Below are positions 1 to 64,000 of a stretch of DNA of 64,000 nt, in pieces. Origin of the DNA: Allocoleopsis franciscana PCC 7113. Lineage in GTDB: Bacteria; Cyanobacteriota; Cyanobacteriia; Cyanobacteriales; Coleofasciculaceae. The stretch covers positions 4,366,001-4,430,000 of the forward strand of contig NC_019738.1 in assembly GCF_000317515.1 (NCBI RefSeq). The letters are read 5' to 3'. How positions within the stretch are numbered: the stretch's first letter is position 1; the number at the start of each line of letters is the position of its first letter. A model generated the notes under the pieces. That model had not been told where the DNA came from. It did no database searches and saw only the letters and a list, made by a program, of their open reading frames with translations. The position numbers and the translations under genes were made by a program.

Positions 1-1
1 T

Positions 2-331
2 ATTGTAGGTGGGCATCCTTATTTAGTCCGGGTCGCACTTTACAATCTGGCGACAGGACAACTTACCCTCGATCAATTATTAACCCAAGCCCCCACCGAA
101 GCGGGGCTTTATGGTGACCATCTGCGCCGACATTTGTGGCATCTCCAACAGCATCCAGAGTTAGCCGCTGCATTTACTAAAGTTGTGACGACTCATGAAC
201 CTGTGGAATTAGAGTCTGTGGTGGCGTTTAAGTTACACAGTTTGGGTTTGGTACACTTACAGGGCAATTATGTTACGCCTCGATTTGATTTATATCGTCA
301 ATATTTTTATGAACGGTTAGCGACAACTTAA
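2..331 (+). CDS. AAA-like (AAA_35-type) domain protein, C-terminal part
   Basis: The reading frame enters from the left edge and stops at 329-331, so only the last 109 residues are visible. It begins IVGGHPYLVRVALYNLA, the late part of the AAA-like domain found in cyanobacterial signalling and conflict-type NTPases (the same domain heads the next gene, where the equivalent stretch is [15 protein letters not shown]). The helical segment that follows, ending near YRQYFYERL, resembles the winged-helix-like tail of that domain. The P-loop and any N-terminal effector domain lie outside the window. Nucleotide binding is inferred from family; the specific role is unknown. Two neighbouring genes with the same domain suggest local duplication or a functional pair. 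Confidence 0.7.
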   Translation: MVGGHPYLVRVALYNLATGQLTLDQLLTQAPTEAGLYGDHLRRHLWHLQQHPELAAAFTKVVTTHEPVELESVVAFKLHSLGLVHLQGNYVTPRFDLYRQYFYERLATT

Positions 332-484
332 GGAAAATTGCCTCGTCAAAGTTGGGACATTAGGAGTTAATGCCATGTCTTCTCCAGTTCTAGGGGAAAA
401 GTGTCGAAGCTTTTTCTTACCCTTGAGAGTCGTTCACACGATTTTGTCGGGAGTGGGAATTAGCGCTTTGATAGGAGTAGAGGA

Positions 485-610
485 ATGGGTGTATTTACAA
501 CGGCAACTCTTCCAAGTGGGGCACTCCAGCAAGTTGTCTGGCTAGAACTTGCCACAAATCCAAATGAATTTACGGCACAAATACAACAAGGGGCTAGCAT
601 CCATGATTGA
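485..610 (+). CDS. possible 41-residue leader or displaced N-terminus overlapping the AAA/GAF gene
   Basis: An ATG at 485 follows a good ribosome-binding site (AGGAG, 473-477). It opens a 41-codon frame that ends with TGA at 608-610, just after the ATG at 603 of the next gene. The overlap would allow translational coupling. Alternatively a frameshift has separated this stretch from the AAA/GAF protein, because AAA-like proteins usually carry an extra N-terminal domain. A second short frame, 375-545, is in phase with the large gene but is closed by TAG at 543-545. I recognise no domain in either peptide. Confidence 0.25.
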
Positions 611-3600
611 GGATAGTGTATTTTCGACTCAACAGCGTATCCCAAGTAAAACGCTAAATCCAGATTATCACTACAAAGTTGGGGGGCATTTGCCATTAAA
701 TGCTCCTACCTATGTGGTACGGCAGGCAGATTTCGATCTTTATGAAGGGTTAAAAGCAGGGGAATTTTGTTATGTTCTTAACTCCCGGCAGATGGGAAAA
801 ACCAGCTTGCGAGTACGAACCATGCAAAAACTGCAAGCCGAAGGATTTGCCTGTGCGGCGATTGATTTGACGAAAATTGGTAGCCAGGATATTACCTCCG
901 ATAAGTGGTACAACGGGGTGATCAGAAGCCTGGTAAGAGGATTTAATTTATCGGACAAGGTGAATGATCGCACTTGGTTACGCGATCGCGAATACCTGCC
1001 TCCGGTGCAGCGTTTAAGTGAGTTTATCGAACAGGTACTACTGCCTTCCGTCAGCCAAAAAATCGTCATTTTTATAGACGAAATCGATAATACGCTCAGC
1101 TTAAATTTCAAAACCGATGATTTTTTTGCCTTTATCCGGGCTTGCATTGAGTACGAACGGCTAACTTTTGCCCTGTTAGGAGTCGCTACCCCTTCAGATT
1201 TGATTCAAAACAAAATTCGCACCCCATTTAATTTGGGGCGGGCCATTGAATTGCAGGGTTTTGAATTAGAAGAAGCACAGCCTTTAGCTGAAGGATTAGC
1301 GATCAAATCTCACTATCCCCAAGCTGTGCTGAAAGCGGTACTGGATTGGACAGGAGGGCAACCGTTTCTTACGCAAAAACTTTGCCACTTCATCTTCATT
1401 TCAGAATCTCCTATACCCATCGGTGGCGAGAAAATATGGGTGGAAAATTTAGTGCGATCGCGGATTATTGACAATTGGGAAGCGATGGATGAACCCCCCC
1501 ATCTTAAGACGATACGCGATCGCCTGCTGCGAATTGGTCAGCGTAGCCGTGCGCTACTCGATCTCTATCAGCAAATTTTGGAACACGGTGAAATAGCAGC
1601 TACTGGCAGTCCCGAACACTTAGAATTGCGATTGTCCGGGTTAGTGGTCAAGCGAGACGGAAAATTAAGAGTTTGTAATCGTATTTATGCCTCTGTATTT
1701 AATCTCAGCTTGGTGAAAAAAGCCTTGGTAGACTTACATGCTGAATTTATGCAACTGGTCACCAAGCAAGAACAACGATTGTTGTCGATGCTCAGTATGA
1801 TGAAGGGGAAAGGATTTGATGAACTCCTTCATGATATTTTGGGTTCCATTACTCTGAAAATCTGTGAATTAGTCAGTGTAGACCGCACCACTATTTTATT
1901 TGTCGATGAAGACCAAAAAGAATTATGGTCAATTATTGCCAGGGAGGGCAGTAGTCGATACCCAGAAATTGAAATTCTAGCTAGCAAAGAGACAGAAGGA
2001 CGGGTCATTAATTTCAAAAAATTGGTGAGTACGCCCTTTAATTTTTGTGAGGATACAGAGAGTCGGGACGATAAGCGAGGCACAGCAAACGGTTACCATA
2101 CCTACAACGAATTACTCTTACCTATCCTAAATGAGCAGGGTGATTTGGTTGCAGCCGTGCAGTTATTGAACAAACTGAAGCCGATCAATAATCCAGCCGC
2201 CCCCCTATCAGAAAGAGTTGATAAACTCGGATTCACCACCGCCGATCAAAAACAGTTTGAAGATTATGCTCCATCAATCCGACGTGTTTTAGAGCGATGT
2301 CAAGATTGTTATAAACTGACTCAAAAATTACACGCCGCAGAAGCACTGACGAAAGCCACACGTTACCTCTCGGAAAGTTTGGATTCGGATGAAATCCTCG
2401 GACGAGTCATGGATGCCGCCAAAAAACTCATGAATGCCGACCGAAGTACTCTCTGGCTGATAGCTCATGAGACAAATGAATTATGGACAAGAATACTTTT
2501 TGAAGATGGTTCTGTGAGAGAATTGCGGATACAGGTTGGACAAGGTTATGCCGGTAAAGTTGCCGCAACAGGTGAACCGCTCAATATTGCCTTCGATCTT
2601 TACGATCACCCTGATTGTGAAACAGCAAAGAAAACCGATCAACAGACAGGTTATCGAACTTGTAGCTTACTTTGTATGCCTGTTTTTAGTCCTGATGGCG
2701 AACTGTTGGGTGTTACTCAATTAGTGAATAAAAAGAAACCCGGTGAGTTTCCTGACTATGACCCTGCTGATTGGCCAAAAGCACCAGAATGTTTTAAGGC
2801 AAGCTTTGATGCCAACAGTCAGAAATATATGGAAATATTCAACGCTCAAGCTGGGGTTGCCCTGCAAAATGCCAAGAAGTTTGAGAGGGCTAAGGAAGAG
2901 GTAAAAACTCACAAAGAAAATGTAGTCAGTCAAACCCTATCCATGCTCAGTAAAGTCATGGAAAATGAGGGATTTGATGATGTTCTTGATGCAACTTTGC
3001 GTTCGATGACTATAAAAATGGGAAAATCCCTGAGAGCTGATAGAACCGCAATTTTCTTATTAGATCAAGAGAAAAATGAATTGTGGTCGATCCTCGCTGA
3101 AGAAGATGATGAAGGAGAACGCTCTTTAGAAATACGGATTCCTGCGGACAAAGGAATTGTGGGGGAGGTGGCATCCTGCAAGCAACTTGTCAATATTCCC
3201 TTCGATTTTTATGACGATTCGCGCTCAGCTACAGCTAAGGAGCAAGACAGGAAAAATGGATATCGTACTTATACAATGTTGGCCTTGCCATTGTTAAACG
3301 AGCAAGGTGATTTAGTCGCTGTGGTTCAGTTACTCAACAAATTAAAGCCGGGATATCACCGCACAGCTTCCTTAGCCGAAAAAGTGGATCAACAGGGCTT
3401 TACCAAAGCTGATGAACAAAAGTTTGCGGAAGACGCTCCTTTGATTCAAATGATACTTGAAAGCTTCCGTTCTTATCATAAAACAACCCGAGCTCAACGA
3501 GTGGCAGCCGCACTGATGGCAGCAACTCGTTCCGTCAGTCAGAGTAGTTTGGAACTTAACGAAATTCTCCAGCGAGTGATGGAAGCAGCCAAGAAACTGA

Positions 3601-4109
3601 TGAATGCTGACCGTAGTACCTTATGGTTAATCGATTACAAAACTGGGGAATTGTGGACAAATATTCCCTTTGAAGATGGTTCGGATAAAGAACTCCGGGT
3701 ACAGATAGGGGAAGGTTATGCAGGTAAAGTTGCAGAATCGGGTAAACCTCTGAATATTCCCTTTGACTTATATGGACGTCCCGATTCGGGAACGGCTAGG
3801 AAAACGGATCAAAAAAGTGGTTATCGCACCTATAGCTTGTTGTGTATGCCTGTTTTTAGCCCTGATGGCGATTTGATTGGTGTCACTCAACTCGTGAATA
3901 AGAAGAAACCCGGTGAATTTCCTGACTACGACCCAATCACGAATGGTATTGAAGCACCCGAACACTTCCGCATGAGTTTTGATGAAAGTGATGAAAAATA
4001 TATGCAAATATTCAATAATCAAGCAGGGGTTATTTTGCAAAATGCTGAGCTTTTGGCAGAGGTGAAGCGCCAGGAGCAAACCCTACGAAATAACCTCAGT
4101 CAACCGTGA
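603..4109 (+). CDS. AAA-like ATPase fused to four GAF domains
   Basis: This is a large cytoplasmic signalling protein of about 1168 residues. The AAA-like domain covers roughly residues 25-375, with P-loop-like [10 protein letters not shown] near residue 61 and Walker B-like VIFIDEID near 155. Four GAF domains follow near residues 400-540, 590-715, 785-930 and 975-1110. GAF1 resembles GAF3, and GAF2 resembles GAF4, so a two-GAF unit of about 1.14 kb was duplicated. GAF3 and GAF4 carry the NK-Xn-F-X3-DE signature known from cyclic-nucleotide-binding GAF domains of phosphodiesterases and CyaB-type cyclases. GAF1 (ending DQ) and GAF2 deviate from it. There is no kinase, cyclase or GGDEF output domain, so any output presumably runs through the AAA-like domain (inference). 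ATG 603 is chosen; TTG 549 and ATG 564 are in frame. It ends 13 nt before the next gene. Confidence 0.85.
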
Positions 4110-4122
4110 TGGTTTTGCCTCA

Positions 4123-5250
4123 ATGAGCCGCTATCCCCATCTATTTCCCCTGCACCGTTGGACTTCTGTGCAACGCCTTCTGTTTTTTGCTCTCTCCGGT
4201 CCGATTGTGGCACTCAATCTCTGGATTTTGTCCCAACTCTTTCGGTATTTTGAACACCTCATTGCCTTGCTGACTATTTCAGCCATTCTTGCCTTTCTGC
4301 TCAACTATCCTGTCCGATTTATAGCCCGGTTTTACCGAAGTCGGTCTCAGGCTGTGATTGTTGTTTTACTGATCACCTTGACACTATTGATCATTCTCGG
4401 AATCACACTAGTGCCCATTGTAATCGACCAATTTACCCAACTGTTAAACAATATCCCAGCTTGGTTAGACACCAGTAATGATAATCTCGACAAATTAGAA
4501 ACTTGGGCAAAAGCACGCCGTTTGCCACTCAACATTAAATCTCTAAGCAATCGCCTTAATACTCGTATCGAAAATGAAGTTCAAGTCCTGGCAACTCAAG
4601 TCGTTGGATTTGCTCTAGGAACCCTATCCGGACTCTTCGATACTATCTTAGTTATTGTTCTGGCCTTTTATATGCTGCTTTATGGTGCCAGCCTTTGGCG
4701 AGGTCTAATTAACTTACTCCCCTCTAAAATAGGGATACCTTTTAGCGAATCCTTGCGGCTGAACTTTCAGAATTTTTTTATCAGCCAAATCCTTCTAGCC
4801 TTATTTATGGTCGCTACCCTAACTCCAATTTTTTTGGCATTAAGGGTTCCTTTTGCTCTGCTTTTTGCCCTGCTCATTGGCGTCGCTGAATTCATTCCTT
4901 TTATTGGTGCCACTTTGGGTATTGGTTTGGTTACAATTTTAGTTATGCTCAACAGCTTTTGGTTAGGGATTCGCGTTGCCATCGCTGCTGTTGTTATGCA
5001 GCAAATCAAAGATAATATTCTTGCCCCTAGATTAATGGGTGAATTTATTGGACTTAATCCCATTGTGATTTTTATTGCTTTATTAGTAGGAGGTCAGCTA
5101 GCTGGTGTGCTTGGCGTGATTGTTGCAGTCCCCATTGCTGGAACCCTTAAGGGCACGCTGGATGCCATGCGCCTACTGCACCAGCCCGCAGTCGTAACCA
5201 CCGACACGATTACCCCTGAACCCTCTAGTCCTGTGCAAGTTGAGGAGTAA
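4123..5250 (+). CDS. AI-2E family transporter
   Basis: This is a 375-residue polytopic inner-membrane protein of the AI-2E transporter (TqsA/PerM-like) family. It has paired N-terminal membrane helices (near residues 20-45 and 75-105) and a soluble amphipathic middle region (about 110-170). A C-terminal block follows with the family-typical glycine-rich LLIGVAEFIPFIGATLG and the IGLNPIVIFIALLVGG helix. Members export small molecules or act as Na+(Li+)/H+ antiporters; the substrate cannot be read from sequence. The gene starts 13 nt after the AAA/GAF gene and may be co-transcribed. The Ser/Pro/Glu-rich C-terminal tail is cytoplasmic and not conserved. Confidence 0.9.
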   Translation: MSRYPHLFPLHRWTSVQRLLFFALSGPIVALNLWILSQLFRYFEHLIALLTISAILAFLLNYPVRFIARFYRSRSQAVIVVLLITLTLLIILGITLVPIVIDQFTQLLNNIPAWLDTSNDNLDKLETWAKARRLPLNIKSLSNRLNTRIENEVQVLATQVVGFALGTLSGLFDTILVIVLAFYMLLYGASLWRGLINLLPSKIGIPFSESLRLNFQNFFISQILLALFMVATLTPIFLALRVPFALLFALLIGVAEFIPFIGATLGIGLVTILVMLNSFWLGIRVAIAAVVMQQIKDNILAPRLMGEFIGLNPIVIFIALLVGGQLAGVLGVIVAVPIAGTLKGTLDAMRLLHQPAVVTTDTITPEPSSPVQVEE

Positions 5251-5464
5251 AGGAGTGGGAGAGTGGGGCTTAAGGCGCTGAAAGCTAAAATCTGCGATCG
5301 CCTCCAAACGGGGCTACTGGCGAGTTAGATTCGATCACCCCTGGGACTTCTCGTTCAGGTGAAAGACAAGTTAAAATTCCCAAATTAAACCGGTAAAGAG
5401 GACGGATTCTTCATTTTCCCTCTTGTAAAATTAGCAAGCGACTGAAGATTTAAGGATTCAGCTC

Positions 5465-5824
5465 ATGCGACAGATTAATTTTTTGATTATTTTTGCTATG
5501 TGCTTGGCGTTGGTATTATTTAGTTTGGAAAATACCGAGCCGGCTGTGATTCGCATTGTTAATGGTGTTCAGGTGCAAGCCCCGATTGCGATTGAACTCA
5601 TCTTGGCTATGGGGCTAGGGGCGATCCTGGCTTGGCTGTTCAGCATCTGGACAAGGTTACAACAGCAGCTACAATCCCTTAAAGCTAAACGCCAGATCCG
5701 TTCCAAAGAAGAGCAAATTGAAAAATTGGAGCAAGACGTGGAACGCTACAAGGCAGAAGTTGAACAGTTAGAGTTACCCGCTTTATCGGCTTCTAAAACC
5801 TTGTCAGAAGAAGTTGCAGGTTGA
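5465..5824 (+). CDS. LapA-like (DUF1049) membrane protein
   Basis: This 119-residue protein has two hydrophobic segments (about residues 5-22 and 40-62) followed by a highly charged coiled coil (about 70-110, many Glu, Gln and Lys). That is the layout of the LapA/DUF1049 family, in which the second membrane helix leads into a cytoplasmic helix. In enterobacteria LapA/LapB work in lipopolysaccharide assembly; the cyanobacterial role is not established. An AAGGA sequence lies about 10 nt before the ATG. A repeat-rich spacer separates it from scpA. Confidence 0.75.
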   Translation: MRQINFLIIFAMCLALVLFSLENTEPAVIRIVNGVQVQAPIAIELILAMGLGAILAWLFSIWTRLQQQLQSLKAKRQIRSKEEQIEKLEQDVERYKAEVEQLELPALSASKTLSEEVAG

Positions 5825-5960
5825 AGGTTATTAGGTTAGTAGGCTAGCACGTTAGGGAGTTGTCTTGTCAATTTCCAGCCGGGGTTACGGCTTCTGCTTT
5901 GCCTGACAACCTGACAACCTCCCCTCAACGTTCAACTTTTCACCCTTCAACCCTCTAACA
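5818..5960 (+). repeat. GGTTGAAGG-type intergenic word repeat
   Basis: The spacer between the LapA-like gene and scpA contains GGTTGAAGGTTATTAGGTTA at its left end. Towards the right it carries the inverse words CCTGACAACCTGACAACCTC and TTCAACTTTTCACCCTTCAA. The arms can fold back on each other. Similar spacers lie near 9528, 13551, 25975, 53335, 55840 and 60107. Confidence 0.5.
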
Positions 5961-5970
5961 GTAGTGCGCC

Positions 5971-6801
5971 ATGACTGGAACACCGGCGACTGAAGCGATC
6001 GCTCTTCTGATTGATTTAGCACAGCGAGGAGAAATTGACCCTTGGGATGTGCAAGTAATTGAGGTGATTGACCGCTATTTAAGTACTCTGGCACTTGGAA
6101 ATGAGACCGACAAGGGACGCCGTGATGCGGATTTATCCCAGTCGGGGCAAGCTTTTTTGTGGGCATCCATGCTGGTTTTACTCAAAGCCGATACCTTAAG
6201 GCGTTTAGAGGAGCCAGAGGATCTCGATTTCACCGAACTCCAGGAGGAGATCGACACCTCAGCAGAAGCGCGATTGCCCCTGCATCTAGAACGTCATCTG
6301 CGCCGCCGCAGAGCCGCCCCGCCTCTCAAGAGACGCCCGGTGACACTTTCTGAGCTGATTGAGCAATTGCAGCAGATGGCGACACAACTAGGGGATGGAG
6401 ACTCTCCTGTACGCTCTCGTGCGCTTCGTCCCCGTCCTCAATCTCGAAGTCAGGCGGCTAAAGCGATCGCCCATCTGGCTCACGATGAAAATCTCACCGA
6501 ACTCGCCATGCATCTCGAAGGCTTTATCTCCCAGCATTGGCAAGAACTTTCGGCAGGAAAAGATTGGCTAAATTTAGAACAACTGTTAGAGTGGTGGACG
6601 TTGTCACCAGCCGCGTCGGATCGAGCCGATTCCCTTGGGGATAGCTTGACGACCCACGCAGCATCCGTTGAGGCAACTGAAATAAAAACCAGCGATCGGG
6701 TCGGAGTCTTCTGGGCACTGCTACTCTTGTCGGCTCAGTCCAAGGTAGAGTTACACCAAGAGGAGTTTTACCAAGACTTAAAAATCCGGGCGCTGACGTA
6801 A
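5971..6801 (+). CDS. scpA: ScpA, kleisin subunit of SMC condensin
   Basis: This 276-residue protein has the ScpA N-terminal signature: IALLIDLAQRGEIDPWDVQV, then IDRYLSTL and a leucine-rich helix containing FLWASMLVLLKADTLRR. This helical part binds the SMC neck. The C-terminal winged helix (VGVFWALLLLSAQSKVELHQEEFYQDLKI) caps the SMC head. With SMC and ScpB it condenses and segregates chromosomes. The middle (residues 90-165) is Arg-rich and variable, as usual. The scpB partner is not in the window. Cyanobacterial proteins often start shortly before the ALLIDLA motif, which supports this ATG. Confidence 0.88.
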   Translation: MTGTPATEAIALLIDLAQRGEIDPWDVQVIEVIDRYLSTLALGNETDKGRRDADLSQSGQAFLWASMLVLLKADTLRRLEEPEDLDFTELQEEIDTSAEARLPLHLERHLRRRRAAPPLKRRPVTLSELIEQLQQMATQLGDGDSPVRSRALRPRPQSRSQAAKAIAHLAHDENLTELAMHLEGFISQHWQELSAGKDWLNLEQLLEWWTLSPAASDRADSLGDSLTTHAASVEATEIKTSDRVGVFWALLLLSAQSKVELHQEEFYQDLKIRALT

Positions 6802-7427
6802 ACAGGGTGTTGTAATGAGGACGGGAGCTTGAAGATTCGGGACTAGGGAGTGGAGATTCGGGACTCAGTCGTGGGAACTAGGCAGACTAGGCAGCTAGGA
6901 ACAAAATTTGCTCTGTTGTTTCCTCAGTCTATACCCTCTTGGTTGTCTCCTCTTATTCCAATCTCTAATCCCCAATGTCCAATCCCCCACTCAGTCAGGG
7001 TTGAAAGCTTGATCAAGCTGTACTTTGCAGGAAAATTCATATTCTGTTTCCTAAAAGTATAAATTTACCGGTTGCCGTCACTTTCTTGGAGAGAGTACGG
7101 TGGAAGTAAACTCAGTGATATTGAGTTCAAAAGCCTGTTAACTTCTTATTTTTAGAAAGAACAGGGTTATCAGTTTGGCCGTTTGCAGCCGAGAACGTGG
7201 ACTTTCAGATGCTTCCCTAGGTGGCTCCGTACCTTTAATTCTTTGCCGATAGTCGGTAAGCGTATGGATAGTCTATCGTTTTGTTAACTGATCGCTGTCA
7301 TTTTTTCGAGTCAATCGGAACAAGTCTACAGACAAAAGTCCCACGCTTAATTTCGACAGACTGGTTAAAATCAGACTCAATTCACTTTCACCAAATATTT
7401 GTCGCCTAGGTTGAGGAAGAAAAATTC
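6802..7427. other. 626-bp intergenic region without a convincing gene
   Basis: The left part (6828-6900) is a degenerate word repeat: GATTCGGGACT occurs twice, followed by variants of GACTAGGCAGCTAGG. The right part (7063-7427) is not repetitive and could hold a promoter and a long leader for the downstream nucleotidyltransferase gene. A 70-codon open frame at 6850-7062 lacks a ribosome-binding site and runs through the repeat, so I do not call it. Confidence 0.4.
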
Positions 7428-8591
7428 ATGAAAGCCATGATTCTAGCGGCTGGTAAGGGGACACGGGTTCGCCCCATCACCTACACCATCCCCAAACCCC
7501 TGATTCCCATCCTGCAAAAACCAGTGATGGAATTTTTACTAGAACTGCTACGACGGCATGGCTGTGACCAAGTTGTCGTTAACGTCAGTCATCTAGCTAA
7601 CGAAATTGAAAGTTATTTCCGTGATGGACAGCGCTTCGGTGTCCAGATTGCTTATTCATTTGAAGGTCGAATTGTAGATGGGCAACTGGTGGGAGAAGCC
7701 CTCGGTTCGGCTGGCGGAATGCGGCGTATCCATGACTTTTATCCCTTTTTTGATGATACGTTTGTGGTTCTGTGTGGCGATGCCCTGATTGACCTGGACT
7801 TAACGGCAGCGGTGAAGATGCACAAAGAAAAAGGTGCAATTGCTACCATCGTGACCAAAACTGTGCCCCTAGAGCAGGTTCCTAGCTACGGTGTCGTTGT
7901 CACGGACGAAACCGGTCGGGTTAAAGCTTTTCAGGAAAAGCCCTCCGTGGAGGAAGCGCTCAGTACCAATATCAACACCGGTATTTATATTTTTGAGCCA
8001 GAAGTTTTAGATTATATACCCTCTGGTCAAGAATATGACATCGGTGGTGAGTTATTTCCGAAATTAGTGGAAATGGGCGCTCCGTTTTATGCGGTGCCTA
8101 TGGATTTTGAGTGGGTGGATATCGGCAAAGTTCCCGACTATTGGCACGCCATTCGCAGTGTCCTCCGGGGCGATATCAAGAATGTGCAGATTCCAGGTAA
8201 AGAAGTGTTTCCAGGCATCTACGCCGGATTGAATGTGGCGGTTAATTGGGACAAGGTGGATATCCAAGGCCCGGTTTATATTGGTGGCATGACTCATATC
8301 GAAGATGGGGCGAAGATAATTGGCCCCACGATGATTGGCCCCAATTGCTGGATTTGTAGCGGCGCAACCGTTGATAACAGCGTGATTTTTGAATACTCCC
8401 GTCTAGGAGCTGGAGTGCGCTTGGTTGATAAGCTGGTGTTTGGTCGTTACTGTGTGGACAAGACCGGTGCCACCATTGACGTTCAGGCCGCTGCCTTGGA
8501 TTGGTTGATTACCGACACTCGTCGGACTCTGCCCTCCCAGGAACCCGCCGAACGGCAGGCGATCGCAGAACTTCTGGGAACGGATGGGTAG
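7428..8591 (+). CDS. sugar-phosphate nucleotidyltransferase (mannose-1-P guanylyltransferase-like)
   Basis: This 387-residue cytoplasmic enzyme activates a sugar-1-phosphate with an NTP. The N-terminal Rossmann-like domain (residues 1-235) opens with MKAMILAAGKGTRVRPITYT, the nucleotide-binding G-X-G-T-R-x-R-P loop. It also has CGDALIDLDL (metal-binding aspartates) and FQEKP (sugar phosphate). A C-terminal left-handed beta-helix follows from about residue 250 (hexapeptide-like VYIGGMTHIEDGAKIIGP). This architecture is typical of cyanobacterial GDP-mannose or glucose-1-P enzymes feeding exopolysaccharide and glycan synthesis; the exact NTP and sugar are not determined. A GAGGAAG ribosome-binding site lies about 10 nt before the ATG. 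Confidence 0.85.
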   Translation: MKAMILAAGKGTRVRPITYTIPKPLIPILQKPVMEFLLELLRRHGCDQVVVNVSHLANEIESYFRDGQRFGVQIAYSFEGRIVDGQLVGEALGSAGGMRRIHDFYPFFDDTFVVLCGDALIDLDLTAAVKMHKEKGAIATIVTKTVPLEQVPSYGVVVTDETGRVKAFQEKPSVEEALSTNINTGIYIFEPEVLDYIPSGQEYDIGGELFPKLVEMGAPFYAVPMDFEWVDIGKVPDYWHAIRSVLRGDIKNVQIPGKEVFPGIYAGLNVAVNWDKVDIQGPVYIGGMTHIEDGAKIIGPTMIGPNCWICSGATVDNSVIFEYSRLGAGVRLVDKLVFGRYCVDKTGATIDVQAAALDWLITDTRRTLPSQEPAERQAIAELLGTDG

Positions 8592-8629
8592 TTTCCCAGT
8601 CTGAGGCTTGAGTGATAGCCATTCCGGCT

Positions 8630-8792
8630 GGGAGCATCCCAAATGTGTAAACTGCCCCTCAGACTAGAAGTCTGGGGCTATACAAACGAAGTCCGCCAGC
8701 GCGGACTAATCTTTAGCCTGCGGAGGCAGGCTTGGTTTGTGTAGCTGCGATTTCTAATCGCCTGGTATTTTTGCTTGCATTGGGATGCTCCC
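8630..8792. mobile_element. 163-bp MITE with 8-bp target-site duplication
   Basis: The element has terminal inverted repeats GGGAGCATCCC (8630-8640) and GGGATGCTCCC (8782-8792), and the first bases inside them also match (GGGAGCATCCCAA). It is flanked by a perfect direct repeat TTCCGGCT at 8622-8629 and 8793-8800, the expected footprint of transposition. It codes for nothing. The interior folds into hairpins at 8654-8678, 8691-8706, 8715-8732 and 8747-8761. The second and third are enclosed by an ACAAAC/GTTTGT stem (8682-8687/8735-8740). The ends match those of the ISKra4-type element at 61197-62968, which could supply transposase in trans (inference). Confidence 0.85.
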
Positions 8793-8818
8793 TTCCGGCT
8801 GAACACTCGCCCTTGAAC

Positions 8819-8890
8819 ACAACCATCCGGGCTGAACCCCATAAGCTGAATTGAATTGGGCTTATAATGGGTCAACGTCCGGATGGTTGT
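8819..8890. repeat. 72-bp imperfect inverted repeat
   Basis: ACAACCATCCGG (8819-8830) is mirrored exactly by CCGGATGGTTGT (8879-8890). Inside this, CCCCATAAGC pairs imperfectly with GCTTATAATGGG. The whole stretch can form one long hairpin just downstream of the MITE and 45 bp before the DUF924 gene. It could be a second small mobile element or a terminator-like structure. Confidence 0.6.
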
Positions 8891-8935
8891 ACTCTCTTGT
8901 CAACCCTACCTCACCGTTGTCTTGCCGCCCCCTGA

Positions 8936-9529
8936 ATGTCGCCATCCATGCATTTATTGCCAGCCCCGGAAATTTTAGACTTTTGGTTTGGGCAACCGGA
9001 TGAGGACGGTTATGGCAAATCCCGAAAAATCTGGTTTATCAAGAACCCAGAATTCGATGAAGAAGTGCGATCGCGCTTTTTGCCCACTTATCAACAAGCC
9101 GCCGCCGGTGAACTGGACTCCTGGAAGGCATCACCCCACACCTGTTTAGCACTGATTCTCCTGCTCGATCAATTCCCCCGCAACCTGTTTCGCGGACAAC
9201 CCCAAGCCTTTGCGACTGACTCACTCGCGCTGGCTTACGCCCAACATGCGGTTGCCAACGGTTTCGACCAAGAATTGCTGCCCATACAACGACAGTTTAT
9301 CTACCTACCCTTTGAACACAGTGAGAACCTAGCGCATCAGCATCAGTGTTTAGAGTTGTTCTCAACCTTGAAAGATGAGCCAGAATGTGTAAGTGGTATC
9401 GATTATGCCCACCGTCACTTCCAAGTCATTGAACGTTTTGGGCGTTTTCCTCATCGCAACCAGATTTTAGGTCGAGAAACCACTCCAGAAGAAGGAGAAT
9501 TTCTCAAACAACCGGGTTCATCCTTTTAG
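8936..9529 (+). CDS. DUF924 family protein
   Basis: This 197-residue soluble protein carries the DUF924 hallmarks: EILDFWFGQPD at the N-terminus, LALILLLDQFPRNLFRG in the middle, FIYLPFEHSENLAHQ, and a final FPHRNQILGRETTPEE. The family has a TPR-like all-helical fold; its biochemical function is unknown. ATG 8936 or ATG 8948 could be the start. The gene appears to be monocistronic, with repeat-rich spacers on both sides. Confidence 0.88.
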   Translation: MSPSMHLLPAPEILDFWFGQPDEDGYGKSRKIWFIKNPEFDEEVRSRFLPTYQQAAAGELDSWKASPHTCLALILLLDQFPRNLFRGQPQAFATDSLALAYAQHAVANGFDQELLPIQRQFIYLPFEHSENLAHQHQCLELFSTLKDEPECVSGIDYAHRHFQVIERFGRFPHRNQILGRETTPEEGEFLKQPGSSF

Positions 9530-9657
9530 GTTGAAGGAGTGAAACGTTGAAAGCAGCCCATCCAACTCCCCGATCAACCGCCGCCAATCGCTTCAAGGGT
9601 GTCCATACCCCCTAATTCTATGTAAAATAATAGTCTTTCAAATGACATTATTAGGAT

Positions 9658-10401
9658 ATGGAAGATAAGTACCCTGAACGGAAGTTGTCTGAAGAAGAGC
9701 GTTTTAAGTCTGACTATTTTTCTTACTTTGAACAGCCGGAAAATGCTACTCGCTATACACCAACAGTTTATTTTATAGAAGAGGCTTTTAAAGAAAGGCC
9801 CTACTCTTTACTGGATCTGGGGTGTGGGAATGGGGCTTTGCTCAAATATCTACCTTCTCGATGTAACTATGTGGGGCTAGATCACAGCGAATATGCAATT
9901 AAATACTGTTTAGAGCTATATCCCAACAGAACCTTTGTTTGTCAAGATTTATCAGTTTTTATTGAGAAACTTGCGGCTCAAAATAAAAAGTTTGATGCTG
10001 TGGTGCTTTCCGGCATGATATTTCATACCGTTGATAAAGAAAGCCAACACCACAAGAATGAGCAAGAAATCATTCAGTTTTGTCTCGACAACATAATCAG
10101 AGACAAAGGATATCTAGTCATAATTATAGGCTTTAACTATGGCGACCATCCAGCTCATAGTTTGTTTGTTCGAGCGAAATGGTTACACGATTTAGCAGAA
10201 AAAATCCTGAAAACAACCAAGGCAAAAATTGTTTACGAGAACATGTCCCTACAGCTAGGATTAGAAGAAAGAATTATACAGCAAAAAGTGATGCCTGACT
10301 GGTTTGTTCCGGATAGCACTACTGACTATTCAAGTGAGTTTGCTGGAACATATATGGCAAGTTGGACATTTATTGCCTCTCCTTTATCCGGGAAAAATTA
10401 G
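9658..10401 (+). CDS. class I SAM-dependent methyltransferase
   Basis: This 247-residue protein contains the SAM-binding motif I, LLDLGCGNGALLKYL (about residues 53-68), and an acidic residue at the end of the next strand (VGLDHS). The post-motif region FDAVVLSGMIFHTV corresponds to motif II. The substrate cannot be inferred. An A+T-rich promoter-like stretch (ATGTAAAATAATA, 9620-9632) precedes it. It ends 23 nt before the ABC-class ATPase gene, so the two are probably co-transcribed. Confidence 0.8.
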   Translation: MEDKYPERKLSEEERFKSDYFSYFEQPENATRYTPTVYFIEEAFKERPYSLLDLGCGNGALLKYLPSRCNYVGLDHSEYAIKYCLELYPNRTFVCQDLSVFIEKLAAQNKKFDAVVLSGMIFHTVDKESQHHKNEQEIIQFCLDNIIRDKGYLVIIIGFNYGDHPAHSLFVRAKWLHDLAEKILKTTKAKIVYENMSLQLGLEERIIQQKVMPDWFVPDSTTDYSSEFAGTYMASWTFIASPLSGKN

Positions 10402-10424
10402 CTCTTAAAAAGCAACTTGGTATC

Positions 10425-12128
10425 ATGACAAATCGAGAGACTCTGCGCCAACTTCTTTTGCAACTCGATAACAGAAGCTACAAAGCCTATCGAGATATTA
10501 AAGGACGCTACCAGTTTCCCGACTTTACCCTAATTATCGATCGCGTCCAAGGCGATCCCTTCGCCAGTCCCAGCCAATTGCGGGTGCAACTCCCTCATTC
10601 CGTTGCGGGTTTTCCCCCCAATCTCTACCAAACCCGCAGCCGAGAAATTGCCCTCCGAGATTACCTCACTCGTCAGTTTGCCAAAGCCGCACAGGAACTC
10701 AGCAGTCGGCGGGGGACTGGCAAGAGTGGAATGATGGCGATTGTGCCGGTGGGACAATCGGTACTCGATCGCACTTCCGCTTTGATTACCCCTGAATTCC
10801 TCGAAGTTCGCTTTGTGGTTGGCTTACCCGCACGGGGACGTAGTATCTTGGGGCGTCAAGCGGTGGAAATGCTTTGTGAAGATATCCCCGAAATTGTTGA
10901 CAAAGCGCTCAAATATCAGTCTTTAAATCCAAACCCAATTCAGCAGCAGGTGGAAACCGTCGAAGATGCCGACGGCTTGCGTCAACAATTGTCAGAACGG
11001 GGACTGGTTGCCTTTATTCCCGATGGGGCGATGCTGCCGCGACGCAGTGGGGTGGATGAACGCCCTTTACTCACGGAAGCAGTCCCCTTCCATTCCCCAG
11101 AACCCTTGCGGGTGGAATTCACCTGTCCTAATCGGGGGTTAGTCACGGGCATGGGCATTCCTGCGGGGATTACCCTGATTGTCGGCGGTGGCTATCATGG
11201 CAAGTCTACCTTACTCCGAGCGATTGAGTTAGGCGTTTACAACCACATCCCGGAAGATGGACGGGAGTTGGTGGTGACTGATGCGGGGGCGATGAAGATT
11301 CGGGCGGAGGATGGACGAAGTATTGTCGGTGTGGATATTTCGCCGTTTATTAACCAGTTACCTCAAGGTCGTTCTACCCGTCAATTTTCCACCACCAATG
11401 CCAGTGGAAGTACTTCGCAAGCGGCAAACATTATGGAAGCGTTGGAAGCGGGGGCAACGTTACTGCTGGTGGACGAGGACACGGCGGCAACTAACTTTAT
11501 GATTCGCGATCGCCGAATGCAGCAGTTGATTGCCAAGGATAAAGAACCGATTACACCCTTGATCGACAAGATACGACAACTCTATACCGATTATGGTGTC
11601 TCCACGATTTTAGTGATGGGTGGCAGTGGCGATTACTTTGATGTGGCGGATACGGTGATTGCGATGGAAAACTTCCAACCCGATGATGTTACGGCAAAAG
11701 CCAAGGCGATCGCACAGCAACACCAAACAGAACGCACTCCTGAAGGCGGCGAAACGTTTGGGCACATTACACCCCGCATCCCCTTAGCCGAAAGTATAGA
11801 CCCTAGTCGCGGTCAGCGCGATGTCAAGTTGAAAGTCCGGGATGTCGATGAGGTGGTATTTGGGACTGAGGAGATTGATTTAGCGGCAGTGGAGCAAATT
11901 GTGGAGAGAGGGCAATTGAGAGCGATCGCATCTGCTATTGTTTACGCGAAGGAGGAATATATTAAAGGACAGCGTCCACTGCCAGAGATTCTTAATCAGG
12001 TGATGGCAGATATTGAGACACAAGGATTAGATATTCTCAGTCATTTGCCGGAAGGGGATTTAGTTTTATTTCGCCGCTTTGAACTGGCGGCGGCTTTAAA
12101 TCGCTTGCGATCGCTCAAAGTGAGGTGA
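10425..12128 (+). CDS. predicted ATPase of the ABC class
   Basis: This 567-residue soluble protein belongs to the stand-alone ABC-class ATPases (ABC_ATPase family, no membrane partner). It shows a P-loop GGGYHGKSTLL near residue 256, an ABC-signature-like ASGSTSQA near 330 and Walker B LLLVDEDTAATNFM near 350. A switch-like segment TILVMGGSGDYFDVAD follows. The N-terminal 250 residues and C-terminal 130 residues are family-specific. The function is unknown; an RNA- or nucleotide-linked role has been suggested for the class. I choose ATG 10425 (MTNRETLRQLL), because an upstream in-frame ATG at 10362 would overlap the methyltransferase gene. Confidence 0.85.
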   Translation: MTNRETLRQLLLQLDNRSYKAYRDIKGRYQFPDFTLIIDRVQGDPFASPSQLRVQLPHSVAGFPPNLYQTRSREIALRDYLTRQFAKAAQELSSRRGTGKSGMMAIVPVGQSVLDRTSALITPEFLEVRFVVGLPARGRSILGRQAVEMLCEDIPEIVDKALKYQSLNPNPIQQQVETVEDADGLRQQLSERGLVAFIPDGAMLPRRSGVDERPLLTEAVPFHSPEPLRVEFTCPNRGLVTGMGIPAGITLIVGGGYHGKSTLLRAIELGVYNHIPEDGRELVVTDAGAMKIRAEDGRSIVGVDISPFINQLPQGRSTRQFSTTNASGSTSQAANIMEALEAGATLLLVDEDTAATNFMIRDRRMQQLIAKDKEPITPLIDKIRQLYTDYGVSTILVMGGSGDYFDVADTVIAMENFQPDDVTAKAKAIAQQHQTERTPEGGETFGHITPRIPLAESIDPSRGQRDVKLKVRDVDEVVFGTEEIDLAAVEQIVERGQLRAIASAIVYAKEEYIKGQRPLPEILNQVMADIETQGLDILSHLPEGDLVLFRRFELAAALNRLRSLKVR

Positions 12129-12430
12129 TGCCGAATAAGTTGTATTTGAACAACAGACTTAATCGATTCAATTCCTAACTTCATCATGAGTTTGAACGAG
12201 TATCAGCTAGATCTATACAGACTATAGAGGCTCTCGCAACTGATAAGAAATCAGAAGAAAATCTAACCATTGTGATAAGTATAAATTCTGAAGTGTGGTG
12301 CTGAGCCAAGAACCATCCAACGATATACTAGGCAGAGAGGCTCCTAAAAAAATCTTTACAAAAGAGCTGTATAGATGTATTCGATACTCTGTGTATCGCA
12401 CTGCCTCAGTAATTACACGTATCGGCAAAG
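12129..12430. other. 302-bp intergenic region upstream of the NDH-1 operon
   Basis: No gene or clear hairpin terminator is visible. The region is A+T-rich (for example GTATAAATT near 12280) and presumably holds the promoter of ndhA-ndhI-ndhG-ndhE; no specific promoter elements are assigned. Confidence 0.35.
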
Positions 12431-13549
12431 ATGAATCCAGGAATTGACCTCCAAGGAAATTTTATTGAATCGCTTAGGGACTTGGGCATCCCACCGGGTG
12501 CGGCTAAAGCCATTTGGATGCCGCTACCGATGTTTCTCATGATTATCGGTACAACGGTGGGCGTCTTGGTACTTGTCTGGCTAGAACGGAAAATTTCTGC
12601 TGCGGCTCAACAGCGGATTGGCCCCGAATACGCCGGTCCCCTGGGTGTTCTCCAGCCTGTAGCAGATGGTCTGAAGCTAGTCTTTAAAGAAGACATTGTC
12701 CCTGCTAAAGCGGATCGGTGGCTCTTTACACTCGGACCCATCCTTGTCGTTTTGCCTGTGTTTCTGTCCTACTTAATTGTGCCTTTTGGACAGAACCTCG
12801 TCATCACTGATGTGGGAACAGGAATCTTCTTATGGATTGCTTTATCCAGCGTTCAGCCGATTGGTCTGTTAATGTCAGGCTATGCCTCCAACAATAAATA
12901 CTCGCTGTTGGGTGGCTTGAGGGCGGCAGCACAATCGATTAGTTACGAAATTCCTCTAGCGCTGGCAGTCCTCGCTGTTGTGCTGATGTCCAACAGCCTG
13001 AGCACCATTGATATTGTGGAGCAGCAATCGGGCTACGGCATTTTAGGTTGGAACATTTGGCGTCAACCCGTGGGTTTCCTGATCTTTTGGATTTCCGCTT
13101 TGGCAGAATGTGAGCGACTACCCTTTGACCTTCCGGAAGCGGAAGAAGAACTCGTGGCTGGGTATCAAACCGAGTACGCTGGGATGAAATTTGCTCTGTT
13201 TTATATCGGTTCCTACGTCAACTTAGTGCTTTCTGCCTTACTCGTTGCCGTTCTGTACCTGGGTGGCTGGGAATTTCCTATTCCTCTCGATCAGTTAGCC
13301 AATTGGCTGGGTGTGAGTGAAACCAGTTCTTGGTTGCAGGTAATCACTGCATCACTGGGGATTAGTATGACCCTCCTTAAGGCATATTTTCTGGTCTTTA
13401 TTGCCATTTTGCTGCGCTGGACTCTTCCCCGCGTTCGTATTGACCAGCTTCTTAATCTAGGATGGAAGTTCCTGCTTCCCATCGGTCTGGTTAATCTACT
13501 CCTGACTGCCGCCCTTAAATTAGCATTTCCTTTTGCCTTTGGTGGTTAG
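12431..13549 (+). CDS. ndhA: NAD(P)H-quinone oxidoreductase subunit 1 (NdhA)
   Basis: This 372-residue thylakoid-membrane subunit of NDH-1 is homologous to NuoH. It has about eight membrane helices and the conserved [21 protein letters not shown] (quinone-cavity loop). It also has [20 protein letters not shown], the acidic loop that couples quinone reduction to proton pumping. The complex serves respiratory and cyclic electron flow around photosystem I and CO2 uptake. It is the first gene of ndhA-ndhI-ndhG-ndhE, the usual cyanobacterial order. Confidence 0.97.
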
Positions 13550-13686
13550 ATTGAAGGTTGCAGGTTAGTCAAGTTAGAAGGTTAAAACTTTTAACTTATC
13601 CTTGGGCTTCTCCTATGGAGTACAACCTGTTAACTTTCACCTCTCTTCCGACCAAGGACTTTAAAAAGAGAGAGACACTCACAACT

Positions 13687-14295
13687 ATGCTGAAGTTCCT
13701 TAAACAAGTTGGCGACTACGCCAAAGAAACCGTTCAAGCCGCCCGCTATATTGGTCAAGGTCTATCGGTTACCTTCGACCACATGCAACGGCGTCCGGTC
13801 ACAGTACAGTATCCTTACGAGAAACTTATCCCTTCCGAGCGGTTTCGCGGTCGGATTCACTTTGAGTTTGATAAGTGTATTTCTTGCGAAGTCTGTGTTC
13901 GGGTTTGTCCAATTAACCTACCTGTTGTAGACTACGACTTTGACAAAGCTAGCAAGAAGAAAAAACTCAAGAGCTACAGCATTGATTTCGGGGTTTGTAT
14001 CTTCTGCGCCAACTGTATCGAATACTGCCCAACCAACTGTCTATCCGCAACCGAAGAGTACGAAATCTCTACCTATGAGCGCCACGAACTCAACTATGAC
14101 AATGTGGCAATGGGAAGGCTACCGTACAAAGTGACACAAGACCCAATGGTCACTCCCTTACGCGAACTCGCTTACCTGCCGAAGGGTGTTTTAGACCCCC
14201 ACGATTTGCCTCAAGGTTCTCAACGCGCTGGTTTGCGTCCAGAGCAAATTGCTCAGCAGATGGAACCCAAGAAAGAAGAAACGACACAGAAATAG
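13687..14295 (+). CDS. ndhI: NAD(P)H-quinone oxidoreductase subunit I (NdhI), ferredoxin-type
   Basis: This 202-residue peripheral-arm subunit carries two [4Fe-4S] clusters. Both binding motifs are present: [12 protein letters not shown] (about residues 59-70) and [12 protein letters not shown] (about 98-109). It passes electrons towards the quinone site next to NdhA. The start is placed at ATG 13687 ([20 protein letters not shown]), the family's usual N-terminus. The open frame upstream to 13558 only reads through a repeat-rich spacer. The 137-bp gap to ndhA contains a GGTTGAAGG-type repeat. Confidence 0.96.
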
Positions 14296-14440
14296 TTGTC
14301 AACTGATTAGGGATTTAGGACTTTAGATTTTGGATGAATCATTGGTGTGGCTTTCTTCACAGCCATGCATCAACCCTACTCCTAAAATCCAAAATCCAAA
14401 ATCCAAATCTAAACTTAACCGTCAAGGAGATTAGGTAACG

Positions 14441-15064
14441 GTGAATCTAGCGGAAGGAGTTCAGCTTGTTTCATTTGGCATATTGTCAGTGATGATGATT
14501 GGGACCGCTTTGGGCGTTGTTTTACTTTCCAACATCGTCTACTCGGCTTTTTTATTGGGTGGTGTCTTCGTCAGCATTGCCGGTTTATATCTTTTACTCA
14601 ATGCTGACTTTGTGGCAGCGGCACAATTATTGATTTATGTTGGGGCTGTTAACGTCCTCATTTTGTTTGCCATCATGCTGGTGAACAAGCGAGAGGATTT
14701 TGCGCCAATGGCTAATCGCTGGATTCGCCAAGGAACAACCGCACTCGTTTGTACCGGTTTGTTTGTACTCCTGAGCACAATGGTACTGGCGACACCGTGG
14801 TCTGTTTATACGGGTGTTCCTATCATTGGTGACAGTTCGGTGGTGAAGATTGGGATGCATTTCTTCAGCGACTTTTTATTGCCGTTTGAGTTAGCATCTG
14901 TTTTGTTGTTAATGGCAATGGTGGGTGCAATTATCTTGGCACGTCGGGATTATATTCCAGAGGAACTCATCCCTCGTGATAGTGGTACAGCAACGGCTTC
15001 AACGTTGCCAGAACGCCCGCGTGAATTGGTGTCAGCCGCTGGTACGACTCCAAGAGAACGTTAA
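14441..15064 (+). CDS. ndhG: NAD(P)H-quinone oxidoreductase subunit 6 (NdhG)
   Basis: This 207-residue membrane subunit is homologous to NuoJ. It has five hydrophobic helices and the conserved AAQLLIYVGAVNVLILFAIM helix with the pi-bulge region. It starts with GTG at 14441, preceded by AAGGAG at 14424-14429. The C-terminal 30 residues are a Ser/Pro/Arg-rich cytoplasmic tail. The 145-bp spacer before it holds a fold-back word repeat (TTTAGATTTTGG at 14323 against repeated AAAATCCAAAATCC near 14391). Confidence 0.95.
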   Translation: MNLAEGVQLVSFGILSVMMIGTALGVVLLSNIVYSAFLLGGVFVSIAGLYLLLNADFVAAAQLLIYVGAVNVLILFAIMLVNKREDFAPMANRWIRQGTTALVCTGLFVLLSTMVLATPWSVYTGVPIIGDSSVVKIGMHFFSDFLLPFELASVLLLMAMVGAIILARRDYIPEELIPRDSGTATASTLPERPRELVSAAGTTPRER

Positions 15065-15118
15065 GGGAATTCATCCTTCAGCCTTAATTAAAAATCCAGT
15101 TGAACACACAGAAGATTC

Positions 15119-15430
15119 ATGCACCTCCAACTTCAATACTTCTTACTTTTAGCGGCTGCTTTGTTCTGTATTGGCATTTATGGCTTAATTACAAGTCGCA
15201 ATGCTGTTCGAGTGCTGATGTCAATCGAACTAATGCTAAATGCCGTGAACCTGAATTTAATGGGGTTCTCCAACTTTATTGATCCACAAGAGATTAAAGG
15301 TCAGGTTTTTACGGTATTTGTTATTACTGTGGCAGCAGCAGAAGCAGCAGTCGGTTTAGCGATTGTGCTTTCGATTTACCGCAACCGTGAGACGGTGGAT
15401 ATGGAGCAATTTAACCTGCTCAAGTGGTAA
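15119..15430 (+). CDS. ndhE: NAD(P)H-quinone oxidoreductase subunit 4L (NdhE)
   Basis: This 103-residue membrane subunit is homologous to NuoK and has three transmembrane helices. The conserved [15 protein letters not shown] carries the buried glutamate of helix II, and [18 protein letters not shown] carries the glutamate of helix III; both are needed for proton translocation. It is the last gene of the operon and is followed 50 nt later by a terminator hairpin. Confidence 0.96.
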
Positions 15431-15480
15431 ATTGTCTGCCTTTAAGGACATTCGTATTGTCGAAGCTTAATGGACTATGA

Positions 15481-15508
15481 ACGCCTGCCGATATCGGTGG
15501 GCGTTTTT
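15481..15508 (+). terminator. rho-independent terminator of the ndh operon
   Basis: ACGCCTGCCGAT is followed directly by ATCGGTGGGCGT, giving a 12-bp stem with two G-T pairs and a tight palindromic tip. A TTTTT run follows (15503-15507). It lies about 50 nt after ndhE and is correctly oriented. Confidence 0.75.
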
Positions 15509-15546
15509 GTTGGTCGGGTATGCGATCGCTACCTCTCTAAAGAATC

Positions 15547-16572
15547 TCAAGTTTGTACAGAAAACTCCTCTGAATTTATTCCCCAATTGACCCATGCAAT
15601 CGCTTCTCTAACTGATTGCACATCAGGCGGAACACGTAAGGCATGGATGTATCCCGTGCTAGGACAGGTCATTTTTAAGAGATGAATTGGCTCCACATCC
15701 ACATCAGAATCGATTTTCAAGAGGGTGTATTCTTGCCAAGAATCTAATTCAAGGGCTTGTAACTCCTGACAAATTCGGACGTAACCAATTTCCTGAATTA
15801 ATATTCGTCTCAGCTCAGTGTTGTTCTCTTCTAATAACCACTTAGCTTGCCACTGATGCGGCTGAACTGCTCCATATTTTTCCGGTAATCTTACCCCATG
15901 ATAGGCGTACACATTGAATCTCTCATAGGCAACCGCAGGTACTCCTAATCCATGCAATCTTCCCTGTTCATCTAAGTGAATCATTGAAGGTTTAGGCGTA
16001 ACAACCGCAATATTTTTAAACGCCCACCACCAACCGCAGTGCTTAGCCGTAGCCCATAACCCTTTTAGCTTCGAGCAATCAACGCCAATTGCATCAAAGT
16101 AGGCATATCTAGCCAGTGATTGCACATCCTGTAAACCCCAGGCACTTCCAATCTGATCGAAGACAGCCTCTCCAACAGCTTCCTTAACAGCCATCTCGAC
16201 ATTGAAGAGAGTATCCTCAACAGCAGCTTCCACAGCCTCTGCGATCGCATCTTCGATCACGTACCGAATTGCATCCCCGACAGCCGCTCTCACCGTATTA
16301 AAAGCCGTATTGAAGACGGCAGCCCGGATAGCCTCCTTGCGAAGATCTGCCTCAGAAGCGATATAAGTTAGCGCCTCCACAGGATTCTTAAACCACAAGA
16401 TTTTTTGAGGTGGCTTTAATCGAGCGCTCTTATAAGCCAGCGCGATCGCATGTTCGGCTTTTTGAGGATTAATCGGTGTTATATCTAAACCAATGCGTAT
16501 CCACTCATCCCGAATTATAGGCATGAGGGCTTGTTGTTCTGGTGTGAGTTCGGTAATTTGTTGGTGTCTCAT
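15547..16572 (-). CDS. DUF6745 domain protein
   Basis: The 341-residue protein ends in a DUF6745-type region. Conserved features are CGWWWAFKNIAVVTPKPS, IHLDEQGRLHG, a YAYHGVRLP turn, ALRVPPDV and a final EEFSVQT. The first 130 residues are helical, with many repeated VGDAI/AVEAAVED-type Ala/Val/Glu stretches. No enzymatic motif is visible and the function is unknown. It converges on the ndh operon. The region behind its start contains a remnant of a second copy of the same C-terminal motif. Confidence 0.7.
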   Translation of the reverse strand: MRHQQITELTPEQQALMPIIRDEWIRIGLDITPINPQKAEHAIALAYKSARLKPPQKILWFKNPVEALTYIASEADLRKEAIRAAVFNTAFNTVRAAVGDAIRYVIEDAIAEAVEAAVEDTLFNVEMAVKEAVGEAVFDQIGSAWGLQDVQSLARYAYFDAIGVDCSKLKGLWATAKHCGWWWAFKNIAVVTPKPSMIHLDEQGRLHGLGVPAVAYERFNVYAYHGVRLPEKYGAVQPHQWQAKWLLEENNTELRRILIQEIGYVRICQELQALELDSWQEYTLLKIDSDVDVEPIHLLKMTCPSTGYIHALRVPPDVQSVREAIAWVNWGINSEEFSVQT

Positions 16573-16677
16573 TTCACGGAAAGCTCTCCCCTCAACTATT
16601 TAGCTTATTCTGTAGTGATGGAAGCTACCATTGTTATTTACTAAGGTTTTTACAGAAAAATATTCTACATCGATTCA

Positions 16678-16758
16678 TCAATCGACCCAATTTAGGACTT
16701 GACAAATTAATTTTATATCAGGCGGCACTCGCAAAGTTGGTAATTGCCCTACACCTCC
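16678..16758 (-). pseudogene. remnant of a second DUF6745 C-terminus
   Basis: On the minus strand 26 codons read GQLPTLRVPPDIKLICQVLN and end with NWVD and a TGA at 16678-16680. They align with ALRVPPDVQSVREAIAWVNW of the neighbouring intact gene. A TGA at 16759-16761 closes the frame upstream, and nothing else of the domain is recognisable up to leuC. The rest of the spacer to 17124 shows no gene. Confidence 0.6.
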
Positions 16759-17124
16759 TCACCATTTCTACCTAAGAATAAGCTGGAATCAGTTGAGTAA
16801 TCTAATCGCTCTCTCTAGGCGATGCTTTACAAGCTTAGGCTGCGCTCGAATTTCATCTAAAACTAGAAATATAAAACGCTTCAAAAATAGGCATAAGTTA
16901 GGCTACTCTAGCCACAAAAGCAAAGGCAAAGGAAAGATATTCTTATTCAAGGATGCCTAATGGAGAACGAATGAGCAACAACTTTCAGAAATGTTCATTT
17001 GATGGTCGGAGCTGATATGAGTGACGCGATCGTTCTACAATAAAAGATTCAAGCATCTAACCGATCGCCGATCGCAACTGGTGACTTGCCACTATCCTTA
17101 GATTCAACTGGCTGCCTTTTCGAG

Positions 17125-18528
17125 ATGAGCGCTAGAACACTATTTGATAAAGTTTGGGACTACCATACCGTCGGCATTTTGCCTTCCGGTCAGACTCAAC
17201 TATTGATTGGTTTACACTTAATCCACGAAGTTACCAGTCCCCAAGCTTTTGCTATGCTGCGGGAACGGGGGCTGAAGGTGCTATATCCAGATCGCACTGT
17301 TGCTACCGTCGATCATATCGTCCCCACCGATAACCAAGCGCGTCCTTTTGTTGATGTCCTGGCAGAAGAGATGATGCAAGCTTTGGAAAAAAGCTGTAAA
17401 GAACACAATATTCGCTTTTATAACATCGGGTCTGGAAGTCAAGGAATTGTCCATGTGATTGCCCCCGAACTGGGGTTAACCCAACCCGGCATGACAATCG
17501 CTTGCGGTGACTCTCATACCTCAACCCATGGGGCATTTGGGGCGATCGCATTTGGCATCGGCACTTCTCAAGTCCGCGATGTCCTCGCCTCCCAAACCCT
17601 CGCCTTATCTAAACTCAAAGTCCGCAAAATTGAAGTTAATGGCAAATTGCCTGCCGGTGTTTATGCCAAAGATGTCATTCTCCATATCATCCGTACCCTG
17701 GGTGTGAAAGGGGGGGTTGGCTATGCTTATGAGTTTGCAGGTACTACCTTTGAGCAAATGAGCATGGAAGAACGGATGACCGTTTGCAATATGGCGATCG
17801 AGGGAGGTGCTCGTTGCGGTTATGTTAATCCGGATGAAGTGACATTTGAATACCTCAAGGGTAGAGACTTTGCCCCCAAAGGTGAAGACTGGGAGAAAGC
17901 CGTAGAATGGTGGACTAGCATCCGCAGCGATGAGGATGCCGTTTATGATGATGTCGTCACCTTTGAGGCGGCAGAAATTGCCCCCACGGTAACTTGGGGA
18001 ATTACTCCGGGACAGGGAATTGCCATTAATGAAGTGGTTCCCACACCGGAGAGTATGCCGGAAAGTGAACGTGCGATCGCACAAGAAGCCTACCACTACA
18101 TGCACCTCTCTCCAGGCGCACCCCTTCAGGGTACAAAAGTTGATGTCTGCTTTATTGGTAGCTGTACCAATGGACGGCTCAGTGACTTGCGCGAAGCGGC
18201 AAAATATGCTAGGGGAAAGCGAGTAGCGGAGGGAGTAAAGGCGTTTGTCGTCCCTGGTTCAGAACGGGTGAAACAGGAAGCAGAAGCAGAAGGATTGGAC
18301 AAAATCTTCTTAGAAGCTGGGTTTGAGTGGCGCGAACCCGGATGTTCCATGTGTCTGGCGATGAATCCTGACAAACTCCAAGGGAATCAGATTAGCGCGT
18401 CGTCGTCTAACCGCAATTTCAAAGGCCGTCAGGGTTCGTCAACGGGACGCACATTGCTCATGAGTCCGGCGATGGTAGTTGCTGCTGCTGTTAAGGGTGA
18501 AGTTGCTGATGTAAGAGAGTTGTTGTAG
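17125..18528 (+). CDS. leuC: 3-isopropylmalate dehydratase large subunit
   Basis: This 467-residue aconitase-family enzyme interconverts 2- and 3-isopropylmalate in leucine synthesis together with LeuD. The [4Fe-4S] cluster ligands are seen in [16 protein letters not shown] (near residue 347) and [17 protein letters not shown] (near 410). [20 protein letters not shown] is the conserved active-site loop. The start is set at ATG 17125 ([14 protein letters not shown]), the usual N-terminus; an in-frame start at 17086 only adds 13 non-conserved residues. LeuD is 3 kb downstream rather than adjacent. Confidence 0.96.
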
Positions 18529-18607
18529 AAAGTACGAAATCGATTCAATTGAGATTGTAGAAGTCCATAGGACAAACGTTTTAAATTACTGCAACGGAGG
18601 GAAACTC

Positions 18608-18991
18608 ATGAAGTTTCAAGCTATGCTACTCGCTACAATCCTTGGACTCTCTACACCTACAATCGCGGATATTGCCTTGAGTACTCACGCCGTTGCCCAA
18701 GCCAATGCACCTTTAGGTGTCTATAGGAATGGCGAATGGTTAGTCAACATCGGCTACGATAACAACACCTTTAGCTACTACGGGGAAAACTTAAGGACGG
18801 GTGATAGCTTAGCTCTCAGAGGGGCGAGAGTTTCAGGTAATAACCAACGTCGGATTTATACCTGGAGAAACGGTGATTTCCGATATCAAGTTGCATGGCA
18901 ACCCACAGATCCGGGAGTCATTCGCGTCCAAGTATTCAATGGTAGGGGACGAGAAACATTGAATCGTCTTCTCTATAGACGTGTTGATTAA
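18608..18991 (+). CDS. small exported protein of unknown function
   Basis: The 127-residue product has a signal peptide (MKFQAMLLATILGLSTPTIA, with an Ala-X-Ala-type site near ALSTHAVAQA). About 90 polar residues rich in Gly, Asn, Arg and Tyr follow, with alternating hydrophobics (YRNGEWLVNIGY, FSYYGENL, YTWRNGDFRYQVAW) that suggest a small beta-barrel or sandwich. I recognise no named domain. A GGAGG ribosome-binding site lies 6 nt before the ATG. A strong hairpin terminator follows at 19023. Confidence 0.7.
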   Translation: MKFQAMLLATILGLSTPTIADIALSTHAVAQANAPLGVYRNGEWLVNIGYDNNTFSYYGENLRTGDSLALRGARVSGNNQRRIYTWRNGDFRYQVAWQPTDPGVIRVQVFNGRGRETLNRLLYRRVD

Positions 18992-19022
18992 TTGACAGTA
19001 GCTGTAGAAATAGGACAGCAAG

Positions 19023-19049
19023 GAGTGGACTTTTTTATCAAGTCCACTC
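19023..19049. terminator. bidirectional hairpin terminator
   Basis: GAGTGGACTT (19023-19032) and AAGTCCACTC (19040-19049) form a perfect 10-bp stem, followed by TCTTTT. It sits between two convergent genes (18608-18991 plus, 19090-20226 minus) and could serve both. Confidence 0.7.
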
Positions 19050-19089
19050 TCTTTTAAACTCTCAACTTAAAGCCGCTTGAGTCAAGTTC

Positions 19090-20226
19090 TTACTTTGCCT
19101 TGTTGGTGTCTTTAATGATTCTCTCATCTTTAATGACAACTCTTTCTTTGATTTCTGGACTGCCGTGAACGTGGATATCCGGATTCTTATTATCCTTATT
19201 TTCCTGCTTGGCAGATTCGGCGGCACCTTTGGCAGATGACTTCACATCCTGCGCTGCATCTTTGGCAGATTCGGCAGCACCTTTGGCAGATGACTTCACA
19301 TCCTGCGCTGCACCTTTGGCAGATGACTTCACATCCTGCGCTGCATCTTTAGCAGATGATTTCATATCCTGCGCCGCACCTTTAGCAGATTCGGCTGCAT
19401 TATGGGCAGATGACTTAATGGATTCAGCTGCACTCTTGCCCGATGACTTAAGTGATTCGGCTGCACTTTTTATCGATGGCTCAACTGCCTTCGCTGTACC
19501 TTTTACAGTTGAGCGCATATCCTTGGTGGCACCTTCAATTTCCTGAGCTACAGCTTTGGCAGAAGGCTTAATTTCATCGGCAGTACTCTTAATAGAGTCG
19601 GCTGCACTTTGTACGGAAGGCTTAACACCTTCAACCGTCTGCTTGACTGACTCTTTTACTTCTCTAATGGTCGGTTTGACTTCCTCGGATGCCCCCTGGA
19701 CTGCATTTACTACAGAAGGCTTGCTTTCCCTAACGGTTTGATCGACAGATTCTGCGATACCTTTAATCGAAGGCTTAGTTTCCTGAACTGTCTCTTTGAC
19801 AGCTTCTGCTGTACCTTTAATTGAGGGTCTAACGTCCTCAACAGTTTCTTTTGCTACTGTGCCTAGCTCTTCTACAGTGTCTTTAACACCCTCTGCTACA
19901 GTATTTGCTGCATCCCCTAAATTATCTACAGCGCGGTTAACAGTATCAGCAGTACCCTTACCAATCATCGCGCCAGCAACTGCACCAGCTACAGCACCCA
20001 CGACTCCTCCAGAGCGAGCACCGAGTAAACCACCGACGGCAGCTCCCGCTACCCTCGCACCGAGGCGTGTCTCTGATGATTCATCTGATTCATCGGGCTG
20101 AAATTCAGCGTTTATGTCAGTCTGATCCTGAGGCTGCTTGATCTCAATGACCTCAATATTGTCAGCATTCTTTTCCTTGAACTCAGGATTTGTGCCGAAT
20201 TGATTAAAAGGCTGCTTGTTATCCAT
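19090..20226 (-). CDS. LEA-like 11-residue-repeat protein with glycine zipper
   Basis: The 378-residue protein has an acidic N-terminus and then a glycine-zipper segment near residues 55-105 (AGAAVGGLLGARSGGVVGAV), likely membrane-associating. About 250 residues of amphipathic repeats follow. The early repeats are about 22 residues long (KPSIKGIAES, KPTIREVKES, KPSVQSAADS). The later ones are tight 11-mers, SSAKGAAQDVK and SSAKGAAESAK, visible at DNA level as 33-bp repeats. Eleven-residue Ala/Lys-rich repeats are typical of group 3 LEA proteins, which protect membranes and proteins during drying; that role here is inference. The tail is basic and charged. Confidence 0.7.
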   Translation of the reverse strand: MDNKQPFNQFGTNPEFKEKNADNIEVIEIKQPQDQTDINAEFQPDESDESSETRLGARVAGAAVGGLLGARSGGVVGAVAGAVAGAMIGKGTADTVNRAVDNLGDAANTVAEGVKDTVEELGTVAKETVEDVRPSIKGTAEAVKETVQETKPSIKGIAESVDQTVRESKPSVVNAVQGASEEVKPTIREVKESVKQTVEGVKPSVQSAADSIKSTADEIKPSAKAVAQEIEGATKDMRSTVKGTAKAVEPSIKSAAESLKSSGKSAAESIKSSAHNAAESAKGAAQDMKSSAKDAAQDVKSSAKGAAQDVKSSAKGAAESAKDAAQDVKSSAKGAAESAKQENKDNKNPDIHVHGSPEIKERVVIKDERIIKDTNKAK

Positions 20227-20288
20227 AATATCTGTTTTTTACATTTCTACTTTCACATACTAACTATTACCACTCACGAAATCTGCTG

Positions 20289-20328
20289 CTTAAGAAGTAG
20301 ATTCTGACTCTTACTTAAGAAGTAGATT
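20289..20328. repeat. 15-bp direct repeat upstream of the LEA-like gene
   Basis: CTTAAGAAGTAGATT occurs at 20289-20303 and 20314-20328, spaced 25 bp apart. It lies 63-102 bp before the start of the minus-strand LEA-like gene, where operators are expected. The rest of the 20227-20652 spacer is A+T-rich and shows no gene. Confidence 0.45.
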
Positions 20329-20652
20329 ATCAAAGGTGTTTACCGCTACAAAGCAGATTTACAGAATCTCGAACTGATGGAGAGAGAGGCACATTACATC
20401 AATTAAAAAAATAAAACTTTCAATATAATTTTGTCTTATTTTTTTATTAATTATTGGCTAGATTTGCCATCCATCTTTATTTTGGATAAGCATAAGTATA
20501 GAAAAGCTGATAGTGTCTATAAGCAGATTTGTTTGGGTTTTGAGACAAACTACAAGGAAATGCCTCTGTTGTGATCGCAACAGCCGATAGTAGATGGTAG
20601 AGTGTTTTAACGGAGTGAACGCACCCTACTGCCTACAAAGATTGACTTCAAC

Positions 20653-21465
20653 ATGACTCGGCAGACGAATCCCAACGAATATAAACAAGAAATCATTGCG
20701 TTCTACAACACAAGAACCGACTATGACAATGATTTTACCTATCGTCGAGCAATTCCCCTGGTTGAATTGGCGCAACTGCAACCCGGACAACATATTTTGG
20801 ATGTAGCCACGGGGACGGGTATAATTGCGATCGCAGCTTCTGAAAGAGTAGGTTCTGAAGGTAAAGTAATCGCCGTCGATTTTACTCCAGGAATGCTCGA
20901 CCAAGCACGACGAAAAATTACAGCAGCCGGGTTACAAAACATCGAAATCATTGAAGCTGATGCCGAATCAATCAACTTTGAAGATGAGCGTTTCCATGCG
21001 ATTTTTTGTGCCACAGCCATTGTCTTACTGAGTGATATCCCGGTGGCGTTACGCAATTGGTACCGTTGGCTCAAAAAGGGTGGAATTGTCGCCTTTTCCT
21101 CTTGGTCAGTAACATCCTTTTTCACGCCTGTGATTATTAAAGTTTGCGCTAAGTATGACTTGTCATTACCGAATCTCCATGAACCACTGGGAAGCCCAGA
21201 AAAATGTCGTACCCTACTTCAAGATATAGGGTTTAAAGGCATTGAAATAAAAACCGAGCAATTCGGTCGTTACCTCAGTCTTAACGAGGCTCAAAATTTT
21301 TGGAAAGGAAAATGGCTTCATGCGAATGGTCATCCGCTTTTTGGGCTATCCGATGAGCAAATCGAGCAATTGAAAGCGGAATTCAGGGCAGAAATTGAGA
21401 CAATAGCTACAGACAAGGGAGTCTGGCAGGAAATTACTACATTCTTTGTAACAGGTTGCAAATAA
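20653..21465 (+). CDS. class I SAM-dependent methyltransferase (UbiE-like)
   Basis: This 270-residue protein has SAM motif [20 protein letters not shown] (about residues 48-66), then [15 protein letters not shown] and [19 protein letters not shown], the order seen in UbiE/MenG-like small-molecule methyltransferases. The C-terminal part ([12 protein letters not shown] onwards) is not diagnostic. The substrate is unknown. It ends 16 nt before leuD and may be transcribed with it. Confidence 0.8.
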
Positions 21466-21481
21466 GCACAAAGGTAGAATA

Positions 21482-22087
21482 ATGAGTCAAGTTCAATCAG
21501 TTTCAGGACGGGGAATTCCTTTAGTGGGTAATGATATCGATACCGATCGCATTATCCCCGCTCGGTTTTTACGGTGTGTCACATTTGATGGTTTGGGAGA
21601 ACAAGCGTTTGCGGATGATCGCACTCAAGCTAAAGGAGAACATCCCTTTGACCAACCTCAGTATCAAGGTGCCAATATTTTAGTGGTTAATGGTAACTTT
21701 GGCTGCGGTTCTTCCAGAGAACACGCTCCTCAAGCGTTATCGAAATGGGGGATTCAAGCCATTGTAGGAGAGAGTTATGCCGAAATCTTTTTTGGTAATT
21801 GTGTTGCGATCGGCATTCCTTGCCTGACAGCGCCGACAGAAACCATCCAACAGTTACAAGCAATCCTGAAAGAGAATCCTCAAGCTTCGATAACAGTAGA
21901 TTTAGAAGCAATGCAAGTTCGTTGTGGTGACTTCCAAGCTTCTGTGACTCTAGGTGAGGGAGCACGGCAAATGCTGACGACAGGAACCTGGGATACTTGC
22001 GGACAATTAATCGCCCAAGTTGAGCAGATTAAAACTACTGCGGCTCAGTTGCCTTATATTGAGTGGGGTCGTCGAGTGCCTAGCTGA
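21482..22087 (+). CDS. leuD: 3-isopropylmalate dehydratase small subunit
   Basis: This 201-residue swivel-domain subunit completes the isopropylmalate isomerase with Leu[21 protein letters not shown] near the N-terminus and [20 protein letters not shown] near residue 75 are the substrate-binding segments. [20 protein letters not shown] follows. Length and motifs are complete. A terminator with a T-run follows at 22221. Confidence 0.96.
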
Positions 22088-22220
22088 CAGTCGCGTGAGT
22101 GGTGCTAACCGACTAGTGCAAAGATATGTGTGCAAGGCAACAATAAAAGAAAGTGAGTTCTCAGCCAAATAGCATAGGCGATGTGACAAATTTAGCTAAA
22201 ACTAAGTCTTAACCGATGTA

Positions 22221-22252
22221 TAAAGTCCGTTTCAGCGGACTTTATTTTTTTT
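22221..22252 (+). terminator. rho-independent terminator after leuD
   Basis: TAAAGTCCG (22221-22229) pairs perfectly with CGGACTTTA (22236-22244) around a 6-nt loop, followed by eight T residues. It lies 134 nt after the leuD stop codon. Confidence 0.8.
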
Positions 22253-22515
22253 ATTAAATTGTTACAAAAAAAAGAGTTGAATGAGTGATCAGCTAGAGTA
22301 ATCCATAATTGACAGACTTTTAATAAAGTGATACTGTCTTATCATCAAAATTAAGCCTTTCAAGATTGACTTTCATTTATCCCCAGTTTATTTCTCTGAA
22401 GAACATCTACCTAAACTAGGGAATGATTGTTGGGAAATTAGAAAATAAAGCTTCTTAATTGCATACTTTGTTCTCCCGATTCAATCGGCAGCGAATAACT
22501 AAAGAGAGGTTAAAA

Positions 22516-23304
22516 ATGTCCATTGTAAAGCGGTGCATTGCTGAGTTTATCGGCACCTTTTGGCTGGTTTTTGGTGGTTGTGGAAGTGCTGTACTAGCAG
22601 CCGCCTTCACAGCAGATGCGGCAAAAATAGGTGCAAATACAGCATTTCCACTGGGTATCGGGTTAGTTGGTGTTTCTCTGGCATTCGGGTTGACCGTTAT
22701 GACGATGGCGTATGCGATCGGTCACATTTCAGGCTGTCACCTGAATCCAGCCGTTTCCTTTGGCCTTTGGATGGGCAAGCGGTTTCCTAGTAGCGATTTG
22801 TTGCCTTATATCGGTTCTCAAGTGGGTGGAGCTATTTTAGCGGCAGCCGCCCTGTTTATCATTGCCATGGGTCAGCCTAAATACGGTCTAGGGCCTGATG
22901 GATTGGCCGTTAATGGTTTTGGAGAACTTTCTCCAGGTGGCTATTCCCTATTGGCGGCATTCATCATTGAGTTTGTGTTGACCTTCATGTTCTTAATGAT
23001 CATCATGGGTGCAACAGACCGCCGTGCTCCTCAGGGCTTTGCTCCAGTTGCGATCGGTTTGGGACTCACGCTAATTCACTTGATTGGGATTCCGGTGACT
23101 AATGTTTCCGTCAATCCGGCGAGGAGCCTCGGTCCGGCGTTGATTGTAGCAATTTTTGGAGGTCACACCCTAGCCCTTTCTCAAGTTTGGCTTTTCTGGC
23201 TGGCACCCATTTTAGGCGGATTAGCAGCCGGCTCTCTATACTTATCGGTATTTAGTGAGTCCAGCCTAGAACGGGAGCAGCAGGCCGTGGAAACGAGGCT
23301 TTAA
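22516..23304 (+). CDS. aqpZ: aquaporin Z-type water channel
   Basis: This is a 262-residue six-helix MIP channel. The two pore loops are [15 protein letters not shown] and [13 protein letters not shown], the NPA motifs; the following Arg is the selectivity-filter arginine. [20 protein letters not shown] is the standard AqpZ N-terminus, so ATG 22516 is chosen, preceded by AGAGAGG. The Cys and Thr/Ser content around the filter resembles water-specific members rather than glycerol facilitators (inference). It is probably located in the plasma membrane. It is transcribed alone; the next gene converges. Confidence 0.93.
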
Positions 23305-23339
23305 GGGAATCCTTTGCTCAGAATTATTGGCCTGGAGTT

Positions 23340-23816
23340 TCAACTGTTTTCTGACCATTGACGATAGGGATATTGAACTAAATTGGCATTGAAGTATCTG
23401 GGATCATCAGACACTTCTTTGCCAATCCATTCGGGGAGTTCAATGGATTGATTTTCATCGATGAGTTCAACTTCCGCGATAATTAATCCTTGATTTTCAC
23501 CAGCAAACTCGTCTACTTCCCAAATCAAGCCAGCGTACTCAATTTTGTATCGAGTTTTGTCAATCACGGGCGCTTCGCATAAATTATCCAGCATTTCTTG
23601 AGCATCATCGGCTGGGATAGAGTACTCATACTCCGCTCTGGAACAACCCTGAGTTAACCCTTTAATCGTGAGATATCCTTGATTGCCCACGAGGCGCACT
23701 CTCACAGTACAGCCTTTTTTTGTAGAAAGGTAACCTTGACAATATCCAATACCTGTCGCGAGTGAGCGCCACTGATCACCTTTGACTAAAAATTTACGTT
23801 CGATTTCAGTTGCCAT
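23340..23816 (-). CDS. CYTH domain protein (triphosphate tunnel metalloenzyme)
   Basis: This 158-residue protein starts MATEIERKFLVKGDQWRSLA, with the ExExK motif (EIERK) that defines CYTH/TTM enzymes. Further tunnel strands follow: TVRVRLVGNQGYLTIKG, EYEYSIPADDAQEML, KTRYKIEYAGLIWEVDEF and LIIAEVELIDE. Bacterial members hydrolyse inorganic triphosphate or make cAMP; short cyanobacterial ones are typically triphosphatases (inference). ATG 23816 is chosen over an in-frame start at 23861 because EIERK sits at the extreme N-terminus in the family. Confidence 0.88.
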   Translation of the reverse strand: MATEIERKFLVKGDQWRSLATGIGYCQGYLSTKKGCTVRVRLVGNQGYLTIKGLTQGCSRAEYEYSIPADDAQEMLDNLCEAPVIDKTRYKIEYAGLIWEVDEFAGENQGLIIAEVELIDENQSIELPEWIGKEVSDDPRYFNANLVQYPYRQWSENS

Positions 23817-23974
23817 GTGTGCCGTTGAGGGTTGTAGCGACAAAAAGAAGGGGCACGACATTCCGTGCCCCTACTATTCTCTATTAAAAATGATTGGCTT
23901 TTCGTTGAACCTAACAAAATTATTTGAGAGCACCCCAATTTACTTACATTCCCGAAGTATTTTACGACACAGAA

Positions 23975-24421
23975 TTAACCTTCTCCGTCGAAAACTTGTT
24001 TTTTGAAGTTCTGAATTTCTCCCAAAAGTTCTTGACGGGTTGCAGCGGTTAATAAATAGCGGTAGATAAACCAAATTCCGTAACCTAGACCAATGAGTTC
24101 TAAAAGCACCGATACCAATGGGATATCATTGATAGCACCCAGTAAAGCCAGCGTGAGTTTAGCGCTAATTAATGCCAACAAAATCCAGCCAAGACTTGCT
24201 AGAAGTGGCTGGTATTGTTTAAAAAAATCTCCAACAGAATTTTGCACATCAGTAATAAAATCAGATGTTTTTTCTCCAAACTGTAGCCATTGCTCCTCTT
24301 TAGCGGGTTTTGCAGAGGGCATTTTACTCAACATCAAGTTATCTTCAACCTTGACTTCTACGATGGGTGCTTCTGCTTGAACTTCAACCCGTTCTTCGCT
24401 TTTTACAATTTCAGTTGTCAT
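23975..24421 (-). CDS. CAAD-domain thylakoid membrane protein
   Basis: This 148-residue protein has an acidic N-terminal region and then a CAAD domain (cyanobacterial aminoacyl-tRNA synthetase appended domain). The domain consists of an amphipathic helix (FGEKTSDFITDVQNSVGDFF) and two membrane helices (LLASLGWILLALISAKLTLA and VLLELIGLGYGIWFIYRYLL). The basic helix RQELLGEIQNFKKQVFDGEG follows. Stand-alone CAAD proteins associate with thylakoids; plant CURT1 proteins share the fold and curve membranes. The start is at ATG 24421 (MTTEIVKSEE); the in-frame extension to 24532 is not conserved-looking. Confidence 0.85.
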   Translation of the reverse strand: MTTEIVKSEERVEVQAEAPIVEVKVEDNLMLSKMPSAKPAKEEQWLQFGEKTSDFITDVQNSVGDFFKQYQPLLASLGWILLALISAKLTLALLGAINDIPLVSVLLELIGLGYGIWFIYRYLLTAATRQELLGEIQNFKKQVFDGEG

Positions 24422-24815
24422 AGCGTATTTAGGAAAAAATAACGTGGAATGATGGACTGATCCATTTCTATCTAAAGCTCTCACGGCTGTAGACGAAAGC
24501 TTTCCAGTGCGTTGGTTGAATGAAATCAACACATCGCTCTTCGGCTAGTTGCCCTAAGAATACCTAGAGCAAATTTCATCGATCAGTTCTTTTTAGTCTA
24601 TTGATGCCTACCCGTTAGGGTCAAGATGTAATCTTGAAAAAAGCCAAATGTCTGAATTTCTTTAAGGTATCTTTATATTGTTATTTCTTTGGAAAAAATT
24701 AAAATCATAAATGAGAGAATACTTACAAAAATTAAATAAATAATGACTCAATTATTTGAAATTTGATAAATAAAATCCTGATTACTACTGATATCAAAGG
24801 ACGAATAATGAATAG
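24422..24815. other. 394-bp intergenic region, A+T-rich
   Basis: The region between the CAAD gene and the end of recF contains no gene I can support. The stretch 24640-24800 is very A+T-rich. It should include the promoter of the CAAD gene at its left end; no element is assigned. Confidence 0.35.
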
Positions 24816-25958
24816 CTAAAAACTACTAATTTGTCCCGCATGAACCGAAAGAATTTGAGAAGAATTCAACCACTGGGAATCAAATGCTCCTAAGTGGGTT
24901 GTCGTAATCAGGGTTTGAAAGCGGTCTTGAATGGCGTCCAAAAGCTGATTTTGACGGTTTAAATCCAATTCTGCCAGCACGTCATCGAGCAACAATAAGG
25001 GAGGTTCTCCTACAACTTCCTCAATTAGTTTGAGTTCTGCCAGCTTCAGCGCCAACACCAATGTGCGTTGTTGACCCTGAGAGCCATAAGACCTAGCCGG
25101 AGTCTGATTGATGGTCAACTCGACTTCATCTCGGTGAGGGCCAACTAGAGTCGTCCCTTGACTTTGTTCAGGAATTCGACGCTGTTGGATTTTGTCTAAA
25201 AATGCCTTTTGTACTTCTTCTGGGTCATCTTTTTCAGCGCGGATATTGGGCGCATAAGTCACGTCCAACACCTCAGTTGCCCCACTAATACTCGCGTGCC
25301 ACGCCGCCGCCAGGGGTGCCAACCGTTCTAGAACTCTCGCTCGACGCCGCGTAACGCGTGAACCGGTGGTTGCCAGTTGTACATCCCACAGCGCTAGTTC
25401 TGAATACAACTCTCTGGATGATTCCTCCAGTTTTCCTTCTGCTGCCCCAACTCGGTATTTTTTCAGGAGGGCGTTACGCTGTCGTAGTACCTGGTTATAT
25501 TGTTGCAAGATGTAGGCATAGATGGGTTCCAACTGAATCAGGAGGGAATCGAGCCAGTTGCGACGCCGTTCCGGTGCCCCTCGCACCAGTTCCAAATCCA
25601 GACTGGAGAACTGTACCGCATTGAGGATACCTAAAAAGTCAAGCTGTCGGCGTAAGGCTTCCCGATTGAGGGCAACGGTGCGTCGTCCCTGAGTGCGGAG
25701 AGTTAAATCGAGATCGATTGAACCATAGGCACGTTCCAGGTTAGCGCGAATTTGACCCACTGCCGCTTCTTCTAAAACAAGGTCGCGATCGCGCACAGAG
25801 CGATGACTCTTAAGTGTCGAGAGCAACTCTACCGCCTCTAGCAGATTTGACTTCCCTTGAGCGTTATTACCCACCAAAATCGTCTTGGGGGCATCAAAAT
25901 CCACGATGCAGTCTCGGTAATTACGAAACTGTTTCAGGTGCAACGTTTTCAGATACAT
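24816..25958 (-). CDS. recF: DNA replication and repair protein RecF
   Basis: This 380-residue SMC-like ATPase loads RecA at single-strand gaps with RecO and RecR. The N-terminus is [16 protein letters not shown]. The P-loop is [20 protein letters not shown] (residues 32-51), the ABC signature [20 protein letters not shown] lies near 300, and Walker [13 protein letters not shown] near 325. All family motifs are intact and the length is normal. A GGTTGAAG-type repeat spacer separates it from the P-type ATPase gene. Confidence 0.95.
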
Positions 25959-25974
25959 TTTGCTCTTGGGTCAT

Positions 25975-26095
25975 TGGGTTGAAGATTGAAAGTGATAACG
26001 TTGAGAGGCTAAAACCGATCAACCTGCTTTCCTTGCCAACGATTAAGCTACCAACTTACCAACTTTCAACTTTCAACCCCTGTCTGGACTAATGA
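25975..26095. repeat. GGTTGAAG-type fold-back spacer
   Basis: GGGTTGAAGATTGAAAGT on the left is answered by CCAACTTTCAACTTTCAACC on the right, with further CCAAC words between. It is the same repeat style as at 5818 and 53335. Confidence 0.5.
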
Positions 26096-26096
26096 T

Positions 26097-29018
26097 TTAA
26101 GCACGACGACGGGAATAGTAAAAGCGGAAGAAGAGTTTCTCCATCTCAACCCAAACAAACAATAAAGAACTAAAGCCTAGGCAAATAAGCAATTCTGTCG
26201 GGCTGAGGTAGTGAGTCCCGAAGAAACTTCGCAGCGGCGGAACATAGACGAGGGCTAGCTGTAGCGCGGTCGTAACCAAAACAGCCCAGAGCAAATAAGG
26301 ATTAGAGAAGGGGTTCACCTGTATTACGAGGCGAGAAATTGATCGAACTGCCAAGGCATGTCCCATTTGGGCAATACAGAGGGTGGTAAATACCATTGTT
26401 TTCCAAGTCTCTGGATTTCCCCGATAGCCAGAGGCATGAGTATAGCTGTAAGCCCATACCATTAAAGCAATACTAATAATCGCAAACACAATGCCGATGC
26501 GAACCATATAAGACCCCAACCCTCTGGCAAAAATATTCTCGCGGGGACTAAAGGGAGGGCGTTTCATCACATCCGGTTCTGGGGGTTCCACTGCTAGGGC
26601 GAGGGCGGGCAACCCATCGGTGACGAGGTTCATCCAGAGAATTTGTAACGGTGTCAGAGGAACACCGCCCAATCCAATGATGGGAGCGGCAGCAATGGTT
26701 AGTACCTCACCAATGTTACTACCCAGGATGTATTTAATAAATCGGCGGATATTGGTGTAAACGACCCGACCTTCTTCGACGGCATGAACAATTGTGGCAA
26801 AGTTGTCATCGAGGAGTACCATATCGCTGGCTTCCTTACTGACATCGGTGCCAGTGATTCCCATGGCAATGCCAATATCGGCTTGTTTGAGGGCGGGTGC
26901 GTCGTTCACCCCATCGCCGGTCATCGCTGTGAATTTACCTCGGCTCTGAAGCGCTTGGACGATCCGCAGTTTGTGTTCTGGGGAGACACGGGCATAAATG
27001 CTGACATGTTCGACTTCTTGTTCGAGTTCCTCTTGGCTGAGGCGTTGTAATTCTTGACCGCTGAGGACGCGATCGCCTACTTGGGAAATACCTAAACTTT
27101 GCGCGATCGCTTGTGCCGTCAATTGATGGTCACCGGTAATCATAATCGGACGAATACCCGCCTCACGGCACTGCTCTACCGCCTCCCGCACTTCGGTGCG
27201 CGGAGCATCGAGCATTCCCACTAACCCCAGCCAAATCAACTCTTGCTCAGTGGAGTTTTCTGAGGCTTGTGAAGGTATACTCTCTAAAGGTTTGTAGGCA
27301 AATCCCAGTACCCGCAATCCTGAACCGGCCATCTGGTTATTCTGCTCCAAGATCTGCTGACGCTGGGTATGGGTCAGGGTTTCAACCTTATCCCCTTGCT
27401 GATAGGTTTGACAACGTTCCAAAATCAGTTCTGGAGAACCTTTTGTAAACATGACAAAAGGCGATTCTTGAGCGTGTTGGGCAACGTTTTGAGTTCTGCC
27501 TTGACAAATCACACTCATCCGCTTGCGTTCTGAGGAGAACGGAAATTCCCCGACTCGCTTGAGTTGACGAGTCAACGAGTCCTTTTCCAAACCACTTTTG
27601 CCGGATAGGGACAGTAATGCTCCTTCGGTGGGGTCCCCTAAAATGATCCATTCCTGTTGTCCATGGGTCGCTGAGTTCCGTTTGCCATTCTCTTGACTTT
27701 TTGGGACTTCCTGCTGTAAGACAGCATCATTACAAACGACACAGGCAATAAGCAGCGTTTGCAGTTCTGGATACTGTTCGGGTCTAATGGACTGATTGTC
27801 GATTTTGAACTCGCCTGTTGGGGTGTAACCCTCACCTGTCACGCCAAACGTTCGCTCCACCGTCGCGACGTGCTGCACGACCATTTTATTTTGAGTCAAT
27901 GTGCCGGTTTTATCAGAGCAAATCGTTGTCACACTCCCTAGGGTTTCTACGGCTGGGAGTTTACGAATTAAGGCGTTGCGACGCACCATGCGCTGTGTTC
28001 CCAACGCCAGAGTCACGGTAATAACGGCAGGTAAACCTTCCGGGACGACAGCGACAGCCATAGAAAGAGAAACTTCCACCAGCTCTTGCAAGACCCCGCC
28101 ATTGAATCTGCCCGTATCCAGGTAGGATTTGAGCATACCGCCCACAATCACTAAAGCAACCAGCACCAGCGAACCCGTGACCAAGACGTTACCCAGTTGG
28201 GTCATCCGCTGTTGCAAGGGTGTCGGCTCACTTTCCACCGCTTGCAGCATCTCGGCAATTTTACCGAGTTCTGTCCGCATTCCCGTACCCGCGACGATGG
28301 CAGTGCCTCGTCCGTGAACGACTTCGGTTCCTTGATACACCAAATTAACGCGATCGCCCAAGGGTGTGTCTTCTTGCAGTTGAGCCTCAACCTGCTTCGT
28401 GACGGCTTGAGCTTCCCCAGTCAGGGCAGCTTCCCGAATTTGGAGATTGGATGCCTCAATCAAACGCGCATCCGCTGACACCTGAACACCCGCTTCTAGG
28501 AGCATAATGTCCCCCGGCACCAGTTGTTTGCCCTCGATCTCAACGGGTCTGCCATCTCGAATGACTCGCACCTTCGGGGAAGAAAGGCGCTTAAGAGCCG
28601 CAAGTGCTTTCTCCGCACGGCTTTCTTGAAGGTAACCCAAGATACCGTTAAGAATCACGATCGCCATAATCGCGATCGTATCTTTGAAGGGAACTTCGCC
28701 TTGTGAGCCTCCTTGTTGAAGCGAAATCAAGTCTAAAACCCCTGAAATAATCGCTACCACAATCAACATCACCAACATGATGTTTTTGAACTGATCGAGG
28801 AGGATTTCCCACTTACTACGACCGGCGGTTTCTTCTAATTCATTGGTGCCATACTGCTGCAACCGCTCTTCAACCTGTTGGGATGTCAGACCAGTTTCTG
28901 CATTACTGCCCAACTCTAAAAGGGCCTTCTCAACGTCTAGGGTGTGCCATGCATTTGCCAGAGCAGGCCGAGAATTTGAATGACTAGATGGAGTCACGGG
29001 TACTGTTTGCTGTAACAC
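26097..29018 (-). CDS. P-type cation ATPase, calcium-pump (PMR1/SERCA-like, PacL) type
   Basis: This 973-residue membrane pump has all P-type ATPase motifs. ALTGEAQAV is the actuator TGE loop. [20 protein letters not shown] is membrane helix 4 with the PEGLP metal-site motif. [13 protein letters not shown] holds the phosphorylated Asp near residue 370. [10 protein letters not shown] is the nucleotide site, and [20 protein letters not shown] is the hinge. An N-terminal cation-ATPase domain and a six-helix C-terminal domain are present. The PEGLP motif and overall layout match type II Ca2+ pumps, though Ca versus Mn or Na selectivity is not certain. It probably exports Ca2+ across the plasma membrane. 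Confidence 0.92.
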
Positions 29019-29080
29019 GATACGAACTCAATCATAGTCTTAAAGACTAATGACAGAGTACGAATAGAATTGAGCGGTAA

Positions 29081-29986
29081 TCAACTGTTAATTTTCACCT
29101 CTCCCAGTAAGGGAAACTCAGGCACGAAAACGGTGATTGCCTTGGGGATGAGTCTAAATTTTGCCGGGGTGTAGGTCACGATTTCCCCATCGGCATTGAT
29201 GGGCTGAGGTTTGCGAGTCAGAATTTCAAATTCTTTACCCTCCAGGGTACGCACACCCAGCCACTCGGCCTGCCTGCCTCGCCATATCGCCGGGAGCAAC
29301 AGGATAATCTGCCACCAATGCTGATATTCTAAGCTATAAAGATCTAGGCGTTGGTCGTTGATCGCCGCATCCCTCGCCACCGCCATGCCTCCACCATAAT
29401 ATCGTCCGTTCCCCACGGCAATTTGTACTGTTTTGACCCGAATTGACTCTTTCTGGGTCCGAATTTCCGCCCAAAAGGGTCGAGCTTTCCAAACCACTTT
29501 CAGGGCAGTAGCCGCATAGGCGAGGACTCCCCATACACGCTTGGCTTGTTTGTCGAGTTTATTGGTAATTTCTACGGAAAGCCCCAGACTGGCGACATTA
29601 AAAAAGTGCTTATCATTGACTCGACCTAAGTCAATCCGTTGAGTGTGACCGGCGGCAATCACCTGGCAAGCTTTGGGTATTGACTGGGGAATTTTCAGGG
29701 TGCGTGCGAGATCATTGGCGGTTCCTAGAGGCAAAATGCCTAAGGGTAACTGAGTACTCACTAACCCTTCTACGCAGGCATTGAGGGTACCATCTCCACC
29801 GCCAATGATCACTAAATCCACGCGATCACGATAATCACAGATCAGGTCTGACAACTGCTGGGGCTGTGCTGTTGATTCTTCAAACAGTTGAAAGCCCAGC
29901 GCTTGTAACTGGCTGATAGCGTTGGAGAGAGTTTCTTCTCCTCGCCGAGAGTGACGATTTACCAGCAGCAGCGCTCGCTGAGTCAT
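29081..29986 (-). CDS. YegS/DAGK-type lipid kinase
   Basis: This 301-residue soluble kinase contains the diacylglycerol-kinase catalytic loop VIIGGGDGTLNACVEGL (near residue 60) and GILPLGTANDLARTL (near 82). The GDG motif binds ATP. The C-terminal beta-sandwich includes IAVGNGRYYGGGM and INADGE. The family phosphorylates diacylglycerol or related lipids; the substrate is uncertain. The gene lies 62 bp downstream (minus strand order) of a two-partner-secretion gene cluster and upstream of the P-type ATPase on the same strand, with room for separate promoters. Confidence 0.87.
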   Translation of the reverse strand: MTQRALLLVNRHSRRGEETLSNAISQLQALGFQLFEESTAQPQQLSDLICDYRDRVDLVIIGGGDGTLNACVEGLVSTQLPLGILPLGTANDLARTLKIPQSIPKACQVIAAGHTQRIDLGRVNDKHFFNVASLGLSVEITNKLDKQAKRVWGVLAYAATALKVVWKARPFWAEIRTQKESIRVKTVQIAVGNGRYYGGGMAVARDAAINDQRLDLYSLEYQHWWQIILLLPAIWRGRQAEWLGVRTLEGKEFEILTRKPQPINADGEIVTYTPAKFRLIPKAITVFVPEFPLLGEVKINS

Positions 29987-30129
29987 GCCGCGCCTCGTTA
30001 TGCTTGAGAGTAGTTTAATCGTCCCACAAAATTGGGGATAAAACTTCTATCACCTGGAATAGGTGGGAATTAGGAATTGGGGCAATTCTCCAAGAGTCCT
30101 CCTGGTCTCCAATTACCCATTACCCATCT

Positions 30130-32391
30130 TTAAAATTGATAGCGAACACTAAAATAAAAGCCTCGGTCTTGAGCATTCTCGCCTCGATCATCGACCTTAA
30201 TTAAGGGATGACCATAGTCCACTCGCAGACTCAATCCCGGTTGGGCTTCCCAAATAATGCCCAAACCAATACCCGCTAAAAACCGTTGTGAGGGTAAAAA
30301 TTGATTATTCGGATTATCTGACTTATTCCAGACGACACCGGCATCGAAAAAGGGCGCGAGTTGAAAGATAGACGCACCCGCTTCATTTCGCTGTAGGGTA
30401 ATACGGTCTTCCACGGAGAAGCGCACCCCATTGTCACCGGAGCGGATGTTTTGCCGATAGCCTCGTAAGGATTGACCGCCCCCAATCACAAATTGTTGGG
30501 ATGGCAATAAACTATCCGGCGTGAGCTGAATGTCAGCTCCCACAATTAAGAAGTTATCCTCATTAAGAATTTGGACGCGCTGTATTTGACCCAGCCAGCT
30601 CACGAAACCCCCATCGGGTATAGGGTCAGGGTTAGTCGTGGCTCCCAAGGCACCGATGCCGAAACTAAAGAGCGATCGCAACGACCAAGCCCCTTTGACA
30701 TCGCGACGCAAATAATCTTGACCAAACTTAATCACTCTCGTACTACTCACCCCATTTTCATCCGGGCCAATGCCAAAAGGAGACGGTGAACCAAACAAAA
30801 AGGTCTGTCCTTCCTGGTAGGTAAATCCCAGAGATAAAGCCAATTCTTCCCTGGGTGAGCGAATTAACGGCTGCCGAAAACTCATCTCATACAGCTCAGA
30901 TTCCCCTCCAATATCAAAGACGTTCAGCGGTTCTTGGGTAATTCTATTACGACTCGGAGCGGCTCTGAGTTGCAGAGTTCCGTTCATTGGATTCAGGGGG
31001 ATGCGGTAGCTAAAGTCAAAACTATCCGCGCCACTGGTGGTCGTGTGGTAGTAGGAGGCGGCAATTTCATCTCCGTAGCCGGTCAGGTTGCGATAGAGCA
31101 AGTTGAGTCCCAACCGTTCGGAACCCACACTAGGCGGCGAGTAGTTGTCAATGCTGACACTGCCTTCAAAAGGATCAGCTTCAACCACCCGAACAATCAG
31201 AATGCTCTGTCCTACACCCGTTCCCGCTCGCAGCGACGCTTCTACATTCTCAAATAAGGGGTCGGCTCGGAGCAACCGCAATTGGTCTTCCAACTTACCC
31301 GTATTCAGTGGTTTGCCGGTACCCAACTGCACACGAGAGCGAATATAACCGGGTTTGACTCGGCGCGTTCCCTCGACTTGAATCTCTTCCAAACTGCCTT
31401 CGATCACGGCAATTTCTACAACCCCATCTGGAGGAATCACTTGATTAGCCAAAATCGCTCTAGAAGTGATGTAGCCCTGATCCAAGTACAATTGGGTGAT
31501 TTTATCGGCAACTTCTCTGAGTTGTTCCAGACTCAGGGTACGCCCCTCATAGGGTTGCACGATGGGATTGAGTTGCTGTGAACCAAAGACAGTACTACCC
31601 GTTACTTTGATCGTTTTGACGGGTATCGTCTGAGTGCTTGGCTCTGTTGTGGGTGTTGGGGTGGGTTGAGTCGGTGTCTGGTTGTTAGGAGATTCCAGTG
31701 TTGGGGTGGGTGAGGGTTGAATCGGTGAGGGTTGAGTCGGTGAGTTTACATCAGGTATTTCCAGTTTTGGGATAGGAGCCTGTTGAGTGGGTGAGTCTAT
31801 ATCGGGTATTTCCAGTTTTGGGATAGGAGACTGTTGAGTCGGTGAGGTTGAGTCCGGTGTTAGGGGGGCTGGAGTGGTAGATGGTTGTAAAAAGCGCTCT
31901 TGGTTGGGGTTGGGTTGTAGCTCCTGTGGGGGGATGGGTGGGGGAGTTGTCGGGATCTGCGCTTGTAGGAATAAGGGTGGGAGAAAGCTTTCACCGCTCA
32001 AAGGCATGAGCTTGGTGGGGGAGAGGGAAAATACAGAAAAAGCGGAGAAGTCTTCCCACTTGAGCCGCGAATTTGGGTGAACCTTCTCTGGCGTGCCGAG
32101 TAGCCCTGATGCGGCTTTGCTCACGGTAGCTGGGTGTGGACGCTCCTCACGCACCAGGCTGGGTTGCCATGCGACTTGCTGTGTCAGATAACCTAGGGAT
32201 TGAGGTGCCAGTGCTGGCAAAGGTTCCAAGAACGAGGGCGAAGCAGAAGTGCGCGGTGCGTTGTGGATCGGATCAAGACTGGAAGGGCTGGCTGAAAGTG
32301 TTGTTGTTGAGAAGGCAATTTCGTAGTCGTACTCCGGAAGAGAAATTGAGGGGTGGAATAGAGGTTTTCCTTCAAAATAGCTGTCTCCCAC
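30130..32391 (-). CDS. ShlB/FhaC-type two-partner-secretion outer-membrane transporter
   Basis: The 753-residue frame has a variable, Pro/Ser/Thr-rich N-terminal 260 residues. These include a 17-residue unit present twice (SPTQQ-[AS]-PIPKLEIPD). A POTRA domain follows (about 265-345, with SLEQLREVADKITQLYLDQG). The rest is the ShlB-type 16-strand barrel (about 370-753) ending in FYFSVRYQF, with the terminal Phe typical of outer-membrane proteins. Such proteins export a large TpsA partner, and none is visible nearby. The apparent GTG start lacks a signal peptide, which an outer-membrane protein needs. The overlapping upstream frame (32372-32722) may hold it. Confidence 0.85.
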   Translation of the reverse strand: MGDSYFEGKPLFHPSISLPEYDYEIAFSTTTLSASPSSLDPIHNAPRTSASPSFLEPLPALAPQSLGYLTQQVAWQPSLVREERPHPATVSKAASGLLGTPEKVHPNSRLKWEDFSAFSVFSLSPTKLMPLSGESFLPPLFLQAQIPTTPPPIPPQELQPNPNQERFLQPSTTPAPLTPDSTSPTQQSPIPKLEIPDIDSPTQQAPIPKLEIPDVNSPTQPSPIQPSPTPTLESPNNQTPTQPTPTPTTEPSTQTIPVKTIKVTGSTVFGSQQLNPIVQPYEGRTLSLEQLREVADKITQLYLDQGYITSRAILANQVIPPDGVVEIAVIEGSLEEIQVEGTRRVKPGYIRSRVQLGTGKPLNTGKLEDQLRLLRADPLFENVEASLRAGTGVGQSILIVRVVEADPFEGSVSIDNYSPPSVGSERLGLNLLYRNLTGYGDEIAASYYHTTTSGADSFDFSYRIPLNPMNGTLQLRAAPSRNRITQEPLNVFDIGGESELYEMSFRQPLIRSPREELALSLGFTYQEGQTFLFGSPSPFGIGPDENGVSSTRVIKFGQDYLRRDVKGAWSLRSLFSFGIGALGATTNPDPIPDGGFVSWLGQIQRVQILNEDNFLIVGADIQLTPDSLLPSQQFVIGGGQSLRGYRQNIRSGDNGVRFSVEDRITLQRNEAGASIFQLAPFFDAGVVWNKSDNPNNQFLPSQRFLAGIGLGIIWEAQPGLSLRVDYGHPLIKVDDRGENAQDRGFYFSVRYQF

Positions 32392-32722
32392 GGATAAGGG
32401 TGAGGAGTCCTTCTCTAAAGGATAGAGTCGGAATTTTTGCCGGGGATTGCTCCAGGTATCCCGCTTCTAGGACGTCCTGGATGTTACTTTCCGGGTTTTT
32501 AATGTCTTCTGATGCCTCTGGTGAAGCCGTTGGCGTTGCCGCATTCGCGTCTGTGCAGCAGGGCGAGGCATCAACATAGTGATTGGGAAAGACTAATACG
32601 CCGCCGATACTACCCGTAACAGCCATTCCCACACCAAATGGGGCTAGTTTCCGTACCAGAGACTTAGCTAGCAAGCCTTTGATCACAACCTCACACCTAC
32701 ACAATCCCATCTCGAAGCGCAT
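32372..32722 (-). CDS. 116-residue frame with a hydrophobic N-terminus, possibly the displaced start of the TPS transporter
   Basis: The frame begins MRFEMGLCRCEVVIKGLLAK and has a hydrophobic stretch LAPFGVGMAVTGSIGGVLVF, followed by an acidic Ser/Pro/Ala-rich linker. It overlaps the transporter frame by 20 nt in a different phase. The transporter frame stays open back to a TAG (minus strand, near 32468) and reads plausibly there (NPRQKFRLYPLEKDSSPL). Either a single indel near 32410-32470 split one gene, or this is a separate small membrane protein. I favour the first because the transporter otherwise has no signal sequence. Confidence 0.45.
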   Translation of the reverse strand: MRFEMGLCRCEVVIKGLLAKSLVRKLAPFGVGMAVTGSIGGVLVFPNHYVDASPCCTDANAATPTASPEASEDIKNPESNIQDVLEAGYLEQSPAKIPTLSFREGLLTLIRGRQLF

Positions 32723-32946
32723 GGGTTTCTTATTCTCCTTAGGTCAATGTCATCGAGAGATTTTGGTTCACCCCCCCTAGTGAGGAGATGTCCCCCAAAA
32801 GCTTTCTGTTGATGACGAATAGAAGCAAAAATTTTTGCCTTACATCGTTATAGCCGATTGCCTAGGCTCTCGATGCCACTGTGTTTATTTATTACAAATA
32901 AATTCATTGACTAACCGTATGCTCTACATCTCGGCGATATCTCTGG

Positions 32947-32975
32947 AAAAAAATCCCCCGACTATTGCCGGGGGA
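32947..32975 (-). terminator. rho-independent terminator of the DUF4912 gene
   Basis: CCCCCG (32955-32960) and CGGGGG (32969-32974) form a G+C-rich stem around an 8-nt loop. Read on the minus strand it is followed by a T-run (AAAAAAA on the plus strand at 32947-32953). It lies 28 bp beyond the stop of the DUF4912 gene, correctly oriented. Confidence 0.75.
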
Positions 32976-33002
32976 AAAGCTTAAGCTTTAATTAACAGCT
33001 TT

Positions 33003-34247
33003 CTACGCGAACCATTCTGGAACGGCTTCTTCTTTGGTGTTGGTGTTGCGTGATGGTGTTTCGCGGTTAAATTTCATGTGAATTGAGCGAGTCTGCTCTC
33101 CATCGGCTGCCACCCCGACAATTGGGTAGTCAATCAATCCATCTTGGAAGGACATCTGGAAGCGGAAAGTGCCATCGGGATTCAGCTTGATTGGACGTCC
33201 GCCAATGGTTACGGTGGCATCTGGCTCGGTAGCACCGTACACAATCAACTCAGCATCTGCAACTAACCAGAACTGGCGAGGACGCATTGGGATCGCAGAA
33301 GCGGAGAAGCCAGCCCCCGACATGCCAACACCGGACATGTTCAAACCAGATGCCGTCGGGACAGCCCACATGCCCACACCGGAGGGGAAGACATAGGAGC
33401 TGATGGATTGTTCGTGGATTGGGGCTTGCTGCATGGAACCGTATAGAGAACCGGCCACACGCTGAGCTTCGGCGGATTTCGCCATGCCAAAGATCGCGTC
33501 GTAGATCGCATTCGTACTGCCTTCTTGAGTTCCCGCGCTTGTCGCCATCCGCTTGCTGGGGGGAACCAACGTGTAGACAGTCTTGTCGCGTAAGTCTTCC
33601 TCCCAGCTAACGGTGATGAATTGATCTTCAATCCAGTCGGAGGGATAAACCGGAGGAACACGCACTGGGGCGGAACGAGCTAAAGTTAACCAGCGACCAT
33701 CGGCACAACGATAACCGATATCCACCGTGTAATCGCGATCGCTCACAGGCATGGGCAAGTACCATTCCCGTGCTAGTTCGTCACAAGGATATTCTTGGAC
33801 GCTATGGGGGCTTTGATAGTTAATGTCGATGTCGGTGACATCATAAATCCGTAGCGCTAGCTGTTGTCCGCCCTGACTCCGCAAGTCTTCTTTATGGTCA
33901 TTAGGAATATCCCAATAGGCATAACACCATTGGGGGTCGCGGGGCATCAGCACAATCCGGCTTTCACCGTAACCACCGGGTAAATCCCCTAACCCCTCAT
34001 CCACAGACGCGAGGGTACCACCAGTACGATCATCCTGACCTAATTCAAACTTTGCAGCTTCCACTTCTTCTTGTGCCTCCACTGTGCGAGATAGACTCGG
34101 AGAGATTTTTGTGCGTTGGATCTTTTGTATTTCTGCCAGCAATTGCGCTTTACGCATCCGGCTGTAACGAGAGATGCCGTACTCACTAGCGACTTTTCGT
34201 AGTTGCCGCAAGGTCATCTCTTCTAAAGGTGGGCGTTCTTTTGCCAT
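33003..34247 (-). CDS. DUF4912 protein with N-terminal SAP/Rho-N-like domain
   Basis: This 414-residue soluble protein begins with a small helical nucleic-acid-binding-like module (LEEMTLRQLRKVASEYGISR then KAQLLAEIQKI, residues 7-43), as in Rho N-terminal or SAP domains. A DUF4912 domain follows at about 95-215 (RIVLMPRDPQWCYAYWDIPN, LALRIYDVTDID, WYLPMPVSDRDYTVDIGY). The C-terminal part has a Gly/Met/Ser-rich linker and a beta-sandwich (LIVYGATEPDATVTIGGRPI). The function is unknown. A direct repeat lies upstream and a clear terminator downstream, so it is probably transcribed alone. Confidence 0.85.
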   Translation of the reverse strand: MAKERPPLEEMTLRQLRKVASEYGISRYSRMRKAQLLAEIQKIQRTKISPSLSRTVEAQEEVEAAKFELGQDDRTGGTLASVDEGLGDLPGGYGESRIVLMPRDPQWCYAYWDIPNDHKEDLRSQGGQQLALRIYDVTDIDINYQSPHSVQEYPCDELAREWYLPMPVSDRDYTVDIGYRCADGRWLTLARSAPVRVPPVYPSDWIEDQFITVSWEEDLRDKTVYTLVPPSKRMATSAGTQEGSTNAIYDAIFGMAKSAEAQRVAGSLYGSMQQAPIHEQSISSYVFPSGVGMWAVPTASGLNMSGVGMSGAGFSASAIPMRPRQFWLVADAELIVYGATEPDATVTIGGRPIKLNPDGTFRFQMSFQDGLIDYPIVGVAADGEQTRSIHMKFNRETPSRNTNTKEEAVPEWFA

Positions 34248-34420
34248 GATGTTTGCTCTCCAATATTTAAGACGGCATGTAGGTCAATCCTGATGAATGA
34301 AAGACAAAAATTTAGTTTGTCATACAGCTCTTAAAGTGCTGAATCTCCAGGCTTTTCAACTTTTAGTTACTCACCGTTTTTGATGTGTGATGCCCTGTTG
34401 GCTTTTGGCAAAGGGGTATC

Positions 34421-34464
34421 ATTCATACAGCTACTTGGGATCGATTCATACAGCTACTTGGGAT
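34421..34464. repeat. tandem 21-bp direct repeat
   Basis: ATTCATACAGCTACTTGGGA followed by T occurs at 34421-34441 and again at 34444-34464 (period 23 bp). It lies about 175-220 bp upstream of the DUF4912 start. The rest of the 34248-34916 spacer shows no gene; a GGGGAGTAATAACTCCCC hairpin is seen at 34834-34851. Confidence 0.55.
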
Positions 34465-34916
34465 TGAGCCAGCCGTCGATGAACTCAGAGATGCTAATCT
34501 CTTAGCATTTCTTCGGGATCGCTTTATAAAACTATGTAACAGAAGATCCCTGGGTTAGGTCAAGGGGATTAATCACCTGATTTTCGGTAAGTTGACGAAT
34601 TTACAGGCATGACGGGGATCGATTGTCATCATTTCATGACATTTAAGCTTCGGCTGGGATCAAGGGGGATCATATTGTCTGGAGATTTCCCAGGACTCTA
34701 TTCAGGCTTACTAACCGGGAATTGGAGGAAAGTCAAGGTTTGATGACAAAAGACAGAATACAGAGTGCAGCCTCCCTTCCTGGGATGGATTGGCACGAAT
34801 CAAACCGAATCAGGTTGAGCAAAAATAAGGAAGGGGAGTAATAACTCCCCTGCCCGCTTGCCTGCTTACCGTTGAACATAGAATCCCTGCCAATTAAGCG
34901 ACAGGGAGGTCAATTC

Positions 34917-35669
34917 TTAAGATTTCATCGCTTGCTCATAGCGTTTGTTCACTTCATCCCAGTTAATGACATTCCACCAAGCGGTTAAGTAATCAGCACG
35001 CTTATTTTGGTATTTCAGATAGTAAGCATGTTCCCAAACATCGTTACCCATAATCGGAAAGCTGCCCTCCATGAGAGGACTGTCTTGATTCGCCGTACTC
35101 ATTACTTGCAGCTTGCCATCTTTAGAACGAACTAGCCAAGCCCATCCACTGCCGAAACGCTTGGTTCCGGCTTCATTAAATTGCTGCTTAAATTTATCGA
35201 AGCTGCCGAAAGAATCTGTAATGGCTTTAGCGATCGCACCTTTGGGTTCTCCACCACCATTCGGCCCCATAATTTCCCAGAACATGGTGTGATTCACATG
35301 ACCCCCACCGTTGTTGCGTACCGTTGTCCGAATATCTTCCGGCACACTACTCAGGTTACGCAGCAAGTCTTCAGGACTCTTCCCTTTGAGTTGTGGGTAC
35401 TTATTGACAGCGTCATTCAAGTTTTTCACATAAGCCGCATGGTGCTTGTCATGATGAAACTGCATGGTTGCTTCGTCGATATGGGGTTCCAGGGCATTGT
35501 AAGCATAAGGTAGAGGGGGTAGTTTGAAAGTCTCTGTACCTGCCTGATTCTGCTTATTGTCTGAGGTCGGTTTTGCCGCAGGTTCAGCGGCACAGGCAAT
35601 ATTGGCCAAAGCCAATGTCCCTGTAGTGGCACCGAGTAACACGAGAAAATTGCGACGATTAAGAGCCAT
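34917..35669 (-). CDS. exported manganese superoxide dismutase
   Basis: This 250-residue Fe/Mn-family SOD has an export signal. The N-terminus [20 protein letters not shown] has a twin-arginine motif, and cleavage is likely near ACAAEP, so the enzyme should act in the periplasm or thylakoid lumen. The metal ligands are in [27 protein letters not shown] and [25 protein letters not shown] and [10 protein letters not shown] fit the Mn-type. It disproportionates superoxide to O2 and H2O2. ATG 35669 is chosen over an in-frame TTG at 35681. Confidence 0.9.
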
Positions 35670-35789
35670 AAGACTGATCAAATCCTGACAATTGACAGCG
35701 CTAGTATATCCTTGGGTGAAGTGTCCCGCTCGATTGTTGCTAGCCGGACTGCTAATCTTAATCCCAAGAGTTTTGGGAAATAAATCGGC

Positions 35790-36560
35790 ATGGGAGAACT
35801 TCGGGCATTAATTTTTGATGTTGATGGAACGTTAGCGGATACTGAACGGGATGGTCACCGAGTGGCGTTCAATCGTGCCTTTGCCAGATCGGGACTGCAT
35901 TGGGATTGGTCGGTTGAGTTGTATGGTGAATTACTGGCGATCGCAGGTGGCAAAGAGCGCATTCGCTTTTACATTAAGGAGTATCAACCGGATTTTGAGC
36001 CGCCTACCGATTTAGACAAATTTATCGCTGACCTTCATGCCATTAAAACTCGATATTATCAACAAATCGTCGCCGAGGGAGCCATCCCTTTGCGCCTTGG
36101 GGTGAAGCGATTGTTGAAAGAAGCAAGAGAACAAGGGATGCGCTTAGCGATCGCCACCACAGCCGCTTTGCCGAATGTTACCGCTTTATTAGAACATACC
36201 CTCGGTTCAGATAGTCCCTCTTGGTTTGAGGTGATAGCCGCAGGTGATATCGTACCCGCTAAAAAGCCCGCTCCAGATATTTATCATTATGTACTGGAAA
36301 CAATGGGTTTAGAGGCGCGGGATTGTTTGGTGTTTGAGGACTCCAATCACGGTTTCTGGGCATCTTCTCAAGCGGGATTAAAGACCGTTGTTACCGTCAA
36401 TCCTTACACACAAAACCAGGATTTTTCCGGTGCCTTATTAGTATTAACTGACCTGGGAGAACCCGATCAACCCTTTACTGTATTGGCTGGTGATGCTGGG
36501 GATTGGAAGTACTTGGATATGTCACTGGTGCATCACTTGCACTCTGTACACTCGGATTGA
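35790..36560 (+). CDS. HAD-superfamily phosphatase (CbbY-like)
   Basis: This 256-residue soluble hydrolase starts with motif [21 protein letters not shown] (nucleophile Asp at DVDGT). It has a helical cap ([20 protein letters not shown]), motif II AIATTAA, motif III Lys in [10 protein letters not shown] and motif [14 protein letters not shown]. It is closest to CbbY/beta-phosphoglucomutase-like enzymes that remove phosphate from sugar phosphates such as xylulose-1,5-bisphosphate (family knowledge; substrate inferred). It is transcribed divergently from the SOD gene across 120 bp. Confidence 0.88.
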
Positions 36561-36981
36561 CTAGTGCAAGAAGGCAGTAGACAGGAGGCAGGAGGCAGAA
36601 GGGATATTGGTTGTACAGGAAGCTTTTTGACTTTTTTGAACGGGTGGGGTATTTTCGCCCCGTTGCACTAGGCACTACGACTCTCGACGGCTACAGGTCA
36701 ACTTATGCCTACGTTATCCTGCTTGAGAAGTACAACTTGAGCCAACCATCCGGAATCAGCTTCTGCCATTTTGAAGCATCTTTACAAGCAAGGCACGAAA
36801 TTTACATCAGACTTATTGCATAAATGTCGAAGCTCATAGCGATACATTCTATAGCAACATAAATGTAATTCATTGAGTGCAATCACTCTAGAATGCTGTG
36901 CTTGATGAGTGACTTGTTTTTAGAGTTTGCTCTGTCAGTTCGACCATTCAACTTTTACAGATTGTTTTAAGGTTTACTACA
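36561..36981. other. 421-bp intergenic region
   Basis: The left end holds a word repeat of GGCAG/GGAGGCAG units (36573-36600). A 70-codon frame at 36611-36823 starts with TTG, has no ribosome-binding site and no recognisable domain, so it is not called. No hairpin terminator is obvious. Confidence 0.35.
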
Positions 36982-37323
36982 GTGACAAGTGGAATATTTC
37001 CTTCACCAGACCATCTACAACCTGAGGAAACAAGTGCAAAACAGCAACAACAGCCACTATCTTCGGCAGTAAAATCCGCTTCATCAAAAAACCAGCTAGA
37101 AGCTTTTGCTTTATTTTGTGTGCAGTATCCTAACTTTTTTAAGTTTATATTCCAGTGTCTTTTAACGGCAGTTGTTTTGGGTTTTTGTATGACTCAATTA
37201 GCTAAGGATACAGAAAAAGATAATGCTTTATACTGGAGTGGTATAACCTCGATGATGGCGTGGTGGATGCCATCTCCTAACTCTGGAAAGAGTTCTTCAT
37301 CCGATGAAAGCGCTGAATCTTAG
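36982..37323 (+). CDS. small membrane protein of unknown function
   Basis: The 113-residue product has a polar Gln/Ser-rich N-terminus, a hydrophobic helix FFKFIFQCLLTAVVLGFCM (about residues 50-68), a second weaker hydrophobic patch YWSGITSMMAWWM and a Ser-rich tail. The start is GTG at 36982 after TTTAAGGTTT. I recognise no family. It ends 24 bp before the convergent sensor-kinase gene. Confidence 0.5.
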   Translation: MTSGIFPSPDHLQPEETSAKQQQQPLSSAVKSASSKNQLEAFALFCVQYPNFFKFIFQCLLTAVVLGFCMTQLAKDTEKDNALYWSGITSMMAWWMPSPNSGKSSSSDESAES

Positions 37324-37347
37324 GAAGCCAAGTCGTCTGTTGAACAG

Positions 37348-39036
37348 TTAACAGGTCTGATGGGAAGAGGATGTAATCGGTAGCGTAAACCAGAAGCGAG
37401 CGCCTGTTCCCGGACTACTTACCGCTCCAATCTTTCCCCCATGAGCCGTAATGATTTGACGACAAATGTAGAGTCCTAATCCAAAACCAAGCGAGCGTTT
37501 AATTGAGGAACCTCGACGATATAAATCGAACAGGTGTTCACATTCTTTTTGAGCCATCCCCACGCCATTATCCTGAATGATACAACAAACTAAAGTCCCT
37601 TCAATTTCGGCTTGTAGCTTCAACGTCAGTCCTGGTGGATTGTGATTTAAGGCATTGGAAATCAAATTTTCAAACACGCGCCACAGTTGTGTTGAATCGG
37701 CATTGATTTGGGGTAAATCGGCTGGAATTAAATTGATCACAGTGGCTTGATTTTTGGTTAATATGGGTTCCAAGTCAGCCACAACTTCCTGAATAAATGG
37801 ATACAGTTCTAGGGGTTGGCAGTGAATGACCATCCCTTTGACTTCATTAACTTGGGCTTCTAGGAGGGTGTTAATTAAGTTAAGTTGGCGATCGCCACTT
37901 TGAATCATCCGCTCTAAAATCCGACGAGGCAGTTCAATTTTGTCTCCGGACTGCTGCTCTAAGTTTTTCAGCACCATTAATGTTCCCGTTACGGGATTAC
38001 GCAGGTCATGAGAAACGGCATGAAAAAAAACTCGTAGGGCTTCTTCTGAAAGTTTGCGATCGGTAATATCTTCAACTAATCCTTCATAATACAACAGGAT
38101 ATTCTGCTCATCCCGTACCTCTCGTGCATTGATATTAATCCAAATTACATTACCGTCTTTACGATAGATTTGTGCCTCAAATTCCGATACCATGCCATTA
38201 TGCTGCATTATTTTCATGCACTCGGCATAACAGTTGGGGTCAACAAACAATTGATGTTGAATATCTGTAAGAGATTCGATCAATTCCTCTGGTGAATTGA
38301 AGCCATAGATTCGTGCGAGTGCAGGATTTGCTGTAATATAACCACCTTGAGGAGAACTCTGAAAAATCCCTTCCAGTGCATTCTCAAAAATACTGCGGTA
38401 TTTCGCTTCAGCCGCCTCTACTCGTTGATAGGCGAGTTCCAATTCTCGACGAGCGGAAAATTCAGCTTGTTGCAAGCGTTCGTATAAGTAAACTGATAAG
38501 TCACAAACCAAACAGACCCAAAATAGAGGTAAAGTACCTGCAACATAATCCAGCACGCGGTCATAGGCTGACAAACTCAGCGCTGCATTCACGACCCAAT
38601 AGCAGACGTAAGCAATGAATTGAGAGGTGACATGAAGCCGCCAACGCACTGGAATTAGGGTCGCCTGGATAATAAATACAATCATCCAGAGGGGCTTTAG
38701 TAATATAGGAACACGGTATAGGGCGACGGTCGTCTGAGTCACGATTGTTAACGACCAGGAAAAAGCGAGAAACATTGCTCCTGGGTAACGACGACCTAAC
38801 GGTGTTTTGTGCAGCCAATAGCAGGTGATGAGGCAAAATGCTACAACAGCACTGCTAATGAAATAGGACGATTTGAAGGGTTTTTGCTCTGCTAAATCTT
38901 CAACGGTTGCCCAAAAGAAAAAGATGACCATTGTGAAAATAAAGGACATCCCCACCCACAAGGCAATCCGCAGGCGCTTCCAGAGGAACTGCTGTCGCCA
39001 TGCTTGATAGTCGGCGGCAAGGGTATTTGTTGCCAT
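37348..39036 (-). CDS. membrane-bound PAS sensor histidine kinase
   Basis: The protein is about 562 residues from ATG 39036 (MATNTLAADYQAWRQQFLWK). About six hydrophobic helices make a membrane sensor (residues 25-190), followed by a coiled coil and a PAS/PAC domain (about 215-335, IFENALEGIFQSSPQGGYI). The phosphoacceptor region is FFHAVSHDLRNPVTGTLM (H-box), and the ATPase domain has ENLISNALNHNP, DNGVGM and GFGLGLYICRQII. It should autophosphorylate and signal to a response regulator, none of which lies nearby. The open frame continues upstream to 39291, but this adds 85 residues that include a translated 15-bp repeat; I regard that extension as doubtful. Confidence 0.88.
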   Translation of the reverse strand: MATNTLAADYQAWRQQFLWKRLRIALWVGMSFIFTMVIFFFWATVEDLAEQKPFKSSYFISSAVVAFCLITCYWLHKTPLGRRYPGAMFLAFSWSLTIVTQTTVALYRVPILLKPLWMIVFIIQATLIPVRWRLHVTSQFIAYVCYWVVNAALSLSAYDRVLDYVAGTLPLFWVCLVCDLSVYLYERLQQAEFSARRELELAYQRVEAAEAKYRSIFENALEGIFQSSPQGGYITANPALARIYGFNSPEELIESLTDIQHQLFVDPNCYAECMKIMQHNGMVSEFEAQIYRKDGNVIWININAREVRDEQNILLYYEGLVEDITDRKLSEEALRVFFHAVSHDLRNPVTGTLMVLKNLEQQSGDKIELPRRILERMIQSGDRQLNLINTLLEAQVNEVKGMVIHCQPLELYPFIQEVVADLEPILTKNQATVINLIPADLPQINADSTQLWRVFENLISNALNHNPPGLTLKLQAEIEGTLVCCIIQDNGVGMAQKECEHLFDLYRRGSSIKRSLGFGLGLYICRQIITAHGGKIGAVSSPGTGARFWFTLPITSSSHQTC

Positions 39037-39063
39037 GCCGAAGCCGGTATGCTCTTCGACCAT

Positions 39064-39112
39064 GCTTCCCTTCGGGACGCTTCCCTCCGGGACGCTTCCC
39101 TCCGGGACGCTT
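39064..39112. repeat. 15-bp tandem repeat (CTTCCCTCCGGGACG)
   Basis: Three units, CTTCCCTTCGGGACG and twice CTTCCCTCCGGGACG, are followed by a CTTCG half unit and a GCGAACGCGAACGCAAACGC tail. Each unit contains an inverted core (TCCGGGA). On the minus strand it would encode SVPEGSVPEGSVPKGS if the sensor kinase started further upstream. Confidence 0.7.
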
Positions 39113-39475
39113 CGCGAACGCGAACGCAAACGCTTGGCGACTGTCGCGTGACCCGATGCCGCTAATCTTGACGTTAAGGGCAATAATGCGCTGGCAACAG
39201 TTCGTACTCTCCCGAAAAAGCGATGCCCAAGGCGGTTCCGGTTCGCTTGGCGACCATCGCCCCATGTCTTGCCCTCCCGTTTCTGGCTCATCGGTCAACT
39301 CACTCAGCCAATACTGATTCATCGTAACCACCTACCCGGTTGGATGGTACTACAACTGGAGCGAGGTGGACTTCACCCAATCAGGGTGCTTTTTCCTTGG
39401 GGCAGGGGCGGACAGGATGCCCACCCTACAATTAGATATTTTTTGATAAGGGATAGCATAATAGTCGAAGTCCTT

Positions 39476-40102
39476 ATGAGGGCAAGTAGACAAGTGCTAG
39501 CAGAACTTATCCAAGACTTAGAGCAGGAAACGCTGGACAATCTCGAAAGAGAGGAGCGGTTTATCACGAGCGAGGTGAGTTGGCAGCAGTATGAAGCGCT
39601 ACTGCTCAAGCTAGAAGACAACTCCTACTATCGCATTACCTATCTCGATGGAGTGTTAGAAATCTTGTCACCAAGTCGCCGTCATGAAGGAGTTAAGAAA
39701 CGCATTGCAACTTTGTTGGAAGTTTATTTTGAGGAAACTGACACAGAATATTTCCCGCTGGGTTCCACGACTTTACGCAGACAAGAGCAGCGGGGTGGCA
39801 CGGAACCTGATGAAAGCTACTGCATTGGTACAGAAAAAGAGTTTCCTGATTTGGCTGTAGAAGTCGTTTTTACCAGTGGTGGAGTGGATAAGTTAGCTGT
39901 TTACAAAAAACTAGGGGTGACAGAGGTTTGGTTCTGGGAAAAGGGTCTATTTTCACTGCATTGTTTGCGGGGAGATAAATATGAATTTATCTCTAAGAGT
40001 GAGTTATTGCCCGATTTAAATGTAGCGCTGCTAGCCGAGTATGTGCAGCATCCCAATCCGCTTTTTGCCGTTAAAGAGTTTCGCAAACAACTTCGGGGGT
40101 AA
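39476..40102 (+). CDS. Uma2 family (DUF820) restriction-endonuclease-fold protein
   Basis: This 208-residue protein has the Uma2 core: ITYLDGVLEILSPSRRHEGV (DG and SP...H motif), LEVYFEETDTEYFPLGSTTL, EPDESYCIG, PDLAVEVVFTSGGVDKLAVY (catalytic D...EV with the Lys further on) and VTEVWFWEKG. The PD-(D/E)XK nuclease fold is established for the family. The biological role is unclear; many copies occur in cyanobacterial genomes and they often travel with mobile elements. ATG 39476 gives the usual N-terminus; the upstream frame to 39269 runs through non-coding repeat. Confidence 0.85.
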   Translation: MRASRQVLAELIQDLEQETLDNLEREERFITSEVSWQQYEALLLKLEDNSYYRITYLDGVLEILSPSRRHEGVKKRIATLLEVYFEETDTEYFPLGSTTLRRQEQRGGTEPDESYCIGTEKEFPDLAVEVVFTSGGVDKLAVYKKLGVTEVWFWEKGLFSLHCLRGDKYEFISKSELLPDLNVALLAEYVQHPNPLFAVKEFRKQLRG

Positions 40103-40221
40103 ACTAATTTTATTTTGTAGGGAATTAAGGCGATCGCATTTTTTGAGTCAAGCCCTAGGCGATTCCCTACTTTTGGGAACGAAGAGAGCGAACGGGATAG
40201 CTATGCTTCACCCATCCACCC

Positions 40222-41262
40222 TTAACCAGCACACAAAACCTCTTCAATTTTTGCCCGATCCAGTGCACAGCCAATCAATACCAAACGAGTCTGACGTTGT
40301 TCTGTGACTTGCCAAGGACGGTCAAAGAAATGCTCCAAGCGATCGCCGACTCCTTGCACCACCATCCGCATCGGCTTATTGGGAACCGCCACAAACCCTT
40401 TAATTCGGTAAATTTCTTGCTCTTGCACCAACTGTTTCAACTTTGCAGTTAGCACATTTGGCTCAAAGGATTGGTCTAAAATGACGTGAACTGAATTAAT
40501 ATCATCATCATGCTCATGTTCTTCCTCCGTGTCGTGGTGGCTGGGACGCGAGTCTAAGTTATCTTCTACCGCCGCATTGAATCCTAGCAATAGGTCAGGG
40601 TTAATCTCACCATTACGGCACGGAACCACCTTCACCCCTTGAGGCAACTGTTGCCGCAACCATTCCTGTACCTTGCTTTGAGTCTCGGCATCCACGCGAT
40701 CGCTTTTTGTCAGCAACACCAAATCTGCACAAGCTAACTGGTCTTCAAACAGTTCCTCAATCGGCGTTTCATGCTCTAAATTAGGGTCAGCCTCACGTTG
40801 TGCTTGTAAGGCATCGAAGTCACCCACCAGAGTACCCGATGCGATCGCTTCACAATCTACAACGGTAATAACACCGTCTACCGTAGCACCCGTGCGAATC
40901 TCAGGCCAGCGGAATGCTTGAACCAAAGGCTTAGGCAAGGCTAACCCAGAAGTCTCAATCAACAAACAGTCAATTTGTTCACGACGCTTCAAGAGTTCTT
41001 GCATCGTGGGGAGAAACTCTTCTTGAACCGTGCAACACAAGCAGCCATTGGTTAATTCTACAATGTTGCTAGCTGTCTCTTCTTCGTCGTCGCATACTTG
41101 ACAAGAACGCAAGAGTTCTCCATCAATCCCCACTTCGCCGAACTCATTGACAACCACAGCAATCCGTCGTCCTTGGTTGTTTTGGAGTAAGTGGCGCAGC
41201 AAGGTGGTTTTGCCACTCCCTAGAAAGCCAGTGACAACCGTAACGGGAATTTTGGCACCCAT
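40222..41262 (-). CDS. CobW/COG0523-type metal-chaperone GTPase
   Basis: This 346-residue G3E GTPase has a P-loop GFLGSGKTTLLRHLLQNN (residues 11-28), the metal-binding NGCLCCTVQEEFL (CxCC near residue 75) and the guanine-specificity TKSD near 185. Its His/Asp/Glu-rich insert near residues 240-257 (SHHDTEEEHEHDDDINS) probably binds metal. The C-terminal CobW_C domain ends RLVLIGCALDRAKIEEVL. Members insert or deliver Zn, Co or Fe; which metal cannot be read here, and no Zur box was recognised. It now abuts an IS1634-type element upstream. Confidence 0.9.
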   Translation of the reverse strand: MGAKIPVTVVTGFLGSGKTTLLRHLLQNNQGRRIAVVVNEFGEVGIDGELLRSCQVCDDEEETASNIVELTNGCLCCTVQEEFLPTMQELLKRREQIDCLLIETSGLALPKPLVQAFRWPEIRTGATVDGVITVVDCEAIASGTLVGDFDALQAQREADPNLEHETPIEELFEDQLACADLVLLTKSDRVDAETQSKVQEWLRQQLPQGVKVVPCRNGEINPDLLLGFNAAVEDNLDSRPSHHDTEEEHEHDDDINSVHVILDQSFEPNVLTAKLKQLVQEQEIYRIKGFVAVPNKPMRMVVQGVGDRLEHFFDRPWQVTEQRQTRLVLIGCALDRAKIEEVLCAG

Positions 41263-41330
41263 TGAGAACTCCTTGTGAACATGACCAGAGTTCCCATTAA
41301 ACCGCAGGTATTGGCTTAAGGGAAGTGCGT

Positions 41331-41348
41331 TAGCTTTTGCAAAAGCTA
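41331..41348. repeat. 18-bp perfect palindrome
   Basis: TAGCTTTTGCAAAAGCTA reads the same on both strands. It lies 69-86 bp upstream of the cobW-like gene start and 19 bp from the IS end. It could be an operator or a dispersed palindromic repeat. Confidence 0.45.
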
Positions 41349-41366
41349 GGGTTCATCACACTTAGA

Positions 41367-42988
41367 CCGGAAGTTCCCCCGTACAGATGAACTACAAAGG
41401 GAGAAAAAGCTTGAGTGACGGGAACTAGAGCCATTTACTCCCAGAAAGCCGTACCCATGTTTTTAAGAATTTTTTAAGATTTTGGCGGGGAGATTTCTGG
41501 GACAATAGTAGCCATGTATATTGAACGAGTCCCTAACAGAAATTCACCCCCCGCTGTCCTCCTACGAGAGTCCTATCGTGAAGGGGGTAAAATCCGTAAA
41601 AGAACTTTAGCTAACCTGTCAAAATTACCGGATACTGTCATTGATAACTTGAGAATAGTGCTCAAAGGCGGCGCAGCTATTGAAAATCTCTCCGAATCAT
41701 TCTCTGTAGAAAGAAGTCTACCTCATGGTCATGTAGCTGCGGTTTTAGGAACAATCAAAAAACTGTCTTTGCACCATCTAATCTCACCCTCAAATTCGAG
41801 AAAACGAGCTCTAGTTTTGGCGATGATCGTGGCGCGTCTCCTTGACCCTCGTTCCAAGTTAGCCACAGCGAGAGGATTGCACAGCGAAACGTGCAATTCA
41901 TCGTTAAGTGAACTGTTGGGCTTAGAAAAAGCCGATGAGGATGAATTGTATGAAGCAATGGATTGGCTGGTATCCAAACAAGAATTAATCGAAAATGAGT
42001 TAGCCCTAAGACATCTATCCGAAGGAGCTTCGGAAACTTCTTGAACAAGAAGCTGTTCAACTCTCATTATTTGATGAAACTGACTTAGTAGAATTTTCTT
42101 GTTCTGATTACCCCAGTGAGCGGCTAATTGCTTGTCGCAACCCGATGCTTGCTCAAGAAAAGTCTTTGACTAGAATTGCTTTATTACAGGCGACACAGCA
42201 GGAACTCAATAAGATTGTTATCGCCACTTCACGAGATAAACGCGCCCTCAAAGGAGCCGACCAGATTGGACTGAGAGTGGGGCGAGTTCTCAATGCTACA
42301 TGTGTGGGGAAATACTTTAATATTGCCATCACTGAGACAAGTTTTTCTTACTCATTGAATGAAGCGGCTATCGCCAATGATTCGGCTTTGGATGGAGTCT
42401 ATATTATTCGGACTTCAGTCAAACCGGAGACTTTAGATGCGGCTCAAACGGTGAGAACCTATAAAAGCCTTTCTACTGTCGAACAAGCTTTCCGCAGTTA
42501 TAAAACTATCGATTTGAAAGTACGTCCAATTTATCACCGTTTAGAACAGCGCGTCAAAGCTCACGTCTTCTTGTGTATGCTGGCTTATTATGTGGAGTGG
42601 CACATGAGGAAAGCTTTAGCTCCACTGCTGTTTGACGATGAAAAAGTCACAGTTGAACCGGAGGGAAAAAGTTCAATTGTTGCTCCATCTAAGCGTTCAA
42701 AGAAAGCCCGCGCTAAGGCAGCGACTAAAAAGACACCTGAAAAGCTTCCTGTCCATAGTTTTCGGACTTTAATGACTGATTTAGCAACGATTGTCAAAAA
42801 TAAATTCCAGTCTAGTGGTCTGGAGACTTCTCTAATGTTTGAGAAAATTACTCAACCGACTCCACTCCAACAAAAAGCGTTAGATTTGTTAGAAGTTTCC
42901 TTAATTTGTACCCAGTAACAGCCGAGGAGTTGAGTCTCTCCCTCTCTCACAGCATAGGTTGTAGTTTTTTGTCAAAGGGGAACTTCCG
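41367..42988 (+). mobile_element. IS1634-type insertion sequence, internally deleted
   Basis: The outer ends are inverted repeats: CGGAAGTTCCCC (41367-41378) against GGGGAACTTCCG (42977-42988). A second matching stretch, ACTACAA, lies further in on each side. The element carries a broken IS1634-family transposase. The flanks CTTAGAC and CTAAAAC are only partly alike, so there is no clean target duplication. The right end lies inside a protease gene, while the left flank is the cobW upstream region. Confidence 0.75.
41514..42918 (+). pseudogene. IS1634 family transposase, deleted and frameshifted
   Basis: The first frame (41514-42044) gives the N-terminus MYIERVPNRNSPPAVLLRES to LRHLSEGA. The second frame, open across the junction and continuing to 42918, gives LLEQEAVQLSLFDETD through LSTVEQAFRSYKTIDLKVRP to the end. 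In full-length members roughly 100 or more residues, including the first catalytic aspartates, lie between these parts. The junction near 42019-42030 therefore marks an internal deletion that also shifts the frame. The late glutamate region (VEQAFRSYKTIDLKVRPIYH) remains. The product cannot be active. Confidence 0.85.
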
Positions 42989-44438
42989 CTAAAACATGAG
43001 TACCATGCTCACTGCCTTCTTCCGGTTGCAGCAGTGGGTTATCGTCATTGTCAATGCGATCGCTTCCTAAAATAATCCGGCTATAGTCAATATCAGGATT
43101 ATTCCCACTAAACCCCGTATCAATGACACCAATTAGAGGCTGATTCGCTACAGGAAAGTCAAACTGAATCGGCTCAGAACCCCCTGGCTGCGTCACCATT
43201 GGGTCAAAATCTGAATCAACTGGCAGTGTGACAAGCGGTTGAGACGTAACAGGTAAGCTGTTCTCTGGAGTAACCCCATCTACCGGAGTCCAAACTCCGT
43301 CTACTTCTGTGAGTGGGGGAACTACTCCCTCTGAATCTACTGTCGGTAGAACGGCTGAATCAGAACCTGTTGGCAGATTAACGTAAGGAGTAGCGTAATT
43401 GATTAACGCTTGACCCAAATCTGTATTTCGCCAATCATAAGCAGGGTCGATCACATCATCCAGCTTCACGGCTGAACCAGTCGCCCCCCTCACCTGGAAG
43501 ATAACGTCGTTGTAATCTTTGTCTGAAGTGGAGCAACCATCCATCCGTAAATCTTCCATCACGAAGGTATTGCCGTCCCCTGTGACATCCGCAATTTGCC
43601 CTAAATGGAAAGCATCATTAGGGTTCCTTGTTGAAAGCGAGAACAACGGACGGATTGCCCCATCAGCAGCAGGATTGCCGAACACTTCCTGCACCCTGCC
43701 ATTCGGGACAAGCATTACCCCAAACGTGTCACCCGGACGCATCGAAAACGTATTTACACCCAGATAGTCCCCAGAGTTATAGTTGTCTTCCCAAGGCAAA
43801 GCCCCCTGGAACCTAGCTCCCTCTATGGCGTCAGAAATTACAATATGACCCAACTCAGAACCACTCAACGCCCGACGAGCAGCTTCTGCAATAAACTCAT
43901 TTAAGTCTGTTTCATATTGCTCCATCCCCTCCAGACTGAAGATGGCGAGCTCACCTTGATACAAACCCCCATCAAACAAGTAATCAAGGCTCACTTGACC
44001 ACTAGAACCTACAGTAAAAACCCCAGTTTTGACACTGGGGTTGCCAAATCCTGTTAGGGAATCTTGCTGTTGTAGAGATTTAGCATCTTGACTGGGAGTA
44101 GCCGAGAAACTCAAATTGTAGTCCGTGGTTATTTCGCTACCCGAATAAACTTTGATGTAATATTGCCCAGCATCAAGCGTTGCCAAGAGAGATTCCAACT
44201 CCGTGCCTGGTAAGACTGAGCTGTGCAACACCTTACCTTGACTATCGAGCAACTCTAACTCTGCATCAGCACTTAATCCACTCAAGGAAAGACTCAAACT
44301 GCTGCTACTTCCCACTGTGAAGCTGTAGTAATCCGCAGAATTAAGTGGACTTAGTGAATCAGTAAAACTTTGGAGATGGGGCGTAATCTCCAGACTTCTA
44401 GCTGTTCCTAACGTGTTGCCAGCAAAATCTTCGTGCAT
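42972..44438 (-). pseudogene. subtilisin-like (S8) protease, truncated by the IS
   Basis: The start ATG 44438 (MHEDFAGNTLGTARSLEITP) follows a strong GGAGG. The product has an N-terminal PPC (bacterial pre-peptidase) domain (residues 1-115, ADYYSFTVGSSSSLSLSLSG). A DUF4114-type beta domain with acidic Ca-binding-like motifs follows (about 130-330, DVTGDGNTFVMED, DKDYNDVIFQV), then a linker. The first part of the S8 domain holds the catalytic Asp (LIGVIDTGFSGNNPDI) and His (HGTHVL). The IS then supplies AEVPL and a stop. The catalytic serine half is absent from the window. A secreted Ca-dependent protease is the likely ancestor. Confidence 0.85.
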
Positions 44439-44802
44439 AGTAACCTCCGTAGATGCATTCCCGCACAGCACTCTTCCACCCATCAGGTGGATTTTTCTGC
44501 TATTAAATTTGGATAAGCCTTAATACCAATGTATTCCTATGGAGGGATGAAAGGCTCGTCCTTTGTTCCCAATCCAGAGGAAATTCATGCAAACTTGATA
44601 ACCTGATGCTAAACAGTAAAGCTTTGATAAAGTTGCTCGTTCACCGGAAAAGGTGAGGTCATTCTGTGTGATGAGCGGTTCTCAATTTCCCATGTCAGGG
44701 TTCCACTACTTAGCTGACACGCCCGCTTGAACCAGAGAAATTAAGAGATGAAAAATGATTTAAACTGCTTTGGACGCCTTTTTTGTGTTAGATTTGCTGC
44801 CC

Positions 44803-45729
44803 ATGAGTCACGATAGCAATTACATTAGGCAAGCTGAAGCTACCCGTGTGCGGGTGCTGAGTGAAGCACTACCCTACATCCAACAATTTACGGGTCGAAC
44901 CGTCGTCGTCAAGTACGGGGGTGCGGCAATGAAAGACAGTTCCCTTAAAGACAAAGTGATCCGCGATGTCGTCTTTCTATCCTGCGTCGGTTTGCGACCG
45001 GTCGTCGTTCACGGAGGGGGGCCAGAAATTAATAGTTGGTTAGGGAAGCTGGGTATTGAGCCACAATTTAAAAATGGTCTGCGTGTGACCGATGCCGCCA
45101 CGATGGATGTGGTGGAGATGGTATTAGTGGGTCGGGTGAATAAAGAACTCGTTTCTCTAATTAACCGTGCCGGTGGTAAAGCTGTGGGGCTTTGTGGCAA
45201 AGATGCAAATCTAATCAAAGCTCGTCCTGAAGGTCGAGAGGGCATTGGCTTTGTTGGGGAAGTTAGCAGTGTAGATATTAAGCTTTTAGAGTCTTTGGTG
45301 AATAGCGGCTACATTCCAGTCGTGTCGAGTGTTGCCGCAGATGATACCGGTCAAGCTTACAATATCAATGCTGATACCGTTGCAGGTGAAATCGCTGCCG
45401 CTTTGGGGGCAGAAAAGTTGATTTTACTCACCGATACTTCGGGAATTTTAAAGGATTACAAAGACCCCTCCACCCTGATTGCCAAGCTGGATATTCAAGA
45501 AGCGCGTGCCTTGATTGACACGGGTATTGTTGCCGGTGGCATGATTCCAAAGGTAACCTGTTGTGTGCGATCGCTTGCCCAAGGGGTTCGAGCCGCTCAC
45601 ATTATTGATGGTCGCATTCCCCATGCCCTGCTTTTGGAAATCTTCACCGATGAGGGGATTGGCTCAATGATTGTAGCATCGGAATTTATGCGTACCGCCG
45701 TCTCGTTTAGTAGCCAATCCGAATCCTAA
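44803..45729 (+). CDS. argB: acetylglutamate kinase
   Basis: This 308-residue amino-acid kinase phosphorylates N-acetylglutamate in arginine synthesis and in cyanobacteria is the target of PII (GlnB) relief of feedback inhibition. Motifs are [12 protein letters not shown] (ATP site), [15 protein letters not shown] (substrate loop), [20 protein letters not shown] and [10 protein letters not shown]. The N-terminal helix [18 protein letters not shown] is the hexamer-forming helix of arginine-sensitive enzymes. ATG 44803 ([10 protein letters not shown]) is chosen over an in-frame start at 44770. Its 3' end overlaps the convergent gene by 23 bp. Confidence 0.95.
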
Positions 45730-46240
45730 CTCCAGGCTGATTGTATCGATTATTGTATCGATTGTAGATGGGAGGATTATAGATAACCGAGGGTTGCCTG
45801 AATCTGCTGCGGGAATACCCTCGTGAATCAATAATTACGGGGTCAACGAGAACCGAATCAGTAATCCTTGAATTAATTACAGTCGGATTAATTAAAGTCG
45901 AATTCCGAATCACTCCACTGCCTGGTGTGATAATTCCTTGATTGTAGTCATTGTAGTTGTAGGGATTGTAATAGGAATTATTGGGATTGTAATAAGGATT
46001 GGAGTTATAAGGCGAAAGGGAAGAGGGAATCATGGTACCCGGAACCACCGGTACAGGGCTGGGAATGGGACTACCAATCACCTGGGTTGTAGAGGACTGT
46101 GTGGGAAATCCTCCAAATTGTGCCTGTGCTGGCATTCCGACTGATGTCAGCAGGACAATTCCCAGACTTAGGGGGGTTAAAGCTTTCGTCACTCTGAATC
46201 GATGGAAATAGGATTGCCGAGATGGAAGTGTGGAGAGCAT
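45707..46240 (-). CDS. exported Asn/Tyr/Pro-rich protein
   Basis: The 177-residue product has a signal peptide ([20 protein letters not shown], cleavage near AQAQ). A Pro/Ser linker and a low-complexity [20 protein letters not shown] segment follow. Then come short strands with repeated N/D-S/T ([20 protein letters not shown]), as in beta-solenoid edges, and a basic tail [13 protein letters not shown]. The function is unknown; location is outer membrane or extracellular by inference. It converges on argB and overlaps its stop codon region. Confidence 0.6.
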
Positions 46241-46473
46241 AGCTTCACCTCAAAATATGAAGGAGATTCCTAGACTAATTGAATGTTTAACTGTCAATTG
46301 TGTTCCGCACCACGATTAAACTTTAATCCAATCCGGTCTTGGGCTACTCTCAAAGTACAACAAGGAGTATAGATTGCACCTCACCCTGTTGTATGAGCTA
46401 AAAGTATGGTGCGTTGAGAAGTGCCCTATATCTTCAGCAAGATACAGCAGATTTCAGGTAAATGAAGTACAGT

Positions 46474-46503
46474 TCCCCCTTTAATAAGGGGGGTTAGGGG
46501 GGT
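46474..46503. repeat. CCCCCTT-AAGGGGG dispersed repeat
   Basis: CCCCCTT (46475-46481) pairs with AAGGGGG (46486-46492), followed by GTTAGGGGGG. A similar sequence lies at 63892-63921. It belongs to a short inverted repeat type that recurs in cyanobacterial spacers (family knowledge). Confidence 0.55.
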
Positions 46504-46555
46504 CAAAATGTACCTCATCAAATTGAAATCCGCTGTAATATAAAACTCAAATCAG

Positions 46556-48124
46556 TCACTCCTTGGAATGATTGGAATGATTGGTTGGTGTGGGGATTAA
46601 CCAAACCACTAACCCCAGCAGTAAAGCAATAAAAAGTCCAACTAGAGTCTGAAGCAATAGATCAAAAAAATAATAGAAGAAGAAATGAATAAAGCTTGCT
46701 AAAGGAGACTCTGAATGTTGTTCCGGATGGAGGTAATTCAGAACAGTTTTTACAGGCGAGGAAATTTGGGAATAAATAGTACTAACCGCAAGACAAATTA
46801 CAACAAGAGCAAACCAAATTTGTAATTTTTTCTCCCGTTGTTGAGCGGCAATTTCATTAGTACGCAAGGTTTCCTCTAAAGTGCGATCACGTTGTACTTT
46901 GTCAATTTCCACAATACCTCGAATTGAGGCGATCGCTTTTCCTACCAAGCTAGATTTCTGCATAGATTCATGAAGCTTGACTTTCAAATCATCTTGAAAA
47001 ATCCCGGATGTTTTCTGAGGAAAACTGGAGAGAAAGCTTAAATCGTAATGGGGTAATCTTTCTTGAACTTGCCTTAGTCTTTCAACATAGTTTTTGGTAT
47101 TCGCTTCAAGCGTTAAACGATCGCTTTCTATAGCTTGTATGCCGTCGGTATAGTCTAAAGCCAATTTAGGCAAGATTCTAAGTTTTTCTTTAAAGTCATT
47201 GACCTCAATATCAGATAGCGCTTGATTCAGTTCTGTTGAATGCTCTTGCTCTTGGGGAAGTTCCCCTATCTGATTAATGATTTCTATAATTTTTTGATTT
47301 TTGTCCTGAATCTCAGAATAGGCTTCTAAAGCAAGTTGATAAGCTTTAATTATTTTTTGCCTATAATATAATAAATCAATCATTTTTTGGTAAAAAAAAC
47401 CAAAATTATTGTCTATTTTAGAATCAACTTTACCATTGAAAACTTCTCTAACAAACAGCCATACAACAATTTGACCATCACTGTGAGGCTGATAGGGATT
47501 TCCATATTCAAAAATCGGACTGCCAAATAGTTGACCTGATTGATATAAAGGTGGACACTGTTCCAACTCTTTCCCCAGGAAATTTTGTACACACTCATCT
47601 GCAATTTCTCGCCATAACCTTTGATTGGGCTGCTGTCGCTGGGATAGCCAACCCGTTAATAGAACGGTTTGCCCTATTGAGCTGCTAATATTTCTAGGTA
47701 AAAAACAATGATCTTGATTTAAATCTTTAAAAAATGTAAGTTCTAATTCTTCTGTCTTTTGGTTTTTTTCATTAAATTCAGGAATCCGAAGATTCAACGC
47801 TAAAGCATAGTTATTTTCTATTTTGAGAGGACATGCAAACCCAGTCATTCTGTGGCTTTGTGCTTGATGAAAAATTTGACCGACTAACGGTAAGGAAATC
47901 ATGTTATCCGTGGCTCCTTCTAATAAAGCCACTCGCAACCCATCGGATATTTTTCTAATCTTGAGTTGTTGTTCAATTTTAAATTTTACAAAAATATCGT
48001 TGCATTTTTCCCAAAGTAGTTCGTCATCAAAATCTTTACTTAAAGAAGAATGAGGAATGGGTTCATGGCTAGAATGAAAGGCAAACAGATGAATATTAGG
48101 CGCATAAACTTTGTGACTCATCAT
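46556..48124 (-). CDS. orphan 522-residue protein with coiled coil and C-terminal membrane helices
   Basis: I do not recognise a family. The N-terminal 250 residues are mixed alpha/beta with a recurrent polar pattern (NIHLFAFHSSHEPIPHS, IVVWLFVREVFNG). A long helical coiled-coil region spans about 255-420 (KIIKAYQLALEAYSEIQDKN, ESDRLTLEANTKNYVERLRQ). Two strong membrane helices follow (KLQIWFALVVICLAVSTIY and LLQTLVGLFIALLLGLVVWL), and the tail is short, His/Asn/Ser-rich and cytoplasmic or periplasmic. The layout, a soluble sensor-like domain on a membrane stalk, resembles membrane-anchored effectors in bacterial NTPase signalling systems, but no partner gene is adjacent. The base composition is more A+T-rich than neighbours. 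Confidence 0.6.
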   Translation of the reverse strand: MMSHKVYAPNIHLFAFHSSHEPIPHSSLSKDFDDELLWEKCNDIFVKFKIEQQLKIRKISDGLRVALLEGATDNMISLPLVGQIFHQAQSHRMTGFACPLKIENNYALALNLRIPEFNEKNQKTEELELTFFKDLNQDHCFLPRNISSSIGQTVLLTGWLSQRQQPNQRLWREIADECVQNFLGKELEQCPPLYQSGQLFGSPIFEYGNPYQPHSDGQIVVWLFVREVFNGKVDSKIDNNFGFFYQKMIDLLYYRQKIIKAYQLALEAYSEIQDKNQKIIEIINQIGELPQEQEHSTELNQALSDIEVNDFKEKLRILPKLALDYTDGIQAIESDRLTLEANTKNYVERLRQVQERLPHYDLSFLSSFPQKTSGIFQDDLKVKLHESMQKSSLVGKAIASIRGIVEIDKVQRDRTLEETLRTNEIAAQQREKKLQIWFALVVICLAVSTIYSQISSPVKTVLNYLHPEQHSESPLASFIHFFFYYFFDLLLQTLVGLFIALLLGLVVWLIPTPTNHSNHSKE

Positions 48125-48460
48125 TTAAACTCCAAACTAATTGACAGAGAAAGGGACGTTTTGTAACAAATCAGCAATCAAACGATTCTTCTAAACATCA
48201 CTAGGTTCTATCCTCCAAATTGCCAATATTGAGTACAACGAAAAGAAGGAACTGAATGTCAATTCAGGTAATTGTTTCAAAGGCTAAGGCTAACATCAGT
48301 AATGACCGTTCTCTTTCAGGGAATCTTAATTTTTCAACAATATATTTCGAGTCGTTCAACTGCTGCGCCCAGCTCTGATATTGTAACTACCAGTGGTTGA
48401 AATGCTGTTGGATGACCATCTGAAAATCACAGCATTTCATTGGAACTGTCCTATGATTGA

Positions 48461-48634
48461 GGCTTTGAGCTTGGGAATCCTGACTCCCGCGATTATTCAA
48501 TGGAAATTGAGGGTACTGCTGTACCTGAGACTTCCTCGATTTTGGGTGTATTAACCTTTGGTGCTATCTTGGGTTTCCAGCAGTGGCGCAAGCAGAAATT
48601 TACCCCTGATGCGAAGGATAGGGCAACTCATTGA
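48461..48634 (+). pseudogene. C-terminal remnant of a PEP-CTERM exported protein
   Basis: The frame reads GFELGNPDSRDYSMEIEGTA, then the sorting signal VPETSSILGVLTFGAILGF, a basic end QQWRKQK and a short tail to TGA 48632-48634. A TGA at 48458-48460 closes the frame upstream, so only the last 57 residues survive. PEP-CTERM signals target proteins to exosortase for export. The remaining spacer between 48125 and 48460 shows no gene. Confidence 0.7.
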
Positions 48635-48642
48635 GATTAAGA

Positions 48643-49470
48643 TTAATCTTGTTGGTGAGCAAATTGGTAAGCTCCAGCCACGGCAAGCGCGATCGCAACC
48701 ACTAGGAGAATTGGTATAGAATACCAGGGAAATTGGGAGAGCGGTAAGTAAGCCGCCGCACGTAGCCCCACACTGGTATAGGTGAGAGGCAGCAGATACA
48801 CAACTCCTTTGAGCACCGTAGGTAACGTAGCCGGATCAAAAAACGTTGCGCCCAAAAACGACATGGGAACAATCACGAAGTTATTGTACAGTCCAACCGA
48901 TTCCAGCGACTTCACATTTAATCCGACAATTACCCCCAAACCCGCAAATACAGCACAATTAAGCACCAGTAATAGCAAGAACAAGGGATTTAAGAAACTG
49001 GCAAACTTGCCTGTGAAGATTAGGGCGACTAAAATCACGGAACAGGACGTCATCATCCCACGGACAATTCCAGCCAGCATTCTACCTAAATACAGTGCCA
49101 AGGGATGCACGGGGACGAGGAGAGTTTCCTCAAAGGTTTTAGTAAAAATGCGATCGCCACAAATGGAAAAAGTAGTGCCGCCAAAACTAATCGTCATCGA
49201 AGACAAAGCAATCATTCCCGGCAGAATAAACTGCAAATAGTTATCACCAGCGGCAGGTTTCATAGTTGCGTCCAACGCACTCCCCAGCCCCAAACCAAAT
49301 CCGATAATGTAAATCAGGGGTGACACCAAGCCAGCCGCCGCGACTTGTACAATTCGCACCCGCAAATCTAACCACTCTCCCCAAAAAATGGTGAGAGTGT
49401 CTGCCAGAATGGTTCGGAATTGTGAGCCTTTCGGGGTTTTGCTTAACGGAAGCGGAAGCAAAGAATTCAC
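48643..49470 (-). CDS. ABC-2 type transporter permease
   Basis: This 275-residue membrane protein has six helices in the ABC-2 layout. The N-terminal part is LADTLTIFWGEWLDLRVRI. It continues with YLQFILPGMIALSSMTISFG, LALYLGRMLAGIVRGMMTS and VGLYNNFVIVPMSFLGATFF (the ABC-2 signature region), then the last helix IPILLVVAIALAVAGAYQF. It is the membrane half of an exporter of polysaccharide, lipid or drug type. The ATPase partner is not adjacent; the carotenoid oxygenase gene lies upstream. Confidence 0.85.
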   Translation of the reverse strand: MNSLLPLPLSKTPKGSQFRTILADTLTIFWGEWLDLRVRIVQVAAAGLVSPLIYIIGFGLGLGSALDATMKPAAGDNYLQFILPGMIALSSMTISFGGTTFSICGDRIFTKTFEETLLVPVHPLALYLGRMLAGIVRGMMTSCSVILVALIFTGKFASFLNPLFLLLLVLNCAVFAGLGVIVGLNVKSLESVGLYNNFVIVPMSFLGATFFDPATLPTVLKGVVYLLPLTYTSVGLRAAAYLPLSQFPWYSIPILLVVAIALAVAGAYQFAHQQD

Positions 49471-49620
49471 AGGTTTGAGTCTTCTATCAGGCTTTCTTCA
49501 TTATTAGTTTACATTTCGTTGCATGTCAAAAGCTTGAGTCTGGGGAAATATTCTGAAATCTATCTTGCTTCTGGCTTGGTGCGTACCCGTAGCCCCGGTA
49601 ACAGGTCAATTTGATTTTGA

Positions 49621-49658
49621 CCCATTACCGATTACCCATTACCGATTACCCATTACCC
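49621..49658. repeat. 14-bp tandem repeat (CCCATTACCGATTA)
   Basis: Two full units (49621-49634 and 49635-49648) and a partial unit CCCATTACCCC follow a GGTCAATTTGATTTTGACC hairpin. The run ends 18 bp from the stop codon of the minus-strand oxygenase gene. Confidence 0.65.
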
Positions 49659-49675
49659 CGAAAGACATCTAACCC

Positions 49676-51076
49676 TCATTTGGTATTAATAAGCTGTTCC
49701 TGCGACACCCAAGCACCATGAAAACCATAAGGTACCCGTTGAGGCATCAAGACTCGCGCCACAGGCTCAGCGCTTACATCTTGGGCATTCACCACCACGA
49801 GTTCAGAAGTCTCCTCACCCGTATCATAAACAAAAGTAACGAGCCAGCCGTCATCCTCAGCCGTTGCACCAGAGCGAGGAACAAATACCGCCTCGCCGCC
49901 ATAGCGTCCCGCGCCAAATTCGTGAGTCTGGGAACTGCCATTGCTCAAGTCGTACTTAATTAGACCATCGAATAAGGGTATCGGATCGGGTGCTAACCTT
50001 GCCGTATAGCCGTATCGTGTCGCCCGTCCCAAGTACTGTTCATTCACGCGAGGAAAATCTGATGGACGCTCATCAAGCGCTTCTTCTTGAACAGTACCAG
50101 TATTGAGATTAAACCGCCAGCGATACAGACGAGCCTGATCTCCATCCGTTTCACCCGGCGTCGGTTCTGAGACTAAAACGCTGGTGCGACTCATCCGGCA
50201 GGCAACCAGTACCACCTCATCTCCCTCCTCATAGGCGTTAAGAGTATGGAACACATAGCAGGCAGGACTCTCGAACCAGCGGATGTTGTGATTGTCGCCA
50301 TAGCGAGGGACGATACCGAAACGACTGGGGCGTTCTGGCTCAAACATTAACACTGGCTCACCCCGTTGCATCCGTTGCGGGCTGAAGGTGAGGGGCAAAT
50401 CCATAAAAATGGTGTAATGCTCAGTGATGGCAAAATCATGCATCATCACACCGATGGGCAAGTCAATGGGTACAGTTCGCAACAGTTCCCCAGAAGCAGA
50501 AACGATGCCATAGTGCAGGTAGGGGGGTGCAGCAGGGGAGTAACCAAAGAACATCATCTCACCCGTGACCGGGTCTACCTTAGGATGAGCCGTGAAGGGA
50601 GAAACCAGCTTTTGATCATAGGTGTAAACTCCAGCCGTATCTAAACTAGGAAGCTTAATCGCGTGAGGCGCACCCCCTTCCCAAAGGGCGAAAAATTGAC
50701 CCGCGTGCCATATCAGAGCGGTGTTTGCCGTATTCTTACCGGGGCCGTGAGGGTTATCCAGTTGGGGGGGTTCTAAGAGTCCAGTCCAGATGGCATGACC
50801 CGCATCCCGTTCAATATTAAAGCCTTGGGTTTGGATATAGCGGTTGTGATATTGGGCTTGACCGTTGCCAATTTGCACCCCATGTAACATTCCATCCCCA
50901 TCAAACCAGTGATACTGACCGATTGGTGGAAATTGGGGATTTGGGCCATTCCGCACGAACATCCCGGATAAGTCAAGAGGCAATTGACCGATGACGGTGA
51001 GGGAATCTGCTGTGATTTCGTTGCGTATCGGCGCAAAATTACCCTCTAGAAAAGGATTGGCTGTTGTTGCGATCAT
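49676..51076 (-). CDS. carotenoid oxygenase (apocarotenoid 15,15'-oxygenase-like)
   Basis: This 466-residue soluble enzyme of the RPE65/NCED/ACO family cleaves carotenoids or apocarotenoids with a non-haem Fe(II). The four conserved His are visible in context: TAHPKVDPVTGEMMFFGYS, VMMHDFAITEHYTIF, YVFHTLNAYEEGDE and the final VPYGFHGAWV. MFVRNGPNPQFPP and YHWFDGDGMLHGVQIG are further signatures. Products would be retinal-like or other apocarotenoids; the exact cleavage site is uncertain. Confidence 0.92.
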   Translation of the reverse strand: MIATTANPFLEGNFAPIRNEITADSLTVIGQLPLDLSGMFVRNGPNPQFPPIGQYHWFDGDGMLHGVQIGNGQAQYHNRYIQTQGFNIERDAGHAIWTGLLEPPQLDNPHGPGKNTANTALIWHAGQFFALWEGGAPHAIKLPSLDTAGVYTYDQKLVSPFTAHPKVDPVTGEMMFFGYSPAAPPYLHYGIVSASGELLRTVPIDLPIGVMMHDFAITEHYTIFMDLPLTFSPQRMQRGEPVLMFEPERPSRFGIVPRYGDNHNIRWFESPACYVFHTLNAYEEGDEVVLVACRMSRTSVLVSEPTPGETDGDQARLYRWRFNLNTGTVQEEALDERPSDFPRVNEQYLGRATRYGYTARLAPDPIPLFDGLIKYDLSNGSSQTHEFGAGRYGGEAVFVPRSGATAEDDGWLVTFVYDTGEETSELVVVNAQDVSAEPVARVLMPQRVPYGFHGAWVSQEQLINTK

Positions 51077-51195
51077 CCTATTTACCTATTTACTTTTTTC
51101 TGCTTCTCACGTCCACTTATTTGTATAACGCCTTACTTTTAAATCGGGGACGATGTGATTCGGAAATCATTCGTTAGGAGGAGTAGGAGCGATCG

Positions 51196-51804
51196 CTAAT
51201 CGTCCGATTTCAGCTTGTGAGGAATCTCAGCCATGATGCGTGAGACAATCTGTTCCGGCCTATCCTCCGCGCTAATTTGGATGTGAAGGTCAGCTTCGGC
51301 GTAAAGATTGCGGCGTTGGTCAAGAATTGTTTGCAAGGCTTGCGCGGGATTATCGTTTTGTAGTAAAGGGCGAGTCGTATCGTTTTGCAGGCGAGCCATT
51401 AACACCTCCACGGGTGAATCTAACCAAATCACCAAGCCGTGATGCAGATAACTCCAGTTAAATCGCTTGAGTACGATGCCACCCCCAGTTGCCACAGTCA
51501 ACCGCGTGTGAGCCGATAAGTGGGAAAGGACTTCAGATTCGAGTTGGCGAAATGCCTCTTCACCCTCATCGGCAAAAATCTGATTAATACTTTTACCTGC
51601 CGCTTTCTCGATGACATTATCGGTGTCAACAAAACTGTAGCCTAGCTGACGGGCTAATAAATCTCCTACCGTTGTCTTTCCCGTACCCATCATGCCAACG
51701 AGAAAAACATTAATTCCTTTTAATTCCTTCACTGATAGATTGCACCCCGGCAATTGAGCAGCTTTGTGATCATACCTCCTCTTGGGTTTCAGCGGTTCTG
51801 GCAA
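51196..51804 (-). CDS. aroK: shikimate kinase
   Basis: This 202-residue enzyme phosphorylates shikimate on the route to chorismate. The P-loop VFLVGMMGTGKTTVGDLLAR lies near residue 33, the shikimate-binding FVDTDNVIEKAAGKSINQIF near 58, and the GGG loop VATGGGIVLKR near 104. The lid is near LQNDTTRPLLQND (136-148). The N-terminal 25 residues are a basic extension; a start at an internal codon near ELKGINVFL is also possible. Confidence 0.93.
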   Translation of the reverse strand: MPEPLKPKRRYDHKAAQLPGCNLSVKELKGINVFLVGMMGTGKTTVGDLLARQLGYSFVDTDNVIEKAAGKSINQIFADEGEEAFRQLESEVLSHLSAHTRLTVATGGGIVLKRFNWSYLHHGLVIWLDSPVEVLMARLQNDTTRPLLQNDNPAQALQTILDQRRNLYAEADLHIQISAEDRPEQIVSRIMAEIPHKLKSDD

Positions 51805-51880
51805 GTCTTTTGATCAATCTTGCGAACTCATGCGCCGATCAGCATCCTCCAGGCAAAAGGGGAGAGCAAGTCGTTTTGGA

Positions 51881-52630
51881 TTATCGCCGCCCTGGCTTGC
51901 TCGGTGCTTGATCATCAAAATCCTCATCATCTTCAAATCCCCAGTCTTCCTCGTCTTCACTCGGTTCTGGGGGTTTCTGATAGGGCGGCGTAATCACTCG
52001 ATAGTTAGCATCGTAGACTTGGTCAGGCTTGGCGACACCTGACTGTGGGGTGTCTCGGTAGCTGAAGGAATAGACAGAGCCGCTCTGAGAGCTAGTTTTT
52101 GGCTCTTGTGGGACTTCATAGTTTGTGCCATCCATCGGTGGAGTGTCCCTTGGGGATGAACTAGAGCGATCGCCTTGCCAATCATCAACCTCTTGTGCCC
52201 TTGATGTGGGTGCAGCAGGCTCATCATCGAAGTCCCAGTCCTCTCGACTGCTTTCCTCCCAATCAGAGGTAACCCTGTTGCTTGGTGTTTGTGCAGGTGG
52301 CGGAGGTGGGGGTGAAGTGTATTGAGTTTGAGGTTCAGGCTCAGGGTTTTCTAAGGGTTCACGACGATAAGGACTTCTTCGGCGTGGCACTTCGTCGGGT
52401 TCTTCTCGACTCAGAGTCGAGTACCCTTTTTGCAGGGAACTGAGAAATTGTAAGAAAAAGCTAGTAAACGCTCCGGCTGCGATCGCCAAACCAATCCACG
52501 CCGCGACGGGTAGAGCCAGCGTCTGCGTCCCCAAAAATACCAATGGCAGTACTGGCGACAAATTTGAAAAGGCAAATAAGGCCAGTCCGCCCCCAACCAC
52601 CACCAGCAGCACAATCCGAATAACAGGCAT
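51881..52630 (-). CDS. LapA-like membrane protein with long acidic Pro/Ser-rich tail
   Basis: The 249-residue product has two N-terminal hydrophobic helices (IVLLVVVGGGLALFAFS and AAWIGLAIAAGAFTSFFLQF) resembling LapA/DUF1049. The remaining 180 residues are disordered. Features there are RRRSPYRREP, a run of six prolines, repeated WDFDDE- and WGFEDDEDFDD-type acidic patches and a YSFSYRDTPQSG motif. Similar proteins are conserved in cyanobacteria without known function. The repeated Trp-Asp/Glu patches may be short binding motifs (inference). Confidence 0.65.
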   Translation of the reverse strand: MPVIRIVLLVVVGGGLALFAFSNLSPVLPLVFLGTQTLALPVAAWIGLAIAAGAFTSFFLQFLSSLQKGYSTLSREEPDEVPRRRSPYRREPLENPEPEPQTQYTSPPPPPPAQTPSNRVTSDWEESSREDWDFDDEPAAPTSRAQEVDDWQGDRSSSSPRDTPPMDGTNYEVPQEPKTSSQSGSVYSFSYRDTPQSGVAKPDQVYDANYRVITPPYQKPPEPSEDEEDWGFEDDEDFDDQAPSKPGRR

Positions 52631-52710
52631 GTCAATGAGTTTTGAGGCTTAATTGCTATCTCTACGTTACTGCCTTACCACAAAACTCAAAAATCAAAAT
52701 CTAAAACTCT

Positions 52711-53319
52711 TCACCCTCCTTGCCAACGCTTCATCGGAATACAATCAATATCGAGTTGGTCAAAGGCACGCGCCACCACAAAGTCCACCAAATCCTCAAT
52801 GGTTTGGGGATTGTGGTACCAAGCCGGGATAGCAGGAACAATTCTGGCTCCGGCTTCGGCGAGGGTGGTTAGGTTACGCAAGTGAATCAAACTAAACGGT
52901 GTCTCGCGGGGCACAATCACCAGTTGACGCCCTTCTTTGAGCTGAACATCCGCCGCACGCTCCAGCAAATCGGAACTTAAGCCAGCCGCTAATTTGGCGA
53001 CGGTACTCATACTACAAGGAATAATCACCATGCCTGACGTGCGGAAAGAGCCACTGGCGATCGCGGCTCCCACATCACCCGAACGGTGACACATGAGCTT
53101 CCCGCCCTCAGCTACCCCCGCTTGCTGACGCCAGAAATGCTCTTGTTGTTCGGGTTCTGGGGGCATCCGAATATCCTGCTCGGCTTGCCAGACCATGTAA
53201 GCTGATTTTGAAGCCACCAGTTCGATCGCATAGTCAGCCTCCAGCAGAAATTTTAACGCCCGTACAGCATAAATTAAGCCGGAGGCTCCGGTGACGCCTA
53301 AGATGAGAGGATTTGCCAT
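52711..53319 (-). CDS. ubiX: flavin prenyltransferase UbiX
   Basis: This 202-residue enzyme makes the prenylated FMN cofactor of UbiD-type decarboxylases. LILGVTGASGLIYAVRALKF at the N-terminus is the FMN/phosphate loop. SGDVGAAIASGSFRTSGMVI and IPCSMSTVAKLAAGLSSDLL are the conserved dodecamer active-site segments, and IVPRETPFSLIHLRNL carries the Arg/Glu pair. The C-terminus ends IDCIPMKRWQGG. Cyanobacteria need it for plastoquinone synthesis (family knowledge). Confidence 0.93.
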   Translation of the reverse strand: MANPLILGVTGASGLIYAVRALKFLLEADYAIELVASKSAYMVWQAEQDIRMPPEPEQQEHFWRQQAGVAEGGKLMCHRSGDVGAAIASGSFRTSGMVIIPCSMSTVAKLAAGLSSDLLERAADVQLKEGRQLVIVPRETPFSLIHLRNLTTLAEAGARIVPAIPAWYHNPQTIEDLVDFVVARAFDQLDIDCIPMKRWQGG

Positions 53320-53334
53320 TTGTTAGTGATGAAG

Positions 53335-53465
53335 TGAAAGTTTGAAGGTTAGTCAGGTTGAAGGTTGAAAGGTTGAAGGTTGAAAGGCTGAAAGGTTTGA
53401 ATTTTCAACCTGCCAACTTCGCAACCTGAAGAGCGTTTCAACCTGCTACCAACCCTTCTGACCAA
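53335..53465. repeat. GGTTGAAGGTTGAAA word repeat with fold-back
   Basis: This is the clearest copy of the family: GGTTGAAGGTTGAAAGGTTG continues as AAGGTTGAAAGGCTGAAAGG. It is then inverted as TTTTCAACCTGCCAACTTCG, CAACCTGAAG and TTTCAACCTGC. The two halves can form a long imperfect hairpin between ubiX and the ribonuclease gene. Confidence 0.65.
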
Positions 53466-53469
53466 TGAC

Positions 53470-55719
53470 TTACTCCTCTAAGTCTTCGTTAAACGCAACG
53501 CTACCACCCCCAACCGTGACGAGGTCAATTTGCTGACGGTAGTAATCAACGCTCTTGACTTGGACTTCCACGCGATCGCCCAATCGATAGGCGGTGCGGT
53601 TTTTTCGGCCCACGAGGCAGGCGTGTCGAGAGCGATACTCGTACCAGTCATCTTTGAGGGAACTAACGTGAACGAGTCCTTCGACCAAAAGGTCTTCAAT
53701 TTCCACAAAAAAGCCGTAGGACTGGACGCCCGTAATCAGCCCACTGAACACATCTCCTGTGCGTTCTTTCATCTGTTCGGCTTTCTTTAAACCCTGCAAA
53801 TCCACTTCCGCATCCTGGGCGAGTTTCTCCCGATCATTGAGATGAGGCACTAAGATCGTGACCTCTGTTTCTAACTCTTGCTGGATATCGGGCGGCAAAA
53901 TATTCCAGTTCACATTGCCGTGGCTGCTACTATGGTTAAGATTGACACGGTCTTTAGAACGAGTGGAGCGGCGATCGCGTCCTTTCTCAAATAATTCCAG
54001 CAGCACCCGTTGCACGAACAAATCCCCATAACGCCGCAGGGGAGAGACGCAGTGAGTATAGCCTTTATCCAACGCTAAACCAAAGTGAACACCGGGCTTA
54101 GAACTGTAGCCAGCTAGCTTTAACGTGGATTGCAATAAATAATTCAGGACTTTTGGAGCGGTTGATTTGGCAAATAACTGGGTAAAGCGTTGATAGTCCT
54201 GGGAAGTCACATCCTCCTCCTCATCCATCTGCATATCGAGGTGGAGATTGTTGCCCAACTTAATCAAATCCTGAAGCTCATCGAGATCCGGTATCGGTTG
54301 CACACAGTAAATGGCAGGTAGGGCAAGCGCTTGCAAATGGGAGGCAACCGCTTGGTTGGCTAAAATCGTTAATTCCATTAACAAAGAGCGTACCGGCAGC
54401 GTGGAAGAAAGGATAATCGCTCCCATGCGCCCTTCATCTTTAAAGGGATACTGCGTTTCCGATACATTTAAGTCAAAAGCACCCCGTTGTTGCCGTTGCG
54501 TGCGAACCGCCGGACTGAGTTCAAAAAACACGTGCTTGAGCATTTCTAATCCCGAAGCCAATTCGGGGTCAGCTTCTTGATGTTCTCCTAACAGCGACTG
54601 TGCTTGAGCATAACTTAGCTGATGGTCTACCCGAATCACAGAAGGGTGAATTTCAAACTCCACCAATTCACCCTCTTCGTTCAGGGTGAGCATAACCGAA
54701 ATAGCCAAACGGTCTTCACCGGGCACTAAGGAGCAACGTTCTTGCACGGTCTCTGGGAGTAGGGGCAGCACCAGATCTCCCAAATAAACCGCTGTACAGC
54801 GCTTTCTGGCTTCTCGATCCAATGGGGAGTCCATGGGAATAAAGCTGGCGACATCTGCGATATGGACACCCAACTCCCAGTATCCCGTCTTCGTTTTTTC
54901 CAAGGTGAAGGCATTCTCAACCACACCACTGTCGCTGGGTTGCTCTCCCTCAATCGCCAACGTCAGACGCTCCCGTAAATCCAGACGCTTTTTTAAGTCT
55001 GCCTTGCGGAGTTGTTTGGGTATCTCCTCAGCGGCTTTCAGCGCGTTGGGGGGAAAGTTGCGGCGCAAATCGTGCTTACAACACACGATATCCGTGTCAG
55101 CCGCGTCTTCGGCGTCACTTCCTAGGACGCGTGCTACCTTACCAATTGGGTTATTGTGTCCTAGGGGGTAGCGTAACACTTCGACATGAACCAGATGATC
55201 GATCGCTTCTTCTAGATTTTCGTGATTAGGCTTGAGGTCGAGTTCAAACAACAGTCGGTCATCTAGGGGAACCGCTTGAAAGCTGCTATTGGTGCGCCGG
55301 ACTCTTGCCAGGACCGAAGGATTGGCTCGTTCTAAGATTAACTTTACCTGCCCTTCGGGACTACGACGGCGGCTACCTTCTTTGGTGATTTTGACCAGAA
55401 CGCGATCGCCATTCCAGGCGGTACTCAAATGGCTTTTTTGGATATAAATATCATCCGCGCCCTCTACATCTTGAATCGCGAAGCAAAATCCCTTACTCGA
55501 ACAGCGCAGCTTGGCTTCAACCACATCTTCTTCATAGATGCGTCGATACCTGCCACGTTCTTTGACCAAAACTCCTATTTTTTCTAGAGCATCCAGAGCA
55601 ATTTGGAGTTTTTCCAGATTTTCTTCGTCCTGGCAACCCAGCTTTTTTTCCAAATTCTTGGGAGCCACTGATTTTTCATCGGTGAAATTGGAAAGTAATG
55701 TAGCGATTGAAAATTCCAT
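53470..55719 (-). CDS. RNase II/R family exoribonuclease
   Basis: This 749-residue 3'-5' exoribonuclease begins with an N-terminal winged-helix region (MEFSIATLLSNF onwards), then OB-fold cold-shock domains (about 70-225). The RNB catalytic domain follows (about 245-590): ELGVHIADVASFIPMDSPLD carries the metal-binding aspartates, and HFGLALDKGYTHCVSPLRRY GD-type residues close it. A C-terminal S1 domain (about 650-740, FSGLITGVQSYGFFVEIEDL) completes it. It degrades mRNA and structured RNA. In cyanobacteria one such enzyme serves both RNase II and R roles, so I leave the symbol blank. Confidence 0.92.
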   Translation of the reverse strand: MEFSIATLLSNFTDEKSVAPKNLEKKLGCQDEENLEKLQIALDALEKIGVLVKERGRYRRIYEEDVVEAKLRCSSKGFCFAIQDVEGADDIYIQKSHLSTAWNGDRVLVKITKEGSRRRSPEGQVKLILERANPSVLARVRRTNSSFQAVPLDDRLLFELDLKPNHENLEEAIDHLVHVEVLRYPLGHNNPIGKVARVLGSDAEDAADTDIVCCKHDLRRNFPPNALKAAEEIPKQLRKADLKKRLDLRERLTLAIEGEQPSDSGVVENAFTLEKTKTGYWELGVHIADVASFIPMDSPLDREARKRCTAVYLGDLVLPLLPETVQERCSLVPGEDRLAISVMLTLNEEGELVEFEIHPSVIRVDHQLSYAQAQSLLGEHQEADPELASGLEMLKHVFFELSPAVRTQRQQRGAFDLNVSETQYPFKDEGRMGAIILSSTLPVRSLLMELTILANQAVASHLQALALPAIYCVQPIPDLDELQDLIKLGNNLHLDMQMDEEEDVTSQDYQRFTQLFAKSTAPKVLNYLLQSTLKLAGYSSKPGVHFGLALDKGYTHCVSPLRRYGDLFVQRVLLELFEKGRDRRSTRSKDRVNLNHSSSHGNVNWNILPPDIQQELETEVTILVPHLNDREKLAQDAEVDLQGLKKAEQMKERTGDVFSGLITGVQSYGFFVEIEDLLVEGLVHVSSLKDDWYEYRSRHACLVGRKNRTAYRLGDRVEVQVKSVDYYRQQIDLVTVGGGSVAFNEDLEE

Positions 55720-56430
55720 CCAACAATCCTTTTGATTGATCTGAATCGGTTTTTTTCTACTCTTGCCCTATTGGCTTTTGCACTCACCTACTGCGACAGA
55801 GCCTACTCTGAAGGGTTGTTGACCGTAGTCCATCTCCAACGGTTGGTTGAACGTTCTTAAGGTTGGACTCCTCCCTTGAGGACTCGCCGGGTAGGTGAGA
55901 ACTGTCAACGTTCAACTTGCCAACTTTTAACCCTGCTCAGGGCGTTCACTGTCGAGAAAGCACGTTCATTGCCTAAACAGGGTGGCCGACTGTATCCGTT
56001 GTGTTCTGTAGCGAGACTGAGTCTCAAGCCACTCTTTGAGAGTGGATAACTCGCGGTGAAATTTGCCGGATGCCTGGGGACGTGCCCACTTGTAGCAGTG
56101 TTTCAACGACAATGGCTCATTCACACAGCTAGTGATCTTCCTACCCAGTTTGATGACTTCTCTGGAACACCACAACTGTTATAAAACGGGAACGATCGAT
56201 ACAGTTGAGGCGAAAGAAGTAACCAATACCGAGTCAAGAGGACTTGACCCACCCAGTTACTTGCTAACAGACACGTACCTTGACACGCTGCCTTTTATGA
56301 ATTGTTGCTGCTCTTCGTTCTGAATCGCTTTGCAGCAAAGGCAATGAGTTACAGTGACAATGGACTGTCTTTAATTATTTTAGGTTGTAGGCGTCTGTTC
56401 ACGAAATGTTCTTGAAAAGAGTGTATATAT
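55720..56430. other. 711-bp intergenic region between divergent genes
   Basis: The left part (55840-55935) is a GGTTG/CAACC-type fold-back spacer. The middle holds no supported gene: a 69-codon minus-strand frame at 55966-56175 lacks a ribosome-binding site and a recognisable domain. A nested stem-loop lies at 56217-56262: AAGTAAC pairs with GTTACTT outside, and GTCAAG with CTTGAC inside. The right end should hold the promoter of the 56431 gene. Confidence 0.4.
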
Positions 56431-57240
56431 ATGTTTAATCAATTCCGAAGGGATTATCCAAAAGGCAGCCTGGTAACGGAGCTAGCGGCGATTGATCACG
56501 GAAAGTACATCGTGCGTTGTTTGGTGCAAGTGGAGGGAACCCCGCTGGTTACAGGGCTTGCTGCTGCTGAAACCGTCGAATTGGCAGAAGATCGGGCTAG
56601 AAGTCGAGCCTTAGCGCTCTTAGGCATTTCTCCCACAACCCTTACAGCCGAGCCGGAAATTCCTGTTGCGAATCGAGAGGTACCGCAATCCCCGATGCCA
56701 ACACCCGTTGCTGCCGCCGCTTTCTCCTCCGAAACTGTGCACCCGACCCCATCCACTCGGTTTCCAGAACCCTCGATTGTCAAAGACACCAGCCGTTTTC
56801 CCTCGTTTGACTCAAATCGGGAAGACGTTGCGAGTGTGGCGGTAACGGCTTCATGGGGAGCCGAGGAGATGACGCTGAGAGATGAAGCGCCCCCTGAGGT
56901 TTCCATCTCCCAGGACGTGGAAAAGCCCCTTTGGATGGCATCCGAGGAGTCCTCCCCAACTTTATTAGAGGATACGCCCGTCACCGCTTCCACTCAGAGT
57001 AAACGGAAACGGAAACCGGAAGTAGACACGATTACCACAACAGCCCCTGATACTCCCGTTGATTTTTCTGACATCATTGCCAGAACGAATGTGGAACTCA
57101 AGCGTTTGGGTTGGACAACTCAGCAGGGGAAAGATTATCTGCTCCAAACCTACGGGAAGCGATCGCGCCAGCTCTTGACAGATGGTGAATTACTAGACTT
57201 CTTACACCATCTTGAATCGGAGCCAACCCCAGAAGATTAG
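56431..57240 (+). CDS. conserved-type cyanobacterial protein with dsRBD-like N-terminus
   Basis: The 269-residue product has a structured N-terminal 65 residues (FRRDYPKGSLVTELAAIDHG, KYIVRCLVQVEG, ETVELAEDRARSRALALLGI). This beta-beta-helix pattern resembles a small RNA-binding domain; the resemblance is by eye only. A disordered Pro/Ser/Thr/Glu-rich centre follows (70-205). The conserved-looking C-terminal helical domain contains DFSDIIARTNVELKRLGWTT, GKDYLLQTYGKRSRQLLTDG and ELLDFLHHLES. The function is unknown. The C-terminal part may bind a partner or nucleic acid. Confidence 0.65.
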   Translation: MFNQFRRDYPKGSLVTELAAIDHGKYIVRCLVQVEGTPLVTGLAAAETVELAEDRARSRALALLGISPTTLTAEPEIPVANREVPQSPMPTPVAAAAFSSETVHPTPSTRFPEPSIVKDTSRFPSFDSNREDVASVAVTASWGAEEMTLRDEAPPEVSISQDVEKPLWMASEESSPTLLEDTPVTASTQSKRKRKPEVDTITTTAPDTPVDFSDIIARTNVELKRLGWTTQQGKDYLLQTYGKRSRQLLTDGELLDFLHHLESEPTPED

Positions 57241-57321
57241 AGGGGGTGAAGGGAAGAGAGGGTGAAGGGGGGAACTTACATTATTCCCCTCTCCCACTCG
57301 CCCCGGATAGGGGCATTGCCC

Positions 57322-57930
57322 TTACGCCACGCCGACGGGGGTACGTGCGGGTGAAATCCGTCGATCAATCACCTGATCAATCAAGCCATAGTCCTTGGCT
57401 TCCTCTGCGGACATGAAGAAGTCGCGTTCGGTATCTTCCTCAATTCGCTCAATGGGTTGACCGGTGTGTTCTGCCAAAAACTCGTTGAGCCGCCGCTTGT
57501 GATACAGGATTTCTCTAGCCTGAATTTCAATATCCGTCGCCTGTCCTTGGGCACCTCCCAGAGGTTGGTGAATCATAATCCGGGAATGCGGTAAGCTCAT
57601 ACGCTTCCCCTTGGCGCCCGCACTGAGCAAGAACGCCCCCATACTAGCCGCCAAACCGACACAAATGGTGCAAACGTCTGGACGGACTTGATTCATCGTA
57701 TCGAAAATTCCCATGCCCGCTGTTACCGAACCTCCGGGAGAGTTGATATAGAGGTAAATGTCTTTTTCGGCATCCTCAGCTTCTAAAAACAGCAGTTGGG
57801 CAACAATTAAGTTCGCCAAGTCAGAATCAACAGGTTGTCCGAGAAAGACAATTCGCTCTCGCAATAGACGAGAGTAGATGTCAAAGGCGCGTTCGCCACG
57901 ACCGGATTGCTCAATAACTGTAGGAATCAT
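57322..57930 (-). CDS. clpP: ATP-dependent Clp protease proteolytic subunit
   Basis: This 202-residue serine peptidase forms the tetradecameric Clp core with ClpX or ClpC. The catalytic triad is visible: Ser in [15 protein letters not shown], His in [14 protein letters not shown] and Asp in [20 protein letters not shown]. The N-terminus [20 protein letters not shown] is standard. Cyanobacteria carry several clpP paralogues; the motif content indicates an active one rather than ClpR. Which paralogue cannot be said. Confidence 0.95.
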
Positions 57931-58227
57931 GCGTTACAGCGAGTGTTTGTATTTCTTTTCTTTAGATTGATTGTAGCGATTGACACGATTGACAGTCGGC
58001 TGAGGGGATGGAGTGGGGCTGAGAATTTTGAGGGTTGACTTTTTGCTATTCCCTTTGCTTTTTTCTCTTGTGACAGTTTAAAAGGCGGAACGTGGATGTT
58101 CAGCGCTCCCTTGATCCTTAGATACGATCACCAACAAACCACCCAACGGTGAGTTGAGCCGGTGAAGCCCGGTTTCCGTCGTCTATCGTCATCTAGGAAT
58201 GAAGCTAGAAATTGAGGAGTGCCCATT

Positions 58228-58368
58228 ATGTTCAACCGACTTCTTCAAGCCGCCACCCTAACGTTTTTGCTGAATCTACTGGCGTATATCAGTCCGCCAG
58301 AGCGTCACCAGTCTAGCCAGGTATTGTCCCCGGCGATGAGTCCAAAACTAGTACTGAGTTTCCGATAG
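58228..58368 (+). CDS. 46-residue small hydrophobic/exported peptide
   Basis: ATG 58228 follows GAGGAG at 58214-58219, a good ribosome-binding site. The peptide has a basic-hydrophobic N-terminus (MFNRLLQAATLTFLLNLLAY) and a polar Ser/Pro/Gln-rich remainder ending LVLSFR. It could be a small membrane or exported protein. The rest of 57931-58510 shows no gene; TTTTAGATTT word repeats occur near 58446. Confidence 0.4.
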   Translation: MFNRLLQAATLTFLLNLLAYISPPERHQSSQVLSPAMSPKLVLSFR

Positions 58369-58510
58369 CGACTTCCCTTGGAGCCGCATTACCCTGATCT
58401 ATTCATCGCTTCCACACTTTCAAGGCCGTGTATTGGCACTCTTGATTTTAGATTTCGGATTTTAGATGGGGAAGATTGAACCCAGATCTCAAATTACCGG
58501 AGTTTGACGC

Positions 58511-59620
58511 TTAGCCCCTAGATTTTTTCAGTTCCCTGAGCAGGGATTCGGCTTGCTGAGTTCCTTCCTTTTGGCTCTGACGCCGATAAAGCTCCAGCGC
58601 TGTTTCGAGTGCAGTGATTGCCTCCGTCTTGCGATCGCGTTTTTTTAGAGCAACACCCAGTTTGTAGTAGGCTTGCGCGTTTTGGGGGGCGAGTTCAATC
58701 AAGCGTCGATAGGCAATAATCGCTTCCAGGTAATTCTCCTGCGCCAGTAAAATTTCCCCAATGGATAATTGCGCTTCTACAGAATCAGGTTGGATTGCCG
58801 TGGCTCGTTTGAAAGCTTGCAAGGCATCGGATAAATCTTTTTGGGACTGTAAAACGTTCCCGATTTGAATATGAACTTGAGCATTTTTAGGTGCCAACCG
58901 CGCTGCCTTTTCCAAGGCAGTGAGTCCGGCTGTTGTATTCCCTTGATGTACTAAGGCTTTTCCTAAACTGAGCTGTACGCTGGCTTTTTCGGGAGCTAGA
59001 TTGGCGGCCTTTTGCAGTGCCCTTAAGGCATCTGGGTATTGCTGTTTTTTTAAAAAGACTAAGCCCATTAACTCATGAGCTTCCGCATTTTGGGGTTGCA
59101 ATTCTACAACTTTTCGATAAGCCGCGAGCGCTCCGTCATAATCTTTCTGACGCAGGAGTACGATCCCTAATCCCAAATAAGCATTGACATTTTTGGCGTT
59201 TAATGATGTAGCACGGCGATAAGCAGCAGCGGCACTGGCATTATCTCCACTATTAGCCAGACTGTAGCCCAAGGCATACTGAAAATCGGCATTGTTGGGG
59301 TCAAGGGCGATCGCCTGTTGATAGGCTCTGACGGCTTCTGTAAAATGGCCCTGACGCGCTTGTAAATAGCCGATGCCAGAGAAAAGTCTAGGATTTTTGG
59401 GATCGAACTGACGCGCTTGTTGATAAATGGCGATCGCTTGGGCATATTTTCCTGCATCAACATACTCTTGTCCCTGACGCAGGAGTCGATTCAGTTGTTG
59501 ATTCTGCGGTGCTGAGGCAACTCTTTGGAGTTGACGACCTTGGGCGTTTGCGGGTTCTAGGGTTGTCAGCCCAGTTAACAACAGGCTACTGATTAATACA
59601 AAGGAAATCTGCTTTTGCAC
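58511..59620 (-). CDS. exported TPR-repeat protein
   Basis: From GTG 59620 the product has 369 residues: a signal peptide (QKQISFVLISSLLLTGLTTL, cleavage near ANAQ) and about nine tetratricopeptide repeats of 34 residues. The repeats carry the usual W/Y-LG-Y-A-P pattern, for example AVRAYQQAIALDPNNADFQY and AIAIYQQARQFDPKNPRLFS. TPR arrays scaffold protein complexes; no partner domain is present. The open frame extends to ATG 59755, but that start would bury the signal peptide and leave 18 bp to the divergent gene. Confidence 0.8.
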   Translation of the reverse strand: MQKQISFVLISSLLLTGLTTLEPANAQGRQLQRVASAPQNQQLNRLLRQGQEYVDAGKYAQAIAIYQQARQFDPKNPRLFSGIGYLQARQGHFTEAVRAYQQAIALDPNNADFQYALGYSLANSGDNASAAAAYRRATSLNAKNVNAYLGLGIVLLRQKDYDGALAAYRKVVELQPQNAEAHELMGLVFLKKQQYPDALRALQKAANLAPEKASVQLSLGKALVHQGNTTAGLTALEKAARLAPKNAQVHIQIGNVLQSQKDLSDALQAFKRATAIQPDSVEAQLSIGEILLAQENYLEAIIAYRRLIELAPQNAQAYYKLGVALKKRDRKTEAITALETALELYRRQSQKEGTQQAESLLRELKKSRG

Positions 59621-59773
59621 GGTCAAAATGTTTGGGGGTAGTCGGTGCAATGTCTCAGTGTTACGATCACTGAAACTGTTAATCAGGATTAAATTGGCCT
59701 GGGAAATGGCGATTATTAATGCCCTTTCTCTTGCCAAGAAATGATCGAAAGTCATTCTACCAGAGGATCGTTA

Positions 59774-60109
59774 ATGATTGTAACGACCACCGACATTATT
59801 CAAGGCGCGACCATTGAAGCGTATTTAGGGATTGTCACAGCAGAGGTTGTCTATGGCACTAATGCCCTAAGAGATTTTTTTGCAGGAATTCGCGATGTGG
59901 TGGGTGGACGCACTGGCAGTTATGAGCGGGTATTTGAGAAAGGGCAGCAGGAAGCCATAGCAGAACTGCAAAAACGCGCTCAACGCTTAGGTGCGGATGC
60001 CGTCATTGGGATTGAAATCGACACGGGTACGATTAATGTTGACCAAAAAGGTGCGCTGCTGCTGATTACCGCTACAGGTACAGCCGTTAAGCTGGGAATC
60101 AGGCGTTAA
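59774..60109 (+). CDS. YbjQ family (DUF74) protein
   Basis: This 111-residue protein has the YbjQ signature: MIVTTTDIIQGATIEAYLGI, then FFAGIRDVVGGRTGSYERVF, QKRAQRLGADAVIGIEIDTG and a final GTAVKL strand. The family forms pentameric beta-rich assemblies of unknown function and is often called heavy-metal-binding-like. The start is ATG 59774; an in-frame ATG at 59741 adds 11 residues without support. A convergent-type hairpin follows. Confidence 0.9.
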   Translation: MIVTTTDIIQGATIEAYLGIVTAEVVYGTNALRDFFAGIRDVVGGRTGSYERVFEKGQQEAIAELQKRAQRLGADAVIGIEIDTGTINVDQKGALLLITATGTAVKLGIRR

Positions 60110-60200
60110 GGTTCAGTCGGGGAGTCGGTTGAACGATTGAAGGGCAGTTAGGGGCAATCCCTCCGTAGTTGCCTTTCACTGAGTCAGCCCTAAATTATAA

Positions 60201-60223
60201 AAGCCGCCCTTAGTGAGCGGCTT
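60201..60223 (+). terminator. hairpin terminator after the YbjQ gene
   Basis: AAGCCGC (60201-60207) pairs with GCGGCTT (60217-60223) around a 9-nt loop, extended by flanking TTATA/TATAA. There is no long T-run, so termination efficiency is uncertain. The following spacer to 60556 (333 bp) shows no gene. Confidence 0.5.
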
Positions 60224-60556
60224 CTATAATCAATTTTGCGAATTAGGGGTTAAATATAGAGGGTATTTCATAGCATCTGACAACTCCAATAATAATCCAT
60301 CTAAAGGTAGAACCCTAGTTAGATAAGGAAACTTCACACGAAAAACATCAAGCGGAGGAAGCCTATCAAGACTTGATGAAAATTGGAAAACTGTAAAACG
60401 TTATACAGAATATTTGAGCCATAATCTAACTCAAGTCAACACAAATACGCAAAAAATCAGCGCTCTCAAGAGCGCTTTACTAAATCTTCATTCAATTTCC
60501 TCTGGTCATCAAAGTTACTTTATGCAAATTCAGGGCAGGAAAAGCGATTCTTATAA

Positions 60557-61108
60557 ATGAGCCAAATGGAGCTGAAGACACCAACGGCAATTATAGGGTC
60601 ACCAACAAAAAGCATGATGACTGTAGAGACTTATATCGAATATCTCAAAAAGCTCGATGGTATTGCAGAACTGCGTTCTCCCTCCGGACAGTTCTTGGGT
60701 CGATTAGAGAGCAAGCCTTATTCTTTCTACTCCATCATTAATGTTCAAGGATTCTACGGTAACTCTACTTCTTCAACGAGTATCCGTAATAGCTCCAGTC
60801 AGTACGGTGGCTTAAAGGGAATTTATAGCCCTTTTAATCCAAATTGTCCCAACCCGCCCTTCATTTCTTGCTCAGGCCAGCCCTTGATGGTCGTGACGCG
60901 AAATCCTAAAATCTTGACATTTGGATTGAATAGCATCACCCCAGATTTTCTCCTTGCTTTCTATGAAATATTGGGTAAATCCAAACCGCAGGAAGTTTCC
61001 AGGAAGCTTTTGGCTTTAAGCAGAACCAGAGTTACGGCGATAGATGTTCAGCATACGGTTGTTGTGCCAGGGAATATCAAGGAAGAGTGTCTTACTTTGA
61101 GTCGGTGA
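60557..61108 (+). CDS. cyanobacterial hypothetical protein with G-Y-G/SxxS beta motif
   Basis: The 183-residue product has a central segment SGQFLGRLESKPYSFYSIIN, then GFYGNSTSSTSIRNSSSQYG and GIYSPFNP, and a polar/aromatic C-terminal region. Families with repeated YGSxYSxxSxxN motifs after a GxFLG strand are common in cyanobacteria and have no known function (from memory, not searched). No signal peptide is visible. The ISKra4-type element begins 88 bp downstream. Confidence 0.55.
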   Translation: MSQMELKTPTAIIGSPTKSMMTVETYIEYLKKLDGIAELRSPSGQFLGRLESKPYSFYSIINVQGFYGNSTSSTSIRNSSSQYGGLKGIYSPFNPNCPNPPFISCSGQPLMVVTRNPKILTFGLNSITPDFLLAFYEILGKSKPQEVSRKLLALSRTRVTAIDVQHTVVVPGNIKEECLTLSR

Positions 61109-61237
61109 GGAGTTATATAGCCCTTCTCGATTGAGTGTTGTACACTCTGACACTTCTGGAAAATCTCTGTCCACCTCTGCCTAACCCTCTCTTAAGGGGA
61201 GCATCCCAATTTTGCAAGAAGGCAAGAGAACGGGAAG

Positions 61238-61266
61238 TTTATTCGCGATTTTTACTCGCGAATAAA
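61238..61266. repeat. IS hairpin 1 (CGCGATTTTTACTCGCG)
   Basis: TTTATTCGCGA (61238-61248) and TCGCGAATAAA (61256-61266) form an 11-bp stem around a 7-nt loop TTTTTAC. It lies 41 bp inside the left end of the IS, upstream of the transposase frame. Confidence 0.75.
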
Positions 61267-61325
61267 GGCCGACTAGGCGGATGTTGCCCTAACTGCGACA
61301 ATTTAATTAGTTAGGGAGCCTCTTT

Positions 61326-61598
61326 ATGACAATGACACCAGAAGACAAAAAACTTTTAGCCGACCATATCAAGGCGATAGCTAAAATTCTCTATAAAAAT
61401 ACTCCACAAGAGAAAATTGAGACGTTAGAGGGTATTGAAACAGCGGTGCGCGACCAAGTGCTAGAACATGTCAGCCCCCAAATAACCTTTTTTTATCGGA
61501 GAAAAGACGGGAACAGAATCGGGACGCATCCGAACGATAAGAAGTTGTGTGGGTCGGATAAAAATCACTCAAAAACAAGCGTCACGTTTAGGAATTGA
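61326..61598 (+). CDS. ISKra4 family transposase, N-terminal frame
   Basis: The first frame encodes the N-terminal part of the transposase: MTMTPEDKKLLADHIKAIAK, YKNTPQEKIETLEGIETAVR, VSPQITFF. After the T7 run at 61488-61494 the sense frame changes: the second frame reads IGEKTGTESGRIRTIRSCVG, which fits the family better than the first frame. Joining needs a +1 shift, transcript slippage on the T-run, or the copy is inactivated by an indel. A ribosome-binding site-like AGGGAG precedes the ATG. Confidence 0.8.
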   Translation: MTMTPEDKKLLADHIKAIAKILYKNTPQEKIETLEGIETAVRDQVLEHVSPQITFFYRRKDGNRIGTHPNDKKLCGSDKNHSKTSVTFRN

Positions 61599-62403
61599 GC
61601 CGTATCGACGGTTAAGTCCTCTTCTGGAAAAATGCTGTTTATTACTTGCAGCAAATGAATCATTTCAAGATGCAGAGAATGACCTGAAAGTCTTGACCGG
61701 GGTAGAAGTAGGTCACAGCACTCATCATCGCCAAGCCCAGAAAGTAGAGCTATCGCCACCTAATATTAAACAAAAACTGACAGAAGTTTGTCTCGATGGT
61801 GGGAAAGTGCGTTTACGCTCACAGGAAAAAGGTAAACCCGCCTACTGGAAGGAGTATAAAACCGGACGACTACAAGGAATATATTACGGAGCCTTCTTTC
61901 AAGATAATTTTTCTCTAATTAATTGGGTGAACAGCCAAAACCTGGCTCGAACCATTTATTGCTTGGGTGATGGACACGATGGGGTGTGGAACCTATTTGC
62001 ACAAATAGCCGACGACCAGACCCGACAAGAAATTCTTGACTGGTATCATTTGAAAGAGAACCTCTATAAAATTCAGGCATCGAAAAAGTTTTTAGAACAA
62101 ATCGAAGCAGATTTGTGGCAAGGAGTGGTCGAAGAAGCGATTAGTAAACTCCGGAAAACTAACTATGTCGGGGCTACTAACTTTATAAGTTATCTACGTA
62201 AACATAGGCATCGCTTAGTCAATTATATGTACTTTCAAGCCGAACAATTAAGTTCGATTGCTTCGGGAGCTGTAGAGTCTGCGGTCAAACAGATAGACAA
62301 GCGGCTACAAATAGTCGGCGCTCAATGGAAGTCCCAAAATTTACCGCAAATGCTGCAACTGCGGTGCGCTTATCTGAATCGACAGCTTGCTCCAAGCGCT
62401 TAA
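61549..62403 (+). CDS. ISKra4 family transposase, main catalytic frame
   Basis: The frame is open from before 61497 and continues as VGRIKITQKQASRLGIEPYR to the stop at 62403. DDE-type features include an Asp in VCLDGGKVRLRSQEKGKPAY, the Asp pair in TIYCLGDGHDGVWNLFAQIA with WYHLKENLYKI, and the C-terminal glutamate helix IASGAVESAVKQIDKRLQIV. This is the pattern of ISKra4/ISMich2-type enzymes. The start at 61549 (GTG) is only the first start codon in frame; expression probably depends on fusion with the upstream frame. Confidence 0.85.
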   Translation: MGRIKITQKQASRLGIEPYRRLSPLLEKCCLLLAANESFQDAENDLKVLTGVEVGHSTHHRQAQKVELSPPNIKQKLTEVCLDGGKVRLRSQEKGKPAYWKEYKTGRLQGIYYGAFFQDNFSLINWVNSQNLARTIYCLGDGHDGVWNLFAQIADDQTRQEILDWYHLKENLYKIQASKKFLEQIEADLWQGVVEEAISKLRKTNYVGATNFISYLRKHRHRLVNYMYFQAEQLSSIASGAVESAVKQIDKRLQIVGAQWKSQNLPQMLQLRCAYLNRQLAPSA

Positions 62404-62443
62404 AAAACCCAAAAACAGTATGAAAAGAAGCACGCTGCTTTTT

Positions 62444-62464
62444 TTCGCGAGTTACAATCGCGAA
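62444..62464. repeat. IS hairpin 2 (inverted CGCGATTGTAACTCGCG)
   Basis: TTCGCGA (62444-62450) pairs with TCGCGAA (62458-62464) around GTTACAA. Its reverse complement matches hairpins 1 and 3. It sits between the transposase stop and the passenger gene, 19 bp before the passenger's ATG. Confidence 0.7.
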
Positions 62465-62482
62465 TAATTAGGATTTATCTTT

Positions 62483-62893
62483 ATGCCTCGAAAGACTTCC
62501 AAGGATATTGAGCGAGATAAACTCGCTCGATTTGAGCGTATTAAAAAGGCGATAGCAGCGTTAGAAAAACAACAAAGACAAATATTAAAACAGGGTGAGC
62601 TGGCTCCATCCGGGGCTTGGGTAGCGCGTTATCAAGTTCGGCAAAATAATAAGAAATATTGGTACTACAAATTACAAGTGCCGACTCCATACTTCCCATG
62701 CGCGACCTCCGAAGAGTTGAGTAAATACAAGCATCTGGGGAAAGCTGGTACTACTGACCATATAGATGCTGTCATGTCTGTTTTTAGGCGTTCTGTTATC
62801 GATGAGATACAGAAGCTCATCCGTTCCCTAGATGATTGCTTGCTGGATATTACTTCTGGAGCCGAGCAGGAGGAAGAAAAACCGCAGGATTGA
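62483..62893 (+). CDS. IS passenger protein, DUF6788-like
   Basis: The 136-residue protein has a basic N-terminal helix (MPRKTSKDIERDKLARFERI, AIAALEKQQRQILKQGE). A small beta-rich motif GAWVARYQVRQNNKKYWYYK follows, similar by eye to the RYRR/YYYL core of DUF6788 proteins found near transposons. The rest is acidic-helical (FRRSVIDEIQKLIRSLDD) with a Glu-rich tail. It has no transposase motif. It lies between two hairpins of the same type inside the IS, so it may bind them or regulate transposition (inference). Confidence 0.6.
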   Translation: MPRKTSKDIERDKLARFERIKKAIAALEKQQRQILKQGELAPSGAWVARYQVRQNNKKYWYYKLQVPTPYFPCATSEELSKYKHLGKAGTTDHIDAVMSVFRRSVIDEIQKLIRSLDDCLLDITSGAEQEEEKPQD

Positions 62894-62904
62894 ATCTCCC
62901 GAAG

Positions 62905-62929
62905 TATTCGCGATTATTACTCGCGAATA
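62905..62929. repeat. IS hairpin 3 (CGCGATTATTACTCGCG)
   Basis: TATTCGCGA (62905-62913) pairs with TCGCGAATA (62921-62929) around TTATTAC. It lies 39 bp inside the right end of the IS, mirroring hairpin 1, just after the passenger stop codon. Confidence 0.75.
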
Positions 62930-62968
62930 ATGGCTGTCCCTTTATTTTTGCACAATTGGGATGCTCCC

Positions 62969-63869
62969 GACACATGAGCCTTGCGGAAAACAACTAATTA
63001 TCGCCCTAGATAGAACTCAGTGGAAAGAGAATAATATCTTGATGGTGAGTGCGATTTATCAGAAGCGAGCCTTGCCCGTATTTTGGATTTTATTGGATAA
63101 AAAGGGAACCAGTGACCTCAGAGAGCAACAAATCGTTTTGCGACCCGTAATTAAGTTATTTAAAGCCTATAAAATAGTGATTATAGGTGACCGAGAATTT
63201 CATAGTGTCGAACTGGCGTACTGGTTACACAAGCAAAGGGTTAATTTTGTGTTTCGCCAAAAGAAAGACACAACCTTTCGGCAAAATCGACAAAAATTTA
63301 AGTCGCTGTCTCAGGTGGAGATATCTCCTGGGATGAAACAATTTTTAGCTGATATTAACTTGACTCAAAAGAAAGGATTTGGTCGGTTTAATTTAGCGAT
63401 TTATTGGAAGAGAAAATATAAAGGAAAACAACAACAAACCCCTTGGTATCTTTTAACGAATTTACCCGATTGTGAAACGGCTGTCAAAATCTATGGAAAA
63501 CGCTTCGGGATAGAAGCCATGTTTAAAGATTGTAAAACGGGAGGCTATAACCTCGAAGGTTCACAAGCTTCATCCGATAGATTAGTCCGTTTAGTCTTGT
63601 TAATTGCCCTCGCTATGTCTGCTGCGTGGTTGCAGGGTCAACACACCTCAACTGGAGGTCAATCTTTCTATATTTGTCGGCAAAAAGAAACCCACAGAAC
63701 TCGCCGAAGACATAGCAACTTTTGGATAGGTTTATATGGGTACAATTGGATAGCTGCTTTTCATGAGTGTCAGGATTGGGTGGAGGAATTAATCACTTCT
63801 GTTCGCAATAAGCTTCCTTTTTATCAACGGGGGGTGAGGGCGATAACGCTTATACAGAAAGCCTTCTAG
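62969..63869 (+). pseudogene. IS4 family transposase, N-terminus missing
   Basis: After the IS end the frame reads THEPCGKQLIIALDRTQWKE and continues for 300 residues. The DDE residues are in IALDRTQW (first Asp), IIGDREFHSVELAYWLHKQR (second Asp) and YGKRFGIEAMFKDCKTGGYN, the IS4 Y-(2)-R-(3)-E-(6)-K signature. The N-terminal part of a normal IS4 transposase is absent, and the sequence left of the ISKra4-type element is unrelated. The element is therefore truncated. The ATG at 62961 belongs to the ISKra4 terminal repeat and is not a real start. Confidence 0.88.
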
Positions 63870-63891
63870 GGCGCTTGTCGCCCCCTGAATT

Positions 63892-63921
63892 ACCCCCCTT
63901 TTTAAGGGGGGCAGGGGGGAT
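63892..63921. repeat. CCCCCTT-AAGGGGG dispersed repeat
   Basis: ACCCCCCTTTTTAAGGGGGG folds into a G+C-rich hairpin followed by GCAGGGGGGAT, the same type as at 46474-46503. The last 78 bp of the window hold no confident gene; a frame reading SKPGVLGTQAAELLQTLAG runs off the right edge. Confidence 0.55.
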
Positions 63922-64000
63922 CTAGAGGGGTTGGGGGAGAGGTCAAAACCGGGTGTACTAGGAACACAAGCCGCCGAATTACTGCAAACTTTGGCAGGTT

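Follow-up and report, generated by a model that had tools for sequence, protein, structure and literature searches.

A MITE with ISKra4-type ends around an apparently independent palindromic core in Allocoleopsis franciscana PCC 7113

A 163-bp non-coding element in the genome of Allocoleopsis franciscana PCC 7113 is a genuine MITE, most likely moved by an ISKra4-type IS, and very probably a composite one, in which ISKra4-recognised ends carry an independent, REPIN-like core and the whole is moved in trans. Specifically, two ends of ~26 bp would be recognised by an ISKra4-family transposase supplied in trans, and would bracket a core of ~110–120 bp that appears to be a separate dispersed palindrome of the REP-dimer (REPIN-like) type. 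The ISKra4 transposase would insert the entire unit at new sites and thereby generate 8-bp (sometimes 9-bp) duplications, while the core would have a history of its own, being also present in IS4-ended MITEs while ISKra4 ends hold unrelated cores elsewhere. The MITE is ordinary in itself; what is worth following is the modular relation of ends and palindromic cores.

A 163-bp MITE, its copies and its empty sites

The element lies in a window of 64,000 nucleotides, i.e., the whole stretch of DNA analyzed (C1:4366001-4430000), within the 7.97 Mb, nine-contig genome of PCC 7113 (the home genome, G000). Its features, in window positions, are:

8622..8629, no strand: left target-site duplication TTCCGGCT, read directly; a single copy, CTCTGGCT, stands at the empty site in G001, a genome of the same genus
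8630..8792, + strand: complete non-coding MITE (163 bp) in the intergenic space that separates genes for a nucleotidyl-transferase (7428-8591) and a DUF924 protein (8936-9529)
8630..8642, + strand: left terminal inverted repeat GGGAGCATCCCAA, read directly
8656..8775, + strand: palindromic core, tentatively REPIN-like, also found elsewhere without ISKra4-type ends and inside IS4-ended MITEs
8780..8792, - strand: right terminal inverted repeat, TTGGGATGCTCCC on the + strand, read directly
8793..8800, no strand: right target-site duplication TTCCGGCT, read directly

The first-pass annotation had described a 163-bp non-coding element with matching ends and a perfect 8-bp duplication, and a direct reading of 8630-8792 bears this out, with terminal repeats (13/13) and target duplication (8/8) both perfect. 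The element is overlapped only by chance ORFs and holds no transposase gene, and its conserved end reaches ~26 bp (AAATGTGTAA...), beyond the 13-bp repeat GGGAGCATCCCAA. The window has four exact matches to GGGAGCATCCCA, at both ends of the MITE and both ends of an ISKra4-family IS (61197 start, 62968 stop), and when one mismatch or fewer is allowed the end pattern has 72 matches in the whole genome vs 5 for a reversed control. The MITE matched no plasmid record.

A search for further copies with duplications, proposed in the same annotation, yielded ~ten MITEs of the window type in the home genome, nine of them with exact 8- or 9-bp duplications. Four more full copies (C1:490313, 553855, 3574072, and 5845731) are 96–100% identical, and each is flanked by a different, exact duplication (CATCCCTTC, 9 bp; ACGAAAAG; ACTTACTG; GGCAAGTA), which excludes chance and assembly artefact. 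Four divergent members, at C1:2475331 (161 bp), 506153 (111 bp), 562925 (123 bp, with a weaker right end), and near 1502434 (190 bp), likewise have exact 8- or 9-bp duplications. The proposed search for an empty site in a related strain was also successful: the window locus in G001 (C14:103518-103923) reads CCCA-CTCTGGCT-CAACACTC, with one target copy and the element absent, and its joined flanks are ~91% identical over ~400 bp. The MITE loci at 2475331 and 506153 are empty in G001 as well, making three empty sites with the window locus.

These observations bear on whether the family is still mobile or instead a frozen relic that was active in an ancestor, is now immobile, and survives as vertically inherited copies. 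Mobility is judged here from sequence, and some copies are degraded, such as a 180-bp one at C1:1106810 (L036) that has lost its duplication. However, copies up to 100% identical occupy different sites with different, intact duplications, the window site and two others are empty within the genus, and five copies of the IS are mutually identical, one of these on the small contig C8, so that we regard a frozen relic as very unlikely.

Two further observations concern the surroundings of the ends. A 12-bp perfect inverted repeat (ACAACCATCCGG / CCGGATGGTTGT, 8819-8830 and 8879-8890) lies just downstream of the MITE, and its right arm and most of its spacer are preserved in G001. Unpartnered GGGAGCATCCCAA ends, with missing partners judged within the retrieved flanks, occur on C1 of the home genome at 2225327, 3444708, 3461015, 4717071, 6063295, 6254225, and 7080726, and may be truncated ISs or MITEs.

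An ISKra4-family IS as candidate parent

The second element of interest in the window is the IS that shares these ends:

61197..62968, + strand: ISKra4-family IS with MITE-type ends, one of ten full copies; the window copy has no target duplication
61326..61598, + strand: ORF A, transposase N-terminal frame
61488..61494, + strand: T7 run (T8 in the other nine copies), presumed -1 frameshift site, here out of register
61549..62403, + strand: ORF B, predicted transposase catalytic frame (NF033572 ISKra4, 266 bits, cut-off 205)
62483..62893, + strand: passenger ORF, 136 aa, conserved in related ISs

The assignment of the MITE ends to this ISKra4-type IS, and the agreement of an 8-bp duplication with that family, had both been put forward by the first-pass annotation and both hold up: GGGAGCATCCCA is exact at either IS end, the transposase passes NF033572, and eight of ten full copies have exact duplications (seven of 8 bp, one of 9 bp). 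Duplications of 8 bp are on record for some ISKra4 subgroups. When the two frames of the consensus copy are fused by a -1 shift, the product scores 308 bits, with a match that covers the whole model (profile positions 2-422). Overall, the MITE and the IS reside in the same genome, have 13-bp ends and 8/9-bp duplications in common, and are somewhat similar subterminally, and IS ends of this type, beginning with GGG and with 8-9 bp duplications, recur with an exact 8-bp duplication at ISKra4 ISs of G001 (L223, AATGCGGC) and of another genus (G268; L217, GATTAAAA). A relative of the IS in G414 has GGGAGCATCCCAG ends and a 9-bp duplication. We infer, with good support, that the ISKra4 IS cross-mobilises the MITE, its transposase presumably acting on the MITE ends.

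A different, unseen transposase could in principle use these ends, their likeness to ISKra4 being then a matter of convergence, and four genomes with these MITEs (G005, G053, G148, and G236) give nothing above cut-off with the ISKra4 model. These genomes may, however, have lost the IS or be incomplete, and distinct ISKra4 ISs in the home genome, G001, and G268 carry the same ends with exact 8-bp duplications, so that such a transposase is hardly to be expected.

That an ISKra4 IS is the parent does not make the window copy the donor. Its flanks differ (CTCTTAAG / GACACATG), hence it has no target duplication, a point that the first-pass annotation had overlooked. The T run at 61488-61494 counts seven T where the other nine copies have eight, and this shifts ORF B from the -1 frame relative to ORF A, as in the consensus copy, to the +1 frame. 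If -1 frameshifting takes place at the T8 run, as we presume and as in other two-frame ISs, the window copy would be inactive; a homopolymer sequencing error at the T7 run is possible. Because of the T8-to-T7 deletion at the frame junction and the lack of a duplication, the window copy is an unlikely donor, and an intact copy at another site more probably served as the source. The claim that the MITE is mobilisable by the IS 52 kb away thus finds no support in that form, and the wider one that parent and derivative sit in one window survives in part: the ISKra4 family is well supported as the parent, but the window copy is an unlikely one, with identical intact copies present elsewhere.

The usual account of a MITE is an IS that has lost internal sequence. 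Applied here, this account would have the MITE shortened from the window IS and moved by that copy, and it would accommodate 13-bp ends identical to those of the IS and a duplication length of 8 bp, as in the IS family. We nevertheless consider it very improbable, given the shifted frame junction and missing duplication of the window IS and an interior that matches dispersed palindromes but no IS copy. Specifically, MITE positions 27-146 match a dispersed palindrome at many sites without ISKra4-type ends, and none of 40 scored genome matches of the MITE is an IS copy. Because the matches go to dispersed palindromes and not to IS copies, the interior is not IS-derived, and by this comparison the core is an independent dispersed palindrome rather than an IS deletion remnant. 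Decay of MITEs may account for some of the end-less core copies in the home genome; a few subterminal bases are retained in L037, L040, and L050.

The window IS abuts an IS4-family transposase ORF (62961-63869; NF033591 matched from model position 52 on), which suggests that it was inserted into, or rearranged beside, another IS. The truncated IS4 gene has no CATTGGTGTCAACTTAA end (the IS4-like end type considered below) at 63800-64000. Reciprocal recombination between the two duplication-less IS copies was considered and rejected, as their flanks fail to match crosswise. A TTCGCGA...TCGCGAA hairpin is present in three copies (61235-61265, 62445-62470, and 62900-62932), in both flanks of the IS ORFs and between transposase and passenger.

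Outside the home genome, ISOni1 and the ISKra4 relatives carried by Aphanizomenonaceae TIOX110 and Fischerella NIES-4106 plasmids resemble the IS in their NF033572 transposase, GGG-starting ends, and 8/9-bp duplications, but the window-type IS differs by its two-frame transposase with a presumed -1 frameshift and its 136-aa passenger. Full-length relatives of the IS match at ~72%, passenger ORF included. The passenger has relatives in 34 cyanobacterial plasmid records, three of these at full-length relatives of the IS; it found no family in Pfam, NCBIfam, or PADLOC and no significant match in PHROGs. A strain-specific insertion of 1917 bases in Tolypothrix PCC 7712 is annotated with an ISKra4 transposase and a hypothetical protein (PMC9679502), which fits an IS of this transposase-plus-passenger layout having moved recently. 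Our literature search, which fell short of much subscription literature, found no paper joining ISKra4 and MITEs in cyanobacteria, and nothing relevant for GGGAGCATCCC.

One core between different ends, different cores between the same ends

The core of the window MITE recurs in the home genome between ends of another kind, a CATTGGTGTCAACTTAA-ended (IS4-like) element at ~C1:7293584-7293768 (L074/L038), which it matches at 84% over 107 bp and which has the 9-bp duplication AACGGGCGT, and, in diverged form, in two further CATTGGTGTCAACTTAA-ended elements. Within ~190 kb of home-genome loci not chosen by core, core matches were confined to the window MITE and CATTGGTGTCAACTTAA-type elements. By these matches the interior is a dispersed palindrome common to IS4-ended MITEs, which the first-pass annotation had also missed. 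The CATTGGTGTCAACTTAA ends frame a 1151-bp relic in G414 (L377), whose IS4-like transposase scores 109 bits against a model cut-off of 115.

A Nostoc core (CCCTCATCCCC...GGGGGTGAGGG) displays the same sharing. It was found within GGGAGCATCCCA ends in 15 of 30 loci, plus additional halves, and within CATTGGTGTCAACTTAA ends at five loci, four of them with exact 9-bp duplications. Identity across the two end types is ~90% over ~100 bp, and the boundaries CCCTCA...TGAGGG are identical in every context. Control searches gave 0/620 with shuffled cores and, for a blind flanking-repeat search, 0 at 352 shifted positions. Overall, three core groups (single-linkage clusters of all collected elements) hold both end types with duplications, the third through weak similarity.

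Nostoc is very rich in CATTGGTGTCAACTTAA ends, with 151 matches in G236, and CATTGGTGTCAACTTAA elements of G236 and G414 (L380-L388) have 9-bp duplications that resemble GGCANTGCC, a palindromic target preference. The Nostoc core also stands in a third repeated context, between inverted AACTGTAGTT flanks (L286, L289, and L292) with no target duplication seen, possibly a third MITE type.

Conversely, the ends of the window MITE enclose other cores. A scan with one genome per species, for these ends 151–181 bp apart, gave 80 loci in other cyanobacteria among the matches listed, 53 with exact 8-bp and 7 with exact 9-bp duplications; since loci were picked by end or by core, these frequencies are not population estimates. 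The genomes among the matches listed belong to filamentous heterocystous-type cyanobacteria (Nostoc, Calothrix, Fischerella, Scytonema, Tolypothrix, and others). The interiors of the 80 loci and the home copies fall into seven multi-member groups plus singletons, and ~26 bp are conserved at each MITE end when interior groups are weighted equally. In a 388-genome sample of the class, the exact end pattern occurred in 8 genomes and the control pattern in none. Judged by ends and interiors, the same ISKra4 ends bracket several unrelated cores across Nostocales, and ISKra4 is a concrete candidate for the parent of a MITE family that is spread through many genomes of this order.

Just inside the right 13-bp repeat (window 8774-8780), TTTT alternates with TGCAA-like variants within several unrelated core groups, and the spot looks as if it were hypervariable or exchanged.

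Fold of the core and transfer between ends

Folded as DNA, the MITE reaches z = -8.3. In an alignment of 14 diverse cores of both end types, 12 of 30 pairs had changed on both sides with pairing kept, a level reached by 0/500 shuffles, and slid controls dropped to 30–50% paired. Terminator-like hairpins are present in the core, and no naked 40–70 bp element was found among 195 genomes. Rfam identities of the MITE were sub-threshold only (a CRISPR-repeat family on the hairpins and one lncRNA) and were judged to be chance.

Such stems could also belong to spacers captured repeatedly from nearby palindromes, rather than to a mobile core, and the sharing across end types would then reflect how common palindromes are in the genome and a selection for intergenic DNA that folds and is tolerated. 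The terminator-like hairpins, the compensatory changes that preserve the stems, and the lack of a naked element in 195 genomes all speak for spacers. However, exact common boundaries together with ~90% identity over ~100 bp between end types fit the transfer of a defined unit better, and we consider both the capture and this account of the sharing unlikely. On the preferred reading of an independent core, we infer that cores enter or swap between MITEs as units, perhaps through a Y1 transposase, recombination, or template switching.

More generally, cyanobacterial MITEs may be two-layered, with reusable transposase-specific ends (ISKra4, IS4, perhaps more) and REPIN-like cores that move between them as units, an extension that we put forward tentatively. 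If it is true, each layer would spread the other. A MITE middle of separate origin, common to the ends of two transposase families, would contrast with the usual internal-deletion account, and the source of MITE interiors, like the reason for their strong folding, becomes a question that a comparison of cores and ends among sequenced cyanobacteria can test directly.

Comparison with other MITEs and modular repeats

Several cyanobacterial MITEs have been described: a 187-bp one in Microcystis with an ISL3 parent and 8-bp duplications (PMC11448079), those of Anabaena sp. 90, called type II and with no parent IS found (PMC3542288), and Nezha (Zhou 2008, through its citation in PMC10969869). Like the window MITE, all are short, form stem-loops, have terminal repeats, and are mostly intergenic, a comparison made for Anabaena sp. 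90 and Nezha by description; the Microcystis MITE also shares its 8-bp duplications. The window MITE differs from all three in its ISKra4 parent and in an interior that appears to be an independent, shared palindrome. Among modular small repeats, the pneumococcal BOX element has fixed outer parts and a variable middle. Compared by description, however, BOX varies the copy number of one module, whereas window-type MITEs hold unrelated cores.

The core and a Y1 transposase gene

The core is a multicopy, inverted pair of stem-loops, and in the window copy the right arm reads TGTAGC, with the GTAG tag, and the left arm TATAGC. The home genome has only one intact Y1 transposase gene (C1:6681900-6682244), and window-core-like repeats flank it on either side at a distance of no more than ~150 bp, the upstream copy with a poor fold (z -1.7). 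With the IS200/IS605 model the Y1 protein scores 75, above the cut-off of 55, but with the REP-associated transposase (RAYT) model it reaches 30 vs a cut-off of 80. Because it falls below the RAYT cut-off and GTAG is present in one arm only, the label REPIN-like is tentative, and membership of the core among REPINs or GTAG REPs is not claimed.

GTAG-tagged REPs flanking their transposase genes (PMC3733652) and REPINs flanking transposase genes (PMC3116915) are described arrangements. The core resembles REPs/REPINs and GTAG REP dimers as an inverted stem-loop pair with GTAG (in the right arm) that is dispersed and flanks a Y1 gene; unlike them, it is ~110 bp long, has ATAG in the left arm, lies beside a Y1 gene whose product stays below the NCBIfam cut-off for a RAYT, and is carried in DDE-type MITEs. 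REP dimers inside larger palindromic repeats have a partial precedent among cyanobacteria in Anabaena variabilis, where a brief remark, without transposase assignment, notes GTAG-15 dimers nested in long palindromes (PMC3733652). The core described here differs from GTAG-15 in standing between ends of two types, for which matching ISs and target duplications are present.

Follow-up and report, generated by a model that had tools for sequence, protein, structure and literature searches.

A small passenger gene and matched palindromic sites recur in unrelated insertion sequences of Cyanobacteria and may form a module controlling transposition

Cyanobacterial insertion sequences (ISs) with at least seven types of transposase carry a small passenger gene of one family, accompanied by quasi-palindromic sites that flank the gene and lie at mirrored positions near the IS ends. 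Judging from these sequence patterns, we consider it probable that the passenger is a DNA-binding protein which acts as a repressor of its own promoter and sits at both ends of its element, probably controlling transposition. IS passenger genes are usually regarded as cargo; the recurrence of this one with so many transposase types and with matched end sites makes it look like part of the transposition machinery or its control instead.

The window, the whole stretch of 64,000 nucleotides of the Allocoleopsis franciscana PCC 7113 genome that was analyzed, contains a complete, ISMich2-like IS of the ISKra4 family with a passenger (61197..62968, +). It is bounded by a left (61197..61220, +) and a right (62945..62968, −) terminal inverted repeat, which are 24 nt long and 92% complementary, the GGGAGCATCCC end of the left repeat being identical in relatives. 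The genome encodes 10 near-identical copies of 1771–1774 bp with GGGAGCATCCC ends, most of the others showing target duplications of 8–9 bp. Unlike these, the window copy has no target-site duplication (61191–61196 CTTAAG; 62969–62976 GACACATG), which suggests a rearrangement on one side; a DDE_Tnp_1 transposase fragment (62961–63869) starts within the right inverted repeat, so that the IS lies inside or against another transposase gene. Its own transposase is encoded by two overlapping frames, ORF1 (61326..61598, +) and ORF2, the DDE part (61549..62403, +), which in most copies are fused by a −1 shift at a run of eight T residues. The window copy has a T7 run at this frameshift site (61488..61494, +), and the shift therefore fails to restore its transposase; further indels were observed in two other copies. 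ORF2 matches UPF0236 weakly in Pfam, and we assign it to the ISKra4-type transposases on the basis of relatives with the same ends and of BLASTP clustering with an ISKra4-annotated transposase. It is 44–57% identical to the transposases of many cyanobacterial elements that lack a passenger, measure about 1.17–1.4 kb and have GGGAGCATC at their ends.

The sequence features of the element are consistent with the ISMich2 group within the ISKra4 family, which is characterized by a p-MULT4-type two-ORF transposase with a −1 frameshift, inverted repeats starting with GGG, and target duplications of 8–9 bp (PMC3942029, Guerillot et al. 2014). The window IS shares the frameshifted two-ORF transposase, the type of inverted repeat and the length of the duplications; ISMich2 elements, however, are reported as plain ISs with no further genes, whereas the window IS has a conserved passenger gene and three sites (PMC3942029). 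Extra ORFs (pRiA4_ORF3, recombinases) are reported in ISAzba1/ISKra4 elements, for which cognate end sites are not reported (PMC3942029). The window IS resembles these in carrying an extra gene of undefined role, but its passenger matches no Pfam family and therefore has no pRiA4_ORF3 match.

Three copies of TTCGCGA-N7-TCGCGAA are found in the window IS. The left-end site TTCGCGATTTTTACTCGCGAA (61242..61262, +; core of 17 nt at 61244–61260) lies 5′ of the transposase with its center 55 bp from the left end, an equivalent location being found in relatives; the middle site TTCGCGAGTTACAATCGCGAA (62444..62464, −; core 62446–62462) separates the transposase from the passenger gene (62483..62893, +), and the right-end site TTCGCGATTATTACTCGCGAA (62907..62927, +; core 62909–62925) has its center 52 bp from the right end. 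A search for the core with up to three mismatches gave six strand matches, whereas shuffled sequences averaged 1.03 and never exceeded 4. The preliminary description, which had proposed three hairpins with a common core in an ISKra4 element, two of them set back from the IS ends by about 41 and 39 bp and the third inverted between transposase and passenger, is borne out by these matches and coordinates. Across the whole genome, the site pattern was counted 38 times and its reversed control not once. Of the 38 sites, 30 belong to the 10 IS copies, seven to another IS, and one was assigned to the surroundings of a passenger paralog (48% identical), which is flanked by two such palindromes. A strict scan for TTCGCGA-N7-TCGCGAA in 373 genomes, which is less biased than our generic site definition because the latter was broadened after the first loci had been inspected, placed 59 of 65 matches within six passenger-bearing genomes, with 38 matches coming from A. 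franciscana PCC 7113 itself. An Rfam search gave no family.

The passenger itself, described beforehand as an ORF of 136 residues, is real and conserved: dN/dS values of 0.05–0.36 in most ortholog pairs indicate purifying selection. A profile search detected the family in 98 of the 389 genomes of the order Cyanobacteriales, and it is also found on plasmid records of Nostoc, Tolypothrix, Nodularia, Crinalium, Gloeothece, Fischerella, and Rippkaea, mostly annotated as “hypothetical protein”; the phage records searched contained no homolog. Invariant or nearly invariant positions in the family alignment are R49, Y59, W60, Y61, Y62, L85, and G86. The AlphaFold2 model (mean pLDDT 91), which provides the fold prediction the preliminary description had called for, has a helix (6–36), three strands (46–54, 57–65, and 82–86) and a long helix (91–125), so that a small beta-sheet lies between long helices, an arrangement compatible with a coiled-coil dimer. 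No known DNA-binding fold was recognized, with no Foldseek match at E ≤ 0.001 and VIA-align values of Z ≤ 6.5, level with prefoldins, and this weighs against reading the passenger as a DNA-binding protein. Matches of the whole model or of its sheet to prefoldin, the PhiC31 integrase coiled coil and V-ATPase D were rejected as reflecting coiled coils and common arrangements only; the strand order fits the three-stranded sheet and helix of AP2 and integrase arm-type domains, with no profile or fold match to these. Searches of Pfam with 23 family members found no convincing family, and neither did those of NCBIfam, PHROG, PADLOC, and PDB give a convincing match; the DUF6788-like motif proposed earlier was not recovered, DUF6788 being absent from the families listed at E ≤ 1 for any of the 23 (the first 25 of 26 families, in order of the number of members matched). 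A distant homolog of 192 aa (L210, G129:C11:118010-118339; about 25% identity) lies outside any recognizable IS; TTGACA and TATAGT flank a GGTTAGCGGAGG motif at this locus, which has an inverted copy 3′ of the gene. G385:C1 contains roughly ten passenger copies that have decayed and acquired stop codons, and the sites of these elements are lost or degenerate.

The transposases next to which the passenger is found include two ISKra4 groups (ISKra4-A, which includes the window IS, and a second one), an Nterm_IS4-type, an IS50-like IS4 with Tnp_DNA_bind and Tn5 dimerization domains, a 485-aa DDE, a 371-aa DDE (C371), and DUF6399. At 65 of 76 nonredundant loci, a quasi-palindrome TT[C/A][G/T][C/T][G/T]-N9-inverse lies directly 5′ and/or 3′ of the passenger, with a core typical of the respective clade (TTCGCG, TTCTCG, TTCTCT, or TTAGCG/TTAGTG). 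Passenger-bearing relatives of the window IS (L039, L040, L041, L042, L109, L119, L131, L148, and others) have their sites at the positions seen in the window IS, that is, in the gaps between left inverted repeat and transposase, transposase and passenger, and passenger and right inverted repeat; in some retrieved copies (e.g., L040 and L154) the left end lies beyond the retrieved sequence or is no longer present. The sites were absent from all 28 passenger-less ISKra4 relatives, and the passenger-less IS50-like relatives likewise do not have this site architecture. The suggestion of a distinct IS organization whose passenger recognizes these sites is well supported, if indirectly, by this co-occurrence across at least seven transposase types and by the joint absence in 28 of 28 relatives. 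The predicted association of passenger and hairpin among relatives held in this sense of joint presence. A test of whether core and passenger vary together from one transposase type to another gave no signal above chance (12 of 49, with 11.7 at random), because passengers of different transposase types are too distant from each other; this counts against our preferred reading. A wider distribution of the hairpin, beyond this type of IS, had been named beforehand as a refutation: it was indeed encountered, yet in almost every case alongside a member of the passenger family.

Apart from a few solitary matches, sites without a passenger were confined to a single other IS of the A. franciscana genome, and this passenger-less IS weighs against the DNA-binding reading. 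Its seven copies (L004 1428–3021; L005, L009, L035–L038), unrelated to the window IS, have one TTCGCGAGTGCCAATCGCGAA site each, 73 bp from the left end, which is a possible target of the passenger in trans. Different hairpins (GGGGATACC-N7-GGTATCCCC) near both ends of another passenger-less ISKra4 relative (L082, 1042–2648) were set aside as a separate system. On a plasmid of Tolypothrix PCC 7712, a passenger-bearing ISKra4-type element (L114) has a Mu-transposase-C gene on one side and a TnsA gene on the other and so adjoins Tn7-like genes.

A site at the far end is present in at least some copies of six of the seven transposase types. Among 25 elements for which both IS ends were identified, elements of the same family not being independent of each other, the left and right distances between site and end differed by a mean of 3.9 bp (r = 0.82), compared with 9.5 bp after permutation; family means of left/right distance were 37/37, 45/46, 60/61, 55/50, and 43/47. 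G231 has IS4-type copies with a divergently oriented transposase gene; their left site lies past the 3′ end of this gene, inside a 75-bp terminal repeat exactly as the right site does, which ties the site to the element end and not only to promoters. The left-end site is absent from the C371 type, in which the transposase reaches the left inverted repeat, and from some DUF6399 elements, and this absence weighs against our favored explanation. The mirrored sites lead us to propose that the passenger would occupy both subterminal sites, sitting beside the IS ends, where it would most likely limit or order transposition, both by blocking read-through transcription and by making the ends inaccessible or drawing them into a loop.

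The main rival to such a restraint casts the passenger as a positive accessory factor, whose subterminal binding pairs the ends or brings in the transposase; autoregulation would then be incidental. The mirrored sites within the long terminal repeats of IS4-type, IS50-like and L119 elements, and the existence of end sites even where no promoter requires them, would suit a helper of this kind. Close transposase relatives with neither passenger nor sites are, however, abundant and multicopy, showing that these transposases do not depend on the passenger, and the C371 elements do without a left-end site; we regard a helper role as unlikely.

Restraint of the passenger's own expression is suggested by the middle site. 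A putative −10 box of the passenger promoter, TACAAT (62453..62458, +), lies inside it and reads TATAAT in most relatives, and in the clade of the window IS the spacer of the upstream site is usually gTTATAATCGCG. Of 49 upstream sites, 29 have a TATAAT-like box within or adjoining them, read on the passenger strand; core-keeping shuffles gave 7.1 ± 2.3, and among the downstream sites the box was present at 16 of 62. It is from this overlap that we infer autorepression.

Alternatively, the palindromes could function as hairpins in RNA, serving as terminators, insulators, or mRNA elements, whether bound by the passenger or free-standing. Their arms are conserved, the stems often comprise 9–13 bp and lie at the borders of genes and elements, and at the end sites the variable outer positions pair modestly more than in shuffles within transposase type, an excess that a structural hairpin would also produce and that accordingly counts against a reading as DNA sites. 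This compensatory pairing is weak, confined to the end sites and insufficient for a claim of hairpin structure. An RNA hairpin at the upstream site is made less likely by the −10 box in or beside it, since a transcript starting from this box would omit the left arm. In the window, the sites are not followed by a T run such as terminators have, and a free-standing terminator would not be confined to passenger-bearing relatives. The IS4-type sites retain a T·C mismatch in the arm, and in one IS50-like lineage (G453) the sites are kept at all three positions with central arm positions unpaired (GTTAGCGAACATTGTTACCTAAC and counterparts); both are explained by a duplex operator with two half-sites. 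We therefore hold RNA hairpins to be improbable, and the −10 box, the mismatch and the nonpairing arms equally speak against the earlier proposal that the hairpins act as structures or in strand processing.

A further alternative is that the passenger and its two flanking sites are a mobile cassette, inserted into several IS types by single-strand or site-specific mobility. Its attraction is the recurrence of the site–gene–site unit in at least seven transposase types, but the invariant passenger columns include no HUH/Y1 motif or other nuclease signature, no clear stand-alone multicopy unit was seen outside IS ends, and the left-end sites are unaccounted for, making this the most improbable of the alternatives. 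In REP/RAYT (TnpA-REP) systems, a small gene lies between palindromic repeats. The passenger is similar in its flanking palindromes and different in lacking an HUH/Y1 signature, in the absence of genome-wide dispersal of the sites and in its association with the ends of DDE-type ISs; with no HUH motif in the invariant columns and no Pfam match, REP/RAYT membership was rejected.

The reading that we prefer is that the passenger is a sequence-specific, probably dimeric DNA-binding protein with the quasi-palindrome TTCGCG-N9-CGCGAA as its putative cognate operator, clade variants being TTCTCG, TTCTCT, TTAGCG, and TTAGTG. Direct binding and dimerization, as well as an inhibitory direction of the effect on transposition, are what we infer, the binding from co-occurrence, promoter overlap, and architecture taken together. 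Bound at the site overlapping the −10 box, the protein would repress its own gene and also divergent transposase genes. More tentatively, at somewhat less than even chances, the small DNA-binding protein and its matched end and promoter sites may be a portable, transposase-independent control module that regulates in cis and in trans, and that several unrelated cyanobacterial DDE IS families have acquired separately.

Small IS proteins that bind the ends and repress transposase transcription include IS1 InsA and OrfA of the IS3 family, which are N-terminal parts of their transposases. The passenger, as proposed here, resembles them as a small IS-encoded, end-binding repressor, but it is a separate gene family common to unrelated transposases. 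In eukaryotic transposons, the Harbinger Myb-like protein and En/Spm TnpA are separate element-encoded proteins with subterminal binding sites; the passenger is like them in layout, but they belong to another domain of life and no relationship in sequence was seen. We found no report in the open-access literature of a separate gene family common to unrelated ISs with matched end sites, and rate an IS with a regulatory accessory gene as a known kind and portability between unrelated IS families as the new aspect. If true, a family of cyanobacterial hypothetical proteins would gain a predicted function, as a testable regulator of transposition common to unrelated IS families, and the different ISs of one genome would offer a testable case of cross-talk.
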